A stretch of 64,000 bases of DNA. It comes from a virus. The notes beneath the pieces are model-generated. The model was not told the DNA's origin. It saw only the letters and a program-made list of their open reading frames with translations, and ran no database searches. The stretch is taken from the IMG/VR virus record IMGVR_UViG_3300029448_000015, positions 1 through 64,000 of that record; one strand, given 5' to 3'. Positions 1-64,000 of the stretch are shown piece after piece; the stretch's first letter is position 1, and every line of letters begins with the position of its first letter. A program made the position numbers and the translations under genes.

Positions 1-77
1 AAAGTTTTAGAAACTATAAAATCTTGGATTCTATTAGCTTGGAAAACTGTAAGTTCTGCTGAGTTTTGGATAGTTCC
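1..77 (+). repeat. 77-bp exact direct repeat, copy 1
   Basis: Identical base for base to 33189-33265. Divergence begins at position 78 (C here, T at 33266), and downstream the two genes are only moderately similar. The repeat starts at base 1 of the window, as expected if the sequence starts at a de Bruijn graph vertex. Confidence 0.95.
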
Positions 78-309
78 CCCTAAAGAAACTTATAACACTC
101 CAGCTTTAGTTGTTGCTGATGGTGGCATAGAACCTGAAACTGGAGAGCTTTACATTAATTCTAAAACTAATACACCTCACATAAATCCTGATACTGGAGA
201 GATGTACTCAGAGTTACCTGAAACAATTAAAGAATCAACAAATTTTTCTAAAACAGAAATAGAAACTGCAAGAGAAAAAAGTAAAACTTGGTCTACTGAA
301 CAGGATTAA
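1..309 (+). CDS. Small virion-region protein, 5' end cut by window start
   Basis: Open reading frame without a start codon at the left edge, 102 residues to TAA. It begins KVLETIKSWILLAWKTVSSAEFW and is homologous to the intact gene at 33156-33431. Both carry an N-terminal hydrophobic or amphipathic helix and then a proline and aspartate-rich tail with the phrase IEPETGELYI. The A tail is longer and ends KTWSTEQD. The first 77 bases equal 33189-33265 exactly, so in a circular phage A genome this would be the continuation of the ATG at 33156. Function unknown; it lies just upstream of the holin-like gene. Confidence 0.75.
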   Translation, partial: KVLETIKSWILLAWKTVSSAEFWIVPPKETYNTPALVVADGGIEPETGELYINSKTNTPHINPDTGEMYSELPETIKESTNFSKTEIETAREKSKTWSTEQD

Positions 310-317
310 TATTTTTT

Positions 318-701
318 ATGTCTTTAATTGGGAACATTTTAGGCAGTCTAGGTGGCAAAGTAGTTGATGCTGTAGACAACAGATCTGAAAGGAAACACGT
401 AGAAAAAGTACGTAAGTTAGAGATAGAAGAATTAAGACATAAAACTAAAATGGATATGCTTGCTAAAGGTCAAGAGATGGACAATAGTTGGGAACTAGAG
501 CAAATAAAAAACTCTGGTTGGAAAGATGAAGCAGTCTTGGTTACACTCCTGATACCACTTTGGCTGTGCTTTGTTCCTTACACAGTTGTTTACGTTGAGA
601 ATGGTTTTAACGCTTTGTCTCAAACACCCGATTGGTATCAATGGCTTATCTTAGTAATCTTTTGCGCTATTTACGGAGTTAGAATATGGCGCAGGAAATG
701 A
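318..701 (+). CDS. Holin-like membrane protein
   Basis: 127 residues. The N-terminal half is a charged amphipathic helix (residues 20-60), followed by hydrophobic segments at about 74-95 and 107-123 and a basic end IWRRK. This layout resembles the small holin family of phages and gene transfer agents (GTA holin 3TM type). A homologue lies at 45394-45777, sharing the WYQWL/WYQYL segment and the SWKDE-like centre. It probably permeabilises the inner membrane for the M15 endopeptidase (21353-21700). Its stop lies inside the region of overlapping starts for the next gene. Confidence 0.6.
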   Translation: MSLIGNILGSLGGKVVDAVDNRSERKHVEKVRKLEIEELRHKTKMDMLAKGQEMDNSWELEQIKNSGWKDEAVLVTLLIPLWLCFVPYTVVYVENGFNALSQTPDWYQWLILVIFCAIYGVRIWRRK

Positions 702-703
702 GT

Positions 704-919
704 ATGGGAACAACTACTGAGATAGCTTTAGAAGCTCTTGAGCGTATTGCTCTACATGAAAAAGAATGTGGAGAACGCTGGGCCGAAGCAATCGTTGAAC
801 TAAGAGAACTAAAGAAAGCAACGGATACTCATGCACAAAGATGGGAGAAACTAGCTTGGTTATTTGTCGGCACAGCAGTTACTTGTACGATTACTGTTTT
901 AGCTGCTGTTTTAGTTTAA
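704..919 (+). CDS. Small coiled-coil membrane-anchored protein
   Basis: 71 residues from the ATG at 704, chosen because AGGA at 693-696 is spaced 7 nt from it; upstream ATGs at 686 and 698 have no usable SD. It contains EIALEALERIALHEKECGER, a Glu/Lys-rich helix, then HAQRWEK and one C-terminal TM helix. It is clearly homologous to 33418-33642 of phage B (shared KHEKECGERWAEA and HAQRWEK). Small TM proteins of this kind next to holins are often lysis accessories, but no function is established here. Confidence 0.8.
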   Translation: MGTTTEIALEALERIALHEKECGERWAEAIVELRELKKATDTHAQRWEKLAWLFVGTAVTCTITVLAAVLV

Positions 920-928
920 GGGGTTAGC

Positions 929-2695
929 ATGTCGCAAAGAGCAAGATCATTACAAACTTTAACTGAAGCTTTAGGAAGACTTGGTGCAGGAGGTAATATA
1001 AGTTTTGGAAGGACTGTCGATCCTTCTATTTTTATGGGCTTTGATGAAAGAGAACTTTATCGTCGATACTATGAAGCTATGGCTGAAGCAGAACGTAAAA
1101 GACAAGAAGCACTTAATGAACAACAATCTTCAAATAATGAAGAACAACAAGAAGAAGAAGTAAATTTAGATCAAACTGGTTTAGAACCTCAAGTTCCTGT
1201 ATTAGACAATGAAACTCTTAGACAAGTTGATTTTGCTGTAAGAGGCTTTGAAAATGCACTAAGACTTTATTTAAGTGATGCTGGTGTTGATGACGTAAGT
1301 TCTAAAGAAATTTTAAATTCTTATACAGCCGTTAAAGATAAAGGACTTATTGACATAGCTTATGATTCTTTAGACAAGCTCAGCAAAGAACTAGAAAAAG
1401 ATCTCCTTAGAAAACAATTAGCTGGTGGAGGAATAGGTGTTAAAATTAATAAAAACGATGGCAGAGATGATGTATCTCTTGTAATAGGAATACCTCTTCT
1501 TGGTGGACTTGATCCTTTAGAAATACCAATAAAAAAACAGGGGAAATACGTTAATGTTATTCAGTCAACAAAAGATACAGCAAGAAAAGTATTTGAAGAC
1601 CTAACTTCGGTTCCTCAAGATATTTTAGATGAAATTAAAAAAGTTTTAGGGACTGATGAAGAAGTTGCTCCGTCTATATTTAGTACAGTAACAGATGAAA
1701 ACGGAAATATCTTTTTGACTATTGCTGGTATTGTTTTTGAATCAGATAGACTTAAAAACTTATTAGCAAAAAAACATCCATGGATACAAACTGAAATAGT
1801 TGGAACAATTATAGATGAAGCCCGTAATCAATTTTCTGGAATTGGGGGTGCTGATGATGTAGAAACTCTTGATAGGGATGGTGATAGTTATATTGATAGT
1901 GAAGATGCTTTCCCTGATGATCCAACTGAATGGGAAGATAGTGATGGAGATGGTGTAGGAGATAATTCCGATGCTTTCCCTAATGACCCTAATGAATCTT
2001 CAGATAGGGACGGAGATGGTATAGGGGATAATTCTGATCCTTTCCCTGATGACAGCACTAAGCCTTCTTCTGATGACGACTCTGATGATGATGATTCTGA
2101 TGATGACGACGATGATTCCGATGACGATGATTCCGATGACGATGATTCCGATGATGACGACTCTGATGATGATGACTCTGATGACGATTCCGATGACTCT
2201 AGCTCTGATGACTCTAGCTCTGATGACTCTAGCTCTGACGATTCTAGTTCAGACGATTCTAGTTCTGATGACTCTATCTTTGGAGATACAACTACTACAA
2301 CTACTGATGATACTGAAACTGATACCGAAGAAGGGACTGTTGATTTAAACGAAGAAGAAGAAGAAGAAGAAGGAATTGTAACTCCTGAAATAGACATTCC
2401 TCCAGAAAATATTGATAGTGGAGGTGGTGGAGGAGGAGTAGGTATTGCTGCTAGTCCTTTTAGTTTATTCAGCACTCAAGAAAGGAGAGCTTCTTTACCT
2501 TTTGAAGTTCCTAATGTTACTCCTTTACAATTTAATGTCCCTCAGAGTGGAAGTATTGTTGAAGGGTTATTTCCAGAATATGCTCCTAAAGTATCAAAAA
2601 TTGAACCATTACAAACAGTTTTAAATAATTTACGTAATGATTCTTTACAGCTAACAACTAAAGGTTTATTTGATGACTTACTTAAACTTGGTTAA
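929..2695 (+). CDS. Virion-region protein with thrombospondin type 3 repeats and Ser-Asp tract
   Basis: 588 residues. Residues 1-310 form an alpha/beta-looking domain with a Gln/Glu-rich linker near 60-80. About residues 315-374 carry three calcium-binding type 3 thrombospondin motifs (DRDGDSYIDSEDAFPDD and two relatives). Residues 380-449 are nearly pure Asp and Ser. They are followed by Thr/Glu-rich sequence, a Gly run near 500 and a folded C-terminus. It sits directly before the adaptor gene, whose start overlaps its end. It is probably a structural or host-surface-interacting protein rich in Ca2+ sites. No phage family is recognised, and phage B shows no counterpart here. Confidence 0.75.
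   Translation: MSQRARSLQTLTEALGRLGAGGNISFGRTVDPSIFMGFDERELYRRYYEAMAEAERKRQEALNEQQSSNNEEQQEEEVNLDQTGLEPQVPVLDNETLRQVDFAVRGFENALRLYLSDAGVDDVSSKEILNSYTAVKDKGLIDIAYDSLDKLSKELEKDLLRKQLAGGGIGVKINKNDGRDDVSLVIGIPLLGGLDPLEIPIKKQGKYVNVIQSTKDTARKVFEDLTSVPQDILDEIKKVLGTDEEVAPSIFSTVTDENGNIFLTIAGIVFESDRLKNLLAKKHPWIQTEIVGTIIDEARNQFSGIGGADDVETLDRDGDSYIDSEDAFPDDPTEWEDSDGDGVGDNSDAFPNDPNESSDRDGDGIGDNSDPFPDDSTKPSSDDDSDDDDSDDDDDDSDDDDSDDDDSDDDDSDDDDSDDDSDDSSSDDSSSDDSSSDDSSSDDSSSDDSIFGDTTTTTTDDTETDTEEGTVDLNEEEEEEEGIVTPEIDIPPENIDSGGGGGGVGIAASPFSLFSTQERRASLPFEVPNVTPLQFNVPQSGSIVEGLFPEYAPKVSKIEPLQTVLNNLRNDSLQLTTKGLFDDLLKLG
2072..2275 (+). repeat. Low-complexity GAT/GAC-TCN microsatellite
   Basis: Imperfect 15-bp units, first of the type GATGACGATGATTCC and then GATGACTCTAGCTCT, encode the Asp-Ser tract of the surrounding gene. 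The repeats stay in frame, so slippage by whole units would change tract length without breaking the protein. Confidence 0.85.
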
Positions 2696-3320
2696 TGAAG
2701 TCTTACGAAGACTAAGAGAAGACACAGTTACGACTGTCTCTCAAACTACGTACTCAACAATGATAGGAGACATAATTAATGATGCTAAAACAGCAGTAGA
2801 GAGTGCGTGGGATTGGTCTGCATTAAGAGGCACTATCTCATTTAATACAACTGCTGATGATGCTACATATTCTTTGTCTGGAACTACAGATCAATTAAAA
2901 GTTATTGATGCAATTAACGATACATCTAATATATTTTTACATTATCAAACACCTACTTGGTTTAACAACAATAAGTACAATACTGGAACTGTTACTTCTA
3001 GTCCTGCTAACTACACTTTTATTGGGTTAGATGGAAGTGGAAGCACAGAGATAGAACTATGGCCTATCCCTGATGGGGTATACGCTTTAAAGTTTAATAT
3101 TATTAATCGAACTGGAGCGTTAAGTTCAGACAGTAGTACAACTGCTATTCCTCATATGCCTATTGTTCATTTAGCGTATGCCTATGCTGCAAGAGAAAGA
3201 GGAGAAACAGGAGGAAGAACAGCAGGAGAATTGTTATCTAACGCACAGTTATATTTGTCTGATGCAATCGCTTTAGATTCCGCAAAGAATCCAGAGGAGT
3301 TAATTTACAGAGCAGTTTAA
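2673..3320 (+). CDS. Head-tail adaptor, T7 gp11-like
   Basis: 215 residues from ATG 2673 (the start MTYLNLVNEVLRRLRED is typical of the family). This N-terminus, the AVESAWDWSALRG segment and the C-terminal AYAARERGETGG helix match podoviral tail tubular protein A/adaptor proteins, which form a 12-mer ring under the portal. The start lies inside the 3' end of the preceding gene and the stop is followed at once by the nozzle gene, as in T7-like phages (gp11-gp12). Confidence 0.8.
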   Translation: MTYLNLVNEVLRRLREDTVTTVSQTTYSTMIGDIINDAKTAVESAWDWSALRGTISFNTTADDATYSLSGTTDQLKVIDAINDTSNIFLHYQTPTWFNNNKYNTGTVTSSPANYTFIGLDGSGSTEIELWPIPDGVYALKFNIINRTGALSSDSSTTAIPHMPIVHLAYAYAARERGETGGRTAGELLSNAQLYLSDAIALDSAKNPEELIYRAV

Positions 3321-3321
3321 T

Positions 3322-4842
3322 ATGGCAAATCCAAGACAAAACATTACTATTTCTGCACCTGCTTTTAAGGGGTTGAATACTCAGGATTCTCCTATAGACA
3401 TGGATCCTTCTTATGCTGCTATTGCAGAAAATTGTGTAATTGACGAGTTTGGAAGAATAGGCTCAAGAAAAGGATTTAAAATAAAAACGGCTGATGTCTC
3501 TTCTTTAGGAGGTAATTCTATTGAGGTCATTAAAGAGTTTATTAATTCAACAGGAACAAATGTTTTAATTTCTGCTGGTAATAATAAAATTTTTAGTGGT
3601 ACGACTAGCTTAACGGATGTCTCCCCAAGTAGTTACACTATTTCTGCAAACAACTGGAAGATGGTAAATTTAAACGATCATCTCTTTATGTTTCAGTCTG
3701 GGCATGAACCTTTAGTCTTTGCTGGTAGTGCAGTAGAAAAAATGTCTGCTCATTCAGGTTCTTCTGGAACTCCTCCTTTTGCTAATGAAGTATTGTCAGC
3801 TTACGGAAGATTGTTTGCTGCAAATACTACATCGAACAAAACATTAGTTTACTGGTCTGATCTTTTAGATGGCACAGCTTGGACAGGGGGTTCTTCTGGT
3901 TCTTTAGACATAACAAAAGTATGGCCTTCAGGATCAGATGAAATTATAGCGTTAGCTGCACACAATGGATTTTTAATTATATTTGGTAAACAATCCATTG
4001 TTGTTTATGCAGGAGCTACTGATCCAGCAAATATGACATTAAGTGATACTGTTGCTAATGTCGGTTGTATTGAAAGAGATTCGGTACAACATACAGGCAC
4101 AGATTTAATATTTTTGTCTGCTACTGGTGTTAGAAGCTTTGGGAGAACTATACAAGAAAAATCTTTGCCTCTTACTGATGTAAGTAAAAATGTAAGAAAT
4201 AAATTAATGGATATTCATGCAGAGCAATCTACACCTGTACGCTCTGTATTTAGTCCAGAAGAAGCTTTTTATTTATTGTCTCTTCCTGATTCTAATACTG
4301 TTTTTTGTTTTGATTTAAGAGGTACATTAGAAGACGGCAGCTATCGGGTAACTATGTGGTCAGCTACTGAGTTAAAAGCAATGGATAGACTACAAGATAC
4401 TACTTTGTATTTTGGAAATACCAATGGTTTGTTGGAGTACACTGGCTTTCAAGATTATGGTGGAGAGTATCAGTTAAGATACTTTAGTAACCCTTTAGCT
4501 TTTGGAGATTCTTCTAGGCTAAAGATGTTAAAAGAAATTATTGCAACAGTAATAGGTGGACAACAAGAAACCTTAACTTTTAATTGGGCTTATGACTACA
4601 GTGAAAGTTTTAATAAACAAGCAACAACAATTCAGTCTAATGCGAATACTGCATTTTTTAATGAGAGTGAGTTTAATGTAGCCACTTCAGAATTCACAGG
4701 TTCTATACTTGTTAGTAAAGTAAGCACTAAAACAACTGGTTCAGGTAATGTTGCTTCTATTGGATTTGAAGCTCAAATAAACAATAACCCGTTATCCCTT
4801 CAGGAAGTAAACATACAAGCTATTTTAGGCAGGATGAATTAA
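3322..4842 (+). CDS. Tail nozzle-like protein (tail tubular protein B type)
   Basis: 506 residues, starting MANPRQNITISAPAFKGLNT with the ENCVIDEFGRIGSRKGF motif seen at the start of many podoviral tubular tail proteins. The body is beta-rich with WSD and LFWG-like blade motifs. It is shorter than T7 gp12 (about 790 residues). It follows the adaptor immediately and ends in TAATG overlap with the next gene. The likely role is the distal tail tube or nozzle. Confidence 0.7.
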   Translation: MANPRQNITISAPAFKGLNTQDSPIDMDPSYAAIAENCVIDEFGRIGSRKGFKIKTADVSSLGGNSIEVIKEFINSTGTNVLISAGNNKIFSGTTSLTDVSPSSYTISANNWKMVNLNDHLFMFQSGHEPLVFAGSAVEKMSAHSGSSGTPPFANEVLSAYGRLFAANTTSNKTLVYWSDLLDGTAWTGGSSGSLDITKVWPSGSDEIIALAAHNGFLIIFGKQSIVVYAGATDPANMTLSDTVANVGCIERDSVQHTGTDLIFLSATGVRSFGRTIQEKSLPLTDVSKNVRNKLMDIHAEQSTPVRSVFSPEEAFYLLSLPDSNTVFCFDLRGTLEDGSYRVTMWSATELKAMDRLQDTTLYFGNTNGLLEYTGFQDYGGEYQLRYFSNPLAFGDSSRLKMLKEIIATVIGGQQETLTFNWAYDYSESFNKQATTIQSNANTAFFNESEFNVATSEFTGSILVSKVSTKTTGSGNVASIGFEAQINNNPLSLQEVNIQAILGRMN

Positions 4843-5042
4843 TGAGTAATTATACTAAAACGACTAATTTTACAGCTAAAGACAGCCTTCCTACAGGTGA
4901 CTCAGGTAAGATTATTAAAGGGACTGAGTTTGATACTGAGTTCAATAATATTGTTACTGCTGTTGCAACAAAAGCTGATTCATCAGGGCCAACATTTACA
5001 GGTACTTTGACTGCTGGCACTATTACTGGAGGGACATACTGA
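4842..5042 (+). CDS. Short fibre-N-terminus-like protein
   Basis: 66 residues. The phrase KTTNFTAKDSLPTGD plus a VTAVATKADSSGPTFTGTLT end looks like the start of marine phage tail fibres or collar proteins, but the frame stops after this domain. It overlaps the stop of the upstream gene and the start of the downstream gene by one base each. It may be a stand-alone adaptor for a fibre or a truncated fibre. Confidence 0.7.
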   Translation: MSNYTKTTNFTAKDSLPTGDSGKIIKGTEFDTEFNNIVTAVATKADSSGPTFTGTLTAGTITGGTY

Positions 5043-6244
5043 TGGCTAATGGATTTTTTAATGAGGGTTTAGCCAAAAATTTAACTGAAGAAGCTATTAG
5101 AAATGCTCCTGTTCCTTTTGCTAATACTACTCCATCATTATTTTCTAACTTAAATTTTGGAAATTTGTTAGGAAGTTTAGTAGACACAGGTTTGCAGACT
5201 GCTGGTATTCAGAATCAACAACAAGCATTAAGAGAGTTTGGTGCAGGTGCTTTAGAAGGAATGGAGCGCATAGGAGGGCAAGCAAGAGAAGATGCTTCCT
5301 TTAAACCTTTTACTGTTACTTCTACGTTAGGCAATGTAGCAACTACTCCTGAAGGTGGCATTAATATAGGACTTTCTCCAGAGCAACAAGCTTTGCAGAA
5401 TACGTTATTTGGTGGTGCAAGTAATCTAGCGACTGCTGCAACACAAGCTGACAATCCCCTCTTTAACCAACTAGCTCAACAAGCTTATGGAGGTGTTTCA
5501 CCTTTATTGGCTCAAGCTCAAACTGCTGCTCAAGCTGTTGGAGCAATGGATAGACCTGCTAGAGAACAAGAAATATTTGATCGTTTACGGGCTATTCAAA
5601 CAGAAGATGAGAGAAATGCTAGAATATCTTTAGAGAATCGTTTAGCTGGACAGGGTAGATTAGGACTTCTTACTTCTCAGTTCGGAGGTTCTCCTGAATT
5701 ACTTGCCTTAGAAAAAGCACAAGCAGACGCTAGGAATAGAACTGCTTTAGCTGCTATGCAACAATCAGCAGCAGAGGAGACTAGAGATATTAATCTTGCT
5801 AAATCTTTACAGGATTTAACAGGAGGTATGTTTAACATAGGAACAACTGCTTCAACTACTCCTATGCAACTACGTGCTGGAGATTTAGCTAATTTACAAA
5901 CTACATTTGGTTTAGGGTATGCTCCAGAAACTCAAAGGTTAGGTGCATTAAGTCCTGCAACAAATGTTGCTGCTCTTGCTGATGCAGGAAGAAGAGAAGG
6001 TGCAGGTTTGTTTGGTGAATCTTCTGTTGCTGGATTAGAAGCAGCCTTAACTGCTCGATTAAAAGAAGCTGAGTTAGAACAAAATCTGTTACAAGCTTTA
6101 GCGGAGAGTGCTAATGCTAGTGCTCAGACTAGCGGGGGTTTGTTTGATTTCTTAGGAGGGGCTTTAGGTAGAGTGTTTGGACAAACTAAAGAAGAACAAG
6201 ATGCATTAAGAAATGCTGCTACTACTACTGCTAATGCTACATAA
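5042..6244 (+). CDS. Ala/Gln-rich virion protein
   Basis: 400 residues. Long Ala-, Gln- and Leu-rich helical stretches (about 120-270) and a C-terminal helix with GGLFDFLGGALGRVFG are typical of internal or ejected podoviral virion proteins, but no family is recognised. It lies between the fibre-like 66-residue gene and the membrane-anchored coiled-coil gene. It probably corresponds functionally to the long Gln-rich protein at 33942-37505 of phage B, though sequence similarity is not evident. Confidence 0.65.
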   Translation: MANGFFNEGLAKNLTEEAIRNAPVPFANTTPSLFSNLNFGNLLGSLVDTGLQTAGIQNQQQALREFGAGALEGMERIGGQAREDASFKPFTVTSTLGNVATTPEGGINIGLSPEQQALQNTLFGGASNLATAATQADNPLFNQLAQQAYGGVSPLLAQAQTAAQAVGAMDRPAREQEIFDRLRAIQTEDERNARISLENRLAGQGRLGLLTSQFGGSPELLALEKAQADARNRTALAAMQQSAAEETRDINLAKSLQDLTGGMFNIGTTASTTPMQLRAGDLANLQTTFGLGYAPETQRLGALSPATNVAALADAGRREGAGLFGESSVAGLEAALTARLKEAELEQNLLQALAESANASAQTSGGLFDFLGGALGRVFGQTKEEQDALRNAATTTANAT

Positions 6245-6246
6245 CT

Positions 6247-6702
6247 ATGCTGGCAGAAGTAGTTACTTGTATTTCACTTGTTAAAGGATTAAATGATGCT
6301 ATTTCAAGTGTAAAAGAAGCAGGAGCAAATGCGTCTTCATTTGCCAATATGATAGGCAAGTACGCTCAAGCTAATGACGCAGTTATGGAGACTGAGCAAA
6401 AACATATTGGTAAATTATCTGTTCAAGATTCTATGCAGATACAGGTAGCAAAGAGACAGTTATCTACCTTTAATCAACAGCTTAAAGATTTAATGCTAAT
6501 GCAGGGACTCTCTTCAGACTACAACGAGATAATGAATCGTGTAGAGGAAAGCAGATTAGAACATGAGAAAAGATTAAAAGAAATAAAACTTAAAAAAATA
6601 CGAAGAGATAAAGAATTAAAAGAAACTTTACATATTTTGTTTTATATTTCTTTAGTTGTTGGAGTAGGTTTTTTAGCCGTATGGCTTTACTCAATAATGT
6701 AA
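6247..6702 (+). CDS. Coiled-coil protein with C-terminal membrane anchor
   Basis: 151 residues. Starts MLAEVVTCISLVKGLNDAIS, continues as an Ala/Lys-rich helix with QDSMQIQVAKRQL and EIMNRVEESRLEHEKR, and ends with one TM helix (about 127-148). The homologue at 45779-46234 in phage B is very similar. A broken copy of its first nine codons, with an RBS, lies at 32912. Conserved in both phages and adjacent to virion or lysis genes; function unknown, possibly a membrane-tethered lysis or ejection accessory. Confidence 0.75.
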   Translation: MLAEVVTCISLVKGLNDAISSVKEAGANASSFANMIGKYAQANDAVMETEQKHIGKLSVQDSMQIQVAKRQLSTFNQQLKDLMLMQGLSSDYNEIMNRVEESRLEHEKRLKEIKLKKIRRDKELKETLHILFYISLVVGVGFLAVWLYSIM

Positions 6703-6718
6703 ATATAGGTACTGTAAA

Positions 6719-8131
6719 ATGGCAGATTTAAGATTCGGAAGTTCATTTCTTAGCAGAGTTAATCCTGCATTAGAAAACTTAACTCGTATAGGTGCTGCTC
6801 CTACAGAACAACAAAAAGCAGAAGAAGCATTGTATGGAACTAATGTTGGAACAAGAAATCCTTTAGCAAGAAGCATTGGAGGTTTAATGTCTGCTTTAGG
6901 TTCTCCTGTAGATGTTAGGACTTCACCAGAAAGATTAGCAGAATCAACTAAAAATTTGGATTTATCTTCTGTTGAAGATCAACAAAAGTATCTGTTAGAA
7001 CAGTTAAGATATGTTCAAGATCCTAAAAGTAAAGTTTTGTTAGCTACACAATTAGCAAAAATTAATGAAGAGCTTTCAAAAAAGAGCACTCAAGAAAAAA
7101 CTATAACTGAAGTTGCTTCTCAGTTAGAAGAGCTAGGGTTTATTCCATTAGCAGATAATTTACGAAATGGATTAATTCCATTAAGTTCTGCTCAAAGTGT
7201 AATTACAGAAGCACAAAAAAAAGAGGTGCTTAATCAACAAGAAAAAGGGGATCAACTAACAAAAAATTCTGAAAATGTAGCTTATTTACTTGCGTCAGGA
7301 GTTCCTTCAAATGTTATTAGTAGTGTACTTAGAATCCCTGATTTTGAAAGTAGATCAAAAGCTATAAACAAACTGGTCGAAGATATTCCTAGTAAAAAAA
7401 TTACGGAAATTAATAAAAAGAAAAACTGGGAAAACCTGTTTACAACAGAGATCTTAGAAAAAGACGGCATTTTACAAGTTTATGAACAGATTGGAATGGA
7501 TGCTAATGCTAATGTAGTTCTTACAAGAATTGAAGACATTATTTCAGGAAAATCTGAAAAACAAACTATTGGAAATATAACACAATCTTTAGTTTATAAC
7601 TCTCAAACTGATAGTATAATAAATACTAGAACAGGCATAGGGGATAATAACCAATTACTTTATTATAATACAGTAAGTAAACAATGGGAGCCTGTAGGTA
7701 ATAGTGTAACTGTTGTTGATTCTAAATCTGCAACACCTAATGCTAATGAAGTTAAAGCAGCTACAGTTGCTATTGGGAAAGATAGAAATTGGTATGAAGC
7801 ATTAAATCTGGATGAAAGAAGCACTATTAATCAAGATTTAGCTGCTATGGCAAAGGTTATAAATAATACAACTCAAATTCCTGAAAGAGAAAAACAAAAT
7901 ACTGTCCGTCAAATTGTTGACTTCATAAGTAATAAATTTTCTAATGAAACTGCTGCTTCTGGAAAAGGGGATCAAAAGTTTAGCAGAAGAACAATAGTAC
8001 CTGCAACAGAAATACTAGCTGCTATCAGCGAATATAGTGCGTCAATTAATGAAGAGCTTTCAAATAGTTCTTCTTCACAAGACAATTTAAATATTATAAC
8101 AAGATCCTTTAGTGATCTGAAAGATAACTAA
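6719..8131 (+). CDS. Internal virion protein (putative)
   Basis: 470 residues, largely helical and hydrophilic, with LARSIGGLMSALGSP near residue 50 and no recognised catalytic motif. Its position between the coiled-coil membrane protein and the 1041-residue protein parallels the internal core proteins of T7-like phages. Phage B has a larger 788-residue gene (39063-41429) in the equivalent place. Confidence 0.6.
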   Translation: MADLRFGSSFLSRVNPALENLTRIGAAPTEQQKAEEALYGTNVGTRNPLARSIGGLMSALGSPVDVRTSPERLAESTKNLDLSSVEDQQKYLLEQLRYVQDPKSKVLLATQLAKINEELSKKSTQEKTITEVASQLEELGFIPLADNLRNGLIPLSSAQSVITEAQKKEVLNQQEKGDQLTKNSENVAYLLASGVPSNVISSVLRIPDFESRSKAINKLVEDIPSKKITEINKKKNWENLFTTEILEKDGILQVYEQIGMDANANVVLTRIEDIISGKSEKQTIGNITQSLVYNSQTDSIINTRTGIGDNNQLLYYNTVSKQWEPVGNSVTVVDSKSATPNANEVKAATVAIGKDRNWYEALNLDERSTINQDLAAMAKVINNTTQIPEREKQNTVRQIVDFISNKFSNETAASGKGDQKFSRRTIVPATEILAAISEYSASINEELSNSSSSQDNLNIITRSFSDLKDN

Positions 8132-8133
8132 TT

Positions 8134-11100
8134 ATGTCTCAAAATATCAAACTGCCTAATGGCAATATTATAACTGATGTTCCTTTAGACATAACTCAGG
8201 AAGAACTTAAACAATTAGTTCTTAAAAATAATTTAGCTACCGAAAAAGATTTCCAAACATCTAAAGAATCAGAAGGTGCTACTAAAAAATTACAAACTGT
8301 AGAAAAAGAAAAAACTCTTTTATATCCTGAAGTTCCTTCTCTTGATAAAGAGCTTGAACCTGTATTTCCTGAAGTTCCTACTTTAAAACAAGAAGAAAAA
8401 AAGACTGATCTTTCTTTTTGGGAAAACTTTAAATATAACTATGACAGTGCAAATACAGATGTATCAAATTTATCTCTTATAATTAAAGCTGCTGTTCCTG
8501 TTTTATCTGGTGGAATTGGATTTGATGGAACAATCGTTACTCCTTCAAAAGTTTTTGGTACTGAAAATTATAGTGATTTGTCTTTTGATGAAAGAAGAAA
8601 AATACTACTAGAGCAAAGACAATCAAAAGCAAATAAAGATAATCGTAAAGCAGCTACTTTATATGCAGAAAACCCTAATAAAAAATCTAACGAACTGTCT
8701 TCATTTTTAGGACAAGTAGCTGGATCGTTAATGTCTCCTACTACTCTTGCTCCGACATTAAGACTAACAAAAAGTGCTAGTGCAGCTTTAGCAGGACGGC
8801 CAGTATTAAAAAGAACTGCTGAAGATATTGGAACAGGGGCTATTTACGGAGGTCAATATAGTATATTAGATCAAGTTGCCAAAGAAGGAGAGGTAGACCC
8901 TTCAAAAACAATAAGAGATACAGGTGTAGGGGGATTAGCAGGACTTTTCCCAGTAGGAGTTTCTGGAGTTTCTCAAGTAGCTAAAGCTGCTGTAACTTCA
9001 AAACCAGTATCTTTTATTACGGATGCTGCTACTGTTCAAATTAAATTAAAAGCCGTACAAAACAAAACAAAAGTCTTACAAAAAGAAATAGCTGAAAGAA
9101 TAGTTACTCAAACTCCTGATGTTCCTGCTTCACAAATAATACAACAAGCTAAAAATTCTTTAGGAATGACTAATGCAGAATTAAGAGATATCTACGCTTA
9201 TGGAGATTTCCAATATCCTAGTGCGGAAGATGCTTTAAAAATTACTGCTGCAAAAGAAAATCCTATTTCTTCTAAAATAAAACTTGGAGAAACAATAGAC
9301 GAGTTTATAACTCCTATAAGTACAAGAATAAAAAATTTATCTCTTCCTGTTTTTGGAAGTTTAAGACAAATGGAATTTAACTTATCTGTCAATAAAGCAC
9401 GATACCTTAAACAAAGTGAAGACTTTATAGACAGTCTCACAAAACTTAAAAGATCTAAATTAATAGGTGGAGGCTCAACAAAAGTTAAAGAAAATTTAAA
9501 AAAATTTGAAGTTAAATTATTTAACGGAGATTTTGTTGGAGCTAAAAAAATAGCTTCAGATAATTTTCCAGAACTGTTAAAGCCTTTAGATAAAATTATT
9601 AATAATAAAACTGGAGTTTTGCCTAAATTATATAAAGCTTTAAAGAAGTCAGGCTCTTCCGTAGCGTTTAGAGAAAATTATTTTCCTAGAGTAGTAAAAG
9701 ATTTAAAAGGATTAAATTCTGTTTTAGAAAAAGATCCTAAAAATGATGCAGTTAAATTTTTAGATAAAATTGCTTTAGCTTCTAAAAGAACTAGTTGGAA
9801 AGAATTAACTAATGAGGAACAAATAGAAGGGTTAAATAAATTTTTTCAAGTTAGAAATTTACAAGCAGCAAAAAAAGGATTTAATGCACAAAGAAAAATA
9901 GAAACTCTTGATGAATCTTTGTCAGAATTTTATCACTCTCCTAGTGAATCTTTGTATATGTACATTAATTCAGCAGTTACCGATATTGAGTTAAGAAATT
10001 TTTTAGGGACAAAAAGCACTATAGAAGAAGGAGGTATTTTAAAAACACTAGATTTGAGTAAAAGTGTAGGTAGTAAAATTTTACAGACTGCTCCTAAAAT
10101 ATCTCAAGAAAATTTAGAAAAATTAAAACATCTTTTAGAAGTTAGACTTAACGCTGAAAAACTTAAAGCTTCTGATACTCTTATAAATATAAAAGATATT
10201 CAAACTATGGTAACTCTAGGACAAGTTGATTCTGCAATAACTCAGCTTGGAGATTTAGGAAGTGCTATTTATGTAAGTAATTTAGCTGCTGCTATTAAAG
10301 GATTAGCTAAAGCAGCTACTAATAAAACAAGAGTAAATGTTGAAGAATTAGGTTTAATAAATAATATAACAGCAGATTTAAACTCAAATGGATTTTTTAA
10401 TAAAGCTACTGATAATGTTTTAAAAGCAATTCAATTTAGAAGAGCAGATAGGTTAGGAAAAGAAACTTTAATAGAAGGTGCTTTAGAAGCTAATGCTAAA
10501 CTTGCTAGAACAAACCCTCAAAAAATAGTCTCTGAATGGGGAGAAATTTTTGGTAAAGACGTAAATAAACTTATTGGAGATTTACGATCTGAAACAATTA
10601 GTGAAGAAGTTAAATTATTTTTGTTCCACAAGTTAAGTGATATACAACCTATCACTCTTTCTGAAATGCCTGAAAAATATTTAAAGATGCCTAACGGCAG
10701 AATTTTTTATGCGTTAAAAAGTTTTACTTTAAAACAATTAGATGTTGTTAGAAGAGAAGGACTTTCTGAAATAGCTAAAGGAAATTATTCTAAAGGGTTT
10801 AAAAACTTAATGTCTTGGGGAGTTACCTTTGGATTAGTTAATGGCACAGTACAATCATTTAAAGATTCTCTTTTAAATTTAGAAATGGATGTAGGTATAG
10901 ACGCTATTTCAGATGAAGCGTTTGAATCTTTTGCTTCTTTGTTATTCTTAAACAAATACAGCAGAGAAAAATATTTTGGAGAAGGAATTATTCCTCAGGG
11001 AATAGATTTTGGACTTGGAGTTATTTCTCCACCAGCTTTAGATCTGGGAGAAGATGTAGGTAATTTTATTAATAACCTGTACAAAGAAGTAGATGAAGAT

Positions 11101-11259
11101 AGTGAAGCTGATCCAGAATATTTTGATAAATTTTTAACAGATAAAATCCCTCTTTTCGGAAGAGTTTGGTACAACTGGTTTGGCGGTGGATTAGAAAAAC
11201 GAGCAGAGCGTAAGAAAAAAGAGGAACAAAAAGAAACAAGAAAATACTTTGCTTTGTAA
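8134..11259 (+). CDS. Large internal virion/DNA-ejection protein
   Basis: 1041 residues, the last gene of the A tail block. It starts with a short beta-rich region (IKLPNGNIITDVPLDITQEE), contains several Ala/Gly-rich hydrophobic helices (about 190-300) and long helical sections with FRENYFPRVVKDL near residue 510, and ends in a highly charged Lys/Glu helix. This matches the giant ejected or internal proteins of marine podoviruses. A counterpart of similar layout (YLPRMW motif, similar length) is 41435-45019. No lysozyme active site was seen. Confidence 0.65.
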   Translation: MSQNIKLPNGNIITDVPLDITQEELKQLVLKNNLATEKDFQTSKESEGATKKLQTVEKEKTLLYPEVPSLDKELEPVFPEVPTLKQEEKKTDLSFWENFKYNYDSANTDVSNLSLIIKAAVPVLSGGIGFDGTIVTPSKVFGTENYSDLSFDERRKILLEQRQSKANKDNRKAATLYAENPNKKSNELSSFLGQVAGSLMSPTTLAPTLRLTKSASAALAGRPVLKRTAEDIGTGAIYGGQYSILDQVAKEGEVDPSKTIRDTGVGGLAGLFPVGVSGVSQVAKAAVTSKPVSFITDAATVQIKLKAVQNKTKVLQKEIAERIVTQTPDVPASQIIQQAKNSLGMTNAELRDIYAYGDFQYPSAEDALKITAAKENPISSKIKLGETIDEFITPISTRIKNLSLPVFGSLRQMEFNLSVNKARYLKQSEDFIDSLTKLKRSKLIGGGSTKVKENLKKFEVKLFNGDFVGAKKIASDNFPELLKPLDKIINNKTGVLPKLYKALKKSGSSVAFRENYFPRVVKDLKGLNSVLEKDPKNDAVKFLDKIALASKRTSWKELTNEEQIEGLNKFFQVRNLQAAKKGFNAQRKIETLDESLSEFYHSPSESLYMYINSAVTDIELRNFLGTKSTIEEGGILKTLDLSKSVGSKILQTAPKISQENLEKLKHLLEVRLNAEKLKASDTLINIKDIQTMVTLGQVDSAITQLGDLGSAIYVSNLAAAIKGLAKAATNKTRVNVEELGLINNITADLNSNGFFNKATDNVLKAIQFRRADRLGKETLIEGALEANAKLARTNPQKIVSEWGEIFGKDVNKLIGDLRSETISEEVKLFLFHKLSDIQPITLSEMPEKYLKMPNGRIFYALKSFTLKQLDVVRREGLSEIAKGNYSKGFKNLMSWGVTFGLVNGTVQSFKDSLLNLEMDVGIDAISDEAFESFASLLFLNKYSREKYFGEGIIPQGIDFGLGVISPPALDLGEDVGNFINNLYKEVDEDSEADPEYFDKFLTDKIPLFGRVWYNWFGGGLEKRAERKKKEEQKETRKYFAL

Positions 11260-11261
11260 AG

Positions 11262-11435
11262 CTACTGAGTAACTACTATAGTTTTATTGTTTTTAGTTAA
11301 ACAAACAGCATTAACTTCGTATCTTTTTTCTAAATCTTTTAGAAGAGTTGTACATTGGTCAGTTTGATCTGGGCCTGTAAACACTTTAAATAAAAACCAA
11401 GTGCTTATTGTTACTAGATATAAGCTAGTAGTCAT
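11262..11435 (-). CDS. Small N-terminally hydrophobic protein
   Basis: 57 residues, ATG overlapping the TGA of the DUF3310 gene (ATGA). The N-terminus LYLVTISTWFLFKVF is a probable TM helix or signal anchor, followed by a soluble part with LLKDLEKRYEVNAV. It is the last leftward gene of the A replication block and ends two bases from the convergent 1041-residue virion gene. Function unknown. Confidence 0.6.
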   Translation of the reverse strand: MTTSLYLVTISTWFLFKVFTGPDQTDQCTTLLKDLEKRYEVNAVCLTKNNKTIVVTQ

Positions 11436-11755
11436 TTAGAATCTTCAATCGTTGTAATCATTTTTTCTAAATAGTATTGAGCTTTCTTTAAATCTTTTAA
11501 ATGATCCTTATATCTCCATCTATGGAGGTACTTCATTACATTACCTTCGCAGTAAACAAAAAAGTTTTCCCCTAATTGCTGCTCAATGTATTTGATTGCC
11601 TCCATACCTCCTTTATTGTAGTGTTCGGGCCTAGTAATTACGTCAAATTTTTCTTCTTCTTCTTTTTCTTTAGTATCTACAATAGAGACATTCAAACTGT
11701 CTTGTTTATTTTTATCCCATTCTTCAGTAGTAACGTCATTTAATCTTTTTTTCAT
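11432..11755 (-). CDS. DUF3310 protein (T7 gp1.7-like region)
   Basis: 107 residues from the ATG at 11755, which has AGGAG eight bases upstream. The C-terminal half has the DUF3310 signature: HYNKGGMEAIKYIEQQLGE, then NVMKYLHRWRYKDHLKDLKKAQ and YL. The family includes the T7 nucleotide kinase gp1.7. The phage B homologue is 48057-48410. It lies downstream of endonuclease I in the same leftward operon. Confidence 0.85.
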   Translation of the reverse strand: MKKRLNDVTTEEWDKNKQDSLNVSIVDTKEKEEEEKFDVITRPEHYNKGGMEAIKYIEQQLGENFFVYCEGNVMKYLHRWRYKDHLKDLKKAQYYLEKMITTIEDSK

Positions 11756-11759
11756 CGTG

Positions 11760-12161
11760 TTATTCTCCTGCGGTAGCATAGTCAATTAATTCTGGAATAG
11801 TATCTAAAGTAAAAAAAGGTATTCTTTCTTTTCGACACCAATTCCCCATTGTTAATTTACTTCCTTTCCGTACTTTTTTATTAGGGTCAGCCAGTAAAAA
11901 AATAAAATCTTTGCCTTCCTCAATAAACATATCTCTTACTGCTTTGTATTTTTGTACATCCCCTTCCCTAAAAAATCCTTTACACTCTACATATAACTTT
12001 TTGTTATAAACAAAGTCTGGAACATATATTCTAGGTATAACGTAAGGGAGGGCTTCAGGTTCAAACTTCATCCTTATTTTATTATGGATTGCTTCAGCAA
12101 AATTCTTTTCAAATTTAGATCTATACTTATTTTTAGGGCGTACAGATTTGCTTTTTTTCAT
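11760..12161 (-). CDS. Endonuclease I (Holliday junction resolvase, T7 gp3-like)
   Basis: 133 residues. Motifs KYRSKFEKNFAEAI (catalytic Glu region), IPRIYVPDFVYNKKLYVECKG (PD...E-C-K catalytic core) and FIFLLADPNKKVRKGSKLT define phage endonuclease I. T7 gp3 cuts branched DNA and degrades host DNA. The B homologue is 48429-48932. Located next to the exonuclease and polymerase, as in T7-type replication modules. Confidence 0.9.
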   Translation of the reverse strand: MKKSKSVRPKNKYRSKFEKNFAEAIHNKIRMKFEPEALPYVIPRIYVPDFVYNKKLYVECKGFFREGDVQKYKAVRDMFIEEGKDFIFLLADPNKKVRKGSKLTMGNWCRKERIPFFTLDTIPELIDYATAGE

Positions 12162-12162
12162 T

Positions 12163-12372
12163 TTAAATCCTAGCTATCCAATGAACTTTTGAAAGCTTTT
12201 GTTTTTTTAGTGCAGCAGAGTATTGCTCAAAATTAACATCTCTTGATTTTTCTGCTCTGCATTTCCGACACTCATAAAAAACTCCTGTAGTGAACTGTTC
12301 TATATCGTCACATTCACAAAATTTACATACGTACTTTTTTCTTTTTAAAGCTTTTTCTTTTTTAGAATTCAC
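12163..12372 (-). CDS. Small zinc-ribbon protein
   Basis: 69 residues, strongly basic N-terminus, then two Cys pairs, CKFC at 16-19 and CRKC near 35-38, consistent with one zinc ribbon. Its start overlaps the end of the exonuclease gene, so translation is probably coupled. The role is unknown; nucleic-acid binding is a reasonable inference. Confidence 0.75.
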   Translation of the reverse strand: MNSKKEKALKRKKYVCKFCECDDIEQFTTGVFYECRKCRAEKSRDVNFEQYSAALKKQKLSKVHWIARI

Positions 12373-13243
12373 TGGCTAACACCTTAAAATTTTGTTCTTG
12401 TACTTTAGGTTCTTTAACTACTTTCGTTAAAAACACTGGGCCTCTAGCATAGTTAAAGACTCTTAAATTAGGGTAACAATGATGTTTAAACTCACAATAA
12501 GAACACCCTATTGCTAATTTTCTATTTCCTAATTTACCTTCAGGGACATCTTCATAACAAAATTCTTTTGGTTCTGATTTACTAACTACTCTTTTAATAT
12601 GTTCAATCTGTTCTGCAATGTCTCCCTGAAGATTCTCATACATAGGATCTTTTTTATCTTTCAAGTCATGTTTTAAATAAGTAATGTGTCCATTCTGTTT
12701 ATCCATCGCTAACCAACCAAATTCAGTTTCATTCTCTGAATAGGCATAAGCTTTTATTTGTCCTATGTAACCAAAAGGATCGTCTTCAGCTACTTTTCTA
12801 TCTTTAAATTTTTTAAAACCAAATACTGAAGCTGATTTAACGTCAGTTAAGACACCATCTATCTTACAGTCCATAGAACCCTGAACACCTCTAACTTCAC
12901 AACGCTTTTGTTCATCAGTTACTTTATGTCCAGACATTCTAGTTAAAAACAAAAGCATTTCTTCTATGAGATGTCCGTACATAAATTTAAGTAAGGTGTA
13001 AGGCTGTAATTCTTCTGAAGGAGTTTCGTGGTATTTATTCCAAATGTATTTATCAGGTCTGCCAATTAAAGACATACGGAGTTTTCTTTTATCTTTATTA
13101 CGATCAACTAAAAATTGATTTCGCATTAACTCTTTAACTGATTCACCAAACAGTTCTATATTTTTTTCTATGTCTATTTCATCAGAAGTTTCTTTTGTAG
13201 AAAGAAGACTGTATATGTCTTCTACTAATGTGTCTGTTCCCAT
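12362..13243 (-). CDS. PD-(D/E)XK exonuclease with Cys cluster
   Basis: 293 residues. The nuclease core is GSMDCKIDGVLTDVKSA (about 121-137), with the catalytic D...D-V-K pattern. A Cys near 229 plus CSYCEFKHHC (247-256) suggests a Cas4/AddB-like Fe-S or zinc cluster. Marine T7-like phages use this type in place of T7 gp6 for host DNA breakdown and recombination. Start overlaps the polymerase stop. Homologue at 49179-50027. Confidence 0.85.
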   Translation of the reverse strand: MGTDTLVEDIYSLLSTKETSDEIDIEKNIELFGESVKELMRNQFLVDRNKDKRKLRMSLIGRPDKYIWNKYHETPSEELQPYTLLKFMYGHLIEEMLLFLTRMSGHKVTDEQKRCEVRGVQGSMDCKIDGVLTDVKSASVFGFKKFKDRKVAEDDPFGYIGQIKAYAYSENETEFGWLAMDKQNGHITYLKHDLKDKKDPMYENLQGDIAEQIEHIKRVVSKSEPKEFCYEDVPEGKLGNRKLAIGCSYCEFKHHCYPNLRVFNYARGPVFLTKVVKEPKVQEQNFKVLASEF

Positions 13244-14949
13244 GAGTCCCCCACTTTATATTCTCCGTCCAATGGACATTTTAAATTAAAACGATTACCT
13301 GCTGCTCTAATACAGCTAACTGCAAGCTTACCAAATTCTTCTGCTTTTTCTTCACTAACTTCAGATTGAATTTCATCGTGTATATTACCAACAAATTTAA
13401 AATCTATTCCCCAAAGCTTTGCATATTCATCCAACAGTACCAAAGCTTTTTTCATTACTAATGCACCTGCTGATTGTAGTAATGTATTTAATGCTGAGTG
13501 TTCTGAGCGTACAAAAAGCTGTCTCCCGTCTAACCCTTTTAGTGTTCCCTTTGATCTGACCTTTTGTACAACTCTGTCTCTAAGCTCTTTAAGTGACGGG
13601 ACACGATACAAAAATTGTTCTCTAAGAAATCTTCCATCCCCTTTGCTTCCTCCAACCACTGAACCAAGTCTTTCATCTCCTGCTCCGTACAAGAAGGCAT
13701 AGATAAAAGTTTTTGCTGTATCTCTTGATTTAAGTCCTGCAAGCTTTTGATTAAGGGAGTGTATATCTCCGTTAATAATTTCATTAGTGTACCCTTCATT
13801 ATTCATATAGTGGGCTAACATTCTCAGTTCTAAACCAGAGGCATCAACTCCGACTACTTTGTACCCTTCTTTAGCAATCCAACAAGAACGACATTCTTTC
13901 CCGTAAGGTGAATAGACTGCGGGGACTTGAGCCATATTTGGTTTAGAATGAGTAAATCTGCCAGTAACTGCACCATTAGTATTTACATACCCATGAACTC
14001 GATTGTCTTTATCTGCTACATCTAACCAACTTTGTACCTGCGCTTTTCTCTTTTGAATGGTAATGTATTCAGCAATCAGTTTAGCTTCTGGTATATCAAC
14101 ATTAGCTAACGTAGATTCATCTACAATAGGGTGATTATTATCTGTAAATTTATCAGGTTCCCATCCTGCTTTTTGTAAACAAACTGCTATCTGTTGCCTA
14201 GAAGATAAATTAAAGGGGCGATATTCTATCCTGCAAAAGTCCCCAGAAACAGTCTGCCAATCGTCACCTAAGAACTTTAAACCTACCTTACTAAACTCAT
14301 TAGTATTCTTTTTAATCTTTGGAGTAATGACTTTGATAAAAGTAAACATAGGTTTAAATGTTTTATGCACCTCATCTTCTATTGCGTATAGCTTCTCCTT
14401 AAATTCTGCTACTAAGGAAGTCGCTAAAGAGTGATCCAACAACCACCCATTGTTAATTTGTTCTTTAATTATGGACTGTACTTTGTGTTCTAGCTCGATG
14501 GAATCAGGATTAAATTCCCTTAACTCTAATTCTAATTTTTTTAGAACTTGCTCTGTAACTGCGACATCTTGCTCACAATATTTAATCATCTCACAAGATA
14601 ATTTTTCCCATTCATTATGCGAACCTTTAGGAAAGTTTAGTCTTTCTCCCCAAGCACGTAAGCTATGCCCTCCTTCTCTGGATGGGTTTGCTAGTCGAGA
14701 CAATACAAGACTGTCTAGTAATTGATAGGATGCCAGATCTACATTCCAAAGTTTCTGAAGAACAGGGAAATCAAAGGCAATGCCATTATGAGCAACAATA
14801 GTATCAACTTCGACAGTCGCTAAAGCAGCTTTAAATTCTGCTTCAGAATAAACTGTAGGAAATAGATTGGATGAACAACACCATATTCTTGTAGGTGTCA
14901 GCCCATCAGTTTCTATGTCAAGAATTAATGTGTTTAGTAATAAGTTCAT
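13225..14949 (-). CDS. DNA polymerase I family replicative polymerase (T7-like)
   Basis: 574 residues with an N-terminal 3'-5' exonuclease: Exo I DIETD at 11-15, Exo II HNGIAFDF at 54-61, Exo III YCEQD at 124-128. The family A polymerase follows: motif A VGVDASGLELR near 366, the O-helix region AKTFIYAFLYGAG, and motif C with HDE near 523. It is shorter than T7 gp5 (704 residues), as in pelagiphages. It replicates phage DNA with the primase-helicase encoded upstream. The phage B paralogue is 50330-52072. Confidence 0.95.
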   Translation of the reverse strand: MNLLLNTLILDIETDGLTPTRIWCCSSNLFPTVYSEAEFKAALATVEVDTIVAHNGIAFDFPVLQKLWNVDLASYQLLDSLVLSRLANPSREGGHSLRAWGERLNFPKGSHNEWEKLSCEMIKYCEQDVAVTEQVLKKLELELREFNPDSIELEHKVQSIIKEQINNGWLLDHSLATSLVAEFKEKLYAIEDEVHKTFKPMFTFIKVITPKIKKNTNEFSKVGLKFLGDDWQTVSGDFCRIEYRPFNLSSRQQIAVCLQKAGWEPDKFTDNNHPIVDESTLANVDIPEAKLIAEYITIQKRKAQVQSWLDVADKDNRVHGYVNTNGAVTGRFTHSKPNMAQVPAVYSPYGKECRSCWIAKEGYKVVGVDASGLELRMLAHYMNNEGYTNEIINGDIHSLNQKLAGLKSRDTAKTFIYAFLYGAGDERLGSVVGGSKGDGRFLREQFLYRVPSLKELRDRVVQKVRSKGTLKGLDGRQLFVRSEHSALNTLLQSAGALVMKKALVLLDEYAKLWGIDFKFVGNIHDEIQSEVSEEKAEEFGKLAVSCIRAAGNRFNLKCPLDGEYKVGDSWEQTH

Positions 14950-15484
14950 TGATAGGGGTCAAGTCTCGAATTAGTACGCCATAAGTATCATTTACAAATT
15001 TAAAAGAGAGTCTATTTGGATCTCGTTCTCCCTTCTCAAAAAAATCCGCTTGATTGTAAAAGTCTTCTTTTAGCATAAACCCTAATAACCAACACTTCGT
15101 TAAATCCTTAGTGACTCTAGTAAACACATAAGCATCACAATTTTGTTGCGTATTAAAAGCAGATACTAAACAGTTGTAATGAGGCATAGGTTTAACATTT
15201 GTAACGGAAGATTTAACGTCTAATTTATTAATACTTTTTCCTTTTGAGTCTTCAACTTCTTCTATAAGAATGTCCCAATCATAACTATTGTTCCACTTTA
15301 CAGATACTCTATTGTCTGCAAGATATTTATAAACGACTCCTTCCCCTATAAAACCATAAATGTTACCTGCACCTTCAGTAAGACTATTCTTTAATGTCCC
15401 CATTGTTTCAGATTTTTCTGAGGCAATGTCTATGATGTCCTGAGAAACAGTTACTTCTACAATGTCAGCAAGTTTAAAAGTCAT
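14918..15484 (-). CDS. Putative PD-(D/E)XK-like nuclease between helicase and polymerase
   Basis: 188 residues. GEGVVYKYLADN, then YDWDILI and KLDVKSS, resemble the E...D...E/DxK layout of restriction-like endonuclease folds that protect or cut DNA. The C-terminal half has a WLLGFMLKEDF segment. It overlaps both the primase-helicase end and the polymerase start. A shorter gene of the same motif layout (50041-50373) lies beside the B polymerase. The nuclease role is inferred from motifs only. Confidence 0.6.
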   Translation of the reverse strand: MTFKLADIVEVTVSQDIIDIASEKSETMGTLKNSLTEGAGNIYGFIGEGVVYKYLADNRVSVKWNNSYDWDILIEEVEDSKGKSINKLDVKSSVTNVKPMPHYNCLVSAFNTQQNCDAYVFTRVTKDLTKCWLLGFMLKEDFYNQADFFEKGERDPNRLSFKFVNDTYGVLIRDLTPINELITKHINS

Positions 15485-17132
15485 CTGAATTATCCCCAGT
15501 TGGTTTTTGTGTCTCCTGCATCCTACCTATTTCTTGATCGTACTTTAAGTAAGTCGCTGGCCCTGTTAAACCAGTGTATCTATTTTTTAATACTCTAACT
15601 GTTGTTACATTTCGTATATGTTCGGACTCATTTTGTTGATCTCGTTCTAATCCAATCACGATGTCCGATAACTGAGCAATAGCCTGAGATCCTCTTAGCT
15701 CACTAAGACTAATCCTACCTCCATCTTCATGCGCTGTTCCGTTAGATCGTCTTAAATGAGACACTAAAAACAATCCAATACCTAACTCCTGCACTAAAGA
15801 TCTGAGTTTAGTCATAATGGCATCAATGTTCTTACGCTCATCTCCTCCTTCCTGCGAGGAAACAACAATAGATAAATGATCTAAAACAATCCATTTGCAC
15901 TCCAAAGCTTTAGCCATGTATCTAACGTGAGACATTAAACTGTCTTCATTAGTCGATCCCCAGTGATCTAGGAGATAAAATCTGCCTGTTCCTAAAGTTG
16001 AATCCCAGTAAGGTTTAAAGTCTTCTGTATCTGTATCCTCGTCAAGATGAAGAGGTTTATTAGCAGCCATCGACATGATACCCAGTGCTGTTCTAGTAAT
16101 GGATTCCTCTAACGCCAATACACCAAGTTTATCTTCAGTCTCTGTAAAGAGATGGTGCTGTATTTCTCTAACCAAATGAGACTTACCCATGCCACTACCT
16201 GAAGTAACAGTAACTAACTCAAAGGGTCTAATTCCTTTTGTTAATTTATTCAACCCTCCCCACGGATACGGGATACTACTAATCTTTCTATCGCTAAGTA
16301 ATGTGCTCCAAGTTTCTTCTCCTGCAATAATCCCGTCTGGGCGGTACTGTTTAGCAGCCCACCAACAACTAACAAAATCCTTAATGCGATTCGCCATTAA
16401 CATTTCGTTAGCGTCTTTCATTGGTAACGTACAGATCTTTAGTTTGTTGGGACTGAATAAATCTTTAACGGAATCTAGTGCGGTTTTCCCTGCTGAATCA
16501 TTATCGAAACAAAGCACTACCTGTTCGTAGGATTCCTCCAACCATTTTAAATTCTCCTGCAATTCTTTCTTTGCTGCTTGCGCTCCATTGCGTAAAGAAA
16601 CTACATCCCATTTCCTATCAAACATTTCACTAATAGAAAGTGCATCTAGTTCCCCTTCACAAATAGTTATAAATTTCCCTCCACCAACAGCGCAAGTCTG
16701 GTGTCCAAAGAGTCCTAAATCTCTGTTCTCTCCTGAAAAAGAAAATTGTTTATCCGCTACATAGCGAGTCTTAACTGCTAGTTCCTGTAGGGATTCTCTG
16801 GAATAGTAAGGGTAATGGTGTTTATGGATTTCACCTGTAGAGGAATACTCTACTCGTACATTAAATTTTCTACAGGTTTCTTCCGATACCCTACGTGTTT
16901 GGATTTCGGCTATAACTCCTGACATTTCGTTTTTTTCTCCTGCAAATCGTTGGTAATTCGTCTGTTTTGTTAGTTCCTCATTTGTTGCGGGTTCAAAATA
17001 ATTGCAACCGGAGGAAAAACACCAAGCATGTCCATCACTATAACGTGCTAAGTTATTGGTGCTGTTACAGGACGGACACGCCTCATGTCTAACAAACACA
17101 CTCTCAGTGTTTGTTGACTCGTTCATTGGCAT
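15474..17132 (-). CDS. Bifunctional primase-helicase (T7 gp4-like)
   Basis: 552 residues. N-terminal zinc finger CPSC (19-22) with C38 and C43. The TOPRIM primase motifs are ICEGELDAL and VLCFDNDSAGK. The C-terminal DnaB-type helicase has Walker A SGSGMGKS near 312-319, Walker B KWIVLDHLSIV, and LRGSQAIAQLSD (H4). It unwinds the fork and primes lagging-strand synthesis for the adjacent polymerase. Start joins the SSB stop (TAATG). Homologue at 52069-53742. Confidence 0.95.
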   Translation of the reverse strand: MPMNESTNTESVFVRHEACPSCNSTNNLARYSDGHAWCFSSGCNYFEPATNEELTKQTNYQRFAGEKNEMSGVIAEIQTRRVSEETCRKFNVRVEYSSTGEIHKHHYPYYSRESLQELAVKTRYVADKQFSFSGENRDLGLFGHQTCAVGGGKFITICEGELDALSISEMFDRKWDVVSLRNGAQAAKKELQENLKWLEESYEQVVLCFDNDSAGKTALDSVKDLFSPNKLKICTLPMKDANEMLMANRIKDFVSCWWAAKQYRPDGIIAGEETWSTLLSDRKISSIPYPWGGLNKLTKGIRPFELVTVTSGSGMGKSHLVREIQHHLFTETEDKLGVLALEESITRTALGIMSMAANKPLHLDEDTDTEDFKPYWDSTLGTGRFYLLDHWGSTNEDSLMSHVRYMAKALECKWIVLDHLSIVVSSQEGGDERKNIDAIMTKLRSLVQELGIGLFLVSHLRRSNGTAHEDGGRISLSELRGSQAIAQLSDIVIGLERDQQNESEHIRNVTTVRVLKNRYTGLTGPATYLKYDQEIGRMQETQKPTGDNSDDF

Positions 17133-17554
17133 TAGAAATCAGCCGAAGTAACTGATTCCTCCTCCTCTGCTAATTCCAAGATTTTAACCGCTGACAAATA
17201 AGTAGGGACACCATGTTCAGGATTCTCTTTTCCAAGAGTAAACTTCACTCTAACCTTAGATCCTCTAGGCAAATTAGTCCCTACAAATTCAGTGTTATCT
17301 TCATTAAGAATCGGGAAGCTGTAGCGAGTTTGAAACTTTCTCTGCAAGATAGGATCTCCTGAAGGATTCCCGCTATCGTCAGTAGGTTGATAGGTTTTTA
17401 CTTTAACCTTCGCTGATTCCAACTCACTGACTGTCTCTTTTGATAGAGACAATGTGATGTTGAAATATTCAGTAGGTCTACCCATATAAGTATCAGTCTC
17501 CCAAAGATTCTGAAAGATTGATTCTCCTTCTGCTACTAAAAAGTTTTGAGCCAT
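17132..17554 (-). CDS. Single-stranded DNA-binding protein (gp2.5-like)
   Basis: 140 residues, a beta-rich OB-fold-like sequence followed by an acidic C-terminal tail ending in an aromatic residue (ELAEEEESVTSADF), the hallmark of phage SSBs that contact polymerase and helicase. Directly upstream of primase-helicase, the same place as the acidic-tailed SSB-like gene 54064-54498 in B. Start at ATG 17554 with AGGAG upstream; it overlaps the preceding zinc-ribbon gene. Confidence 0.75.
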   Translation of the reverse strand: MAQNFLVAEGESIFQNLWETDTYMGRPTEYFNITLSLSKETVSELESAKVKVKTYQPTDDSGNPSGDPILQRKFQTRYSFPILNEDNTEFVGTNLPRGSKVRVKFTLGKENPEHGVPTYLSAVKILELAEEEESVTSADF

Positions 17555-17775
17555 ATCGTTTGTTCTCCTAGTTTACGTCTGTTTTCTATTGTAAAACTGC
17601 CGATTAACCTTAGTGAAGGTACGTCAGTCACCTTTCCTCCTACCATCCTTACATTTAGGGCTGATACGAAAAAACATTTTGTGCATAAATTTGATGGGGT
17701 ATTGTCGTTATGATCCACCAACTGCACTAATTCTTCTTCTGAGAGAATTGCATTACACCCTCTACATCTACTCAA
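17536..17775 (-). CDS. Small zinc-binding protein, probable TTG start
   Basis: About 79 residues. CRGC near the N-terminus and CTKC near residue 32 form a zinc-ribbon-like pair; the C-terminal part is basic. The only in-frame start near the Cys motif is TTG at 17775, just after the stop of the gene at 17781, and no clear SD is present. It overlaps the SSB start. Function unknown. Confidence 0.6.
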   Translation of the reverse strand: MSRCRGCNAILSEEELVQLVDHNDNTPSNLCTKCFFVSALNVRMVGGKVTDVPSLRLIGSFTIENRRKLGEQTIWLKTF

Positions 17776-17780
17776 AAGTC

Positions 17781-18053
17781 TTAAAAAGGAAAATCTCCTT
17801 CATCCTCATCAAAGTAATCATCAGCTATTGTCTTATCTCTTAGATTGAATAAAGCAATATCATCTAACGATTCATACTTCCTTCGCAAATTTTCTTTTGC
17901 ATTCATTAAAACTGCATTATGAGGCATGAATACTAATTCATCCTCCACTAATTCACAGATAGCTAAATTCCTAGATCGTTTAGGGAATGGACTGTCTTCT
18001 CTATCATCAGGAAGATTAACTAACTTTTTGTCTTTATAATCATCAAACGACAT
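17781..18053 (-). CDS. Hypothetical acidic early protein
   Basis: 90 residues, no recognised domain. The mid region DELVFMPHNAVLMNAKENLRRKYE is helical; the C-terminus DEDEGDFPF is acidic with an aromatic end, reminiscent of SSB tails that bind replication proteins. Its ATG overlaps the stop of the upstream TM protein. It lies in the tightly packed A early block. Confidence 0.65.
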   Translation of the reverse strand: MSFDDYKDKKLVNLPDDREDSPFPKRSRNLAICELVEDELVFMPHNAVLMNAKENLRRKYESLDDIALFNLRDKTIADDYFDEDEGDFPF

Positions 18054-18223
18054 TAGACACTAACCTCCCAGACTAAGATTACGGCCATAGTATAAACTGC
18101 TACTGCAATAACAAGCATTGGAATGGGCCTTTCTGAGTATTGCTCAAAAGTCCAATCAATCAAATCCATAAAAGAGTTGTACACTTCTTTCCCAAATTTT
18201 TTTACGATGTTCTTAGTCTCCAA
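18053..18223 (-). CDS. Small single-TM protein with TTG start
   Basis: 56 residues from TTG 18223, preceded by GGAGG at a good distance. The sequence METKNIVKKFGKEVYNSF is amphipathic, and the C-terminal half PIPMLVIAVAVYTMAVILVW is a TM helix. Its start lies inside the last codons of the upstream gene, so translation is likely coupled. Function unknown. Confidence 0.6.
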   Translation of the reverse strand: METKNIVKKFGKEVYNSFMDLIDWTFEQYSERPIPMLVIAVAVYTMAVILVWEVSV

Positions 18224-18710
18224 TTTTTTGATCCTCCAAATAATTTCTAAAATTGTCATTAGCAATATCCACCATCATTTGAACATCCCTCAAATTGGAA
18301 TGATGATAGTCCGTTGTAACTGGAATTGGTTGCCACAAAAAATATTCTTCACTAGGGATTTCATCCCAATCATTAAAATAAAATGCCACTGGGGAAACTG
18401 TCATGATTCTCGACGAAAAATACCCAACTGAATCATCAATCTCTTCATCTTCCTCTAAGCTAAAATCGAACATTAGTAGACCATCAACTGCTTGATTGGC
18501 AAACAATCCCATATCAATTTTCAATGATTCAAAATCTTCTTTTTTGAATTCAACTTCGCAAAAGTCTCGAAATTGGGACTGACACAACCAAGAATTGTGA
18601 TAGGACTTCAAAAGGTTTTTTTCGGTGATGTTCAATTTGCCGTTCTTGCACGCTAAGCTGAACGTCAAATGTTCCAAGATTGGTTTCATCAGTTTATTAG
18701 GGTGAGTCAT
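18213..18710 (-). CDS. Hypothetical early protein
   Basis: 165 residues from the ATG at 18710, which has GCAGGAG nine bases upstream (further ATGs upstream lack an SD). N-terminal MTHPNKLMKPILEHLTFSLA; an acidic stretch LEEDEEIDDS near 115; C-terminal HHSNLRDVQMMVDIANDNF helix. No family recognised. Part of the leftward block ahead of the replication genes. Confidence 0.65.
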   Translation of the reverse strand: MTHPNKLMKPILEHLTFSLACKNGKLNITEKNLLKSYHNSWLCQSQFRDFCEVEFKKEDFESLKIDMGLFANQAVDGLLMFDFSLEEDEEIDDSVGYFSSRIMTVSPVAFYFNDWDEIPSEEYFLWQPIPVTTDYHHSNLRDVQMMVDIANDNFRNYLEDQKIGD

Positions 18711-18735
18711 CGTTTGTTGCTCCTGCGCTTTGTCG

Positions 18736-19029
18736 TTAGTTTTTCGTCTGGTTTCTTTTCTTCTTAGAACTCTTAGAACAATATCCAATAATTAAATTAA
18801 ATATTATCCTTCGTGTTCTAAGAGAGTTTAAAACGATTTGATTGTCTTTTGCAATGCTTTTTTTTCTTTTTCTTTTTTGATACAATTTCATTTCCCCTCG
18901 GCTGAGATGATCGACTCCTGCATGAGCTTCAGATGGGCAAGCTTCAAATTCCTTAACAAATCTCAGCCCCTTTGCTGTTGAGGAATAGCCCATCACTTCG
19001 TTTGACGACAAAATAAGAGTAAAACTCAA
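18736..19029 (-). CDS. Hypothetical basic early protein
   Basis: 97 residues from ATG 19029 (an internal ATG gives a version beginning MGYSSTAKGLRFVKEFE). The C-terminal half is very basic (YQKRKRKK, SSKKKRNQTKN), which suggests nucleic-acid binding. No SD is obvious for either start. It is the first leftward gene after the terminator at 19224-19256. Confidence 0.5.
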   Translation of the reverse strand: MSFTLILSSNEVMGYSSTAKGLRFVKEFEACPSEAHAGVDHLSRGEMKLYQKRKRKKSIAKDNQIVLNSLRTRRIIFNLIIGYCSKSSKKKRNQTKN

Positions 19030-19042
19030 TGTCTCAATCTCT

Positions 19043-19207
19043 ATGGTTGCTTTGAATGAAATCTACTTAACTGAAAACCCTAATTTGTCTTTTAGGGAAG
19101 AACTTTTAGATCTTTTGGGACAACACATAGAAAAACTTGAAAGTAAAGCTAATGCTTCCATAGAAGAACGTCACAAGCTTTTCAGGGAGTCTTTGAAAAA
19201 AGAATAG
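19043..19207 (+). CDS. Possible small rightward gene inside the leftward block
   Basis: 54 residues, Glu/Lys/Leu-rich and predicted helical: MVALNEIYLTENPN then LLDLLGQHIEKLESKAN. It occupies a gap of about 250 bp between two leftward genes and reads on the opposite strand. No SD is visible, so it may be spurious, but the composition is protein-like and no leftward gene was found in the gap. Confidence 0.35.
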   Translation: MVALNEIYLTENPNLSFREELLDLLGQHIEKLESKANASIEERHKLFRESLKKE

Positions 19208-19223
19208 TATAGGACTGCTAGAC

Positions 19224-19256
19224 AAAAAAAAGCCCCTAGAACTAATCTCAGGGGCT
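19224..19256 (-). terminator. Rho-independent terminator for leftward transcription
   Basis: On the minus strand a stem AGCCCCT...AGGGGCT (7 bp perfect, extendable with a bulge) is followed by seven T. On the plus strand there is no T run, so it acts leftward. It separates the first early transcript (20051-19281) from the genes that start at 19029. Confidence 0.85.
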
Positions 19257-19280
19257 ATAAAGAGGAATTAAAGTATTTGT

Positions 19281-19481
19281 CTATTGTTTCAATTTTATTC
19301 CGATGCTTTTTTGTTTCTCTTCAATCCCAAATAAGATTAAATCTCTAATCAACTGGGATCTATTTACTTTTGATGAAGGAGAGATTCTTTTGTACAACGA
19401 TTCCACCTCATTCGTGTAAGCTTCCACCTCACTCCATTGTTCCTCACTGAAATTTAGCAAGATACTTTTTTTATCACTCAT
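19281..19481 (-). CDS. Ribbon-helix-helix-type regulator (putative)
   Basis: 66 residues from ATG 19481 (AGGGAG seven bases upstream). The N-terminal strand KSILLNFSEEQWSEVEAYT, and then KVNRSQLIRDLILFGIEEKQ, fit the beta-alpha-alpha pattern of CopG/Arc repressors, including the conserved S-Q/E-L-I-R. It is the last gene before the leftward terminator. It could bind palindromic operators such as AGTGAG-N2-CTCACT in the control region; this link is inference. Confidence 0.6.
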   Translation of the reverse strand: MSDKKSILLNFSEEQWSEVEAYTNEVESLYKRISPSSKVNRSQLIRDLILFGIEEKQKSIGIKLKQ

Positions 19482-19657
19482 CTCCACACTCCCTTTTCTT
19501 TTCTATTCGATAAAATAACATTGCAAGCTTCTAGTCTTTTTGTTTCTTCCTCAGTGTTCAACCAAGTACACATACTTAAAGCTTTCTGCATATTTTTTAT
19601 GGCCCATCTTGGTTGGTTTTTTCCTACGATTTTTAACGCTTCCTGTTTATTCATCAT
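19478..19657 (-). CDS. Small hypothetical early protein
   Basis: 59 residues. Start at ATG 19657 has GAGGAGG nine bases upstream; the TGA overlaps the ATG of the RHH gene (ATGA). Sequence MMNKQEALKIVGKNQPRWAI then ALSMCTWLNTEEETKRLEAC is helical. Tight overlaps on both sides support a real, translationally coupled gene. Confidence 0.65.
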   Translation of the reverse strand: MMNKQEALKIVGKNQPRWAIKNMQKALSMCTWLNTEEETKRLEACNVILSNRKEKGVWR

Positions 19658-19853
19658 TTTGTAGTTCCTCCTCTAAGTCTTCTAAGAATTTATCCATGTC
19701 TGGAAGATTAGATATTTCCTTTGACACACTTGATACTGACCAGTCCATAATAAATGGTCTTATCATTTGTCCTCTTTTCCACATTTGATCTCTCGTCCCA
19801 GTCCCTTTGATTTTCCCTTTGACAATCAAGTGGTATTTTTTCCAATTAGTCAT
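19647..19853 (-). CDS. Hypothetical early protein
   Basis: 68 residues. The basic N-terminus WKKYHLIVKGKIKGTGTRDQ contrasts with the acidic C-terminus DKFLEDLEEELQNDE. SD CGGGAG upstream of the ATG, which lies three bases from the preceding stop. No family recognised. Confidence 0.65.
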   Translation of the reverse strand: MTNWKKYHLIVKGKIKGTGTRDQMWKRGQMIRPFIMDWSVSSVSKEISNLPDMDKFLEDLEEELQNDE

Positions 19854-19856
19854 CTT

Positions 19857-20051
19857 TTATTGCTCCCGTATTAAATATTTTTTTAAGTAACAAAAACCCT
19901 CATAAGAGATATCATCTTTAACGGTCATCCTTAAAAGTTCCTCCGTTAATTCCTTTGAGGTTAAGTCTTTACGGTCTCCATAAATTGCCTCAAATGTCAC
20001 TTGTAATTGTGCCAATTTGAGAGCTTCATCTGCCCAAATATTTCCTTCCAT
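19857..20051 (-). CDS. Hypothetical early protein
   Basis: 64 residues, helical and acidic, with SKELTEELLRMTVKDD and a C-terminal CYLKKYLIREQ. A good SD (GCAGGAG) precedes ATG 20051. It follows two consecutive hairpins that separate it from the 79-residue leader gene. Function unknown. Confidence 0.65.
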   Translation of the reverse strand: MEGNIWADEALKLAQLQVTFEAIYGDRKDLTSKELTEELLRMTVKDDISYEGFCYLKKYLIREQ

Positions 20052-20078
20052 CTTTTATTACTCCTGCTATAAGTTTGT

Positions 20079-20106
20079 ATCTGCCTACTCTTTAGAATAG
20101 ACAGAT
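20079..20106. other. Strong hairpin between early genes
   Basis: Arms ATCTGCCTACTCT and AGAATAGACAGAT pair over 13 positions (two G-U wobbles in one orientation) around a TT loop. It lies between the terminator at 20107-20136 and the RBS of the 64-residue gene. On the leftward transcript it would form a second hairpin directly after the terminator, possibly an antiterminator alternative or a 5' stabiliser. Confidence 0.6.
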
Positions 20107-20136
20107 AAAAACTCCCCCTAATTAAAGAGGGAGAGT
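20107..20136 (-). terminator. Leftward terminator after the 79-residue leader gene
   Basis: On the minus strand CTCCCTC, a loop TTTAATT and AGGGGGAG form a stem that is followed by TTTTT. It ends the first leftward transcript unit after the gene at 20154-20393, perhaps leakily because more early genes follow. Confidence 0.75.
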
Positions 20137-20153
20137 GTCTAGATAATGAAGCT

Positions 20154-20393
20154 TTATTTGAAAGAATTTTCTCCGACTAGTTGGTCTATAAAGTTTTGCT
20201 CAACTGCCCGACCAATAGCCTTACCCCCTAAATATTTATTAATGTGTCTAGTCGTTGTTTGACTGTACCATGCGTTAGTCCTGAAAGCTCCGCTATCGTC
20301 CCAACCTGCTACTGGTGTCTGATAGCTAAAGAGTATTGAGACCCCATTAATATTTAATTCGGTCATGTTTGATGCTAAAGGTTTAATGTTCAT
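20154..20393 (-). CDS. First leftward early gene, conserved small protein
   Basis: 79 residues. Central motifs LNINGVSILFSYQTPVAG, FRTNAWYSQTTTRHINKYL and the Gly-rich GGKAIGRAV are of a type seen in early regions of many phages and some plasmids (I recall a DUF8033-like family; unverified). It is the first gene downstream of the leftward promoter at 20429-20456 and is followed by a terminator, so it is likely made very early and abundantly. Confidence 0.75.
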   Translation of the reverse strand: MNIKPLASNMTELNINGVSILFSYQTPVAGWDDSGAFRTNAWYSQTTTRHINKYLGGKAIGRAVEQNFIDQLVGENSFK

Positions 20394-20428
20394 TCTGTTA
20401 CTCGTCTGTTTGTTTAAGGTGGAACCAA

Positions 20429-20456
20429 TATATAACTATATACATATATATGTCAA
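20429..20456 (-). promoter_or_regulatory. Leftward sigma70-like early promoter
   Basis: Minus strand: TTGACA (20456-20451), spacer of 16, TATATA (20434-20429), or spacer of 18 to TATATT. It points at the first early gene, whose ATG is at 20393. Because no phage RNA polymerase gene is visible, host polymerase probably reads the early genes. Confidence 0.75.
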
Positions 20457-20602
20457 CTAATATTTAAAATTATTTTATAGCGTTATTAACTGGGGAGTAT
20501 CTGGGAGGAACTTGAGGAAATATTCTTAGGGGGTTAATAGAGGTGCTAATGGCTCCCATTGCTCCACACTCATTGTCAATCTATGGATTCACTGAGTAGG
20601 TT

Positions 20603-20616
20603 AGTGAGCACTCACT
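20603..20616. promoter_or_regulatory. Palindrome AGTGAGCACTCACT, operator candidate 1
   Basis: Six-base arms AGTGAG and CTCACT around CA. The same arms recur at 20860-20873. Two copies in a 460-bp control region argue for a protein-binding site. Confidence 0.55.
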
Positions 20617-20859
20617 GGGGCGATAGAGTCTATAGAAATACTAAGGCGGGGTCATTTGATGGATGGGGGGACACCTAGCATACTTAGTAATATTAGTAGG
20701 TGCTACCCAGATACAAGAAAGAGTAATTTTAGAAAAATAGGTCTAATGGGAATAACTCCGTTCCCTAAACAATTCTTTTATTTCATTAATAATCAATCTG
20801 TTATTCCTTCTAAGAATAAAAAGGGTTGATATTGAAAAAGGACAGTGTAGTTAAGGGGA

Positions 20860-20873
20860 AGTGAGTACTCACT
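20860..20873. promoter_or_regulatory. Palindrome AGTGAGTACTCACT, operator candidate 2
   Basis: Perfect 14-bp palindrome 44 bp upstream of the TerS-like start and just after a weak rightward promoter candidate. Arms identical to 20603-20616. A site near the transcription start would suit repression of the late genes. Confidence 0.55.
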
Positions 20874-20916
20874 AACTTAATCTTTTTATAAATTTAGTGT
20901 ACTTTTATTTGAATGT

Positions 20917-21360
20917 ATGATAAAAGTCAGGGCATCTAAAGGTCTGCCCACAATAACTATGGAAAACTTACCTAAGAAAAAAAGGGGTAGACCCAAAAAA
21001 TCTGAGTTGTCTTTAAATAAAGCAGGAAATCGAGGTCAAATAGGAAGACCTAAAGGCGATACTGCGATTATTAATGAATACAAGTCCAGAATGTTATCTT
21101 CCCCTAAGTCCAGAAAAGTATTGGACTCCATTATGGATGCTGCTTTAGACAACGAGCATAAGAATCAAGCAGCAGCATGGAAACTGTTAATGGACAGAAT
21201 GCTGCCGATTAGTTATTTTGAGAAAGACAAGACAACTGGAGGCAGGAGTAACATTTCAATTACTATCTCTGGGTTAGGAGTCAATGAGACTTCTAACGTA
21301 GAAGACTCTTTAAATTTAGAAGAAAGTGTAATTGAAGGGACTTACACGAATAATGTTTAA
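20917..21360 (+). CDS. Putative small terminase subunit with AT-hook motifs
   Basis: 147 residues. KKKRGRPKKSE near 20-30 is a canonical AT-hook and GQIGRPKGD a second one. The centre AALDNEHKNQAAAWKLLMDRMLP resembles small terminases of marine podoviruses. Its location as first rightward gene, upstream of TerL, agrees. An internal ATG at 20959 would drop the first 14 residues; no SD clearly decides. It would recognise phage DNA for packaging. Confidence 0.65.
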   Translation: MIKVRASKGLPTITMENLPKKKRGRPKKSELSLNKAGNRGQIGRPKGDTAIINEYKSRMLSSPKSRKVLDSIMDAALDNEHKNQAAAWKLLMDRMLPISYFEKDKTTGGRSNISITISGLGVNETSNVEDSLNLEESVIEGTYTNNV

Positions 21361-21700
21361 ATACTTTGAGCTAGATGAGTTTACTTGTTCTGAAACAGGT
21401 AAAAATGAGATGCAGGAAGGATTTATTCATTTATTAGACTCTTTAAGAGAAAGTTGTGATTTCCCTTTTAAGATTACGTCAGGCTATAGAGACAGAACGC
21501 ACTCTGCTGAGAGTAATAAAACTACAGTAGGTCAGCATACATTAGGATGTGCAGCAGATATTTACATTGATAATGGTGTGAGAAGATACGAAATTGTCCA
21601 GCAAGCAATGTTATTAGGTTTTAAAGGGATCGGTATCGCTAAAACCTTTGTTCATGTCGATACTAGGGCATCAAACCATAAAGTTATTTGGACGTATTAA
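21353..21700 (+). CDS. M15 family peptidase (endolysin)
   Basis: 115 residues from ATG 21353, matching the start of the B homologue (45019). Motifs GYRDRTHSAESN, GQHTLGCAADI (His and Asp zinc ligands) and FVHVDTR (final His) match M15_3 D-Ala-D-Ala-type endopeptidases. It cuts peptide stems of peptidoglycan at lysis, with the holin-like protein at 318-701. Its ATG overlaps the TerS stop. Confidence 0.85.
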   Translation: MFKYFELDEFTCSETGKNEMQEGFIHLLDSLRESCDFPFKITSGYRDRTHSAESNKTTVGQHTLGCAADIYIDNGVRRYEIVQQAMLLGFKGIGIAKTFVHVDTRASNHKVIWTY

Positions 21701-21706
21701 TAAAAT

Positions 21707-21829
21707 ATGTCTCAATCTGAAGAAATTAAAAAACATTTAAAAAGATCAGTATCTCAAACAGAACTCTTAGAACGACAAAGAAAAGTAATTAAAGAACAAA
21801 CAGCATTAATTAATAAATTATTATCTTAG
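21707..21829 (+). CDS. 40-residue helical microprotein
   Basis: MSQSEEIKKHLKRSVSQTEL followed by ERQRKVIKEQTALINKLLS: an amphipathic or coiled-coil helix over its full length. It is one of three tiny genes between the peptidase and TerL. Function unknown. Confidence 0.5.
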   Translation: MSQSEEIKKHLKRSVSQTELLERQRKVIKEQTALINKLLS

Positions 21830-21860
21830 TAAATAAAAGTTGTTTGGACTTATTCGTAAA

Positions 21861-22013
21861 ATGTGGAAACTTTGGTGTCTTTCTTTAGGAGAAAAAGCAA
21901 GCGATAACTCTAAAGAAGCAGACATCGTAGCATTGTTTAGGACAGTTATTGTTTTACTTAATGCAGTAACTTGTTTATTTATTATTAGCGGTATTATTAG
22001 GCATTGGGGATAA
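21861..22013 (+). CDS. Conserved one-TM microprotein
   Basis: 50 residues: MWKLWCLSLGEKASDNSKEA, then DIVALFRTVIVLLNAVTCLF and IISGIIRHWG. A nearly identical protein is encoded at 57461-57619 in phage B, on the opposite strand inside the early block. The N-terminus is polar and conserved; the C-terminal two thirds is a TM helix ending RHW. Its TAA overlaps the next ATG. Strong conservation across divergent phages shows a selected function, not yet named. Confidence 0.75.
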   Translation: MWKLWCLSLGEKASDNSKEADIVALFRTVIVLLNAVTCLFIISGIIRHWG

Positions 22014-22096
22014 TGAAAAAAGATAAACCTAAAGATAAGCGTAAACTTAATCATATAAATTGGAAGATTAAACTTTGGGCTAGTAGTAGTAATTAA
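22013..22096 (+). CDS. 27-residue basic microprotein with NWK-LW tail
   Basis: Lys-rich N-terminus and then HINWKIKLWASSSN. The same C-terminal pattern, H-x-NWK-x-x-LW, ends the 59-residue B protein at 47468-47647. ATG overlaps the previous TAA. Conservation between the phages is the main argument that it is real. Confidence 0.55.
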   Translation: MKKDKPKDKRKLNHINWKIKLWASSSN

Positions 22097-22123
22097 ACTG
22101 ATTAATTTAAAAGCAATATAAAT

Positions 22124-23386
22124 ATGGCTGAAAGTGCATTAGACATTAAGCTGTTACCGTGGCAACAAGAGGTTTGGAATGATCCTGTACGCTTTAAAAT
22201 TGTTGCAGCAGGAAGACGTACAGGTAAATCACGTTTAGCAGCATGGCTTTTAATTGTTAACGCTTTACAGAAAGATCGCTCTATTGTTTTTTATGTCGCT
22301 CCAACTCAGGGGCAAGCTAGAGACATTATGTGGGATACGCTAATGGATTTAGGGCATCCCGTTATTTCTTCTAGTCATATAAACAATTTACAAATTAAAT
22401 TAATTAATGGTTCTACAATTTCATTAAAGGGTGGCGACAGGCCAGAAACTATGCGGGGTGTCTCGCTAAAGTTTTTAGTCTTAGATGAGTATGCAGACAT
22501 TAAATCTGAAGTCTGGGAACAGATCCTTAGACCAGCACTTGCTGACCAAAAAGGTCAGGCATTATTTATCGGGACACCTATGGGTAGAAATCATTTTTAT
22601 GAATTATATAAATATGGTGAATTTGAAGAAGACCCTTCCTATAAGTCTTGGCACTTTACAAGTTATGACAATCCTCTTTTAGACAAAGAGGAAATTAATT
22701 CAGCAAAGAAATCTATGTCAAGTTATGCGTTTCGACAGGAATTTATGGCTTCCTTTGAAGCAAGAGGCTCTGAAGTATTTAAAGAAGATTGGGTTAAATT
22801 TAGTGAAGAAAAACCAGAGAACTTTGATTGTTATGTTGCAGTAGATATTTCTGGTTTTCAAGATTTAATTAAAAAGAAAACAAAAAATAAACGCTTGGAC
22901 AATACATCAATATGTGTTGTTTTTGTTAATGAGGATGGTTGGTACGTAGAAAATATAGTGTATGGTAGATGGACAGTTGAAGAAACAGCACAAAAGATTT
23001 TTCAAGTCGTAAAGGATTATAAACCTTTATGTGTCGGTATTGAGAGGTGTATTTCGTATCAAGCTGTTATGCCTCCTCTATTAGACATGATGAGAAGAAA
23101 CAATTTCTTTTTTCATATTGAAGAACTTTTACACAACAACGTCAAAAAAATTGATAGAGTTATTTGGGCTTTACAGGGTAGGTTTGAAAACGGCATTATT
23201 ACGTTAAATAAAGGGGCATGGAATAGTCGCTTTTTAGATGAGTTATTTCAGTTTCCTGATATATTAACGCATGATGATTTAGTGGATTCTTTAGCGTACA
23301 TAGATCAATTAGCAAAAGTAACTTATAGCGGTAATTATGAAGAATTATCAGACTTTGAAATAATTGATTCTGTCGCGGGGTATTAA
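22124..23386 (+). CDS. Terminase large subunit
   Basis: 420 residues. ATPase: Walker A AAGRRTGKS near 29-37, Walker B FLVLDEYAD near 121-129, coupling motif FIGTPMGRNHF. Nuclease: VAVDISGFQD near 239 and a C-terminal LTHDDLVDSLAY with the acidic residues of the RNase H-like fold. It drives DNA into the prohead. It is a different family from the TerL at 62433 onwards, which has a long basic N-terminus. Portal follows after 3 bases. Confidence 0.95.
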   Translation: MAESALDIKLLPWQQEVWNDPVRFKIVAAGRRTGKSRLAAWLLIVNALQKDRSIVFYVAPTQGQARDIMWDTLMDLGHPVISSSHINNLQIKLINGSTISLKGGDRPETMRGVSLKFLVLDEYADIKSEVWEQILRPALADQKGQALFIGTPMGRNHFYELYKYGEFEEDPSYKSWHFTSYDNPLLDKEEINSAKKSMSSYAFRQEFMASFEARGSEVFKEDWVKFSEEKPENFDCYVAVDISGFQDLIKKKTKNKRLDNTSICVVFVNEDGWYVENIVYGRWTVEETAQKIFQVVKDYKPLCVGIERCISYQAVMPPLLDMMRRNNFFFHIEELLHNNVKKIDRVIWALQGRFENGIITLNKGAWNSRFLDELFQFPDILTHDDLVDSLAYIDQLAKVTYSGNYEELSDFEIIDSVAGY

Positions 23387-23389
23387 AAT

Positions 23390-25501
23390 ATGGCTTATGG
23401 TGATGATAATAAACCTTCAATGATGCAAGAGTCATTGGAGAGTTGGGTAATATATAAGTGTGACCAGTGGAGAGATCACTTTGAATCGAATTACTCAGAA
23501 AAGTTTGATGAGTATTATCGGTTATGGCGAGGCATCTGGGCAAAAGAAGATGTTACTAGAGATTCAGAGAGATCTAAAATTATTTCTCCTGCATTGCAAC
23601 AGGCAGTTGAAAGCTCTGTTGCTGAAATAGAAGAAGCTACTTTCGGAAGAGGAAAGTTTTTTGACATTAGAGATGACGCTGGTGATCCCGAAAATAGAGA
23701 CATTGTTTTTTTAAGGGAACAATTACATAAAGACTTTCAAAAAAGTAAAGTTAGAAAGTCAGTAGCAGAGTGTTTAATTAACTCTGCTGTATTTGGTACA
23801 GGAATTGGAGAAGTTGTTTTAGAGGAAGAAAAAGAAATGACTCCTGCTACTCAGCCCATTATGGGAGGTGAGTTAACCGCAGTAGGAGTTAATGTTAGGG
23901 ATAGAATCACCTGTAAGTTACGCCCTGTCATGCCTCAAAATTTCCTCATTGATCCTGTTGCTACTTCAATTGAGGAAGCCTCTGGTGTAGCGATTGATGA
24001 GTTTGTCTCCCTACATACAGTAGAGCAACTACAAGAATCAGGTGTCTATCGTAAAGTAAATGTTGCATCTGCTTCTTCTGATTATGACATCGAGCCAGAT
24101 CAAGATTTAACTATTTACCCAGATGATAAAGTCCGTCTGACAAAATACTATGGTTTAGTCCCTCGTTATTTATTTTTAGATGCTCAAGCACAACTAGAGT
24201 TTCTTGAGGAGCAAGAAGAATTAGGGGAAGAAGGTTTAGCAGAGTTAGAACAACGTGAACAAGAAGAAGGTTTAGAAAACGAAGAAGGAACGGAAGAAGA
24301 AAGCTATTACGTAGAAGCAGTTGTTGTTATTGCAAACAATGGTACGTTATTAAAAGTTGAAATAAACCCATACATGATGGGAGATAGACCTGTTGTAGCT
24401 TTCCCGTGGGATGTTGTTCCTTCTCGTTTTTGGGGCAGAGGGGTTTGTGAAAAAGGATACAACAGTCAAAAAGCATTAGACGCAGAAATTAGAGCACGTA
24501 TTGATGCTTTAGCTTTAACAGTACACCCTATGTTAGCAATGGACGCTACCCGAATACCTAGAGGGTCTAGGCCGGAAGTAAAAGCAGGTAAAGTTATTTT
24601 AACTAATGGTAATCCTGCTGAAGTCTTACAGCCTTTTAACTTTGGACAAGTAAATCAAATTACTTTTGCACAGGCTGATGCTTTGCAAAAGATGGTACAG
24701 ACTGCTACAGGGGCTATTGATTCTGCTGGTTTTGCTGGCTCAGTCAATAAAGACTCTACAGCAGCAGGGATTAGTATGTCTTTAGGTGCGATTATTAAAC
24801 GCCACAAAAGAACGCTAATCAATTTCCAAGAATCTTTCTTAATTCCTTTTGTTACTAAAGCAGCCCATCGCTACATGCAGTTTGATCCTGAGAACTATCC
24901 TGTAGCAGACTATCGGTTTGATGCGGTATCTACGTTAGGGCTAATGGCAAGAGAGTACGAAGTAACTCAATTAGTCCAGTTGTTACAAACTATGCAAGCA
25001 GATTCACCTATCTATGGTCAGTTAGTAGAAGCTATTATTGATAATATGAATCTCAGTAATCGGGAAGAATTGTTGAGTCGTATACAGCAAGCTTCTCAAA
25101 GTTCTCCAGAAGAACAACAAGCGGCTGCACTTTCACAACAATCTCAGATTGCTTTCCAAGAAGCTCAAACTTCTGCTCTTTCTGGACAAGCAGCAGAATC
25201 TCAAGCTAGAGCTAGGAAGATAGTTACAGAGACAGAATTAATGCCTGAAGAATTACAAATTGATCGTTTAAAAGCAGTCACTACTAATTTAAGAGCAGGT
25301 ACTGAGGACGATAAAGAGTTTGAAAGAAGGCTTAAAGTAGCTAATTTATTAATTAAAGAAGGTTCTCAAACATCTTCTCCTCCTAATGGTATTGTTTCGC
25401 AACAATTTACAGAACAGCCAGAACAGCCAGAACAGCCAGAACAATCTCTTCCAGATAATATAATGGAGTTTGCTCCCGATGGTCAGCCACAGAGAACTTA
25501 A
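23390..25501 (+). CDS. Portal protein (P22-like)
   Basis: 703 residues. The pattern of WRDHFESNYSEKFDEYYRLWRG, SKIISPALQQAVESSVAEIEE and later WDVVPSRFWGRGVCEKGYNSQ and TATGAIDSAGFAG matches P22/podoviral portals. The C-terminal region (560-660) is Gln/Ala-rich helix, likely a barrel. It ends with a short EQP repeat encoded by 9-bp units. It forms the dodecameric DNA entry ring. Confidence 0.85.
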   Translation: MAYGDDNKPSMMQESLESWVIYKCDQWRDHFESNYSEKFDEYYRLWRGIWAKEDVTRDSERSKIISPALQQAVESSVAEIEEATFGRGKFFDIRDDAGDPENRDIVFLREQLHKDFQKSKVRKSVAECLINSAVFGTGIGEVVLEEEKEMTPATQPIMGGELTAVGVNVRDRITCKLRPVMPQNFLIDPVATSIEEASGVAIDEFVSLHTVEQLQESGVYRKVNVASASSDYDIEPDQDLTIYPDDKVRLTKYYGLVPRYLFLDAQAQLEFLEEQEELGEEGLAELEQREQEEGLENEEGTEEESYYVEAVVVIANNGTLLKVEINPYMMGDRPVVAFPWDVVPSRFWGRGVCEKGYNSQKALDAEIRARIDALALTVHPMLAMDATRIPRGSRPEVKAGKVILTNGNPAEVLQPFNFGQVNQITFAQADALQKMVQTATGAIDSAGFAGSVNKDSTAAGISMSLGAIIKRHKRTLINFQESFLIPFVTKAAHRYMQFDPENYPVADYRFDAVSTLGLMAREYEVTQLVQLLQTMQADSPIYGQLVEAIIDNMNLSNREELLSRIQQASQSSPEEQQAAALSQQSQIAFQEAQTSALSGQAAESQARARKIVTETELMPEELQIDRLKAVTTNLRAGTEDDKEFERRLKVANLLIKEGSQTSSPPNGIVSQQFTEQPEQPEQPEQSLPDNIMEFAPDGQPQRT

Positions 25502-25649
25502 TGATATTGTTGCTCAAATTAACAAACATTTTGATTTAATTTTTAGTAAACTAGAAGCATTAGAAAATGAAGTCAAACAACAAAAAACAAGATCCAAGAC
25601 TAAAAAAACTAGGTCTAAACTCCTACAATCAAACGAAGAGGACTCCTAA
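25479..25649 (+). CDS. Small overlapping coiled-coil protein
   Basis: 56 residues. MVSHRELNDIVAQINKHFDL then SKLEALENEVKQQKT is a heptad-like helix followed by basic residues. It overlaps the portal end by 23 bases and the next gene by 83 bases. Phage B has a similar small Lys/Gln-rich helical gene (47010-47156) in front of the same downstream neighbour, which supports it. Confidence 0.5.
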   Translation: MVSHRELNDIVAQINKHFDLIFSKLEALENEVKQQKTRSKTKKTRSKLLQSNEEDS

Positions 25650-25866
25650 CCATGCTACAAAGTCACACGTTGTTGTCGCAAAGGAGGGTGATAAAATCAA
25701 GACAATCCGCTTTGGTCAACAGGGGGCGAAGACGGCAGGGTCTTATAAGAAGGGAGAAAGCAAAGCCACTACTGCTAAACGAAAAAGTTTTAAATCCCGA
25801 CACGCTAAAAATATAGCTAGAGGGAAGATGTCAGCAGCTTGGTGGGCAAATCGTGAAAAATGGTAG
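25567..25866 (+). CDS. Small basic conserved phage protein (IRFGQQG type)
   Basis: 99 residues, very basic. KRTPNHATKSHVVVA, IRFGQQG, KSRHAKNIARGKMSAAWWA. The homologue in B (47146-47439) begins at the same position and has the same core, which fixes the start. Similar proteins are frequent in marine phages and some large viruses. Probably DNA-associated or minor virion; function not established. Confidence 0.8.
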   Translation: MKSNNKKQDPRLKKLGLNSYNQTKRTPNHATKSHVVVAKEGDKIKTIRFGQQGAKTAGSYKKGESKATTAKRKSFKSRHAKNIARGKMSAAWWANREKW

Positions 25867-25910
25867 TATTTAAAATTAACTTTAATGAAATGGAGGAAAG
25901 TAATAACTAA

Positions 25911-26042
25911 ATGGTATTTGACATTATTTGTTTTATTGGATTATTAGGAGTAGTAGGACTAGCGTTTTTACCGGAAGAATTGAGCAGACAACAGAAGTTC
26001 AGATCAAATCCATTTAATTTTTATTTTCATAATTATTTTTAG
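25911..26042 (+). CDS. 43-residue TM microprotein
   Basis: The N-terminus VFDIICFIGLLGVVGLAFL is one TM helix, followed by a short polar tail rich in Asn and Phe. A purine-rich GGAGGAAAG lies upstream. Function unknown. Confidence 0.5.
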   Translation: MVFDIICFIGLLGVVGLAFLPEELSRQQKFRSNPFNFYFHNYF

Positions 26043-26056
26043 ATAGGAGAAGATAA

Positions 26057-26161
26057 ATGCCAAAAGGTAAAGGAACTTATGGTTCAACCAGAGGAAGACC
26101 GCCAATGAAAGGTACAAAGAAAAAGAATAAAAAGAAAAAAATGATTAATCGGACTTACTAA
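26057..26161 (+). CDS. 34-residue Lys-rich microprotein
   Basis: MPKGKGTYGSTRGRPPMKGT then a Lys run: a basic, Gly-rich peptide with an AT-hook-like RGRP core. AGGAG precedes the ATG. TAA overlaps the next ATG. Its position among other basic proteins suggests DNA condensation or binding. Confidence 0.6.
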   Translation: MPKGKGTYGSTRGRPPMKGTKKKNKKKKMINRTY

Positions 26162-26319
26162 TGGCTACAACAAAGTTAACTGCTAGACAAAAAACTACGT
26201 TAGAAAAACATTCTAAACATCATTCTGCTAAACACATGGCGATGATGAGAAAAGAAATGAAAGCAGGTCTAACTTTTACACAGGCGCATAAGAAAGCTCA
26301 AAAGAAAGTAGGGACATAA
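26161..26319 (+). CDS. 52-residue basic His/Lys-rich protein
   Basis: TKLTARQKTTLEKHSKHHSA, then MMRKEMKAG and FTQAHKKAQKKVG. This small protein type is widespread in marine phages. One-base overlaps on both sides show an operon with its basic neighbours. Function unknown. Confidence 0.7.
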   Translation: MATTKLTARQKTTLEKHSKHHSAKHMAMMRKEMKAGLTFTQAHKKAQKKVGT

Positions 26320-26525
26320 TGACTAGAACAAAAACCCCAGTTAAAAAGAAAAGTAAATCTAGGGTTAATGAAGCTGGTAATTATACAAAACCTACTATGC
26401 GTAAAAACTTGTTTAATAAAATTAAAGCAGGTTCTAAAGGAGGGAGTGCTGGTCAATGGTCTGGGCGTAAAGCACAAATGTTAGCAAAAGAATACAAAGC
26501 TAAAGGTGGAGGTTACAGGAGTTAA
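26319..26525 (+). CDS. Small basic protein, GQWSARKAQMLAK type
   Basis: 68 residues. The core VNEAGNYTKPTMRKNLF, then GQWSGRKAQMLAKEYK and GGGYRS, is shared nearly word for word with 46577-46765 of phage B. I recall related sequence in DUF5872-type proteins (unverified). Overlaps the next gene by one base, the same order as in B. Confidence 0.8.
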   Translation: MTRTKTPVKKKSKSRVNEAGNYTKPTMRKNLFNKIKAGSKGGSAGQWSGRKAQMLAKEYKAKGGGYRS

Positions 26526-26779
26526 TGACTCTTAAAAAATCTCAAAAAAGTCTTAAAAACTGGACTTCCCAAAATTGGAAGACTAAAAGCGGAAAACCTA
26601 GCACTCAGGGTAAGTCTGCTACTGGAGAGAGATACCTTCCTGCTGCTGCGATTAAGTCTTTGTCGGATAAAGAGTACGCTGCTACTACAAGAAAAAAACG
26701 TGCTGATACTAAAAAAGGTAAAAAGACTAGCAAGCAACCTAAGAAGATTGCAAAGAAAACGAGATCTTACAGAAAATAA
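26525..26779 (+). CDS. Small basic protein, GERYLP-AAI type
   Basis: 84 residues. Motifs KKSQKSLKNWTSQNWKTKSGKPS, GERYLPAAAIKSLSDKEYAAT and KKRADTKKGKKTSKQPKKI. Homologue at 46765-47013 in the same order after its partner. The pair looks like one protein of two domains split into two genes (DUF5872-like arrangement; unverified). Function unknown. Confidence 0.8.
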   Translation: MTLKKSQKSLKNWTSQNWKTKSGKPSTQGKSATGERYLPAAAIKSLSDKEYAATTRKKRADTKKGKKTSKQPKKIAKKTRSYRK

Positions 26780-26854
26780 AAGCTTTACAGGGTATTTTCT
26801 TTTTGGTAGGCTCGGCTAAATCTAACTTATCTGTCCTTTGTAGGAAAAACGGAT

Positions 26855-27118
26855 ATGGAACAAGTAGAAGAAGACAAGAAATTTGAAGAATACGTGTTTG
26901 AAATGCGTAACTTATTTAGATCTGAAGGGTGGAAGTATTTTATAAATGATGTAGAAACATCTATAAAAAATATAAACTCTTTAGAAACAACTAAAGATTC
27001 AGAAGATTTATTTTTTAAGAAAGGGCAACTCTTAGTAATGAATAACTGCCTTAATCTTGAAACTCAACTTGAAACTTTAGTAACGCAAAGAAACTCTGAA
27101 CCCTCAGAAGAGGTATAA
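26855..27118 (+). CDS. Hypothetical helical protein
   Basis: 87 residues, acidic, predicted helical: VEEDKKFEEYVFEMRNLFR then WKYFINDVETSIKNIN. Proteins of this size in this place in marine phages are often scaffold or capsid accessories, but no family is recognised. Next gene begins one base after the stop. Confidence 0.65.
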   Translation: MEQVEEDKKFEEYVFEMRNLFRSEGWKYFINDVETSIKNINSLETTKDSEDLFFKKGQLLVMNNCLNLETQLETLVTQRNSEPSEEV

Positions 27119-27352
27119 ATGAGAATGTTGTTTGACTTCAGGTGTTCTGAAGGTCATGTAACAGAACATTTTACTACTAAGGATACTTCAGAAGTTTCCT
27201 GTCTTATTTGTGGTAAAGCTGCAAATAGGATTATATCTCCTGTTAGGAGTGTTTTAGACCCAATAAGCGGTGATTTTTTAGGTGCTACACGTAAATGGGC
27301 AAAGCACAGAGAGCAGCAGATTAAAAAAGAACGTAAGGAAGAGTACCAATAA
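27119..27352 (+). CDS. FmdB-like zinc-ribbon protein
   Basis: 77 residues. FDFRCSEGHVTEHF and CLICGKAANRIISPVRS match the short FmdB/regulatory zinc-ribbon pattern, with a Cys-x-x-Cys second pair; the first pair is reduced to C-S-E-G-H. C-terminal Lys/Glu helix. Often found upstream of capsid genes in marine phages; role unknown. Confidence 0.75.
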   Translation: MRMLFDFRCSEGHVTEHFTTKDTSEVSCLICGKAANRIISPVRSVLDPISGDFLGATRKWAKHREQQIKKERKEEYQ

Positions 27353-27403
27353 CTTCCTTATTTATTCCACAATACTCTTTAGAAGTACGGAATCCTATAA
27401 ATT

Positions 27404-28225
27404 ATGGCTAGATTCATAGACGATAATATTGCAGAGCGTCCTGAACAAGAGGAACTAACTTTAAATTCTCCAGAAGAAAACACTGAACCTGTAGATATAG
27501 CGCAGCAAATTCAGCAAGATAGTGAAGAACAGCCCACTGAGCTAGGACTTCCTGATAAATACCAAGATAAATCGGTACAGGATTTAGTTCAGATGCACCA
27601 AGAAGCTGAAAAGCTTTTAGGTAGACAAAGTTCTGAAGTAGGAGAATTAAGAAAAGTAGTTGATACTTATATTCAGACACAACTCTCAGAACAACAGAAA
27701 GCACCAGAAACCACTCCTGTTGAAGAAGAGATTGATTATTTTTCTGATCCAGAGAAAGCAGTAAATAAAGCTATTGAGAATCATCCTAAGATTCGAGAAG
27801 CAGAGGAATTAAGCCAACAGTACAAAAAAACAAATGCTTTGGCTACATTATCTCAAAAACATCCTGATATGGAGAATATCCTAAAGGATGATGGCTTTGC
27901 GAAATGGATTAAAGATTCTAGTATTCGTACTAAGCTTTATGTACAAGCAGACAAGCAGTTTGATTATGAAGCTGCTGATGAGCTTTTCTCGCTTTGGAAA
28001 GATAGGAAACAAGTAGTTGCTCAGACTGTTCAGAATGAAAAGAACACTAGGAAGCAAGCATTAAAGACTGCTTCTACTGGTTCAGTTTCTGGAAGTTCAG
28101 AGAAACCTACGAGAAAAATCTATCGAAGACAGGATATTATTGATCTAATGAAAAATGATCCTGACCGATATATGGCTTTATCAGATGAAATCTTAACGGC
28201 ATATGCGGAAAAAAGGGTCAAGTAA
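27404..28225 (+). CDS. Capsid scaffolding protein
   Basis: 273 residues, acidic N-terminus (PEQEELTLNSPEENTEPVD), helix-rich centre and a basic C-terminus (KPTRKIYRRQDIIDLMKNDP), just upstream of the capsid gene. Low-complexity charged helices and position match podoviral scaffolds that direct prohead assembly. Confidence 0.8.
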   Translation: MARFIDDNIAERPEQEELTLNSPEENTEPVDIAQQIQQDSEEQPTELGLPDKYQDKSVQDLVQMHQEAEKLLGRQSSEVGELRKVVDTYIQTQLSEQQKAPETTPVEEEIDYFSDPEKAVNKAIENHPKIREAEELSQQYKKTNALATLSQKHPDMENILKDDGFAKWIKDSSIRTKLYVQADKQFDYEAADELFSLWKDRKQVVAQTVQNEKNTRKQALKTASTGSVSGSSEKPTRKIYRRQDIIDLMKNDPDRYMALSDEILTAYAEKRVK

Positions 28226-28248
28226 CCAGTTATAGGAGAAATTAACTA

Positions 28249-29202
28249 ATGGCTACTTCAACTTATCCTGCTACTGGCGGGTTCGTCGGTAATACAGATG
28301 CTGCTACTTTTATCCCTGAAATTTGGAGTGATGAAGTTGTAGCTGCATATCAAGCTAATCTTGTTCTTGCAAATCTTGTTAAAAAGATTTCAATGCAGGG
28401 CAAGAAAGGTGACACTCTTCATATACCAAAACCTGTTCGTGGTTCAGCTAATGCTAAAGCTGAGAACACAGCAGTTACAGTACAAAATGCTACTGAAGGT
28501 GAAGTACAAGTTTCAGTAAATAAGCACTTTGAATACTCTCGTATTATTGAAGACATTACTGAAGCTCAAGCTTTGTCTTCCCTCCGTCAATTCTACACTG
28601 GTGATGCTGGCTATGCTTTGGCAAAACAAGTAGACACTGATATTTTTGCTTTAGGCAAAGACTTAGGTGACAGCGATGGAGCAGACTACGTACACTCCGC
28701 TTCTTTTTACATTGACGCTTCCAGTGGTTTGTCTGCTTATGCAGTAGATACTGTAGCGGCTGCTGATGTATTCACAGATGCAGGGTTTCGTGCTTTGATT
28801 CAAAAGATGGATGATGCTGATGTCCCTATGGACAACAGAGCGTTTGTCGTTCCTCCCTCATTACGTAATGCTATCATGGGCATTGATCGTTACGTATCTT
28901 CCGACTTTGTAGATAACAGAGGTGTTGATAGCGGTAAAATCGGTAATCTTTATGGTATCGATATTTACGTATCTACTAATGTACCGATTATCGAAACTGC
29001 GTCTGCTAACAGTGCTGGCGGTGACGTTAAAGGTGCAATGTTAATCCACAAAGATACTTTTGTTCTTGCAGAGCAACAGGGCATACGCTCTCAAACTCAG
29101 TACAAGCAAGAGTGGCTTGGAACTTTGTATACTGCGGATATGTTGTATGGCGTTAAAGTCTTACGAACAGACGCAGGTTTTGTTTTGGCTGTTAACGGCT
29201 AA
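28249..29202 (+). CDS. Major capsid protein
   Basis: 317 residues. FIPEIWSDEVVAAYQANLVL, GDTLHIPKP, an E-loop-like stretch and the C-terminal TADMLYGVKVLRTDAGFVL are typical HK97-fold podoviral capsids. Good RBS (AGGAG). A hairpin follows the gene, as after T7 gene 10. Assembles the icosahedral head. Confidence 0.85.
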   Translation: MATSTYPATGGFVGNTDAATFIPEIWSDEVVAAYQANLVLANLVKKISMQGKKGDTLHIPKPVRGSANAKAENTAVTVQNATEGEVQVSVNKHFEYSRIIEDITEAQALSSLRQFYTGDAGYALAKQVDTDIFALGKDLGDSDGADYVHSASFYIDASSGLSAYAVDTVAAADVFTDAGFRALIQKMDDADVPMDNRAFVVPPSLRNAIMGIDRYVSSDFVDNRGVDSGKIGNLYGIDIYVSTNVPIIETASANSAGGDVKGAMLIHKDTFVLAEQQGIRSQTQYKQEWLGTLYTADMLYGVKVLRTDAGFVLAVNG

Positions 29203-29225
29203 GACTTTCTCTTTATAGAGATTAA

Positions 29226-29258
29226 GTGTGGAGAGAATTTTTATGGTTCTCTCTGCAC
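29226..29258 (+). terminator. Hairpin downstream of the capsid gene
   Basis: Arms GTGTGGAGAGAA and TTCTCTCTGCAC pair over 12 positions (two G-U) around a 9-nt loop. No T run follows, so it may be a leaky terminator or an RNA processing or stability element rather than a classic terminator. The position matches the T7 T-phi site. Confidence 0.55.
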
Positions 29259-29298
29259 TACTCTATAAATAATAATCTGATAGTTTTAGGATGTTTTA

Positions 29299-30705
29299 AT
29301 GCCTACTCAAATTATTACTAAAAACTCTAGTACAGGTTCCTCCGTACCTTCTGCCTCTGATCTAGTTCAGGGAGAACTTGCAGTTAATGTTACTGACAAG
29401 AGATTATTTACAGAAAATTCTAGTGGAGCAGTTGTAGAGTTAGCGACTAATCCTTCTACCTTAACAATAGGTTCTGTTTCCGTAACCGCTATTCTTGATG
29501 AAGATAATTTTGCTAGTAATTCAGCAACATCATTAGCTACCCAACAATCTATAAAAGCTTATGTAGACAGCACTGGTTCTGGAACAATGACTAGCTGGAT
29601 ACTAGAAGATGGAGATGGTACTGAAGTATCAGTTTCAAATGCTAAAGAAGTTAAGTTTGTTGAAGGTGGCGGTTTAGACATTAATTGGACTGATACTGAT
29701 AATGGCACAGACGGAGATCCCTACGATTTAACTTTTACTGTCAATGCTGCTCAAACTGGAATTACAAGTCTTCTTGCTACGGATATAAAAATCGGTGAAG
29801 ACGATCAAACTAAGATTGACTTTGAAACAGCAGACACAATTAATTTTTATGCAGGAAATACAAAACAACTTTCTTTGACTGATGGTGCTTTAAACATTAT
29901 GGCACAGGGGGATCTAAGGTTAGAAGATTCCAGTGGCGGTGAATACGTCGCTCTGCAAGCCCCATCAAGTTTAAGCTCGTCATATACCTTAACGCTGCCA
30001 GCAGATGATGGGGCGAGTTCTCAAATTCTTAGCACTGACGGCTCTGGGGTCTTATCGTGGGCTAGTGTGTCCACCGCAGGATTAACAGACGGTTCTGTCA
30101 CTACAGCAAAACTAGCTGATGACGCAGTTACTTCTGCAAAACTCGCTCATGCTTTAGACATTACTACTTCTGTATCTGTTGGAGGAAGTTCTGACGGTGT
30201 AGCAATTAGTCAAGGCGCAATAGCTCTAAAGAATGGTGGCGCTCAGTCCCGTATAGATTTTTATTGTGAAAGCAGTAATGCTCACTATACAAGAGTACAA
30301 GCGGCTGCTCATAGTGCCTACTCAGGAAATATAACCCTAACTTTGCCAGCTTCAACGGGTACGTCTGGACAAGCAATGGTTACAGATGGATCAGGAAATC
30401 TTAGTTTTGCTACAGTAGAAGGAGCGTATAGTGCGTGGGCTATTAAAGCTGCAAGCGATCATCCTTATACCGCATCTCACAAAGATCAATTAATTATTAA
30501 CAGTGCTTCTGCATTTACAGTGACACTACCAGCAGGATCATCAGGAAACACAGTCATTATATGTAATGCTGGGGCTGGGGCTGTAACAATAGGAAGAAAC
30601 GGTAGTGAAAAAATAAATTCAGCAGCAGAAGACGGTTCATTACCACAGGGTAATTCAGTTCAACTTGTTTATGTCGATGGTACTATCGGCTGGTTTGAGA
30701 TTTAG
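29299..30705 (+). CDS. Tail fibre or collar protein with repeated beta motifs
   Basis: 468 residues. The start MPTQIITKNSSTGSSVPSAS and QGELAVNVTDKRLFTENSSG is a common marine phage fibre N-terminus. YTLTLPADDG and ITLTLPASTG repeats follow, and the end ITVTLPAGSSGNTV resembles collagen-adjacent beta-helix fibres. Likely a receptor-binding fibre or decoration. Confidence 0.75.
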   Translation: MPTQIITKNSSTGSSVPSASDLVQGELAVNVTDKRLFTENSSGAVVELATNPSTLTIGSVSVTAILDEDNFASNSATSLATQQSIKAYVDSTGSGTMTSWILEDGDGTEVSVSNAKEVKFVEGGGLDINWTDTDNGTDGDPYDLTFTVNAAQTGITSLLATDIKIGEDDQTKIDFETADTINFYAGNTKQLSLTDGALNIMAQGDLRLEDSSGGEYVALQAPSSLSSSYTLTLPADDGASSQILSTDGSGVLSWASVSTAGLTDGSVTTAKLADDAVTSAKLAHALDITTSVSVGGSSDGVAISQGAIALKNGGAQSRIDFYCESSNAHYTRVQAAAHSAYSGNITLTLPASTGTSGQAMVTDGSGNLSFATVEGAYSAWAIKAASDHPYTASHKDQLIINSASAFTVTLPAGSSGNTVIICNAGAGAVTIGRNGSEKINSAAEDGSLPQGNSVQLVYVDGTIGWFEI

Positions 30706-30714
30706 GAGAAGAGT

Positions 30715-32688
30715 ATGGCAGTTTTAGGTGGTGGTGGTGGAGCAGGTGATACCTACACAGCTTCAACAGCAGTAGCAGACATTCCTGTAGAAAGCGGTAA
30801 AAGTTATGCTTTATCGTCAGATGGCAAACTTGTCCCCTCTGATTTAATAGTTACAAAAAGACAAGCACTAACTGTTCCTGCAAGCAATGTTTATGGTGGT
30901 TCGGGCTATGCCTATGCTTTTAACGTATATGGCGACATGGTTACTCCAGATGGAAAAGCAACTTTTCACTTTATTGGTGATAACGGTAACGGTAATTACG
31001 GCATATTTTATATTTCTTTAGATAGAGGACTCACCAGCAATGGCCCTGTAATGGATTCTACTACAGGAAATCCATTTGATAGAAGTATCGGATGGGGTGG
31101 TAGTACGGGTGCTAGGATGTATATGAGATTGCTTGGTGAAGATGATACTTATTACTATTATACTTTGTTCTGTGATTTTTATGAAGCTTCAACGTCTTCT
31201 ACTAACTATAGTGTTGGTAGAGGTATTATGGTTAAAAAAGCTGACTATACCTTTAATACTACTGGAACAGATGATGTAGCAGGTGCTCAATCTCCTATAT
31301 GGCGAACAAGAACTGCAACTAATGTAAGCAACTATCAACACGATCACGACTATTCAAGACAAAGTAAACAATTCTTTTTTACCTGTAGAAATAAAGATAT
31401 TTTTGTTTGGACAGAAGGGCTTAATTCAGTGTCTGAATATGGATTCGTTTTAAATGCGGTAGACACTTATAGATCAAGTGATAGTACATATTGGGGTGGA
31501 ACAAGCATGGGGCTTCCAAAAACCTCTGGTGTTGAACAGTCAAATAATACTCATAGAGATAACGTAACAGCACAACAACATCTGCCTTTATTTAAAGTAG
31601 ATGATGCCAATGGTATATTTATAGCTCAGTATTATGCTGCCAGTGGAAGCAATAGTGGTCAGCATGTATTTTTAAAGTACACCATAGCTGCTGACCATAC
31701 AATTACAACATCCTCTGAAGTCCTTATAGGAGGAACTGATCCTGCTCAAGGTCAAGCAGGAAACGGACATTGGATAGCAACTTCAAATCCTTTAATTTAC
31801 TACTACCTTTACCATGATAGTGGGTCTTCTTTGTATTATACCCCATGTACTTGGAACTCAGATTGGACTACTGCTACATGGGGAACACAGGTTCAACTTA
31901 CTCTGCCAATAGCAATGACTGATGGTTATGGAACGAGTAATTGGGCTAACGATTACGATGATATATTGATGGGTGTAAAACACAGCGTTCCTGAAAAAGA
32001 ACTCTTTTTTATGACAGGTAATAGTGGTCACACAGATAGATCAGCACTTGCTCTTTCTTTTCCTGCTTCAGGTACTCCCTCAGTTTTAGGTACAGTTGCT
32101 CTTAATAAAGTACTTGATCATTCTTCTGCTGATTATAATGCTATGCACATGCAGTCTATGAACAATGGCACTATGTTTTCAGTTCAAGCTCAGGGAGGAA
32201 CTCATGAAACCTATGGGTATGCTATTCATTACACAGATTACTGGAATCCTAACTTTAAAAAAACTACGTCTAAACCTGCCATTGCAAGAGCAGACGGAGA
32301 CATAGGAGATACAGTAAATATTGATTTAAAGACAGGGGATACTGCTACTGCTACTTTATCTAGTAATTTTTATCTAACGAAAGAAAATATGTCTTATCCT
32401 CTGGATTCTGGAGATACATCCCCAGACCAGCCTAGTGTTATTAAATCTATTCAACGTGGTATAGCTTATCTTGATAACAATACTCAAGTTGGATACGCAG
32501 GAGCAAACATAACAATATCGCCAGTTAATACAAGTAAAGCTTTTCTTAATGTAAGTATGGGGCCAACATATAATAATGTTACTTCTATAGGAAGAGGGTT
32601 TTTATCTGGTTCTAATACAATTACATTTAATTTAGTTGCAGATAATACTGCTGCTTACTGGAACTGGGAGGTAATTGAGTATGTCTAG
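30715..32688 (+). CDS. Tail fibre / receptor-binding protein
   Basis: 657 residues, Gly-rich start (MAVLGGGGGAGDTYTA), long Tyr/Ser/Thr/Asn-rich beta region with repeated W and DY motifs, ending AAYWNWEVIEYV. No enzyme motif recognised. RBS AGGAG before the ATG. Composition and position after a fibre gene suggest the host-recognition protein. Confidence 0.7.
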   Translation: MAVLGGGGGAGDTYTASTAVADIPVESGKSYALSSDGKLVPSDLIVTKRQALTVPASNVYGGSGYAYAFNVYGDMVTPDGKATFHFIGDNGNGNYGIFYISLDRGLTSNGPVMDSTTGNPFDRSIGWGGSTGARMYMRLLGEDDTYYYYTLFCDFYEASTSSTNYSVGRGIMVKKADYTFNTTGTDDVAGAQSPIWRTRTATNVSNYQHDHDYSRQSKQFFFTCRNKDIFVWTEGLNSVSEYGFVLNAVDTYRSSDSTYWGGTSMGLPKTSGVEQSNNTHRDNVTAQQHLPLFKVDDANGIFIAQYYAASGSNSGQHVFLKYTIAADHTITTSSEVLIGGTDPAQGQAGNGHWIATSNPLIYYYLYHDSGSSLYYTPCTWNSDWTTATWGTQVQLTLPIAMTDGYGTSNWANDYDDILMGVKHSVPEKELFFMTGNSGHTDRSALALSFPASGTPSVLGTVALNKVLDHSSADYNAMHMQSMNNGTMFSVQAQGGTHETYGYAIHYTDYWNPNFKKTTSKPAIARADGDIGDTVNIDLKTGDTATATLSSNFYLTKENMSYPLDSGDTSPDQPSVIKSIQRGIAYLDNNTQVGYAGANITISPVNTSKAFLNVSMGPTYNNVTSIGRGFLSGSNTITFNLVADNTAAYWNWEVIEYV

Positions 32689-32908
32689 TTATACAATGGT
32701 TGTTAAAAACATGGAGTATGAAATAGGTGAAGGCGAAGATAAAGTTAAAAAAACCTATCCAACTGTTGTTGAAGTAAAAGATACAGTTAGTAATTTAAGC
32801 AGTCAAAGTGAACATTATGCACTTGACAGTTATGACATTACACTAGTTTCTAAAATCTATATAGATGGTAAATTTTACGATACAGCAGCAGACGTTCCAA
32901 CGGAGTAA
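32681..32908 (+). CDS. Small protein after the fibre gene
   Basis: 75 residues from ATG 32681 (GGGAGG nine bases upstream, inside the fibre gene end). The sequence SSYTMVVKNMEYEIGEGEDKV and SKIYIDGKFYDTAADVP is beta-rich. It could be a fibre chaperone or accessory; unproven. Confidence 0.65.
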   Translation: MSSYTMVVKNMEYEIGEGEDKVKKTYPTVVEVKDTVSNLSSQSEHYALDSYDITLVSKIYIDGKFYDTAADVPTE

Positions 32909-32911
32909 TTA

Positions 32912-32947
32912 ATGCTGGCAGAAGTAGCAACCTGTATTGAAGACTGA
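32912..32947 (+). pseudogene. Remnant of the MLAEV coiled-coil gene with intact RBS
   Basis: ATG at 32912 is preceded by GGAG at eight bases and reads MLAEVATCIED, then TGA. The first nine codons match the start of the gene at 6247-6702 (MLAEVVTCIS) with few base changes, and homology stops abruptly. It looks like the end of a recombination or deletion event. A functional 11-residue peptide cannot be excluded. Confidence 0.6.
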
Positions 32948-32950
32948 CTA

Positions 32951-33142
32951 ATGAAAGTTGCTAATACACCTATGCAAATTAACTGGAAGCAAGTTGCTAT
33001 ACAAAAGCAACAAAGGCTTGAGACAGGAGGTAAAGGAGAAACATTGAAGCAAATGTCTGATATTCAAATAGATGTTTATAGTAAGCAAGCTAAAAAGATA
33101 GAAGTGCATAGTATGCCTTCTTCTGTTAATTATTCTGTTTAA
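32951..33142 (+). CDS. Hypothetical small protein
   Basis: 63 residues: MKVANTPMQINWKQVAIQKQ then KQMSDIQIDVYSKQAKKIEV. Starts three bases after the remnant stop. Helical N-terminal half, polar C-terminal half. No homologue seen in the window. Confidence 0.55.
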   Translation: MKVANTPMQINWKQVAIQKQQRLETGGKGETLKQMSDIQIDVYSKQAKKIEVHSMPSSVNYSV

Positions 33143-33155
33143 AGGTAGCTATTAA

Positions 33156-33431
33156 ATGTATACACAATTAGTTATAGATTTTTTTAAAAAAGTTTTAGAA
33201 ACTATAAAATCTTGGATTCTATTAGCTTGGAAAACTGTAAGTTCTGCTGAGTTTTGGATAGTTCCTCCTAAAGATATAGAAGTTTGTACTACTCCTTTAG
33301 AAGTAATTGCAGATAAAGGAATAGAGCCTGAAACAGGTGAATTATATATAGATCCTAAAACTAATGCTCCTTATATAGATCCTATGACTAATAAACCTTA
33401 TCCAGAGATTAATTTAAATGGAAAAGATTGA
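33156..33431 (+). CDS. Small protein spanning the A/B junction
   Basis: 91 residues: hydrophobic N-terminus MYTQLVIDFFKKVLETIKSW, then VSSAEFWIVPPKD and a Pro/Asp-rich tail with IEPETGELYIDPKTNAPYID. Homologous to the truncated gene at 1-309; their shared part includes the 77-bp exact repeat. Either a phage B gene or a hybrid whose first 11 codons come from A. Confidence 0.75.
   Translation: MYTQLVIDFFKKVLETIKSWILLAWKTVSSAEFWIVPPKDIEVCTTPLEVIADKGIEPETGELYIDPKTNAPYIDPMTNKPYPEINLNGKD
33189..33265 (+). repeat. 77-bp exact direct repeat, copy 2
   Basis: Identical to positions 1-77. The next base differs (T at 33266 against C at 78). Offset is 33,188, the length of the A circle if closed here. 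It lies inside the coding region of the 91-residue gene. Confidence 0.95.
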
Positions 33432-33642
33432 AGCTTTAGAAGTGGCCTTAGAAGCCCTTGAAAAAATCGCTAAACATGAAAAAGAGTGTGGCGAAAGATG
33501 GGCAGAGGCTTTAACAGAATTAAAAAATTTAAAAGTAGCTACTGACAATCATGCACAAAGATGGGAAAAAGTAGCATGGCTTGTTATAGGTACAGTTATT
33601 ACTACTGGTGCTGCTGCATCAGTTACATTATTAAGTATTTAA
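33418..33642 (+). CDS. Small coiled-coil membrane-anchored protein (B copy)
   Basis: 74 residues: EALEVALEALEKIAKHEKEC, HAQRWEK and one C-terminal TM helix (AWLVIGTVITTGAAASVTLL). Homologue of 704-919. Its ATG overlaps the end of the upstream gene. Both phages keep it downstream or upstream of lysis-type genes; function unknown. Confidence 0.8.
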   Translation: MEKIEALEVALEALEKIAKHEKECGERWAEALTELKNLKVATDNHAQRWEKVAWLVIGTVITTGAAASVTLLSI

Positions 33643-33654
33643 ACGGAGTAAATT

Positions 33655-33924
33655 ATGCAACCTAGTAATCCTAATACACCTAGTTCTATTTCAAATAAAT
33701 TATCTGGTGGAGTTAACGATATTTATTTATCAGAAAATTCTAAAGTTTCTGGAGGAAACAGTAATATATATCTTACAGATGGGCAACAAGTTCCCGGTGG
33801 GGCTAACGATATTTATATTACTGAAAATATTAAAATAGCAGGAGGAGCTAACGATATTTATCTTTCTGATAATCAAGCTACTCCTCGTTCAGGTATTTAT
33901 TTACAAGATAATAAACCTGTATAA
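33655..33924 (+). CDS. 15-residue repeat protein (GG-NDIYLS-N)
   Basis: 89 residues made of about 4.5 copies of a 15-residue unit, consensus GGANDIYLSENxKVx (units start near residues 19, 34, 49, 64, then a partial). The regular GG-DIYL spacing suggests a small beta-solenoid or beta-prism edge, for example a fibre tip or trimer plug. Good SD (CGGAGTAAATT). No homologue seen in phage A. Confidence 0.7.
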   Translation: MQPSNPNTPSSISNKLSGGVNDIYLSENSKVSGGNSNIYLTDGQQVPGGANDIYITENIKIAGGANDIYLSDNQATPRSGIYLQDNKPV

Positions 33925-33941
33925 GTAAAAAGGTTAAAGTT

Positions 33942-36900
33942 ATGGCTAGAAAGTCTGCAAAAAATAAAAAAGCTTTAAAAAGAAAAAATGAAGCTATGAA
34001 GCGTAGTCGTGTTTTAAGACAGGATTATACTGTGGGTGGCAGAGTAAAAGCCTTTAATGGTCTTCCAGATGGTGTTCAGGAAGCTATAGATGCTGCACGG
34101 AAAGCAGAAGAGGAAGCAAGAAGAAAAGCTTCTGTAGATCAAGATAAGTCACCTCAAGAAGCACAACAAGCTCAAGTGCAACCTATTTCTACCCCCACAG
34201 CAACTCCTGTTACACGCCAAGTACAAGAAGATATTACACCTACTCCTTTTACGCAAAGAGTAGTTCCTGTTCGTAGAAAGCCTACTATTGTTTCAGATCC
34301 TAGAAAAGAGTTTATTCCTGATGAAACAATTATAAATCCAAGAACAGGACAAAGTGTAACGCCTCCTCCAATTACTACTAGACGTACTACTACACCTACT
34401 ACATCTACTACATCTACTACAGAAGATTCTGATACTACAACAGTAAAAAAAGATGAACAAACAATATTACCAGTAGAACCTGACGATTATGGTTCTAGAT
34501 ATGATGGTAAACAATATTCGGAAGGTGACTACGATATTATTAGGCGTGGTGGTGGAGATAAAAATTCTGATAATTTTATTACAGAAGAAGAGTGGGCTAC
34601 GTGGATGCTTAATAAAGGCCCAACTCCCGGTTTTGAAGAAGGATGGACAAATAAATTAAAAGAAGTTGCTGCACAAGGAGATTTAAGACCTTCAACTGTT
34701 ACAGCTATTTATGAAAAATTAGGTATTGCTAATGAAGATAGACCATTAATAGATTTCAGTGGGCCTTACCCTGTTACTGCATTAACTAGAAAAGATTTTA
34801 ATTCTGACTCAGCTTTTGGTACTTATAAAGACGAGTATGATAAAACTGTAAAAGTTTGGGAAAATATGACTCCTTTAAGGAGAACTCAATATTTTTCATC
34901 TTTAGGCCCACCTGACAGAGATAAACTTGATGTAACTTTAGAAGGTAGAAAAGTAGTTGGTGATCCTGCTAAAGACGTTTTAAAAAGAATAAAAGATGAT
35001 TTACCTAAAGTAGATGATCCTGAAGCTATTGATACAACAAAAACTGATTTAGATACAGATAAAAGTACATTAACTTCTGATGAACAAATTCAAAAAATAA
35101 GTGCTCCTGTTGATGTAGGCACACGAACAATAAGTCCCGGTAGTATTGATGTTACTACTGCAGAAGTTAGTCAAGCAAGTGATCCTACAATAGATGCTAT
35201 TTCTAAATTAAATATTGATAGAAGTACAACTAGTAAAACTCCTTTTGCTACAACTGAATTTGAAAGAGAAGCTGAAGCTATCAGAGGTGATTTATCAGAA
35301 CGTGCTTCTCCTGCTGAAATAGATGCTATTAGAGAAGAATTATCTAAAGGTCAAAGAGTAGTTTTTAGAGGAGAACCTGTTGTTGTAGATCCTGTTACAG
35401 GCAACCCTGTTGTAATGTCTCCTGTAACTGCAGCAGAAAAACAAAGAAGAGAAGCAATTTTAGATGAAACTCCTGCTGAAGGGGAAGAAGCTATTATAGT
35501 AAATAACTTAGGTTATGAAGCTTCTCAAAGAAGAGAGTTAACAGGTGAAGCTGCTAAAGGTGATGCAGTTTCTTTTATAGAAGATATTTCATCTAGAGGT
35601 GATGTTTCTGCTATTCCTTCAAGAATAGTAGAGACTATTCTAGACAATCCTGCTCAAGTAACTGCTCAAATAGATCAAAATCCTGTAGAAGTACAAGCAG
35701 CTATAGCAGCTTTACCCGAAGAAGCTTTAGTATCTGCACAACTTGAAAATCTTTTAGCAGGAATTGATGAAGGTGTTACTCCTGCATGGGCTAGACCTGC
35801 TGTTCAATTAGTAGAATCTAGGATGAGTGCTAGAGGTTTAAGTGTTTCTACAGTAGGAAGAGATGCATTATTTAATGCTATTATTCAAACAGCTTTACCT
35901 ATAGCTCAAAGTAATGCAACAGCTTTACAACAAAGAGCTACTCAAAATTTATCTAATGAGCAGCAAGCTAATATACAGCAAGCTTCTCAAGATATGCAAT
36001 TAAGACTTACTAATTTAGGTAATAGACAAGCATCGGGATCTCAAACTGCTCAGTTAGCACAACAAATAAATTTAGCTCAAGGTGACATTACTAAACAAAC
36101 TGTTTTAACTGAAGCTCAACAAACACAACAATTAAGATTACAAAGTCTTCAAAATGAGCAACAAGCAGCTATAGCTAATTTAGGTAATGATCAACAAATA
36201 GAAGTAGCTAATTTACAAGTAGAGGCAGCTAGACTTGGAGCTAACCAAAGTGCAGTAAATCAAGAAAGACTTGCTGAAATGCAAGTAGCTGCTAATTTCT
36301 TACAAAAGAATGGTGAGTTTGCTCAACAAATGGAAGTAGCTAACTTATCTAACGATCAACAAATGAGGTTAGCTTTTCTTACATCTAAGAATCAAGCGGA
36401 GTCTCAGAACCTTACTGCTGCACAACAAACAGAATTAGCAAATCTTAATAGTCGTTTAGAGTTAAATAAAATAAATTCAAATTTAGCTCAACAGATGGGA
36501 TTAGCTCAGTTAAATGTTGATCAACAACAAGCAATGCAGAATGCTTCTGTAGTAGCTAATATGGACTTATCGGAGTTCAATGCTGAACAACAAATGGAAA
36601 TAGCTAATAGTAAGTTTATGCAGACTATATCTTTGCAAGATTTTTCTCAAAGACAACAATCTACTATGCAAAATGCAACAACATTAGCTTCTATGGATTT
36701 ACAAGTTGCAGATGCATTAACTAAAGTAAGTATTGAAAATGCTAGAAACTTTTTACAAGTAGATATGGCTAATTTAAATACTGAACAACAAGCTTATATA
36801 TTAGATTCTCAACAATCACAGCAAGTAATGTTAAGTAATACGGCTGCTGAAAATGCTGCAAGACAATTTAATGCTACTAGTGATAATCAAAGAGATCAAT

Positions 36901-37505
36901 TCATGACTAGTTTAGGAGCACAACTAGAACAATTTAATACTAGTCAAAATAATGCTATGTCACAATTTAATGCTACTGAAGCTAATCGTTTAGCTGCAAT
37001 TGATGCCGGGAATATTTTGGATGCTTCAAAAGCTGAAGCAAGTTTGAATAGCCAAATAGATCAATTTAATACTCAAATGGATTTACAAAGAGATCAATGG
37101 AATGCTCAGAATGAGCAAGCTGTTATTCAATCTAATATAAACTGGAGAAGACAACTTAACTTAGCTGAAACTGCTGCTGAGAATGGTGCGAATCAACAAG
37201 CAGCTAATCAAACTTTTCAATTAAGTGCTGCTGAACAATCTTTTGTATGGCAAACTTTAAGAGATGAAGCTACTTATCTAAGACAACAATATGAGTCTGA
37301 AGAAACTAGAAAAACTAATTTATATGCTACTGCTCTTAGCAATGAGTCAGATAAAGCTATAAACGCTCAAAATAGTACATTTAGTAGAATTGATAATTTA
37401 ATAGGTGTTAGTGGTTCAAATACAAGCCCTAGATCAAATTATAGTCCTGCTATTGATACTATGAGCAATGAAGATTTAGAAAGAATAAAACAATTTACAG
37501 GATAA
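33942..37505 (+). CDS. Large Gln-rich virion protein with EF-hand-like loop
   Basis: 1187 residues. Basic N-terminus (1-40), Thr/Pro-rich linker with TTTPTTSTTSTTE near 150, an EF-hand-like loop DKNSDNFITEEE near 205, then helices. From about 660 to 1130 there are degenerate repeats of NL-NEQQ/NDQQ and FN-x-Q-DQ type. Such Gln-rich repeat proteins occur in marine podovirus virions. Likely an ejected or inner-tail protein; exact role unknown. Confidence 0.65.
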   Translation: MARKSAKNKKALKRKNEAMKRSRVLRQDYTVGGRVKAFNGLPDGVQEAIDAARKAEEEARRKASVDQDKSPQEAQQAQVQPISTPTATPVTRQVQEDITPTPFTQRVVPVRRKPTIVSDPRKEFIPDETIINPRTGQSVTPPPITTRRTTTPTTSTTSTTEDSDTTTVKKDEQTILPVEPDDYGSRYDGKQYSEGDYDIIRRGGGDKNSDNFITEEEWATWMLNKGPTPGFEEGWTNKLKEVAAQGDLRPSTVTAIYEKLGIANEDRPLIDFSGPYPVTALTRKDFNSDSAFGTYKDEYDKTVKVWENMTPLRRTQYFSSLGPPDRDKLDVTLEGRKVVGDPAKDVLKRIKDDLPKVDDPEAIDTTKTDLDTDKSTLTSDEQIQKISAPVDVGTRTISPGSIDVTTAEVSQASDPTIDAISKLNIDRSTTSKTPFATTEFEREAEAIRGDLSERASPAEIDAIREELSKGQRVVFRGEPVVVDPVTGNPVVMSPVTAAEKQRREAILDETPAEGEEAIIVNNLGYEASQRRELTGEAAKGDAVSFIEDISSRGDVSAIPSRIVETILDNPAQVTAQIDQNPVEVQAAIAALPEEALVSAQLENLLAGIDEGVTPAWARPAVQLVESRMSARGLSVSTVGRDALFNAIIQTALPIAQSNATALQQRATQNLSNEQQANIQQASQDMQLRLTNLGNRQASGSQTAQLAQQINLAQGDITKQTVLTEAQQTQQLRLQSLQNEQQAAIANLGNDQQIEVANLQVEAARLGANQSAVNQERLAEMQVAANFLQKNGEFAQQMEVANLSNDQQMRLAFLTSKNQAESQNLTAAQQTELANLNSRLELNKINSNLAQQMGLAQLNVDQQQAMQNASVVANMDLSEFNAEQQMEIANSKFMQTISLQDFSQRQQSTMQNATTLASMDLQVADALTKVSIENARNFLQVDMANLNTEQQAYILDSQQSQQVMLSNTAAENAARQFNATSDNQRDQFMTSLGAQLEQFNTSQNNAMSQFNATEANRLAAIDAGNILDASKAEASLNSQIDQFNTQMDLQRDQWNAQNEQAVIQSNINWRRQLNLAETAAENGANQQAANQTFQLSAAEQSFVWQTLRDEATYLRQQYESEETRKTNLYATALSNESDKAINAQNSTFSRIDNLIGVSGSNTSPRSNYSPAIDTMSNEDLERIKQFTG

Positions 37506-37508
37506 TGT

Positions 37509-38558
37509 ATGGGATTTTTTAAAAAAATTTTTAAAGGTATTGGTAAATTTTTCAAGAAAATTGGAAAAGGTATAAAGAAAACCTTTAAAGGTTTTGGAAA
37601 ATTTATGGACAAGATAGGCATCGTAGGCCAAATAGGTATGATGTTTATTTTACCTCACATGGCAGGTGCTTTATTTAAAGGTATAGGTGGTGCAGCTTCT
37701 TATGTAGGTACAGGTATTACAGGTGCTGCAGGACAAGGAACAGGATTGCTTTCTCAGTTAGCTAGAGGAGCAGGGCATGTCATTAATGGAGCAGGTAAGT
37801 TTGCAACAAACATAGGAGCTAAATTTACTAGTATTGGAAATGGAATAAGAGAGTTTGGAAAAACTGCTGCAAATGCACTTCTTCCCGGTAAGCCTTTTGA
37901 AGCAGCTAGTAGTAATTTTTTTGGAGCTAATAGTGCGTGGGGTAAAGCAGTAGCAGATTTTCAAGCTACTCCCGATTTATTTAGTGGTGTTTTTAAACAA
38001 GGAGCTAAAGTTGGAGTTGATACAGCTACTGAAAGTTTAATAGATGTTGCAGTAAGTCCTTCAAGAATTACTCCACCAGAATTTTTATCTAAAGATCCAC
38101 TTACATTAACTGGATCAAAAGATGCTTTAGCACAATTTTCTTTCGATTATGCAGATGCTGCTACAACAGGACTTTCTAAAACTAGTGAAGAAGTTTCTAA
38201 ATCTTTATTAACCAAAGGATTTGATAAATTAAAAACTAATTTTCAAGAAGCTCCAATTAAAACAGTTAAAGATGCTGTAAGTACAGCAGGTCTAGTAAGC
38301 CAAGCTATAGGGGGATCAGATGAAGTAATCATGGATGATGATTATGATTATGGATATGGAAGTGGCTCAGTTTCTCTTACTGCGAATCCTATAGTAACAG
38401 AAGCAGAGTCTGTAGATAATTCTCTTCTTAATCAATACGCTCTTACAACAGTAAATAATTCTTATAATCCAAATTATTATGGTGGTAATTCACCAAGTCC
38501 TTCAGATCCTTATTGGCTTCAGTGGATGAACTCAAACGGGAATCTTTCTTATGGATAA
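37509..38558 (+). CDS. Virion protein with amphipathic Lys/Phe/Gly-rich N-terminus
   Basis: 349 residues. Residues 1-40 are a FKKIFKGIGKFFKKIGKGIK-like run, then Gly/Ala-rich hydrophobic segments (45-130). The N-terminus resembles membrane-active peptides and suggests a role in crossing the host membrane during DNA entry. The C-terminus is Tyr/Asn-rich. Starts four bases after the preceding gene; overlaps the next. Confidence 0.6.
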   Translation: MGFFKKIFKGIGKFFKKIGKGIKKTFKGFGKFMDKIGIVGQIGMMFILPHMAGALFKGIGGAASYVGTGITGAAGQGTGLLSQLARGAGHVINGAGKFATNIGAKFTSIGNGIREFGKTAANALLPGKPFEAASSNFFGANSAWGKAVADFQATPDLFSGVFKQGAKVGVDTATESLIDVAVSPSRITPPEFLSKDPLTLTGSKDALAQFSFDYADAATTGLSKTSEEVSKSLLTKGFDKLKTNFQEAPIKTVKDAVSTAGLVSQAIGGSDEVIMDDDYDYGYGSGSVSLTANPIVTEAESVDNSLLNQYALTTVNNSYNPNYYGGNSPSPSDPYWLQWMNSNGNLSYG

Positions 38559-39063
38559 TATTACAAAAAAATATTTTTCAAATATGGCAAGACCTATACC
38601 CGGTCAAGGTTTACTAAATGATCCTGAAAATCCGTACCCTTGGGAAAAACCTCCAAGATTTACAGATATTACAAGGGCTTCAGAGTATATATTTGAAACA
38701 TTCATAGATGAAGAATTGTATCCCGATTTAATTGAATCCTTAGATAATGATGTACCTATAATGGATATTACAAGGTTTATGTTATTTAAAGGGTTTACAG
38801 AAGGTTTATGGAATCCTGATTTACTATTAAGGTTAATAGAGCCTACAGGTTATATTCTTCTTGCGTTAGCTGAAAGGTGTTCTATAGATCCTATTTTTTA
38901 TGCAGAAGAAATGGAAGATGAAGCTATTGAAGAAGCTGAAAATCCAACTTTATTTTCTGAATATAAAGAAACAAAAAAAATACCTGCAGGTAAGCTATCT
39001 AAAGATATAGAAGAAAAAATTAAAGACTTACCATCTCCATCTCTTCTAGCGAGGGAAGAATAA
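38551..39063 (+). CDS. Hypothetical virion-region protein
   Basis: 170 residues, acidic, with MARPIPGQGLLNDPENPYPW near residue 12 and ITRASEYIFETFIDEELYPD after it. The phrase family is known from T4-like cyanophage structural regions. Overlaps both neighbours (8 bases and 1 base). Possibly a virion accessory protein. Confidence 0.65.
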   Translation: MDNITKKYFSNMARPIPGQGLLNDPENPYPWEKPPRFTDITRASEYIFETFIDEELYPDLIESLDNDVPIMDITRFMLFKGFTEGLWNPDLLLRLIEPTGYILLALAERCSIDPIFYAEEMEDEAIEEAENPTLFSEYKETKKIPAGKLSKDIEEKIKDLPSPSLLAREE

Positions 39064-41429
39064 TGGCAACAGGAATAGATAATTTAGGCCAAAGTTTACT
39101 TGTTGGTCGAGATCAAGGAAGGGCTGAAAAGGAAGAAAGAAAAGAAGCTCAAAGAAGAACTAGAGCTAGAGAAAGAGATCAAGCAGCTAGGAAAGGTGCT
39201 TTACTTACGTTAGGAGGTAACTTACTTAATAGTTACTTTTCTAATAAATATGAAGACTTTTCAAAACGAGAAGAGTTACAGATAGCAAAACGATTATCTG
39301 ATCAAAATAAAAAAGAAAGAGATAAGTTTGAAAATATTGCTATAGCAGCACAATCAGCTAATTTAACAGTGCCTGAGTATTTAGTACAAAATACTAAAGA
39401 AAATTATAATACATTAAAAGATAAAGGTCTTATTAATTCAACTACACTTATGGGGCCAGACCAAGATAAATTATTTGAAACAACTGTAGATAGACACGTA
39501 AATAATTATGTTTATGGAGAAAACTATGAAGTTGGAAAAGACGATACTATAGATTCAAATAGTTTATTTGGTAAATATAAAGCAACTCAAGAAGCTTTAA
39601 AGGGAGTAGATCCTGAAGATTTTAATACATCTGCTGACCTTCTAAAACAAATGCAAGAATCTAATCCGAATGCTAAAAATGTACAACAAAAGTTTTTAAG
39701 ACTTTTAAATTTTAAAGGTATGAATAGCACTGATAGAAAAGAAGCTGCTGAACAAATTATTGCAACTAATTTAGGAGATTTAAAATCTAGGAACGAAGCT
39801 TTAACATTATTTAATCAAGGTTTTAGTCTTCAAGATAGTGTAGGAATGGCTCAAGCAGAAAAAGATTTTATAAATTCTAATATACCTCTAAAAAAAGATG
39901 TGACCAAAACAGAAATAGTTCCTCAACATACAATATATATTGGAGGTAAACCTGTTATTGTACGTGCATTAAAAACAGAATCTAGGTTGTTAAATGGTGC
40001 TATAGCAATAGATTTTAGTGCAGATGAAACATCTAAACGATCAGTGGCAGCTTTTAATTCTCAAGATAAAAGTCTTACTACAACTGAAAAAAAAGAATTT
40101 GATATATTTGGTAGAGAACTAAAAGTTGAAACTACTCATAAACTTGTTGAAAAGCCAGATGGAACTTCTAGTCTTGTTGCTGTTAAACAAACTAAAAACT
40201 ATCTCCCTGTAACACCGGGTAATTTAATATCTGATCAAAAGTTACAAGCACAAGCATTTCTAGATTATGACAACGCAAAGCCCTTATTGCCTGAAGATAC
40301 TAGGGACATATTAACAAATAACCTTACTAAAACAGCAGAGGGTATTATAAATTATAATTCAAATATTGTAAAAGAGGAAATAGCTGCACAAAGAGGAAGT
40401 ATTCACATGGGTGCAAGATTTTTAAATCTTTCAGAATATGTTCCTCAAATTGTTGAAGGTCAAGATACAGCACTTTCTGCAATAATGATGTCTCTTGATA
40501 TGAATTATAAGCAAGGAATTTTAAGTGGTTCTAATCCTATGCGACAATTTTTAGCAAAAGTTAATGAAGCTTATCAAACTAAAACAAGTATTTCACAAGA
40601 AGATTTTCAAGACGTAACTATTAATCCTTTTGTAATGTTAGCTGCACTAGATCAATTACAATTAAAATTAAATAATCCTGAGAAATCACAAATTTTAAAA
40701 ACTTTTATTGAAGAAAATAAAACTAAATTTGGGTTAGAAGGTAATCCAAATGAATACTTTGCTAATTCTTCTCTTCAAGAAAGAGAGTATATGTTGAGCA
40801 TAGTTAAAGCACAGAGTATGAATGAAAATTCTATTTTTAATAACGAAATAATTTCTGGAAGAACTGCTGATGGTACTGACATATCTCTTCCTATAGGTAT
40901 TCAACTTTTAGGTGCAGAAGCAAGTAATCCAGTTGTAGAAGAAGAAAAAGATTTTATTGATTCAATCACTGATTATTTCTCTGGTTCAGATGACACACAG
41001 GGAACAGAAAAGAAAATAGAAAATAAAAAGGTAGAAACAACACAGGTAGAAAATACTTCAAATACTTCACTATTAAATCCTACATCTAATCAAAGTGATT
41101 ATAGTGCAGAAGATTATAAACGCTTTTCAAGACCTGTAACTGGGAGTGCAAAAAAAGTACCTGCAGATGAATATTTTGTAAATAGGGATGGAGATTTAGT
41201 ATATGAAACTGGTAGAGGAACAAAAAGAGTTTATACAGCCAGAACTTCACCTGCATTAAGATTTTTTGAAAGAAAGAAAGAAAAAATAAATGAAAAATCT
41301 CCAGAAGAACTTTTTAAATCTTTTGAATCTTACTTAAAGGAAGGTGATTTTTCTATTCAAGAAATGGAATCTATGGGCTATCCACCTAATTATATCCAAT
41401 ACGCTATTGATTATGTAAAAGGAAGATAG
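39063..41429 (+). CDS. Internal virion protein (putative)
   Basis: 788 residues. Arg/Glu-rich coiled coil at 15-50, GALLTLGGNLLNSYFS, then a long helical protein with no catalytic motif recognised. Position matches the 470-residue gene of A (6719-8131). C-terminal YSAEDYKRFSRPVTG and DLVYETGRGTKRVY look like an attachment domain. Confidence 0.65.
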   Translation: MATGIDNLGQSLLVGRDQGRAEKEERKEAQRRTRARERDQAARKGALLTLGGNLLNSYFSNKYEDFSKREELQIAKRLSDQNKKERDKFENIAIAAQSANLTVPEYLVQNTKENYNTLKDKGLINSTTLMGPDQDKLFETTVDRHVNNYVYGENYEVGKDDTIDSNSLFGKYKATQEALKGVDPEDFNTSADLLKQMQESNPNAKNVQQKFLRLLNFKGMNSTDRKEAAEQIIATNLGDLKSRNEALTLFNQGFSLQDSVGMAQAEKDFINSNIPLKKDVTKTEIVPQHTIYIGGKPVIVRALKTESRLLNGAIAIDFSADETSKRSVAAFNSQDKSLTTTEKKEFDIFGRELKVETTHKLVEKPDGTSSLVAVKQTKNYLPVTPGNLISDQKLQAQAFLDYDNAKPLLPEDTRDILTNNLTKTAEGIINYNSNIVKEEIAAQRGSIHMGARFLNLSEYVPQIVEGQDTALSAIMMSLDMNYKQGILSGSNPMRQFLAKVNEAYQTKTSISQEDFQDVTINPFVMLAALDQLQLKLNNPEKSQILKTFIEENKTKFGLEGNPNEYFANSSLQEREYMLSIVKAQSMNENSIFNNEIISGRTADGTDISLPIGIQLLGAEASNPVVEEEKDFIDSITDYFSGSDDTQGTEKKIENKKVETTQVENTSNTSLLNPTSNQSDYSAEDYKRFSRPVTGSAKKVPADEYFVNRDGDLVYETGRGTKRVYTARTSPALRFFERKKEKINEKSPEELFKSFESYLKEGDFSIQEMESMGYPPNYIQYAIDYVKGR

Positions 41430-41434
41430 CTTAA

Positions 41435-44400
41435 ATGACTCCTGAACAATTAAAATATTTAAAAGAAAATCAAAAAAGTAGTTCTTATTCTTCCTCAAGT
41501 TCTTCTTACTCATCTCCTAGTAAAATTATGAGTGTTACTGAATTTAATAAAAATAAAAAAGTTCAAAGGTTAGCTGATAGTGTTTTTGGTTATTTAAGTT
41601 CAGAAAATAAAATTCCATTTAGAGAAAGTTCTGCTTTTAAAGAAGATATTGCAGAAGCAATGCGAGATGATTATGACTTAACTGTACTAGCACAAAGAGC
41701 TTTAACTCTTTCAAATGCTCCAGATAAAGTTAAAAAAGACTATGCTGAATTACTAGACATCTGGAATAATAAAACTGAAGTTAAAGGATGGTTAGAAAGT
41801 TTAGATGCTGCTAAAGATATAGGAATAGATTTAATAACTGATCCTACTGTTGCTTTATCACTAGCTTCTGGAACTGTTGTTGCTAGGACAGCAGCACAAA
41901 GAGCTTTGCAAGGTAAAGCACAATCAGCTATAGGTAAATTTATACTCTCTGATTCTATTAAAAGTAATACTGCTAAAGCAGGGTTAGCAGGTGCAACTTG
42001 GGGAGGAGGTGAAAACTTCTTAGAACAGTGGAGAGATGTTTCTATAGAAGAAAAAGAAAAGATAGATAAAGGAGAAGTTTTAGAAAGTGCTTTAATAGTA
42101 GGAGCAGTAGGTGCTGCAATCCCCGGAGCAGGTAAAGCAATTTCTAAAAGTTATAAAAAGGTTAAAGAGTTAGGTCAAAAACCTAAAACTAAAAAAACTG
42201 ATGAAGCTTCTAATGTAGGAGAGTCTCCAAGACCTGTTAGAAAAATAATAGAAGAAGAAGAAGTTGAACCTTTACAAGCTAGTACAGATGGAAAAGTTAC
42301 CCCCGAAGTAGAAAAGTTATCTTCTAAAGTTGGAGGAGGTACAAAGACTGCTGAAGAACTTCAAGATGTTGTAGATGAATCTTCTAGAACTAAAGATCCT
42401 AATTTATTTGAAGAAACTCAAAGACTTTTGTTAAAAACAGGAACTTCTTTACTTTTAAAACCTTCTTCATATTTAAATACACCTACTTTAAAAGGTTCTG
42501 CAACAGTTAAAATGCTGCAGAGTCTTTTTCGTTATGACGTAGGTAAAGGTGCTAAAGGTGGAGAAAAGGTAGGCAAAGATTTTAATGAAAATTATGTAAG
42601 TATTCAGGGAAGTTTTTTAACTCCTTTTAAAAAACTTATAGATCCTCTTAAAAGCACTGGTTTTATACGTGGTAGATTTAATTTTAGAGATAAAGTTACA
42701 GACGATACTATTATGAAAGGTCTAAGAGGTGGAGATATTTCAAAGGCAGACTCTCAAATACAAGAAGCTACAGTAGGCGTTAGAAGTATTTTAAATGTTT
42801 TAGGACAAGAGTTAAAAAAATCAGGTTTTATAGAAGAAGTTTTACCTAACTATCTTCCTAGAATGTGGAGTCGCAAAGCAATAAAAAAGAATGAAAGAGG
42901 GTTTAGAGAAATTTTAATTAAATCTAAACAAGCTAAAAATGAAGAAGAAGCAAAAGAAATAATAAATGGTATGCTTGATATTAAAAATAATTTAGATGGT
43001 AATGGAGCATCTAACAATTTTTTTTACAACAGATCGTTAGGTAAAGTTGATGATATTGATGCTGAAGAATTTATAATTGATACACCTTTAGATGAATTAG
43101 TTACAGATTATATTATGCATGCTTCTAAGCATTTAGCTAAAACAAAAACTTTTGGAGTTAGAAATTTAGACGAGTTTCAAAAAAAATATTTACCTATGAT
43201 TGAGAATGAACTTGCTGCAAAAAATAAAACTTTTATAGGAGAAGATAAAGAAAATATTCTTCATTTATATAAGATGGCTACAGGAGAAGGGATTACTGGT
43301 GAAAGATTTTTGGGTGGTCATCCTGCAGATGCGTATTCTACTTTAACAAGAATGGCTTTACTTCCTTTATCTACAATTTCTAGTATTACAGAAATATTTC
43401 TTAACTTTCAAAAAGCAGGAATATTCAATACTGCTGCGTATAAAGGATTTGGAAAAGCTTTAGCTGTTTCTAGTAAAAGTTTAAAAGACTCTACTTTTCA
43501 AGTATTACTAAACAAAAAATATACAAAACAAGAAGCTTGGAGAGAACTAGAAGAATTTTCAATGGCTTTAGATTCTGCAGCTTTAGATGTTGGAGAAAGA
43601 TTAGGTGGATATATACAAGGTAAAGGCTATCAAAAAGCCAATAATCTTTTCTTTAAAACAAATTTACTAGATCAATGGACTAGATTTGTTCAATTAGCTT
43701 CCTTTGGTACTGGAAAAAATTTAATAAAAAGGAATTTAGAATCTATTGCACGAAGAAGAAAGTCAGGGTTAGAACCTTCAGGACGAATTGAAAAACAAAT
43801 AGAGGAACTAAACGAACTTAATATTGATATAGATGCAGGAGTGTCTTGGATAAATAAAGGAGCTAACGTAGATGACTCTTTTTATAAAGATTTAAAATTT
43901 GGAGCAGCTAGATATACAGGAGAAGTTATTTTACAACCTACAGCTACTTCAGGTATTAAACCTGCTTTACAAGCTAATCCAAACACACAGTTATTTTTTC
44001 AATTGCTTTCTTATCCAACTGCTTTTACTAATACAGTTTTATACAATGTAGGTAAAGACCTAGCAAGAGATCCTTTAGGTAAACTTCCCGGTACACTTGC
44101 TGCAGGTTTAATAATGACTGAAACTGCTAGGTACACTAATTGGGTTAGAAGTAGAGGAGAATCAGAAAAAAATAAAACTGAAGCTGAAATATATGAAGAT
44201 GCTATAAGACGATGGGGCGGTAATGGAGTTCTTTTTGATATGCATGAAAGAGCTACTAGAGGAGCACAAGCGTGGCAAAATCCTATTATGTATCCTACAG
44301 GAATGTTTGGCCCAGTTGTAGGAGATGTAGCTACCTCATTATTAACTAGGTCAGTAGGAACTGTATTAGCTGATAAAGTTCCCGGCATGTCAGCTTTTAA

Positions 44401-45019
44401 TACAGTTGAAAAATTTACAGGTTTTAATCCTAGAGAACCTATTGATGAATACTTTGCTGATCCTTTAGATGAATTTTTAAAAGCTCAAGTTCCTGAAAGA
44501 AAAAAGAAAGTTAATCAATCTAATTACAGACCTTTTAAAATAGGTGGAGAAGTAAATGTTCCTAATGCCCCTAAAGAACCTGATGAAAGAATAGATAAAT
44601 TTACTGGCTTGCCTTATAACGAACAGGCAGGAATAGCTTTTAAAGATGAAGAAGATCCTCTTAAAAGACTAGGACTTGCAGGTGGAGGAACTCTAGACTC
44701 TTTAGAAAGGTTAGGATTTAAAGAAGGTTCAGAGGTTACAGGAAAAGTTACACTTGCAGGAAGACCTGTATTTAAAAATAAAAAAGGTGAAATTTATTCT
44801 GAAGTAACCACTACTCTACAACTTGAAAAAAATAAATGGGTTACTTTTCCTACTGTAGATGAGAAAGGAGAATCTTTATCAGATGCAAAGGTTATGAAGT
44901 ATTTAAAAGAAAATGGGCCTATTGACCCTATTACAGGAGAAGAGTTCCCTGTATTTGAAAATGAAAAAGAAGCTTCTGAATATGCAAGAATTAGAACTAA
45001 AGTTCTTCTGGATAATTAA
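41435..45019 (+). CDS. Large internal virion/DNA-ejection protein (B)
   Basis: 1194 residues. Ser-rich N-terminus, Ala/Gly hydrophobic helices (135-230), YLPRMWSRKAIKKNERGF near 470, LTRMALLPLSTISSITEIF near 640. A C-terminal domain TGKVTLAGRPVF, KKGEIYSEVT and WVTFPTVDEKG is found at the end of similar marine podovirus proteins. Functional counterpart of 8134-11259. The stop overlaps the M15 peptidase start. Confidence 0.65.
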   Translation: MTPEQLKYLKENQKSSSYSSSSSSYSSPSKIMSVTEFNKNKKVQRLADSVFGYLSSENKIPFRESSAFKEDIAEAMRDDYDLTVLAQRALTLSNAPDKVKKDYAELLDIWNNKTEVKGWLESLDAAKDIGIDLITDPTVALSLASGTVVARTAAQRALQGKAQSAIGKFILSDSIKSNTAKAGLAGATWGGGENFLEQWRDVSIEEKEKIDKGEVLESALIVGAVGAAIPGAGKAISKSYKKVKELGQKPKTKKTDEASNVGESPRPVRKIIEEEEVEPLQASTDGKVTPEVEKLSSKVGGGTKTAEELQDVVDESSRTKDPNLFEETQRLLLKTGTSLLLKPSSYLNTPTLKGSATVKMLQSLFRYDVGKGAKGGEKVGKDFNENYVSIQGSFLTPFKKLIDPLKSTGFIRGRFNFRDKVTDDTIMKGLRGGDISKADSQIQEATVGVRSILNVLGQELKKSGFIEEVLPNYLPRMWSRKAIKKNERGFREILIKSKQAKNEEEAKEIINGMLDIKNNLDGNGASNNFFYNRSLGKVDDIDAEEFIIDTPLDELVTDYIMHASKHLAKTKTFGVRNLDEFQKKYLPMIENELAAKNKTFIGEDKENILHLYKMATGEGITGERFLGGHPADAYSTLTRMALLPLSTISSITEIFLNFQKAGIFNTAAYKGFGKALAVSSKSLKDSTFQVLLNKKYTKQEAWRELEEFSMALDSAALDVGERLGGYIQGKGYQKANNLFFKTNLLDQWTRFVQLASFGTGKNLIKRNLESIARRRKSGLEPSGRIEKQIEELNELNIDIDAGVSWINKGANVDDSFYKDLKFGAARYTGEVILQPTATSGIKPALQANPNTQLFFQLLSYPTAFTNTVLYNVGKDLARDPLGKLPGTLAAGLIMTETARYTNWVRSRGESEKNKTEAEIYEDAIRRWGGNGVLFDMHERATRGAQAWQNPIMYPTGMFGPVVGDVATSLLTRSVGTVLADKVPGMSAFNTVEKFTGFNPREPIDEYFADPLDEFLKAQVPERKKKVNQSNYRPFKIGGEVNVPNAPKEPDERIDKFTGLPYNEQAGIAFKDEEDPLKRLGLAGGGTLDSLERLGFKEGSEVTGKVTLAGRPVFKNKKGEIYSEVTTTLQLEKNKWVTFPTVDEKGESLSDAKVMKYLKENGPIDPITGEEFPVFENEKEASEYARIRTKVLLDN

Positions 45020-45393
45020 TGTATAAATACTTTAAAACCTCTGAATTAATTTGTAGCCATACTGGTGAAGATGGTATGCAAGAAGACTTTATGTTAAAGC
45101 TTGATGCATTACGAGAAGAACTTGGCTTTCCTTTTAAAATAAGTAGTGCTTATCGTTCTCCTAAACATCCTATAGAAAGTGCTAAGAAAACACCGGGAGC
45201 ACATACAGAAGGTAGAGCAGTAGATATTAGAGTTTATGGTTCTAATGCTATTAAGCTTGTAGAGGCAGGTATAAAAGCAGGTATGACAGGAGTAGGTATA
45301 AGTCAAAAAGGAAGTATAGGTTTAAGATTTATACATCTAGATGATCTTGAAGAAGGAGGTACTAGACCTAGACCTTGGATATGGAGTTATTGA
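45019..45393 (+). CDS. M15 family peptidase (endolysin, B)
   Basis: 124 residues. AYRSPKHPIESAKKTPGAHT with EGRAVDI (His and Asp zinc ligands) and RFIHLDDL (final His). Homologue of 21353-21700, but here it sits between the ejection protein and holin-like gene, forming a lysis cassette, whereas in A it is next to TerS. Confidence 0.9.
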   Translation: MYKYFKTSELICSHTGEDGMQEDFMLKLDALREELGFPFKISSAYRSPKHPIESAKKTPGAHTEGRAVDIRVYGSNAIKLVEAGIKAGMTGVGISQKGSIGLRFIHLDDLEEGGTRPRPWIWSY

Positions 45394-45777
45394 ATGGTTA
45401 ATATTTTAAGTACTATTCTTGGCCCTGTAGGTAATGTAGCTACTACGTTTCTTAAAAATAAAGCTGCTCAGAGTCAGGCTAAACATGATGCTAAAATGTC
45501 TGTTATTCAGAACAATGCTGATTGGGAAGCTAAGATGGCTGACGCTTCAGCAAACTCATGGAAAGACGAATTTTGGACTCTTGTGTTAAGTGCTCCTATT
45601 TTTATGATTAGTTACTCTATTATTGTAGACGATCCATCAGTTATAGATAGAACTAAACAAGCTTTTACAGTTTTATCTGAGCTTCCAGAATGGTATCAAT
45701 ATTTACTTTTTGTATGTATCTCAGCTTCATTTGGAATTAAAGGTGTTGATCGTCTTCTTTCGTTAAAGAAGAAATAA
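45394..45777 (+). CDS. Holin-like membrane protein (B)
   Basis: 127 residues, same length as its A homologue 318-701. N-terminal amphipathic region with KNKAAQSQAKHDAKM, a SWKDEFWTLVLSAPIFMISYS TM segment near 70-90, WYQYLLFVCISASFGIKG TM segment, basic end. Directly follows the M15 gene by TGAATG, which supports a holin-endolysin pair. Confidence 0.65.
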   Translation: MVNILSTILGPVGNVATTFLKNKAAQSQAKHDAKMSVIQNNADWEAKMADASANSWKDEFWTLVLSAPIFMISYSIIVDDPSVIDRTKQAFTVLSELPEWYQYLLFVCISASFGIKGVDRLLSLKKK

Positions 45778-45778
45778 A

Positions 45779-46234
45779 ATGATAGCAGAAGTAGCAGCCT
45801 GTATTTCGCTTGTTAAAGGTTTAAACGATGCTATATCAGTAGCTAAAGAAGCTAGTGGAAATGCTTCTGCTTTTGCAAATATTGTAGGAAAGTTTGCTAA
45901 AGCTAATGATGCAGTTTTAGAAACAGAAGCAAAGCATGTTGGAAAGATGACTGTTCAAGATTCTTTACAACTTCAAGTAGCTAAAAGACAACTTACTACT
46001 TTTAATCAACAGTTAAAAGATATGATGTTAATGCAAGGATTAGCAGGTGATTATCAAGAGATAATGAATCGTGTTGAAGAATCTAGACTTGCTCACGAAA
46101 AACGTATTAAACAACTTAAACTAGCAAAGCTTAAAAGAGATAAAGAACTTAAAGAAGTACTACAAGTTTTAGGTTATTTTACTTTAATTGTTTCTCTTAT
46201 TGGATCTATTATTTTTATTTATATGGTAGTTTAA
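45779..46234 (+). CDS. Coiled-coil protein with C-terminal membrane anchor (B)
   Basis: 151 residues. MIAEVAACISLVKGLNDAIS, a helical body with QVAKRQLTTFNQQLKDMMLM and EIMNRVEESRLAHEKR, and C-terminal TM. Closely homologous to 6247-6702 of phage A. Sits in the lysis-like cluster; a spanin-like or other envelope role is possible but not shown. Confidence 0.75.
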   Translation: MIAEVAACISLVKGLNDAISVAKEASGNASAFANIVGKFAKANDAVLETEAKHVGKMTVQDSLQLQVAKRQLTTFNQQLKDMMLMQGLAGDYQEIMNRVEESRLAHEKRIKQLKLAKLKRDKELKEVLQVLGYFTLIVSLIGSIIFIYMVV

Positions 46235-46236
46235 AT

Positions 46237-46587
46237 ATGAACCCACCTAAACAACTTGAACCCGGCTCTAGTTACGCTAAGTATGATACAGATGGTGATG
46301 GTATTGTAAGTGATGATGAACTAAAAGCTTCTGAAAAACTTATGCAATTAGAATTACAAAATGAAAAAGCTGATGCTCAAAAGAATATGTGTTGGATAAC
46401 TTTATTGGGTATGATGTTATATCCTTTATTAGTTGTAATAGCAGATTTTTTAGGACTAGATAAGTCTAGTGATATTTTAGGAGCAATGAGTAGTATTTAT
46501 TATGTTAGTGCAGCAGGTATCTTATCAGTATGGTTTGGATCTACCGCCTATACAAATACTAAGAATGGAAATAAAAATGGCAACTAA
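46237..46587 (+). CDS. EF-hand protein with two TM helices
   Basis: 116 residues. An EF-hand loop DTDGDGIVSDDE at 17-28 followed by a helix, then ITLLGMMLYPLLVVIADFLG and SSIYYVSAAGILSVWFGS as TM helices. This layout is common in marine phage hypothetical proteins. A Ca2+-sensing role in lysis is a speculation. Its last 11 bases overlap the next gene. Confidence 0.7.
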   Translation: MNPPKQLEPGSSYAKYDTDGDGIVSDDELKASEKLMQLELQNEKADAQKNMCWITLLGMMLYPLLVVIADFLGLDKSSDILGAMSSIYYVSAAGILSVWFGSTAYTNTKNGNKNGN

Positions 46588-46765
46588 AAAGAAGAAGAGT
46601 ACAGTTAATAAAGCAGGTAATTATACTAAACCTACGATGCGTAAAAGATTATTTAATAAAATTAAATCAGGCACTAAAGGTGGTAAGGCAGGACAGTGGA
46701 GTGCAAGAAAGGCACAGATGCTTGCCAAGCAATATAAAGACGCAGGTGGAGGATATAAAAGTTAA
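46577..46765 (+). CDS. Small basic protein, GQWSARKAQMLAK type (B)
   Basis: 62 residues from ATG 46577. VNKAGNYTKPTMRKRLF, GQWSARKAQMLAKQYK, GGGYKS. Homologue of 26319-26525. In B the basic cluster lies at the end of the virion block, in A between portal and scaffold. Confidence 0.8.
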   Translation: MATKKKKSTVNKAGNYTKPTMRKRLFNKIKSGTKGGKAGQWSARKAQMLAKQYKDAGGGYKS

Positions 46766-47013
46766 TGGCTCTTAAAAAATCTCAGAAGTCTTTAAAGGAT
46801 TGGACTAAGCAGAAGTGGCGTACTAAATCAGGTAAGCCTAGTGCTAAGACAGGTGAAAGATATCTACCTGAGAAAGCAATCAAAGCACTTAGTAATAAAG
46901 AGTATGCAGCTACTACTAAAAAGAAAAGAGAAGATACAAAGAAAGGTAAGCAACACTCTAAGCAACCTAAGAAAGTAGCAGCTAAAACTAGAAAGTATCG
47001 TAAAAAAAGATGA
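46765..47013 (+). CDS. Small basic protein, GERYLP-KAI type (B)
   Basis: 82 residues. KKSQKSLKDWTKQKWRTKSG, GERYLPEKAIKALSNKEYAAT, KKREDTKKGKQHSKQPKKV. Homologue of 26525-26779, same order with its partner. TGA overlaps the next ATG. Confidence 0.8.
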   Translation: MALKKSQKSLKDWTKQKWRTKSGKPSAKTGERYLPEKAIKALSNKEYAATTKKKREDTKKGKQHSKQPKKVAAKTRKYRKKR

Positions 47014-47156
47014 CAGAAGTTACTAAACAACAAAAAGAAAGAATTAAGTTTCAAGATAAAAAAATAAAACACCAAGCTTATTTAATTGAAATACAACAAA
47101 ACCAAATTAAAGAGTGGATAGAAAAACAAAAAGAGGATAGAATACATGGCTCATGA
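47010..47156 (+). CDS. Small Lys/Gln-rich helical protein
   Basis: 48 residues: MTEVTKQQKERIKFQDKKIK then LIEIQQNQIKEWIEKQKED. ATGA overlap with the upstream gene and 11-base overlap with the downstream gene. Same position and character as 25479-25649 in A. Confidence 0.6.
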   Translation: MTEVTKQQKERIKFQDKKIKHQAYLIEIQQNQIKEWIEKQKEDRIHGS

Positions 47157-47439
47157 GGATAGAAAAAAAGCTATGCTTAAAAAGCATAGACTTAAAGGAG
47201 TTAATAAACCTAAAAGAACTCCTGATCATAAAACTAAATCTCATGTTGTTTTAGCTCAAGATGGTCATAAGCTAAAATTAATACGCTTCGGTCAGCAAGG
47301 CGTTAGAGGGGCAGGTAAAAACCCTCAGACTGCTAAAGACAAAGCTAGAAAAAAATCATACTATGCTAGACATAATGCTCAAGATGCAAAGCCATCTAAG
47401 ATGAGTGCTCGTTATTGGTCGCATAGAACTAAATGGTAA
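47146..47439 (+). CDS. Small basic conserved phage protein (IRFGQQG type, B)
   Basis: 97 residues. KRTPDHKTKSHVVLAQDGHK, IRFGQQGVRGAG, SYYARHNAQDAKPSKMSARY. Homologue of 25567-25866. Function not established; strongly basic and probably DNA-associated. Confidence 0.8.
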   Translation: MAHEDRKKAMLKKHRLKGVNKPKRTPDHKTKSHVVLAQDGHKLKLIRFGQQGVRGAGKNPQTAKDKARKKSYYARHNAQDAKPSKMSARYWSHRTKW

Positions 47440-47467
47440 TTTAATTATAGGAGATAAGTAAAAGTAA

Positions 47468-47647
47468 GTGGAAAGAACTAATAACCCCCTACCCGAAACA
47501 GAAAATAAATTTTATATACCTTCAGAACAACAAAGACTTTTAAAATCTAATTCTTTAGAAATTAAAAAATCTAATAGAACAAATAAGATTAATCGTAGAC
47601 CTACCCATTTAAATTGGAAAGTTAATCTTTGGACGGCTTATTTGTAA
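47468..47647 (+). CDS. 59-residue microprotein with NWK-LW tail, GTG start
   Basis: Reads from GTG 47468 (AGGAG about 14 bases upstream, a little far): MERTNNPLPETENKFYIPSE, then a basic centre and the end HLNWKVNLWTAYL. The tail matches the 27-residue A gene 22013-22096 (HINWKIKLW). Last rightward gene of the B virion block, one base before a convergent leftward gene. Confidence 0.55.
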   Translation: MERTNNPLPETENKFYIPSEQQRLLKSNSLEIKKSNRTNKINRRPTHLNWKVNLWTAYL

Positions 47648-47648
47648 C

Positions 47649-47861
47649 TTACTTAACTCTTTTAAGATGAAGTTTAGTAGTAGCAGATATTTGCTTAGAT
47701 GTTTCAAGAATAAATTCAGAGTGTGCGTTTATTCTTTCTACCATCAAAGGGAATAAATCTTCATAGCAATCCATATTAGTTAAATGTTTTATTACTTCAG
47801 CATTCACTCTAAGTGAAGAAACTACTGGATGTTCAAAACTTAATATTTCATCATCTATCAT
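47649..47861 (-). CDS. Hypothetical protein at end of B replication block
   Basis: 70 residues: MIDDEILSFEHPVVSSLRVN, then EVIKHLTNMDCYEDLFPLMV. Helical. ATG overlaps the upstream TGA. No family recognised; last leftward gene. Confidence 0.65.
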   Translation of the reverse strand: MIDDEILSFEHPVVSSLRVNAEVIKHLTNMDCYEDLFPLMVERINAHSEFILETSKQISATTKLHLKRVK

Positions 47862-48067
47862 AATAAAGCATTTAACTCATTTTCTAGTTTTTTATGTAAT
47901 GCATTAAAAGCTATTGTGCTTTCTCGCACTATTGTTTTAACACGCTGTTGAGAATACACATCTTTAAAAACTGTATCTACTTTATCTATAGGCAGCATAG
48001 ATATTTCTGTTACTAGTTTATTTTTACTAGTAATAACAATTTTACAACTTGCTAAGTTAGCTTCCAT
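47858..48067 (-). CDS. Hypothetical protein
   Basis: 69 residues: CKIVITSKNKLVTEISMLP then VFKDVYSQQRVKTIVREST. Looks like a small alpha/beta protein. Overlaps DUF3310 gene end and the following gene, so it belongs to the operon. Function unknown. Confidence 0.65.
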   Translation of the reverse strand: MEANLASCKIVITSKNKLVTEISMLPIDKVDTVFKDVYSQQRVKTIVRESTIAFNALHKKLENELNALL

Positions 48068-48410
48068 TTTCTTCTGAAGGAGAATATTTTTCTCTTAATT
48101 TTATTAACAATTTTCTTTCATAAAATTCAGCTTTATATATATCTTTCATACCATGCTTGTAAGGAAACCTCCATCTATACTTTAAAGAGTTTCCACGTAG
48201 ATAACCTATGTATTCTTCTGGAGTTAACATAGCTTCAATGCCTTCAATACATTCCACATTACCTTGATTATAATGTAAAGGTTTTTGTATCTCAGCATCA
48301 GTACGTTTAACTTCTTGAGTTTCAGGAAAGAGATCAGGCTGCATTTGTTTAGCTCTATCTAAGATAGTTATCTCATTCCACTCTTCAGGTGTTGCATCAT
48401 TTATTGACAT
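48057..48410 (-). CDS. DUF3310 protein (B)
   Basis: 117 residues. HYNQGNVECIEGIEAMLTPEE, LRGNSLKYRWRFPYKHGMKD and AEFYERKLL are the DUF3310 motifs. Homologue of 11432-11755; both follow endonuclease I. T7 gp1.7 contains such a region and phosphorylates nucleotides. Confidence 0.85.
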   Translation of the reverse strand: MSINDATPEEWNEITILDRAKQMQPDLFPETQEVKRTDAEIQKPLHYNQGNVECIEGIEAMLTPEEYIGYLRGNSLKYRWRFPYKHGMKDIYKAEFYERKLLIKLREKYSPSEENGS

Positions 48411-48428
48411 AAGGTTTCCTTTTTATTT

Positions 48429-48932
48429 TTACTCTGATTCTTCTGGATAATCTTCATTTTCTAAAATAATACTTTTAGGGTCTATCCACTCTGGAGGTAA
48501 AGAATATTTACCAAACCATCTAAATCCATTAGCTTCTGCCCACTCTGCATGGCTACGTTTAGTACCATCTTTTCTTCTTTTAGCTTGAGGCATAGGGGCT
48601 GAAGGATTAGCAAATAAAAATACTAATTCTGTATTTTTAGGTAAAGCTTTTCTTATCCATACATATTTATTGTACTCTTGATAATCCCAAAAACGTCCTT
48701 TGGCTTCTAAATAAATTAATTTATCATCTAACTTTTTAATAAAGTCAGGAGTATAAGAATGATTGGTAACGTAATATACTTTATCAGTATGGATACTCCA
48801 ATCTTTTAATGGGCCTACATGAAGTTCATATTCCCAATTAGAGTCATAACCAGTAATTAAATTCTTTTCCACTGGTCTTTTAACTCTACGTTTCCTTGCA
48901 CCAGATTTAACTTTTCTTTTAGGTTGCGTCAT
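48429..48932 (-). CDS. Endonuclease I (T7 gp3-like, B)
   Basis: 167 residues. SNWEYELHVGPLKDW (Glu), HSYTPDFIKKLDDKLIYLEA with KGRFWD (PD...E-x-K), FLFANPSAPMPQAKRRKDGTK. Resolves branched DNA and degrades host DNA. Homologue of 11760-12161, with a longer basic N-terminus. Overlaps the upstream gene by four bases. Confidence 0.9.
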   Translation of the reverse strand: MTQPKRKVKSGARKRRVKRPVEKNLITGYDSNWEYELHVGPLKDWSIHTDKVYYVTNHSYTPDFIKKLDDKLIYLEAKGRFWDYQEYNKYVWIRKALPKNTELVFLFANPSAPMPQAKRRKDGTKRSHAEWAEANGFRWFGKYSLPPEWIDPKSIILENEDYPEESE

Positions 48933-49189
48933 ATTATTTCAATAACTACCTTTGTTGTTACTGGTCTATATTTAAATTCTTTTTTTAATTGGTTTACAGC
49001 CCACTTAGGAGTGTAAAAATTATTGCATCTAGAACCTTCAGCATTAATAAAATATCTATCTTTAGGTAAGTAAGACTTTATATTTTTTATATTTATTTCT
49101 GTAGAGTCTGTAGGTAATTTATTTTTTAATCCTTCTAGTAATAAATCTAATGCAATATTCCTAATTTTTTTAGCTTTTTTACCATTCAT
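48929..49189 (-). CDS. Small hypothetical protein
   Basis: 86 residues from ATG 49189, overlapping the exonuclease end by 11 bases and preceded by GAAGAA; an earlier ATG at 49222 is possible. Basic N-terminus (MNGKKAKKIRNIALDLLLEG) and C-terminal EGSRCNNFYTPKWAVNQL. Function unknown. Confidence 0.55.
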   Translation of the reverse strand: MNGKKAKKIRNIALDLLLEGLKNKLPTDSTEINIKNIKSYLPKDRYFINAEGSRCNNFYTPKWAVNQLKKEFKYRPVTTKVVIEII

Positions 49190-50027
49190 AAATTTCTTCA
49201 ACATTTGGAGTTGATCTAACATTTGTCAAGTATACTAAACCTCTAGCATATTTAAAAACTCTAAGTCCTTCTCCACCATTTGAATCTTTGTAACATTCTT
49301 TTTTGAATGAACAGTACGCACAATTTTTATGTATTTTTCTGTTACCTTTCTTTCCTTCTTCTACAGTAGGATAACAATAATCAGGTGGTTGCTCCCTATC
49401 TAACATAACTTTTAAATCTTTAATAGTTTCAGCAGCATTAGGTTTATCTAACTCTTCTGGAGTATACGTACATAACTCACCAGTTTCTTTGTCGATAACT
49501 AAGAAATAACTGTCTTCTCCTTCTTCTGCTTGTTCATAAGCAGCTAACTGTGTTATGTATCCAAAGGGGTCATCATCTCTTAAACCACCACTTTTAAATT
49601 TATTAAAAGAAAACTTAGAAGCAGATTTAATATCTACTACTTTGTTATTTATTTTACAATCCATGTGACCTTTAATACCGCCTATCTCTACCTCTTTCTG
49701 TTCTGCAGAAATTCCATTACCTGAAAGCTTTACTAAAAATAAAAGTAGTTGTTCTAGTAAATGTCCGTATAAAAATTTAATTTGTAAAGTAGGTGAGGGT
49801 TGATTTTGTTTTGCAGGACTTCTTTTTTCAAACCATAATTGTCTAGCAGGTTTACCAATGTTAGAAAACCTAAGTGTAAAGTCTTTGTTTTCTCTGGGCT
49901 TTGACCATTCTAATAAAGCTTGACCCATAGATTCTGAAAACTCTGTTATATATTTCTCAGGTATATGTAAAGAATTAGAATTAATCTCATCAATTTTTTT
50001 ATAAATATCTTCTACAATTTCTTTCAT
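49179..50027 (-). CDS. PD-(D/E)XK exonuclease with Cys cluster (B)
   Basis: 282 residues. IGGIKGHMDCKINNKVVDIK with SAS forms the nuclease core. C-terminal PPDYCYPTVEEG, CAYCSFKKEC provide four Cys for a metal or Fe-S cluster. Homologue of 12362-13243. GGAAG lies seven bases upstream of the ATG. Confidence 0.85.
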   Translation of the reverse strand: MKEIVEDIYKKIDEINSNSLHIPEKYITEFSESMGQALLEWSKPRENKDFTLRFSNIGKPARQLWFEKRSPAKQNQPSPTLQIKFLYGHLLEQLLLFLVKLSGNGISAEQKEVEIGGIKGHMDCKINNKVVDIKSASKFSFNKFKSGGLRDDDPFGYITQLAAYEQAEEGEDSYFLVIDKETGELCTYTPEELDKPNAAETIKDLKVMLDREQPPDYCYPTVEEGKKGNRKIHKNCAYCSFKKECYKDSNGGEGLRVFKYARGLVYLTNVRSTPNVEEIYEW

Positions 50028-50040
50028 TTAGTTACTTCCT

Positions 50041-50373
50041 TTATTTCTTGTGATGTTTTATAAAATGAAATCCTCCTTTTGCAGAGGGTCTTAATGCAAC
50101 AACACCTAATTCTTTTTGTATCTCTGAGCGTTTCTTGGGCTTATAATTAGTTTTAACATCTATAAATTTAATTTCTCCTGTATCTGAAATAGCAATTAAA
50201 TCTATAGGGCCAGTACATTCACTGTTTTTAAATACTTTAAAATTATTTTCTATTAACCATATAACAGCTTTATACTCAGTAATATCTCCTATAGAGCAAG
50301 TAGATAGTTTACTTGAAGGTTCAGTAATCTTAGTGAGTTTCACTCCAGTTTTTCCCAACCTTATACTCCCCAT
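50041..50373 (-). CDS. Putative small PD-(D/E)XK nuclease
   Basis: 110 residues. GDITEYKAVIWLIENNFKVF, GPIDLIAI and IKFIDVKTNY match the E...D...D-x-K layout of restriction-like or resolvase folds, and the short length fits a stand-alone catalytic core. Overlaps the polymerase end by 44 bases. Occupies the niche of 14918-15484 in A. Confidence 0.65.
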   Translation of the reverse strand: MGSIRLGKTGVKLTKITEPSSKLSTCSIGDITEYKAVIWLIENNFKVFKNSECTGPIDLIAISDTGEIKFIDVKTNYKPKKRSEIQKELGVVALRPSAKGGFHFIKHHKK

Positions 50374-52072
50374 CTAAAGGACATCTAAGCTTTAAAAGCT
50401 CACCTGCTTGTATAATACATTCTACTCCTAACTTACCTACAGTATCAGCCATATCTTCTTTTACTTCTATTTGCCATTCATCATGAACATTAGCTACAAA
50501 ATGAGCATCTATATTATGTAACTTTTCATTTAAAAGAATTAAAGCTTTCTTCATTACAATAGAACCTGCTCCCTGTAGTAAAGTATTCAAAGCTGAATGT
50601 TCACTTCTAATTATTAACTTGCGTCCATCTAATGCTTTAATGAATCCTTTCCGTGCTTCTCTGCTAACTCTTGTTTTAAGATCATTGAATGATGGGAGAT
50701 TATTAATAAATGATTTTCTAAGGTGTGCACCAGTACGTTTAGTTCCTCCGAGAATCTCCCCAAGTCTTGAATCTCCTGCTCCGTAGAGTAATGCATAGAT
50801 GAAAGTCTTTGCCTGATTTCTTGATTCAAGCCCTGCAAGTCTTTGATTAGTGGAGTGTATGTCTCCATTAACGATTTCATTTACATACTCCTCATCATTC
50901 ATGTAGTGAGCTAACATTCTTAATTCTAATCCACTAGCGTCTACACCAACTAATTTATAATTAGGTTTAACAATCCAACAAGATCTACATTCTTTACCAT
51001 ACTTACTATACACACTAGGAGTTTGTGCTAGGTTAGGATTTCTATGGGTCATCCTACCAGTAATAGTTCCATTATGATTTACAAACCCTCTAACTCTATT
51101 ATCATCTTCTACATCAGATAACCAAGAATCTACTTGGGCTATTCTTTTTTGGAGCATTAAAAACTCAGCTAATATTTTAGCTTCTTTAATATTTTTAATA
51201 GATGCTAATATTTTTTCATCTACTTTAGCTTGTCCGGTAGGCGTAAATTCTTTTGGTTTCCATCCTAAATCTTGTAGACGTTCACCAATTTGTTTTCGTG
51301 AACCGGGATTAAATTCTGTTTCTATTACTCTCGTAATAAAAGTTTGTTGTTCAATTAAATTAAATTCTTTATCTGTTAATCGTACATTAGTACCATAATT
51401 AGTCTTACCTGTTTTTAATAACTTTTTAAGTTTATTATGGCGTGGGAATATTTTTAATACTTCTTTAGCAGGTAAAAATACTTTTCTTATTTGTCTTTGA
51501 ATCTCACTCATTCTTTCATTTAAAGTAGCAACTAACTTCATAGCTTCTTCTATGTTAAAAAGAAAACCATAGTTTCTTTGTTCATTCATAATCTTAGCTA
51601 CTGCGTGCTCTATCTCAACACTTTGTCGAGAGAACCCTAGAGATTCTTGCTTTAATCTTTCATAGACTTTGTAATTCAATAAGACATCTTGTTCGCAATA
51701 CTTCAGCATATCAGGAGTAAACTTACTGTATTCATGAAAATCTATTTTGTGACTCTTTAATATATACCCCCATCTTTCTAACCCATGTCCCCCTTCTCTT
51801 ACTGGATTAAAAAGACGGGATAAAACTAATGTATCTACTATTATTTTATTTGATAAATCTATAGAGGTAAGATTTTTTATTACAGGTATATCATATCCTA
51901 TAATGTTATGACCAATTAAAGTACCTGCCTCCATTAAAGCAGAAAGCCCTTGTTCTAATTCAGAAGGGCCATAAGATTTTTGTTCTTGAGTAGAGGTGTC
52001 TAAAATAGAAAGACACCAAAGTTTAGTAGCTTCTATGCCATCTGTTTCTATATCAAATACTAAAGATTTCAT
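50330..52072 (-). CDS. DNA polymerase I family replicative polymerase (B)
   Basis: 580 residues. Exo I FDIETDG at 6-12, Exo II HNIIGYDIP, Exo III YCEQD; polymerase motif A VGVDASGLELRM, AKTFIYALLYGAG and motif C VHDEWQ. Homologue of 13225-14949, with a divergent thumb region (210-270). Overlaps the primase-helicase stop by four bases. Confidence 0.95.
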   Translation of the reverse strand: MKSLVFDIETDGIEATKLWCLSILDTSTQEQKSYGPSELEQGLSALMEAGTLIGHNIIGYDIPVIKNLTSIDLSNKIIVDTLVLSRLFNPVREGGHGLERWGYILKSHKIDFHEYSKFTPDMLKYCEQDVLLNYKVYERLKQESLGFSRQSVEIEHAVAKIMNEQRNYGFLFNIEEAMKLVATLNERMSEIQRQIRKVFLPAKEVLKIFPRHNKLKKLLKTGKTNYGTNVRLTDKEFNLIEQQTFITRVIETEFNPGSRKQIGERLQDLGWKPKEFTPTGQAKVDEKILASIKNIKEAKILAEFLMLQKRIAQVDSWLSDVEDDNRVRGFVNHNGTITGRMTHRNPNLAQTPSVYSKYGKECRSCWIVKPNYKLVGVDASGLELRMLAHYMNDEEYVNEIVNGDIHSTNQRLAGLESRNQAKTFIYALLYGAGDSRLGEILGGTKRTGAHLRKSFINNLPSFNDLKTRVSREARKGFIKALDGRKLIIRSEHSALNTLLQGAGSIVMKKALILLNEKLHNIDAHFVANVHDEWQIEVKEDMADTVGKLGVECIIQAGELLKLRCPLDGEYKVGKNWSETH

Positions 52073-53742
52073 AATTCAAACTCATCATTATCATCATTAT
52101 CATCTAAGAAAACTTCAAGTAATCTCCCTGTAGTTTTGTCATATCTTAGATGTGCAGCCATACCAACATCTCCAGTGTATCTAGACTTTAATATTCTTAA
52201 ATGTGTAGTTAAAGCTTCAACTGGATCATCAGCTTGCTGATTTCTTTCTAAAGCTATAACACAATCTGATATCTGTGCTATACCTCCAGAGCCTCTTAGA
52301 TGACTAAGCCCTACAGTAGCTCCATTCTCATGTCCTCTATTACCTTCTAGACGTTTTAAATGAGAGACTAGTAAAACACCTGCTCCAGTTTCTTCTACTA
52401 TCTTACGGAGATCAGTCATCATTCTATCTATTAATGCACGTTCATTAGTTTGTTCAGCACTGGCAGATACAATCATTTGTAAGTGATCTAAAATAATCCA
52501 TTTACAATCACAACCTACAATCATATATTTTATTTTGGCTAAGATGTCATCAAAGTCACTAGCTCCAAAATGTGCATGAACCCACATTCTATTTTTATTA
52601 TTACCACCTAATACTTTTTGAGCTAACTTTTCATAATTCTCCTGACCATATTCATCTCTAATATGTTCTATATCTAATTTTTTATTAGCTTCTATAGATA
52701 GAATACCATCAGCAGTTCTTGTCCAATCTTCTTCTAGAGCTACAATACCAAGATTGTCTTCAGTTCTAGTAATAAGCCAGTGTTCTATTTCTCTAATAAT
52801 ACTTGTCTTACCTAGCCCTGTACCTCCAGTAAATGTAACTAACTCTCCTTGTCTAAGACCAAATAATTTTTCATTTAAACCCTGCCAAGGGTAAGGAATA
52901 GAATCTTTCTTTTCACGTTTAAATAACTTATCAAAGTTATCTGATATGTTTAATACTCCAGAAGGAGTGTAGATACTTGAAGCCCACCAAGAACTTACAT
53001 ATAAATTATGTAACCCTTGGCGTAGCATATCATTAGCATCTTTATACTCTTCAGGCATTTGAAGTATCTTTGCTTTGCCGGGAGTAATTAACTTAGCTAC
53101 TGCTCTAGCAGCTTTTCTACCTTCCTTATCATTATCAAAGGAAATAATAATAGTTTGAAACTTTTCAATAAATTCTAAGTTAGCTTTGAAATCTCTTTCG
53201 GCCCCTGCAGCACCATTCTTAATTGATACTACTGGATACTGACTACCCATTAATTCATAAGCAGCCATTGCATCACATTCACCTTCAACTACTGTTAGAA
53301 ATCTACCTCCTTCTTGGCATAGCTGTTGACCAAAGAACCCTGTACTTCTACTATCACCTTCCCAAGCAAAGTTTTTAGGATCAGTGCCTATAGTCTTTCT
53401 AACTTTATAACCTGAAATTTCATTTGCGGTATAGTAAGGATAGTAATGTTTAACTACTTCACCATCTTCTTTAATGGCTTTAACTCCATACTTCTTAGCA
53501 GTTTGTAAGCTAATAGATCTATCAGTTAGTTCTATAAACTCACCTTCAACAACATTAACTTTATTATTTTTATATTGTTTAAAGTCTGCTACAGAGTTAT
53601 CTCCATTCATTGATTCCTCATAATTTTTAAATCTTGTATTACAAGAAAAACAAAATGCAGAACCATCATCATTAATTCCACAAGCATCACTACTTGCACA
53701 ATCAGGACTAGGACAGGGTTGATGTCTTTTTATAAAAGCCAT
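52069..53742 (-). CDS. Bifunctional primase-helicase (B)
   Basis: 557 residues. Zinc finger CPSPDC...CFSCNTRF, TOPRIM VVEGECDAM and IISFDNDKEGR, helicase Walker A TGGTGLGKTS near 306, Walker B KWIILDHLQMIV, RGSGGIAQISDC. Homologue of 15474-17132. Acidic C-terminal tail LDDNDDNDEFEL, as in T7 gp4, which contacts the polymerase. Confidence 0.95.
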   Translation of the reverse strand: MAFIKRHQPCPSPDCASSDACGINDDGSAFCFSCNTRFKNYEESMNGDNSVADFKQYKNNKVNVVEGEFIELTDRSISLQTAKKYGVKAIKEDGEVVKHYYPYYTANEISGYKVRKTIGTDPKNFAWEGDSRSTGFFGQQLCQEGGRFLTVVEGECDAMAAYELMGSQYPVVSIKNGAAGAERDFKANLEFIEKFQTIIISFDNDKEGRKAARAVAKLITPGKAKILQMPEEYKDANDMLRQGLHNLYVSSWWASSIYTPSGVLNISDNFDKLFKREKKDSIPYPWQGLNEKLFGLRQGELVTFTGGTGLGKTSIIREIEHWLITRTEDNLGIVALEEDWTRTADGILSIEANKKLDIEHIRDEYGQENYEKLAQKVLGGNNKNRMWVHAHFGASDFDDILAKIKYMIVGCDCKWIILDHLQMIVSASAEQTNERALIDRMMTDLRKIVEETGAGVLLVSHLKRLEGNRGHENGATVGLSHLRGSGGIAQISDCVIALERNQQADDPVEALTTHLRILKSRYTGDVGMAAHLRYDKTTGRLLEVFLDDNDDNDEFEL

Positions 53743-53825
53743 AAGAGATTCCTATTAAATAAGTGAATACCTAGCTTTGGCTCTACTGCTAGGCAAAGTA
53801 GTTCACAAGGGAAGGAAATAACCCT
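53743..53825. other. Structured intergenic segment before primase-helicase
   Basis: Contains an outer stem GTGAA/TTCAC (53763-67, 53802-06), CCTAGC/GCTAGG (53770-75, 53788-93) and CTTTG/CAAAG (53775-79, 53794-98). The last two are ordered A-B-A'-B' and so can form a pseudoknot or exclude each other. On the leftward mRNA this is the 5' leader of the primase-helicase. Confidence 0.45.
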
Positions 53826-54071
53826 TTAGCCAGTAGTCTTTTCTTCTGTAGTTTCGCTTTCAGCTATTACTGCAGTATCATCCAAGAAACTTTCTAATTG
53901 ATTTTGTAGAGTTTCTTGGGCTGCAGTTAATATAAAAGCTTCCTTTTGATATGAATTTTTTTTAGCCAATACATTTTTTAAAGCTTCAAAGATTAATAAA
54001 GCTTGTTCAGAGTTAGGTAACTTAGAAATATCGTAAGTTATATCTCCTTTGGTATAAGTTGCATTAGTCAC
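53826..54071 (-). CDS. Hypothetical protein downstream of SSB
   Basis: About 81 residues from GTG 54071, which has GGGGAGG nine bases upstream and overlaps the SSB stop; ATG 54089 is an alternative. VTNATYTKGDITYDISKLPN, EQALLIFEALKNVLAKKN helix, acidic C-terminus. Unknown function; coupled to SSB. Confidence 0.6.
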   Translation of the reverse strand: MTNATYTKGDITYDISKLPNSEQALLIFEALKNVLAKKNSYQKEAFILTAAQETLQNQLESFLDDTAVIAESETTEEKTTG

Positions 54072-54498
54072 CGAATATTGCCTCCCCATCTTCTTCTTCA
54101 ACTTCAAACTCTGAACCATCAGGAGCATCATATTGTACAAGATCTAGTATCTGAACAGCTTGAAGTTCTAGACCTTGGAATGCTTTACCTTTCCAATTAG
54201 ATTCCCATTCTTTATATTGAACTTTAACAGTAGATCCATTACCTACCATAACATCTACTGCTTTATTAAACTTATCTACAAGTCTAGGTGCAGGTCTAAC
54301 CTTACCATTAGCTTGATTAACTTTACGTTTAATTACAATGGTAGGCCCATATTCTTTATCTTTAACTACATACCCTTTTGATCTAAAGCCATCTGCAGTT
54401 TTTTCATCTACTACTAGATCTACTGTATAGACAGGATCAAAGCGAGTGTTAGGTGATGTTATGGAAGCCCAATAAGCAGTCCCATTTACTGTAGCCAT
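54064..54498 (-). CDS. Single-stranded DNA-binding protein (B)
   Basis: 144 residues. MATVNGTAYWASITSPNTRF start, an OB-fold-like body with RPAPRLVDKFNK and WKGKAFQGLELQAVQILDL, acidic tail FEVEEEDGEAIFGD. First gene of the replication operon driven by the promoter at 54534-54561; occupies the place of 17132-17554 in A. Confidence 0.75.
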   Translation of the reverse strand: MATVNGTAYWASITSPNTRFDPVYTVDLVVDEKTADGFRSKGYVVKDKEYGPTIVIKRKVNQANGKVRPAPRLVDKFNKAVDVMVGNGSTVKVQYKEWESNWKGKAFQGLELQAVQILDLVQYDAPDGSEFEVEEEDGEAIFGD

Positions 54499-54533
54499 AA
54501 ATATTTACCTCTTCTCTTTTTGTTTGTTAATTT

Positions 54534-54561
54534 ATTATACCAATGTCAACTAGAGTGTCAA
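54534..54561 (-). promoter_or_regulatory. Consensus leftward sigma70 promoter of the replication operon
   Basis: Minus strand: TTGACA (54561-54556), 16-nt spacer, TATAAT (54539-54534). The spacer contains a second TTGACA, in a direct repeat AGTTGACA 13 bases apart. It points at SSB (ATG 54498). It overlaps the end of the upstream gene by four bases. Confidence 0.8.
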
Positions 54562-54881
54562 CTTCTTAATCCATAAACCTTACGCCAGTTCTTAGGTTTG
54601 CGATCTATTTCTCCATGAAGAACTTGTCTACCTAACTCAGCCCTAACTGCATTCTCATATGTTATATATAAATCTTTTTTTAATGCAGATAAGTTAAAAG
54701 TTTTGGTAGGACTATTCCCATACAAAGGTTTAACTTTTGCCTTTTTATTTCCAATAGTAAAAGAACATACTCTCCATCCTGAAAGATAAAAAAAAGATTC
54801 AAACCTATCAGATCTTTTAGGGGTTAAAAAATAATTTCTTTTTGAAATTATGTCGGCTGATATATTTTTAATTTTATTCAT
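54558..54881 (-). CDS. Hypothetical basic early protein
   Basis: 107 residues: MNKIKNISADIISKRNYFLT, KRSDRFESFFYLSGWRVCSF, GRQVLHGEIDRKPKNWRKVY. Basic and beta/alpha mixed. No family recognised. Stop overlaps the -35 box of the replication promoter. Confidence 0.65.
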   Translation of the reverse strand: MNKIKNISADIISKRNYFLTPKRSDRFESFFYLSGWRVCSFTIGNKKAKVKPLYGNSPTKTFNLSALKKDLYITYENAVRAELGRQVLHGEIDRKPKNWRKVYGLRS

Positions 54882-55095
54882 GCATACCTCTAAACTTTTC
54901 TAAAGCTTGTAAACCTTCAACAGAAATATCTAAATTAGTACAATCAGAAAAAATTAAATTTACATAACTATCATCTTTAGTTCTTACACCTATTCGTAGA
55001 TCTGTTAACCCTTCTTTATTAGAAAAATAATCTTTAACTAATTCAAATTGTATTCTTGCTGCATCATAAATAAATATGTTGTCGCTGATTGCCAT
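54874..55095 (-). CDS. Hypothetical early protein
   Basis: 73 residues from ATG 55095 (GAAGGAA upstream; a longer frame to 55140 lacks an SD). MAISDNIFIYDAARIQFELV, DLRIGVRTKDDSYVNLIFSD. Overlaps the next gene by eight bases. Function unknown. Confidence 0.65.
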   Translation of the reverse strand: MAISDNIFIYDAARIQFELVKDYFSNKEGLTDLRIGVRTKDDSYVNLIFSDCTNLDISVEGLQALEKFRGMHE

Positions 55096-55105
55096 TTCAT
55101 TTCCT

Positions 55106-55264
55106 TCATTTTGATGAATATTCTTCGTTACAAAATTCACATTTTTCTTTTTTATCTAGAATTAAATATAATCGTTTAACTTCACAATCATGTTCCCAAG
55201 ACTCTATTATTTTTGGTTTTGGATTAAACAATTCTTTTATGTAGTCAAAGATTATATTTAACAT
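55106..55264 (-). CDS. Small protein with C-terminal Cys pair
   Basis: 52 residues: MLNIIFDYIKELFNPKPKII, WEHDCEVKRLYLIL, then CEFC near 42-45. Could bind one metal with the upstream Cys (HDC). Small but flanked by genes at normal spacing. Confidence 0.5.
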   Translation of the reverse strand: MLNIIFDYIKELFNPKPKIIESWEHDCEVKRLYLILDKKEKCEFCNEEYSSK

Positions 55265-55273
55265 AACTAACTC

Positions 55274-56212
55274 CTATGCTGCTATTTGAGTTTCAAAAGT
55301 TTTAGTTACTTGCTTTTTAACTTTTTGACTTCTTAGATAAACAATATTAGAAGTATTATTAGAAGCTCTAGTAGGAGCATGAGTAGACCAATCGGTAAAT
55401 GTATTAAACAAAGCCCACCGATTCTTACCCATTCTTGAAGAGTAATTAATCCACTTTTCTAACAGATATTTAAAAGCTTTGTTAGGTTTATAATCTCCTT
55501 GAAAATACTTTAGTGATACATCTAATGATTTTTGAAACTTAAAAAAGTCTTTAGCTTCAGTACAATTAGATAGAGTTGCTATTTCTCTAGCCGCATCTAG
55601 ATCTGTAATTACTTTATCACTCCACTCAAACCATTTATTTACTTCAGATTGGAATGTTTCAGTAACTTCTAGTATTAACTTAGCTCCATGATCTATATCT
55701 AAAAGTCTGTTATGTCTATTTTTATATAGAGTAGCAGCACCAGATATAAACACTTGTCCATTTAAACAAGCTCCTTGTTCAGCCCCTGCTGACATTATAA
55801 AAGGTAATGTTCCATCTAAAGAAGTTGCAGATAAAAATGATAAAGATGCTCTATCACCATCAGGAGTAATTAAAGTTTCTTCAGGTAAGACATTGGTAAC
55901 AAAACATCTTTTACCATTTCCTGATACAGCTATATTTTCTTTCATATTAGTAGTATTTAAATTAGCTTTCTCAAAAATACTACGTTGATTATCAATCATT
56001 CTTTTATAAGATAACTGACTAGGATCAGAATAATTTTTACCATGAACTCCTAACTCTTCACCTGTATCAGTTCTATAAATACTATGTTTAGCAGACTCTC
56101 TAGAGTTACCTTCATTGTCTACATAAAACAAAGGACTTGAATCAATTTCAAAATCTGCATTACCATAAGATGATTTTTTATTTATTGGGAAATCTAAAAT
56201 AATTTTACTCAT
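55274..56212 (-). CDS. DUF932-like protein
   Basis: 312 residues. GKRCFVTNVLPEETLITPDG, GAEQGACLNGQVFISGAAT, RWALFNTFTDWSTHAPTRAS with the NxxT end match DUF932 (phage/plasmid LGT_TIGR03299-type), of unknown function. Start overlaps the stop of the 47-residue gene (ATGA). Common in marine phage early regions. Confidence 0.65.
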   Translation of the reverse strand: MSKIILDFPINKKSSYGNADFEIDSSPLFYVDNEGNSRESAKHSIYRTDTGEELGVHGKNYSDPSQLSYKRMIDNQRSIFEKANLNTTNMKENIAVSGNGKRCFVTNVLPEETLITPDGDRASLSFLSATSLDGTLPFIMSAGAEQGACLNGQVFISGAATLYKNRHNRLLDIDHGAKLILEVTETFQSEVNKWFEWSDKVITDLDAAREIATLSNCTEAKDFFKFQKSLDVSLKYFQGDYKPNKAFKYLLEKWINYSSRMGKNRWALFNTFTDWSTHAPTRASNNTSNIVYLRSQKVKKQVTKTFETQIAA

Positions 56213-56352
56213 GTTTTACTTTCCTTTTTTGTGTTTTCTAAATGTTTATAAACAGCTTGATCTTTTAAAGCTTCTTTAATTTCATACTCCTCCCTTTCTT
56301 TTTGTGACATACTTTCTAGTTTTTTAATATATAAATCATTAACCTTACCCAT
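56209..56352 (-). CDS. Small helical early protein
   Basis: 47 residues, MGKVNDLYIKKLESMSQKER then EEYEIKEALKDQAVYKHLEN. Highly charged single helix or coiled coil. GAGG upstream; lies directly after the large hairpin at 56370-56429. Function unknown. Confidence 0.6.
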   Translation of the reverse strand: MGKVNDLYIKKLESMSQKEREEYEIKEALKDQAVYKHLENTKKESKT

Positions 56353-56369
56353 ACTTTGCTACCTCTCTA

Positions 56370-56429
56370 AGTCTCTCTAAGCTTTAAAGACTTTCACTAT
56401 CGTTAAAGTCTTTAAAGCTAAGAGAGACT
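56370..56429. repeat. Large hairpin (repeat family member a)
   Basis: Arms of 25 bp (56370-56394 and 56405-56429) pair at 24 positions around the loop CACTATCGTT. Core AAAGACTTT and loop CACTA(T)CG are shared with the hairpins at 59353, 59987 and 60617. It sits upstream of the RBS of the gene at 56209-56352 and at the stop codon of 56428-56862. Confidence 0.85.
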
Positions 56430-56862
56430 AAAAGCTTCCCTCTGCTACTTGTAAACAAGTTAGATTTAAATTTCTCCACATTTGTACTACAGAATTTCTA
56501 TCTTCAAATACATATTCAATATCATAGTAATCTGCAATATCTTCTCTATATATTCTTTCTTTAACTGTACAATCTCTTTCGTTATTACCTTCAGGACGAG
56601 AAAAACATAGATCAAAATTAATTTTATTTTCATCTAACCATTCAATAGTTAAGTGTTCGTACTTTGAATCTCTAGCAGTAATAATTAAAACTTTAAACCC
56701 TTTTGAATATAAATTGTTTACTAAATCTACAATTGGTTTATTAGGTAAGTCTTCATTTACTCTAGCCCAATCATAAGGTGTTCTACAATTTTCTAATGCT
56801 GTATTTCTTAAAGCTAATGTACCATCTACATCTACAATTAATCCTTTCATTTTATTTACCAT
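56428..56862 (-). CDS. HAD-family phosphatase, PseT (Pnkp) 3'-phosphatase-like
   Basis: 144 residues from ATG 56862 (AGGGG upstream; ATG 56868 is too close to it). DVDGT motif near residue 10, PYDWARVNEDLPN, ITARDSKYEHLTIEWL, and the C-terminal EDRNSVVQMWRNLNLTC with QVAEGSF closely follow the phosphatase domain of T4 polynucleotide kinase. No kinase domain is present. It probably removes 3'-phosphates from nucleic acid ends. Confidence 0.75.
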   Translation of the reverse strand: MVNKMKGLIVDVDGTLALRNTALENCRTPYDWARVNEDLPNKPIVDLVNNLYSKGFKVLIITARDSKYEHLTIEWLDENKINFDLCFSRPEGNNERDCTVKERIYREDIADYYDIEYVFEDRNSVVQMWRNLNLTCLQVAEGSF

Positions 56863-57136
56863 TAACATTTCCCCTTTGTTTTTTTGACAAATAACTAGGT
56901 TTATCTACTGGTTTTAATAAACCTTTTTGTAAGGTATAAACACTATGAACTTCTTCAAATTGATTTTTTTCTGAATGAATATTATTTAAGTAAACATAAA
57001 TTCTTTTATTTGTTTTCTTTGATTGCCAAAAATTACATACATCATTCATATCTTTATGAATGTAAAAAGTTCTTTTAGGTTTTTCAAAAGTAGGACGCAA
57101 ATCTAAAGTTGATTTATAATAATTTTTAGTAGGCAT
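56852..57136 (-). CDS. Hypothetical basic protein
   Basis: 94 residues from ATG 57136 (GAGG nine bases upstream; the start overlaps the previous gene). PTKNYYKSTLDLRPTFEKPK, TFYIHKDMNDVCNFWQSKK, RIYVYLNNIHSEKNQFEEVH. Basic, beta-rich, unknown function. Confidence 0.6.
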   Translation of the reverse strand: MPTKNYYKSTLDLRPTFEKPKRTFYIHKDMNDVCNFWQSKKTNKRIYVYLNNIHSEKNQFEEVHSVYTLQKGLLKPVDKPSYLSKKQRGNVNGK

Positions 57137-57449
57137 AAGATTCATCCTCATATAAAGGCGACCAAGAATCATTGTAATTTTTAATGATTTGTTCTTTTAA
57201 AAAGACTTCATCACTTTCAAAAATTATTATTGAGGATGCATCATAGTTACCATGAGTTTCATCTTCTATATATCTGTATTGAATAGGATTAATTTCAATT
57301 TCATTTATATCGTTCATAGCAGCATTAGGATTTAATCTTAAATATTCTTTCAAATATTCAGAAGGTTCCCATTCATAATCTAGATCTACATCTACCCATG
57401 AGTTATGTATTTTTTTATTCTTTATACGAATATCTAGTTCTGTATCCAT
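57126..57449 (-). CDS. Hypothetical acidic protein
   Basis: 107 residues from ATG 57449, with AAAGGAG upstream (the frame extends to 57500 without an SD). MDTELDIRIKNKKIHNSWVD, acidic C-terminal half with ESDEVFLKEQIIKNYNDSW. Overlaps the next gene. Unknown function; conserved-looking YIEDETHGNYDASS. Confidence 0.6.
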   Translation of the reverse strand: MDTELDIRIKNKKIHNSWVDVDLDYEWEPSEYLKEYLRLNPNAAMNDINEIEINPIQYRYIEDETHGNYDASSIIIFESDEVFLKEQIIKNYNDSWSPLYEDESYAY

Positions 57450-57460
57450 TAAAATCTCCT

Positions 57461-57619
57461 TTACCAGTGACGAAAAATTCCTGACATAATAAAAAAACAA
57501 GTTACAAAATTAACTAAAACTATTATTGTTCTAAATAAAGCTACGATATCTGCTTCCTTACTATTATCAGATGCTTTTTCACCTAAAGATTTACACCATA
57601 AGCTCCATAGTTTTTTCAT
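57461..57619 (-). CDS. Conserved one-TM microprotein (B copy)
   Basis: 52 residues: MKKLWSLWCKSLGEKASDNS, KEADIVALFRTIIVLVNFVT, CFFIMSGIFRHW. Over 70 percent identical by eye to 21861-22013 of A, but located in the leftward early block. First gene after the structured leader 57620-57820, so its expression may be controlled by it. Function unknown. Confidence 0.8.
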   Translation of the reverse strand: MKKLWSLWCKSLGEKASDNSKEADIVALFRTIIVLVNFVTCFFIMSGIFRHW

Positions 57620-57820
57620 TTTTATACCCTCAAATAAAAAGGCAGGTGGTACTAAATATATACAGGGGAAGGAATTTATATATTTAATACCTTTAGGACT
57701 CTGCCTAGCCCTTTATTAATTAGTGGTAGAGTGATACTTTAACCATTATGATAAGGTTCTTATTAAGTTAAAGTATCTAAAGAGATCTACCAATCCCTGC
57801 AGGAGGTCAATAAGAACCTT
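57620..57820 (-). ncRNA. Structured leader or small RNA candidate with pseudoknot topology
   Basis: About 200 nt between a leftward promoter and the microprotein ATG. Inverted repeats: AGGCAG/CTGCCT (57640, 57701), TAAATATAT/ATATATTTA (57653, 57678), GATACTTTAAC/GTTAAAGTATC (57733-43, 57767-77), AAGGTTCTTATT/AATAAGAACCTT (57753-64, 57809-20). The last two interleave A-B-A'-B', so they form a pseudoknot or two exclusive folds. No coding frame was found. Confidence 0.55.
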
Positions 57821-57825
57821 TAAAT

Positions 57826-57856
57826 ATTATAATCATGTAAGTATGTAACTTGTCAA
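57826..57856 (-). promoter_or_regulatory. Leftward promoter of the structured leader
   Basis: Minus strand: TTGACA (57856-57851), then TATAAT (57831-57826) at 19 nt, or ATTATA at 17 nt. Predicted start near 57819, at the first arm of the leader. The 19/17 layout recurs at 60348-60378. Confidence 0.65.
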
Positions 57857-57859
57857 CTA

Positions 57860-58501
57860 CTATAAAGAATTATTTAACATCCTTTCTCTGCTTAATATCC
57901 TGTCAATATAGTTAATAGATTTTAAAGAAATAATTTTATTTTTACTTACTTTAGTTGGCCCTTCAAAGTAAGCTGCTAAAGCTAATAATTTACTATTAAA
58001 TCTATCTTCAAGCATTGCTAGATATTTAGCTCCTAAGTCTATGTTTTTACAAGGATTATATAACTCTTCTATGTTAGTAATCCCTAACTCTTGGGCAGTT
58101 ATGGGCCATTTAATTTGCATTAACCCAATAGCATTTGCAGAGGATTTTGCTAAAGGATTAAAACTACTCTCTACACTTGCAATAGCTGCTAAATATTCTG
58201 GATCCATCCCATATCTTTCAGCAGTAATTACAAAACATTTTTTATATGGGTAAGTGTTAACAATAGGGTCAGGTATAGAAATTAAACAAGGTTTTCCGTG
58301 TATACTTTCCAATTTTTCTATTGTTAAACCTTTCCAATTTGGAATAGCTGTATTACAAACATTATCAGCGTAGATTTTTTCCATTAAAACTTCATGTTTA
58401 TAATCAGATTCGCACCCACTTAGTAAAAAAAAAATTAATAAAACTAAAACAGTTAATGGGTAAATAGATAAAGCTATTTTAAAAACATTTTTAGTTTTCA
58501 T
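57860..58501 (-). CDS. Lipoprotein lytic transglycosylase (SLT family)
   Basis: 213 residues. Signal peptide with lipobox LLSGC (TM at about 10-28, Cys at 30). SLT domain: YLAAIASVESSFNPLAKSS (catalytic Glu), GLMQIKWP, NIDLGAKYLAML, AAYFEGP. It would be exported and lipidated and cleave glycan strands in the periplasm. It lies in the early block, away from the holin and M15 lysis genes, so a role in entry, exclusion or envelope remodelling is as likely as lysis. Confidence 0.8.
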   Translation of the reverse strand: MKTKNVFKIALSIYPLTVLVLLIFFLLSGCESDYKHEVLMEKIYADNVCNTAIPNWKGLTIEKLESIHGKPCLISIPDPIVNTYPYKKCFVITAERYGMDPEYLAAIASVESSFNPLAKSSANAIGLMQIKWPITAQELGITNIEELYNPCKNIDLGAKYLAMLEDRFNSKLLALAAYFEGPTKVSKNKIISLKSINYIDRILSRERMLNNSL

Positions 58502-58766
58502 TATTCCCCCTCATAAGTTGTTGTTGTTCTGTTGGCGTTAAACATTCTTCGTGAACTCGCCATGCTTGATCCTCGAACGCTTCTACTCCGCATTGGTTCG
58601 CGGTGATGTCTTCGTCTAATGGAATCAGCTTGTCACATCTGTCACAGTCTAGTTCCATGCATTTTGCACATGAATACCCATTGTCCGAAGGGATGCGATT
58701 AACAAATCGACCATTACCAAACGAAGTATCTTCTCCGCAATGCACACAGTTGTTATCCATTTTCAT
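58491..58766 (-). CDS. Zinc-finger-like protein with several CxxC motifs
   Basis: 91 residues. CVHCGED near 7, CAKC near 33, CDRC near 41, plus C at 56 and HEEC near 74: enough for two zinc sites (LIM/ribbon-like). DNA here is visibly more GC-rich with different codon use than neighbours, suggesting recent acquisition. Overlaps neighbours on both sides. Possibly a protein or nucleic acid binding adaptor. Confidence 0.65.
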   Translation of the reverse strand: MKMDNNCVHCGEDTSFGNGRFVNRIPSDNGYSCAKCMELDCDRCDKLIPLDEDITANQCGVEAFEDQAWRVHEECLTPTEQQQLMRGNNEN

Positions 58767-58897
58767 CTTAGTTCTTCCTCATCTGGATTTTCATCTAGAA
58801 CAAAACAAATTTTTATTTCTGGCATATTATCACCTTCTATAAACCATGTTTTATCTGGACAGGTTCCCATCCATTCCCATAATTCGGATCTGGTCAT
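58763..58897 (-). CDS. Small acidic early protein
   Basis: 44 residues: MTRSELWEWMGTCPDKTWFI then EGDNMPEIKICFVLDENPDE. Strong SD GGAGG before ATG 58897; TGA overlaps the next ATG. WEWMGTCPD-type cores occur in other marine phages. Function unknown. Confidence 0.6.
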   Translation of the reverse strand: MTRSELWEWMGTCPDKTWFIEGDNMPEIKICFVLDENPDEEELR

Positions 58898-58922
58898 ATT
58901 ATTACCTCCATTAAATTAAAGG

Positions 58923-58951
58923 GCGTTACTAGGGAGTTAACCTAGTAACGC
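58923..58951 (-). terminator. Hairpin after the 124-residue gene
   Basis: Perfect 11-bp stem GCGTTACTAGG/CCTAGTAACGC with a 7-nt loop, between two leftward genes. On the leftward strand it is followed by CCCTTTAATTT, only partly T-rich, so termination or an RNA processing role is possible. Confidence 0.6.
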
Positions 58952-58959
58952 TTTAGAAT

Positions 58960-59334
58960 TTAAATATTAATCTGTGTACCATCCGGCATTGAGCCATTAT
59001 TAAAATCAGTATTCAGACTTACTGTGTTACCATTCCAAGGTAATACTTCATCAGCAGTTGATACAAACCATTGCCAATTTTTTTGGAATATACCTACATT
59101 AGGAGCAAATTCAGAACATATAGCGTTTAATCTAGATTTAGTAGTATTACTTTGAAAACCCCCATCTACTAGCCAGATCTCATTGTTATTACAATCAAAT
59201 TCAGCTATTAAATTATCATGTAAAAATACTTTAGTACCATCATCATTAGGTAATATTTCAACCCTAGTATTATTTAAACTAAAGTTTGTTCTAGATTTTA
59301 TTGCCATATTCATCATCTTTTCTATTAATCTCAT
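58960..59334 (-). CDS. Hypothetical early protein
   Basis: 124 residues: MAIKSRTNFSLNNTRVEILP, FLHDNLIAEFDCNNNEIWLV, GIFQKNWQWFVSTADEVLPW. The W/F-rich beta pattern is seen in early proteins of T4-like marine phages. GGAGG lies before ATG 59334, preceded by the hairpin at 59353-59404. No function known. Confidence 0.6.
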   Translation of the reverse strand: MRLIEKMMNMAIKSRTNFSLNNTRVEILPNDDGTKVFLHDNLIAEFDCNNNEIWLVDGGFQSNTTKSRLNAICSEFAPNVGIFQKNWQWFVSTADEVLPWNGNTVSLNTDFNNGSMPDGTQINI

Positions 59335-59352
59335 AATCAGCCTCCACAGCTT

Positions 59353-59404
59353 AAAAGGATTTATGTAAGTCTTTCACTACGTAAAAGACTTACTAAATCT
59401 TTTA
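59353..59404. repeat. Hairpin repeat (family member b)
   Basis: Core GTAAGTCTTT/AAAGACTTAC (59365-74, 59384-93) around the loop CACTACGTA, extended by GATTTA/TAAATC and AAAG/TTTT with one bulge. Near-identical to 59987-60028. Placed just upstream of the RBS at 59340-59350 for the 124-residue gene. Confidence 0.85.
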
Positions 59405-59407
59405 TAT

Positions 59408-59617
59408 TTATTTAACTTTAACAATTACATCGTCTTTTAAAGTAACTTGACCAAACCATTCTCTCCCTAGTCCAGTCATATGAGGTCTATTACATACAGT
59501 AAGCTCCCCATTAGATTGATATTCAAGACCAAACATAGAAGTCTCTTCATAGCTAAGTCGCTGACCTATGTGTTCCTTCATGTTTTTCTTAGATGGATAT
59601 AGTGCTAGTAATGTCAT
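59408..59617 (-). CDS. Hypothetical early protein
   Basis: 69 residues: MTLLALYPSKKNMKEHIGQR, GLEYQSNGELTVCNRPHMTG, WFGQVTLKDDVIVKVK. Beta-rich; GREWFGQVT-type motif known from other marine phage hypotheticals. SD is the GCCGTAGGAGGC cassette at 59623-59634. Confidence 0.65.
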   Translation of the reverse strand: MTLLALYPSKKNMKEHIGQRLSYEETSMFGLEYQSNGELTVCNRPHMTGLGREWFGQVTLKDDVIVKVK

Positions 59618-59638
59618 ACTTTGCCTCCTACGGCTTAT

Positions 59639-59809
59639 TTAAATTAATTGATCTATATCTTGCATGATATCTTCCGCTTCACTTTGAAGCTTTCTAATTT
59701 TATTTATTAAAATATCACTATCCCTAATATTATTAAGTAAGTCTTGATACAGTTCTTCACAGTATGCTTGTAAATTTTCAAGGTTTTCTTGATCTTGATG
59801 ATTACTCAT
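59639..59809 (-). CDS. Small acidic coiled-coil protein
   Basis: 56 residues from ATG 59809 (TAGGAGC upstream; the frame continues to 59899 without SD). MSNHQDQENLENLQAYCEEL then DSDILINKIRKLQSEAEDIM. A heptad-like acidic helix. Function unknown. Confidence 0.6.
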   Translation of the reverse strand: MSNHQDQENLENLQAYCEELYQDLLNNIRDSDILINKIRKLQSEAEDIMQDIDQLI

Positions 59810-59825
59810 AATTGCTCCTAATGAA

Positions 59826-59963
59826 TTAGTGATTAATAACCTTACGATCTGCATGGATATTAACAGGACAGTCATTAGGTTTATTTCTAATTTCATCAAT
59901 AGAAAATAAATCTATAACAGCATTGTCTGCAAATATTTCTTCTTGGATTTCTTCTATACTCAT
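59826..59963 (-). CDS. Small acidic early protein
   Basis: 45 residues: MSIEEIQEEIFADNAVIDLF then SIDEIRNKPNDCPVNIHADR. ATG 59963 has the repeated GCCGTAGGAGGC SD cassette (59969-59980) and lies after the hairpin 59987-60028. No family recognised. Confidence 0.6.
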   Translation of the reverse strand: MSIEEIQEEIFADNAVIDLFSIDEIRNKPNDCPVNIHADRKVINH

Positions 59964-59986
59964 AATTTGCCTCCTACGGCTTAAAT

Positions 59987-60028
59987 GATTTATGTAAGTC
60001 TTTCACTACGTAAAAGACTTACTAAATC
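59987..60028. repeat. Hairpin repeat (family member c)
   Basis: GATTTA-T-GTAAGTCTTT (59987-60003), loop CACTACGTA, AAAGACTTAC-TAAATC (60013-60028). Same sequence as member b over its whole stem and loop. Upstream of the SD of the 45-residue gene. Confidence 0.85.
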
Positions 60029-60044
60029 TTTTATATATATATAT

Positions 60045-60317
60045 TTAAATAATACTAATATGACCAGTAAGTTTTACGTATTGTTTATTGAAATTAATAC
60101 ATTCTTTTTTTGGCAATTTTTCCTTTATTAAAAATAAACGATTGAATAACTTTTCTTCTTTTCTGTCTTGACGTTCCTTTTTTCTGTAACCAGAGGCACT
60201 ATATTCATCTTCGGTATCCCAAACTCTTAGGTGTTCATCTAAGAGATTCTCGTACTGACAATGTAATTTATACAGGCGATTAATTTTGTTTGTATACTTT
60301 GGATTTAATGCTTCCAT
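60045..60317 (-). CDS. Hypothetical basic helical protein
   Basis: 90 residues: MEALNPKYTNKINRLYKLHC, RVWDTEDEYSASGYRKKERQ, EKLFNRLFLIKEKLPKKECI. Helical and basic. SD is GCCGTAGGAGGC (60322-60333); promoter 60348-60378 just upstream, so it may head a transcript. Confidence 0.65.
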   Translation of the reverse strand: MEALNPKYTNKINRLYKLHCQYENLLDEHLRVWDTEDEYSASGYRKKERQDRKEEKLFNRLFLIKEKLPKKECINFNKQYVKLTGHISII

Positions 60318-60347
60318 AATTGCCTCCTACGGCATTTGCGTTGAATT

Positions 60348-60378
60348 ATTATAAACACAGTTAAATGTAATATGTCAA
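60348..60378 (-). promoter_or_regulatory. Leftward early promoter of B
   Basis: Minus strand TTGACA (60378-60373) with TTTATA at 17 nt (60355-60350) or TATAAT at 19 nt (60353-60348). Followed by the SD cassette of the 90-residue gene. Same form as 57826-57856. Confidence 0.65.
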
Positions 60379-60386
60379 CTACCTAA

Positions 60387-60590
60387 TTAATGAAATATGC
60401 CAGAATTAAATCCAACAAATAAAACTGATACTGTAAAAATTATTGGCAATATAATTGATACTAAAAACTGTTCTCTGTATCTTTCAGCTTTACATCGAAC
60501 AGCAAAACGAGGTGAAGTTTTTATTACAAAATAAACTGTAGCCATTGTTATTGAAAATGTAACCAGTGAACATAATATTAATTCGATCAT
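60387..60590 (-). CDS. Small two-TM protein
   Basis: 67 residues: IELILCSLVTFSITMATVYF and VSIILPIIFTVSVLFVGFNS as TM helices around a basic loop RFAVRCKAERYREQ. AGGAG before the ATG; downstream of hairpin 60617-60660. Early-expressed membrane protein; role unknown. Confidence 0.65.
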   Translation of the reverse strand: MIELILCSLVTFSITMATVYFVIKTSPRFAVRCKAERYREQFLVSIILPIIFTVSVLFVGFNSGIFH

Positions 60591-60616
60591 ATCGGTAAAA
60601 CTCCTGCAGTTTTAAA

Positions 60617-60660
60617 AGGATTTAATAAGTCTTTCACTACGTAAAAGACTTATAAAATCT
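60617..60660. repeat. Hairpin repeat (family member d)
   Basis: ATAAGTCTTT (60625-34), loop CACTACGTA, AAAGACTTAT (60644-53), extended by GGATTT/AAATC. Loop identical to b and c; two stem bases changed together (GTAAG to ATAAG with compensating end), which supports selection for pairing. Confidence 0.85.
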
Positions 60661-60670
60661 TTTATTAATT

Positions 60671-60704
60671 AAAATTTGGGAGGCTATCAAAGGATAACCT
60701 CCCG
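60671..60704 (-). terminator. Leftward terminator after the 138-residue gene
   Basis: Stem GGGAGGTTATC/GATAGCCTCCC on the minus strand (11 bp, one wobble), followed by AAATTTTA. Directly after the stop of 60712-61128, so this gene may be transcribed mostly alone. Confidence 0.7.
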
Positions 60705-60711
60705 TTTAAAG

Positions 60712-61128
60712 CTACTTTGTTAGTAGCTTCTGAAGAAGATCTTTAATATCGTTTTGTGTTTCTTCGATATTATTCATTCGTTCTTCTAGACCTTTGAGTC
60801 GGCCTGTGGGTGAAGTTTTCACTTCTTGAACTTCTTGAACTTCTTGAACCTTCGCTTTCGCTTTGGAAGCTTTCGGAGTTGATTTTAATTTCACGGGGAT
60901 TAATTCTTTATTTGAAATCGCAAGGAACTCTTTAATATCACCCTGAGTAACAAATTGGTTATTGTTACTTGCATTTGCAATCAAACCTGCCCGAAATGAG
61001 CGTGAAGTCCAATATCTCTTAGGATCATTTTGTTTGATTCCGATCAAATCACAAAAGTGATGAGCTACCAACCATACAGCTTTTTGGTTTGCAGGATATG
61101 ACGAGTAATCGATTGTTGAATTTTCCAT
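60712..61128 (-). CDS. First leftward early gene of B
   Basis: 138 residues: ENSTIDYSSYPANQKAVWLV, HHFCDLIGIKQNDPKRYWTS, then an Ala/Lys-rich linker, VQEVQEVQEV encoded by 9-bp repeats, and a C-terminal coiled coil LKGLEERMNNIEETQNDIKD. Base composition is higher in GC than its neighbours. SD cassette GCCGAAGGAGGC. Followed by a terminator, like the first early gene of A. Function unknown; possibly an oligomeric DNA-binding protein. Confidence 0.65.
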   Translation of the reverse strand: MENSTIDYSSYPANQKAVWLVAHHFCDLIGIKQNDPKRYWTSRSFRAGLIANASNNNQFVTQGDIKEFLAISNKELIPVKLKSTPKASKAKAKVQEVQEVQEVKTSPTGRLKGLEERMNNIEETQNDIKDLLQKLLTK

Positions 61129-61163
61129 AATTTGCCTCCTTCGGCAGTTTTAAAAGTTACTAA

Positions 61164-61211
61164 GTCTTTTTACGCTCTTCTTACATAAAGAGTAAGAAGA
61201 GCTAAAAAGAC
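61164..61211. repeat. Long hairpin upstream of first early gene (member e)
   Basis: GTCTTTTTACGCTCTTCTTA (61164-61183) pairs with TAAGAAGAGCTAAAAAGAC (61193-61211) with a single bulged base, 19 bp. Loop about 9 nt. It is related to the other members by the GTCTTT/AAAGAC outer end and by its place before a gene's SD. Confidence 0.8.
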
Positions 61212-61785
61212 GTAAGGCTCCAGAGCATCGTCATCGTCATGGGGGAATCAAAGGGGGAAAGGTTTTAAAGATCAGTTAATCTTGGTAAATCTTTAGAACC
61301 TAAAAGAATTGATCAAAAGAAAAAAGAAAATCTTTTAAGTTTTTGAAACTTAAAAGATTTTAGAAGTTTTAAAGTAATTTAAGTTTACATTTAAATTCTT
61401 TAAAACTTTATCAAGTTCTTAAAAACTTTTACTTTAAAAGTTTTTAAAACTTTAAAAGATTATAAATCTTTTAAATCTTGAACTCTGTCTCAGAAATTTT
61501 AAAAGACTTGAAAGACTTTTAAGTATTAAAAGTCTTTCAAAGGCTTCCAAAGTTTAAAGGGGTAGGCAGGTGACCATGCCCCCACCCTACTATATATACT
61601 AATACTCATACATTTTTAGAAACTTTGAAATGTCAACAAGACTACAAAGACTACAAGGGGAGGAGGAAGGTTTTATAAGTTTATAGATTTATAAGATTTT
61701 TGTCGGGGCTTTTAAAGTCTTTAAAGTCTTAATTAACTTACTACTAAATTAACTTACACAAGCTGTTTGCGTATTGTAGAGTCAT
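61212..61785. other. AT-rich non-coding region with many inverted repeats (origin candidate)
   Basis: Largest non-coding segment of B. It has a perfect 16-bp stem with 3-nt loop at 61327-61361 (AAAATCTTTTAAGTTT arm), a 14-bp stem at 61508-61540 (TTGAAAGACTTTTA arm), several shorter palindromes built on AAAGTTTT and AAAGATT, and a G/C-rich stem at about 61559-61585. No gene seen. Position between divergent blocks suits an origin or control region. Confidence 0.6.
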
Positions 61786-61836
61786 AATTGAGAATTGTCA
61801 ATACAAGTTGACAGATCTCAATTATATCTCTATAAT
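61786..61836 (+). promoter_or_regulatory. Consensus rightward promoter inside a 38-bp palindrome
   Basis: TTGACA (61808-61813), 17-nt spacer, TATAAT (61831-61836), a perfect sigma70 match. The imperfect palindrome 61786-61823 (AATTGAGA..TGTCAA..TTGACA..TCTCAATT, 14 of 16 pairs) covers the -35 box, so a bound repressor would block it. The predicted start near 61843 is only about 3 bases from the TerS ATG. Confidence 0.85.
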
Positions 61837-61845
61837 TTATCCATA

Positions 61846-62235
61846 ATGTCTAAAAAAGAATTAACAACTAAACAACAATGTTTCTTAGACCATCTTGTTA
61901 AAACAGGAGGTGATCCAAAGTCTGCTGCGGAGTTGGCTGGATATAGTAATCATTATCAAGTTGTACATTCCTTAAAAAGGGAAATATTAGACTTAGCTGA
62001 AGGTATTTTAGCTCAGTCGGCTCCCCAAGCGGCTTTTAGACTTGTTCATGTAATGAACTCTGATACACCTATACCTCAAGCTAATATGCGTTTACAAGCA
62101 GCACAAACTATATTAGATAGAGTAGGTTTAGCTAAAACAGATCGAGTAGATGTTACTCATAAAACTGAAAATGGTTTATTTATTTTACCTGCTAAGAAGG
62201 ACACAGTTATTGATGGAGAATACAAGGAAGCTTAA
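61846..62235 (+). CDS. Terminase small subunit (B)
   Basis: 129 residues from ATG 61846. ELTTKQQCFLDHLVKTGGDP, SAAELAGYSNHYQVVHSLKR (HTH), AAQTILDRVGLAKTDRVDV, and a C-terminal hydrophobic segment. Standard small terminase of the type that starts LTxKQxxFLxxyv. The transcript may be nearly leaderless. Stop overlaps the next gene. Confidence 0.8.
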   Translation: MSKKELTTKQQCFLDHLVKTGGDPKSAAELAGYSNHYQVVHSLKREILDLAEGILAQSAPQAAFRLVHVMNSDTPIPQANMRLQAAQTILDRVGLAKTDRVDVTHKTENGLFILPAKKDTVIDGEYKEA

Positions 62236-62440
62236 AGGTCGAATACCTTTTGGATATGAAAAAGATCCAGAAGATATAAAACTTTTACAGCCCATACCAG
62301 AACAACTAGAAGTTTTAGAAGAAATAAAAAGTATGGTTAAAAATAAAGTTTTATCCCTACGTGAGGGTTCTTCTTGGATAGAGCATAAAACAGGTAGAAG
62401 TCTAAGTTATCAAGGCTTAAAAAATCTTATTGATGGATAA
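62213..62440 (+). CDS. Small HTH-like protein between TerS and TerL
   Basis: 75 residues from ATG 62213, inside the TerS end. GRIPFGYEKDPEDIKLLQPI, EQLEVLEEIKSMVKNKVLSL, REGSSWIEHKTGRSLSYQGL. The G-R-x-P-F-G-Y start and following helices resemble the linker/HTH of serine recombinases, found in T4-like phages near terminase. Overlaps TerL by eight bases. Confidence 0.7.
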   Translation: MENTRKLKGRIPFGYEKDPEDIKLLQPIPEQLEVLEEIKSMVKNKVLSLREGSSWIEHKTGRSLSYQGLKNLIDG

Positions 62441-64000
62441 TTGGGAAAGTAATCCTGAAAGATATTTAAAGGATGAAGAAGGTAATTTCCTTTTAAAGAA
62501 GGATGGAACCCCTAAGAAGAAAGCAGGGAGGCTAAAAGGTTCTAAAGGTCGGGGATATAATTACCATAGTAAAACTAAAGCTGAGTTAAGTGCTAAACGA
62601 TCCATCCGTTATAAAGAAAAAAAGATATCTCAAGCAGAATCTAAACTTAAAGCATATAAAAAGTCTTTAAAGAATACTAAAGAGACTATAAATAAATTAA
62701 ATAATAATGATGCTCCAAAAATTACAACGCCTGAAGAGTTGTCAAATACTCCTGAAAGTGTTCAAGAAGATGCGAATGTTATTTTTTCTCCTAATAAAGG
62801 GCCACAAGAAGATTTCTTAGCTGCAGGAGAGACAGATGTTTTATATGGTGGAGCAGCAGGAGGGGGTAAGTCTTATGCTATGTTGGTCGATCCACTCAGG
62901 TATGCACATAGGTCAGCACATAGGGCATTAATTCTTAGACGTTCTATGCCAGAACTTCGTGAGTTAATAGATAAATCGAGGGAGTTATATCCCAAAGCTT
63001 TTCCGGGTTGTAAATATAGAGAAGTAGAGAAGCTTTGGAATTTTCCTTCAGGGTCTAAAATAGAGTTTGGGTTTCTTGAGCGAGATGCAGATGTTTATCG
63101 TTACCAAGGACAAGCATACAGTTGGATAGGTTTTGATGAAATTACTCACCTACCTACTGAATTTTCTTGGAACTATCTAGCATCTAGGCTACGTACAACC
63201 GATAGTGAAATTGTACCTTATATGCGGTGTACGGCAAACCCCGGTGGGGTGGGGGCGCATTGGGTCAAAAAAAGGTACATTGACTCAGCCCCACCTAACC
63301 AAAGCTTTGAAGGTGAAGATGGACTTACAAGAAAGTTCATTCCTGCACGTTTAGAAGATAATCCTTACCTAGCTTATGATGGCAGGTATGAGCAAATGTT
63401 GAAAGCTCTACCACCTACACAACGTAGACAGCTATTAGAAGGTAATTGGGATGTTAATGAAGGGGCTGCATTTACTGAATTTAATTTAGATCACCATGTT
63501 ATTCCTCCTTTTGAAATACCTATAAATTGGGAAAGACTTAAAGGGATTGACTATGGCTATGCAAGTGAATCTGCTTGTGTATGGGTTGCAATAGATCCTA
63601 GCGATAGTACATTAATAGTATATCGTGAATTATATCGTAAAAATTTGACAGGTTTAGATTTGGCTCGTATACTATCAGAGATGGAGATTCCTGATCCTTT
63701 TTCTGTATCAGGAGTCTTAGACACAGCAGCTTGGAACAGAACAGGAACTACTGGCCCTACAGTAGGTGAAACCTTAGTACGTTACGGGCATAAACTGCGT
63801 AGATCAGATAAAAATAGAATACAGGGAAAGATTCAGATACACGAATACTTAAAATTACAACCTAGTGGCAGACCAAGATTACAAATATTTAATAGTTGCC
63901 CTAGTTTAATAAAAGAATTACAAAGTATTCCATTAGATAAATCTAACCCTGAAGATGTAGATACTAAAGCTCCAGATCATGCTTATGATGCTTTAAGGTA
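62433..64000 (+). CDS. Terminase large subunit (B), cut by window end
   Basis: At least 522 residues, no stop before 64000. The first 120 residues are basic and coiled-coil (AKRSIRYKEKKISQAESKLK). ATPase: LYGGAAGGGKSYAM (Walker A, about residue 138), SWIGFDEITHLP (Walker B, about 234), TANPGGVGAHWVK. Nuclease: KGIDYGYASESACVW near 371 and GVLDTAAWN. Unrelated in subfamily to the A TerL (22124-23386). Confidence 0.95.
   Translation, partial: MDNWESNPERYLKDEEGNFLLKKDGTPKKKAGRLKGSKGRGYNYHSKTKAELSAKRSIRYKEKKISQAESKLKAYKKSLKNTKETINKLNNNDAPKITTPEELSNTPESVQEDANVIFSPNKGPQEDFLAAGETDVLYGGAAGGGKSYAMLVDPLRYAHRSAHRALILRRSMPELRELIDKSRELYPKAFPGCKYREVEKLWNFPSGSKIEFGFLERDADVYRYQGQAYSWIGFDEITHLPTEFSWNYLASRLRTTDSEIVPYMRCTANPGGVGAHWVKKRYIDSAPPNQSFEGEDGLTRKFIPARLEDNPYLAYDGRYEQMLKALPPTQRRQLLEGNWDVNEGAAFTEFNLDHHVIPPFEIPINWERLKGIDYGYASESACVWVAIDPSDSTLIVYRELYRKNLTGLDLARILSEMEIPDPFSVSGVLDTAAWNRTGTTGPTVGETLVRYGHKLRRSDKNRIQGKIQIHEYLKLQPSGRPRLQIFNSCPSLIKELQSIPLDKSNPEDVDTKAPDHAYDALR

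What the first reader, a model, noticed from the sequence alone, without database searches (positions are those of the whole stretch)
57620..57856. Promoter-driven 200-nt leader with interleaved stems (pseudoknot or switch)
A leftward promoter at 57826-57856 would start RNA near 57819, exactly at the first arm of a 12-bp perfect stem (57809-20 with 57753-64). An 11-bp perfect stem (57767-77 with 57733-43) interleaves with it, and a 9-bp and a 6-bp stem follow before the microprotein ATG at 57619. Perfect stems of this length in A-B-A'-B' order are unlikely by chance and mimic riboswitch or attenuator logic, or a viral ncRNA.
Basis: partly seen in the sequence, partly recalled or inferred. Interest (0 to 1): 0.65.

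Follow-up and report, generated by a model that had tools for sequence, protein, structure and literature searches.

The report
Pseudoknotted RNA leader in marine phage
A marine phage related to viruses of SAR11 bacteria has a promoter whose transcript begins with a conserved, knotted RNA fold just ahead of a small membrane-protein gene; it is probably a control or stabilising element and matches no known RNA family, but only two examples could be found.

Summary
A leftward promoter (57826-57856) is followed at once by a 12-bp and an 11-bp perfect stem in A-B-A'-B' order. This pair is unique in the window; simulated sequences gave none as long. I add a third helix, C (57786-57791 with 57725-57730). 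One relative contig has the same promoter, core and gene order (L043). Twelve core substitutions include one compensatory U-A to C-G pair and two U-A to U-G, with one terminal pair lost (P about 0.016). Single-base indels argue against coding. No Rfam family matches and no third copy was found. Most likely: a 5'-terminal H-type pseudoknot leader controlling an internal phage mRNA, working like the T4 gene 32 leader but not a member of it. More novel and unproven: the conserved loop ACCUCCU is an anti-Shine-Dalgarno sequence, predicted to pair at about -14 to -19 kcal/mol with a ribosome-binding-site cassette shared by the first early genes. No transcript or binding was tested. Two sequences limit the proof.

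The parts
57826..57856 (-). Promoter TTGACA-N19-TATAAT; predicted start about 57819-57821
   Evidence: Exact hexamers; same spacing and position in L043 8533
57716..57822 (-). Core structured leader RNA (about 107 nt)
   Evidence: 88.7% identical to L043 8567-8674 with small indels; model R1 finds only these two copies
57809..57820 (-). Stem A, 5' arm (12 bp), at the predicted 5' end of the RNA
   Evidence: U-A to C-G compensatory change in L043
57753..57764 (-). Stem A, 3' arm, within the loop of stem B
57792..57808 (-). Loop L1 GACCUCCUGCAGGGAUU with anti-Shine-Dalgarno ACCUCCU (57801-57807)
   Evidence: Conserved as AACCUCCUACAGGGGAC in L043; predicted pairing to early ribosome-binding sites
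57786..57791 (-).
   Evidence: Invariant in both sequences
57767..57777 (-). Stem B, 5' arm (11 bp)
57733..57743 (-). Stem B, 3' arm
   Evidence: one U-A to U-G change in L043
57725..57730 (-). Helix C, 3' arm UCUACC
57629..57715 (-). 87-nt module with long hairpin (GGCAG/CUGCC base, then UUUUUAUUU), terminator-like, window only
   Evidence: Absent in L043, where the core runs straight into GGUAUAAAAAUG; fold; not found in other loci
57461..57619 (-). 52-aa microprotein, first gene after the leader (phrog_1679, function unknown)
   Evidence: relatives in 189 phage records, all cyanophages by name

Best explanation
It is the 5' untranslated leader of an internal phage transcript. RNA polymerase starts at about 57820 and the RNA folds at once into an H-type pseudoknot. 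Helix C and stem B make a hairpin; the very 5' end (stem A) pairs into that hairpin's loop, and loop L1 (17 nt) and loop L3 (9 nt) bridge the two helices. I infer that this buried 5' end shields the mRNA from 5'-end-dependent decay and that the knot sets translation of the microprotein and the genes behind it, much as the T4 gene 32 leader pseudoknot does, with a protein or competing pairing as the effector. Shown: promoter sequence, helices, conservation. Inferred: transcription, folding in the cell, stability and translation effects. The effector is unknown.
For: Unique interleaved 12+11-bp stems. Promoter, core and gene order kept in L043. 28 of 29 pairs are kept despite 12 substitutions, with one compensatory change and G-U tolerance, which suits RNA rather than DNA. 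The alternative 5' hairpin AGGUU/GACCU of the nested minimum-energy fold is broken in L043, so A/A' is the conserved pairing. A rough knot energy of -30.9 and -32.7 compares with -24.0 and -26.7 nested. The indels (-1, +2) break any reading frame. In L043 the knot ends about 18 nt before the start codon, and its C' strand UACC can pair with GGUA at the ribosome-binding site.
Against: Only two sequences are available, so covariation is thin (P about 0.016). An 87-nt insert in the window separates knot and start codon, so a geometry-dependent translation switch is not conserved. Other members of the microprotein family, including a second copy at 21855-22007 in the same record, lack the leader. 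No transcript data.
Confidence: 0.5

Rival explanations
1. A trans-acting regulatory RNA. The leader (in the window ended by the terminator-like hairpin) presents ACCUCCU in loop L1, pairs with the shared GCCGUAGGAGGC ribosome-binding-site cassette of the first early genes, and shuts off their translation as infection proceeds.
For: Loop L1 is predicted to pair with ribosome-binding sites of genes starting at 61128, 60590, 60317, 59963, 59617 and 59334 at -13.8 to -19.0 kcal/mol, against -7.5 for its own site; in L043 five early sites score -15.7 to -17.0. The one change beside the motif (G to A) keeps pairing (G-U to A-U). L1 is in the top 0.15% or so of window 17-mers for such pairing. A terminator-like hairpin follows in the window.
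Against: Any CCUCCU pairs with strong Shine-Dalgarno sequences: with random flanks about 10% do as well. Two L043 homologues of window targets pair less well (-10.8, -7.1). No terminator in L043. Noticed after the fact.
Confidence: 0.22
2. A metabolite riboswitch or transcription attenuator in which A/A' and B/B' are alternatives and the downstream hairpin is the expression platform.
For: Terminator-like hairpin in the window; 5' leader position.
Against: The hairpin is absent in L043; no Rfam riboswitch match; stems A and B look sterically compatible, so they need not compete; the downstream gene is an unknown microprotein, not metabolic.
Confidence: 0.08
3. A DNA-level element (operator or replication origin) whose inverted repeats are protein sites rather than RNA stems.
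For: Inverted repeats beside a promoter; AT-rich intergenic DNA.
Against: Changes tolerate G-U pairs, and U-A became C-G across a spacer of 44 nt; the 8-bp palindrome CCTGCAGG is not kept in L043; interleaved arms suit RNA.
Confidence: 0.08
4. No function in structure; sequence kept by recent descent.
For: Core identity (88.7%) is similar to that of neighbouring genes (about 75-92%).
Against: Stems of this length are not expected by chance; substitutions avoid breaking pairs.
Confidence: 0.12

Closest known systems
T4/T2/RB69 gene 32 mRNA leader pseudoknot (PMC3014915)
   Same: H-type pseudoknot with coaxial helices in a phage mRNA leader, upstream of a start codon and followed by A+U-rich sequence.
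   Different: Longer stems (12 and 11 bp plus helix C), placed before a microprotein gene, not the single-strand DNA-binding protein gene; no evidence of autoregulation.
ar14/NfeR1 and 'cuckoo' small RNAs of alphaproteobacteria (PMC10746234)
   Same: Unpaired anti-Shine-Dalgarno motif (CCUCCU core) able to pair with translation start sites; the closest DNA polymerase relatives of this phage infect alphaproteobacteria.
   Different: Those have three hairpins with CCUCCUCCC; here one motif, CCUCCU followed by R-C, in a pseudoknot loop. No Rfam match.
E. coli rpsO (S15) operator pseudoknot
   Same: Leader pseudoknot that controls translation (cited alongside gene 32 in PMC3014915).
   Different: It is part of the translational operator itself (own knowledge: overlaps the ribosome-binding site); here the knot ends upstream of it.

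Membership tests
T4-type gene 32 leader pseudoknot | Upstream of the phage's single-strand DNA-binding protein gene | tested here: not met
   The next gene is a phrog_1679 microprotein; the likely single-strand DNA-binding gene (54064-54498, directly before primase as in HTVC115P) lies about 3 kb further on.
T4-type gene 32 leader pseudoknot | H-type pseudoknot in the mRNA leader | tested here: inconclusive
   Supported by two-sequence covariation and energy; no probing data.
T4-type gene 32 leader pseudoknot | Bound by the gene product, which represses its own translation | not testable with these tools
   Needs protein-binding assays.
ar14 / cuckoo small RNAs | CCUCCUCCC motif in unpaired loops of three hairpins | tested here: not met
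   Single CCUCCU(G/A)C in a pseudoknot loop.
Known Rfam families, including riboswitches | Covariance-model score at gathering threshold | tested here: not met
   None in window; permissive search gives only sub-threshold hits for the window and none for L043.
Intrinsic terminator / attenuator | G+C-rich hairpin followed by a U run, conserved with the leader | tested here: not met
   Present in window, absent from L043.

The most novel reading that the evidence does not exclude
A phage RNA that carries a copy of the 16S anti-Shine-Dalgarno sequence in a pseudoknot loop and acts in trans to switch off a set of its own early genes that share one ribosome-binding-site cassette: an RNA early-to-middle switch.
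Probability: 0.15. Interest if true: 0.75.

Novelty: new variant of a known kind. Interest (0 to 1): 0.42.

Why it matters
Post-transcriptional control in phages of SAR11, among the most abundant bacteria in the sea, is almost unexplored; one library search pairing pelagiphages with small RNAs and transcriptomes found no dedicated study. A 2010 review (PMC3014915) could name the gene 32 pseudoknot as possibly the only viral pseudoknot used to autoregulate translation. A second, unrelated phage leader pseudoknot, and possibly an anti-Shine-Dalgarno RNA, would give a concrete and easily tested example.

Tried and rejected
Pattern scans of viral contigs for the conserved loops: all hits except L043 are coding or unrelated DNA without the stems. 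A protein scan of genome contigs for the neighbouring gene found no relative, and a DNA pattern scan found nothing. DNA polymerase relatives (80 loci) and isolates HTVC103P, 104P and 115P have no copy; the best weak hit, L070, is a palindromic promoter and not the element. SNORA12 (E 0.0028, below its cut-off, eukaryotic) rejected as chance: it uses the window-only insert and L043 does not match. tRNA/tmRNA: none. BLAST matches to cyanophages are to the microprotein, not to the leader. I first suspected a broken terminase gene after 62440; it is intact and runs past the window end.

Full report
What is there. The leftward strand holds a promoter, TTGACA (57851-57856) and TATAAT (57826-57831), 19 nt apart, directly after the stop of a transglycosylase gene (57860-58501) and about 200 nt before the ATG (57619) of a 52-aa microprotein. 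The inferred RNA start, 57819-57821, coincides with stem A (57809-57820 with 57753-57764, 12 bp). Stem B (57767-57777 with 57733-57743, 11 bp) interleaves with it. I add helix C (57786-57791 with 57725-57730), which encloses stem B with an 8-nt bulge on one side. No other interleaved pair in the window has both stems of 10 bp or more, and in 40 simulated windows none reached 11 bp in both.

Is the fold sound? As an H-type pseudoknot, L1 is 17 nt up to helix C, L2 is 2 nt and L3 is 9 nt. By general A-form geometry these can span the helices (own knowledge, not modelled). Adding stem energies and a standard knot penalty of 9.6 gives -30.9 kcal/mol for the window and -32.7 for the relative, against -24.0 and -26.7 for the best nested folds. 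This is a rough sum, not a proper pseudoknot calculation. The nested minimum-energy fold uses a 5' hairpin AGGUU/GACCU that is not kept in the relative, whereas A/A' is.

Relatives. Of 40 viral loci encoding the microprotein, only one contig, IMGVR_UViG_3300001450_001573 (L001, L041, L043), carries the leader, in the same gene order. The core is 88.7% identical. Twelve substitutions fall in it; five hit paired bases: a double change U-A to C-G in A, two single changes U-A to U-G, and one that loses a pair at the inner end of A. If the same substitutions are dealt out at random, at most one broken pair occurs in 1.6% of trials. Two indels (-1 and +2) argue against a conserved reading frame. A covariance model (R1) found no third copy in the loci fetched, three pelagiphage isolates, or 43 whole records. 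So the element looks real but narrow, and the comparative proof rests on two sequences.

The downstream stems. It folds as a long hairpin whose base GGCAG/CUGCC is followed by UUUUUAUUU, like an intrinsic terminator. In the window it could end a free RNA of about 190 nt or attenuate the operon; it is not part of the conserved device.

The phage. The DNA polymerase is closest (49%) to Pelagibacter phages HTVC115P, 104P and 103P. The microprotein is phrog_1679, unknown function, with relatives in 189 cyanophage records. Among the 40 viral loci with it, only this one contig has the leader, so the leader is not a fixed part of that gene family.

The promoter. Exact TTGACA-N19-TATAAT occurs twice in the window (57856 and 60378, leftward), and both sites have 19-nt counterparts in L043; one is also in L047. 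In 84 loci of related phages, 20 exact promoters have 17-nt spacing, three 16, and none 18 or 19. This suggests a distinct promoter class, perhaps activator-dependent; that is inference.

How it may work. Best supported: a cis-acting leader whose 5' end is buried in a helix at the start of the transcript (stability) and whose knot lies upstream of the ribosome-binding site (translation), like the T4 gene 32 leader (PMC3014915). It is not a member of that family: the gene is different and protein binding is untested. In L043 the C' strand UACC can instead pair with GGUA at the start site, a possible switch, but short.

The more novel reading. Loop L1 contains ACCUCCU in both phages, the same letters as the 16S anti-Shine-Dalgarno (own knowledge). 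Several of the first early genes share a cassette GCCGUAGGAGGC before their ATG; L1 is predicted to pair with the early sites at -13.8 to -19.0 kcal/mol in the window and -15.7 to -17.0 at five sites in L043, far better than with its own site (-7.5, -6.6). The single change next to the motif keeps the pairing. Against this, about 10% of random flanks around CCUCCU do as well, and I noticed it after the fact. Alphaproteobacterial ar14/cuckoo small RNAs use a CCUCCUCCC motif in this way (PMC10746234), so the mechanism has precedent, but the architecture differs.

Verdict. Observation confirmed.

Noticed in passing
window 1-64000 and L050: The 72-kb record holds two related but different phage gene sets in tandem (DNA polymerase at 13225-14949 and 50330-52072, 50% identical; primase copies 40% identical): a double or chimeric record, or tandem phages.
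   Followed up: partly
window 60348-60378 and 57826-57856 (-); L043 5559 and 8533; L047 3121: Exact TTGACA-N19-TATAAT promoters preceded by GTAG, with a 19-nt spacer unlike the 17 nt seen in related phages.
   Followed up: partly
window upstream of ATGs at 60317, 59963, 59617 (-); L043 5607, 5877, 6639 (+): Several early genes share a ribosome-binding-site cassette GCCGUAGGAGGC in which the Shine-Dalgarno could sit in the loop of a tiny hairpin.
   Followed up: partly
window 59352-59417, 59981-60046, 60612-60677: Three near-identical 66-nt intergenic repeats with hairpin AAGTCTTTCACTACGTAAAAGACTT, between early genes.
   Followed up: no
window 21855-22007 (+): A second copy of the microprotein (80% identical), just before the terminase large-subunit gene, without the leader.
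   Followed up: yes
L070 135-182: A promoter embedded in a long palindrome (TTGACAAGCCCTTTAAAGTATAAT...CTTTAAAGGGCTTGTCAA) upstream of early genes in a related phage; looks like an operator or a two-way promoter.
   Followed up: no
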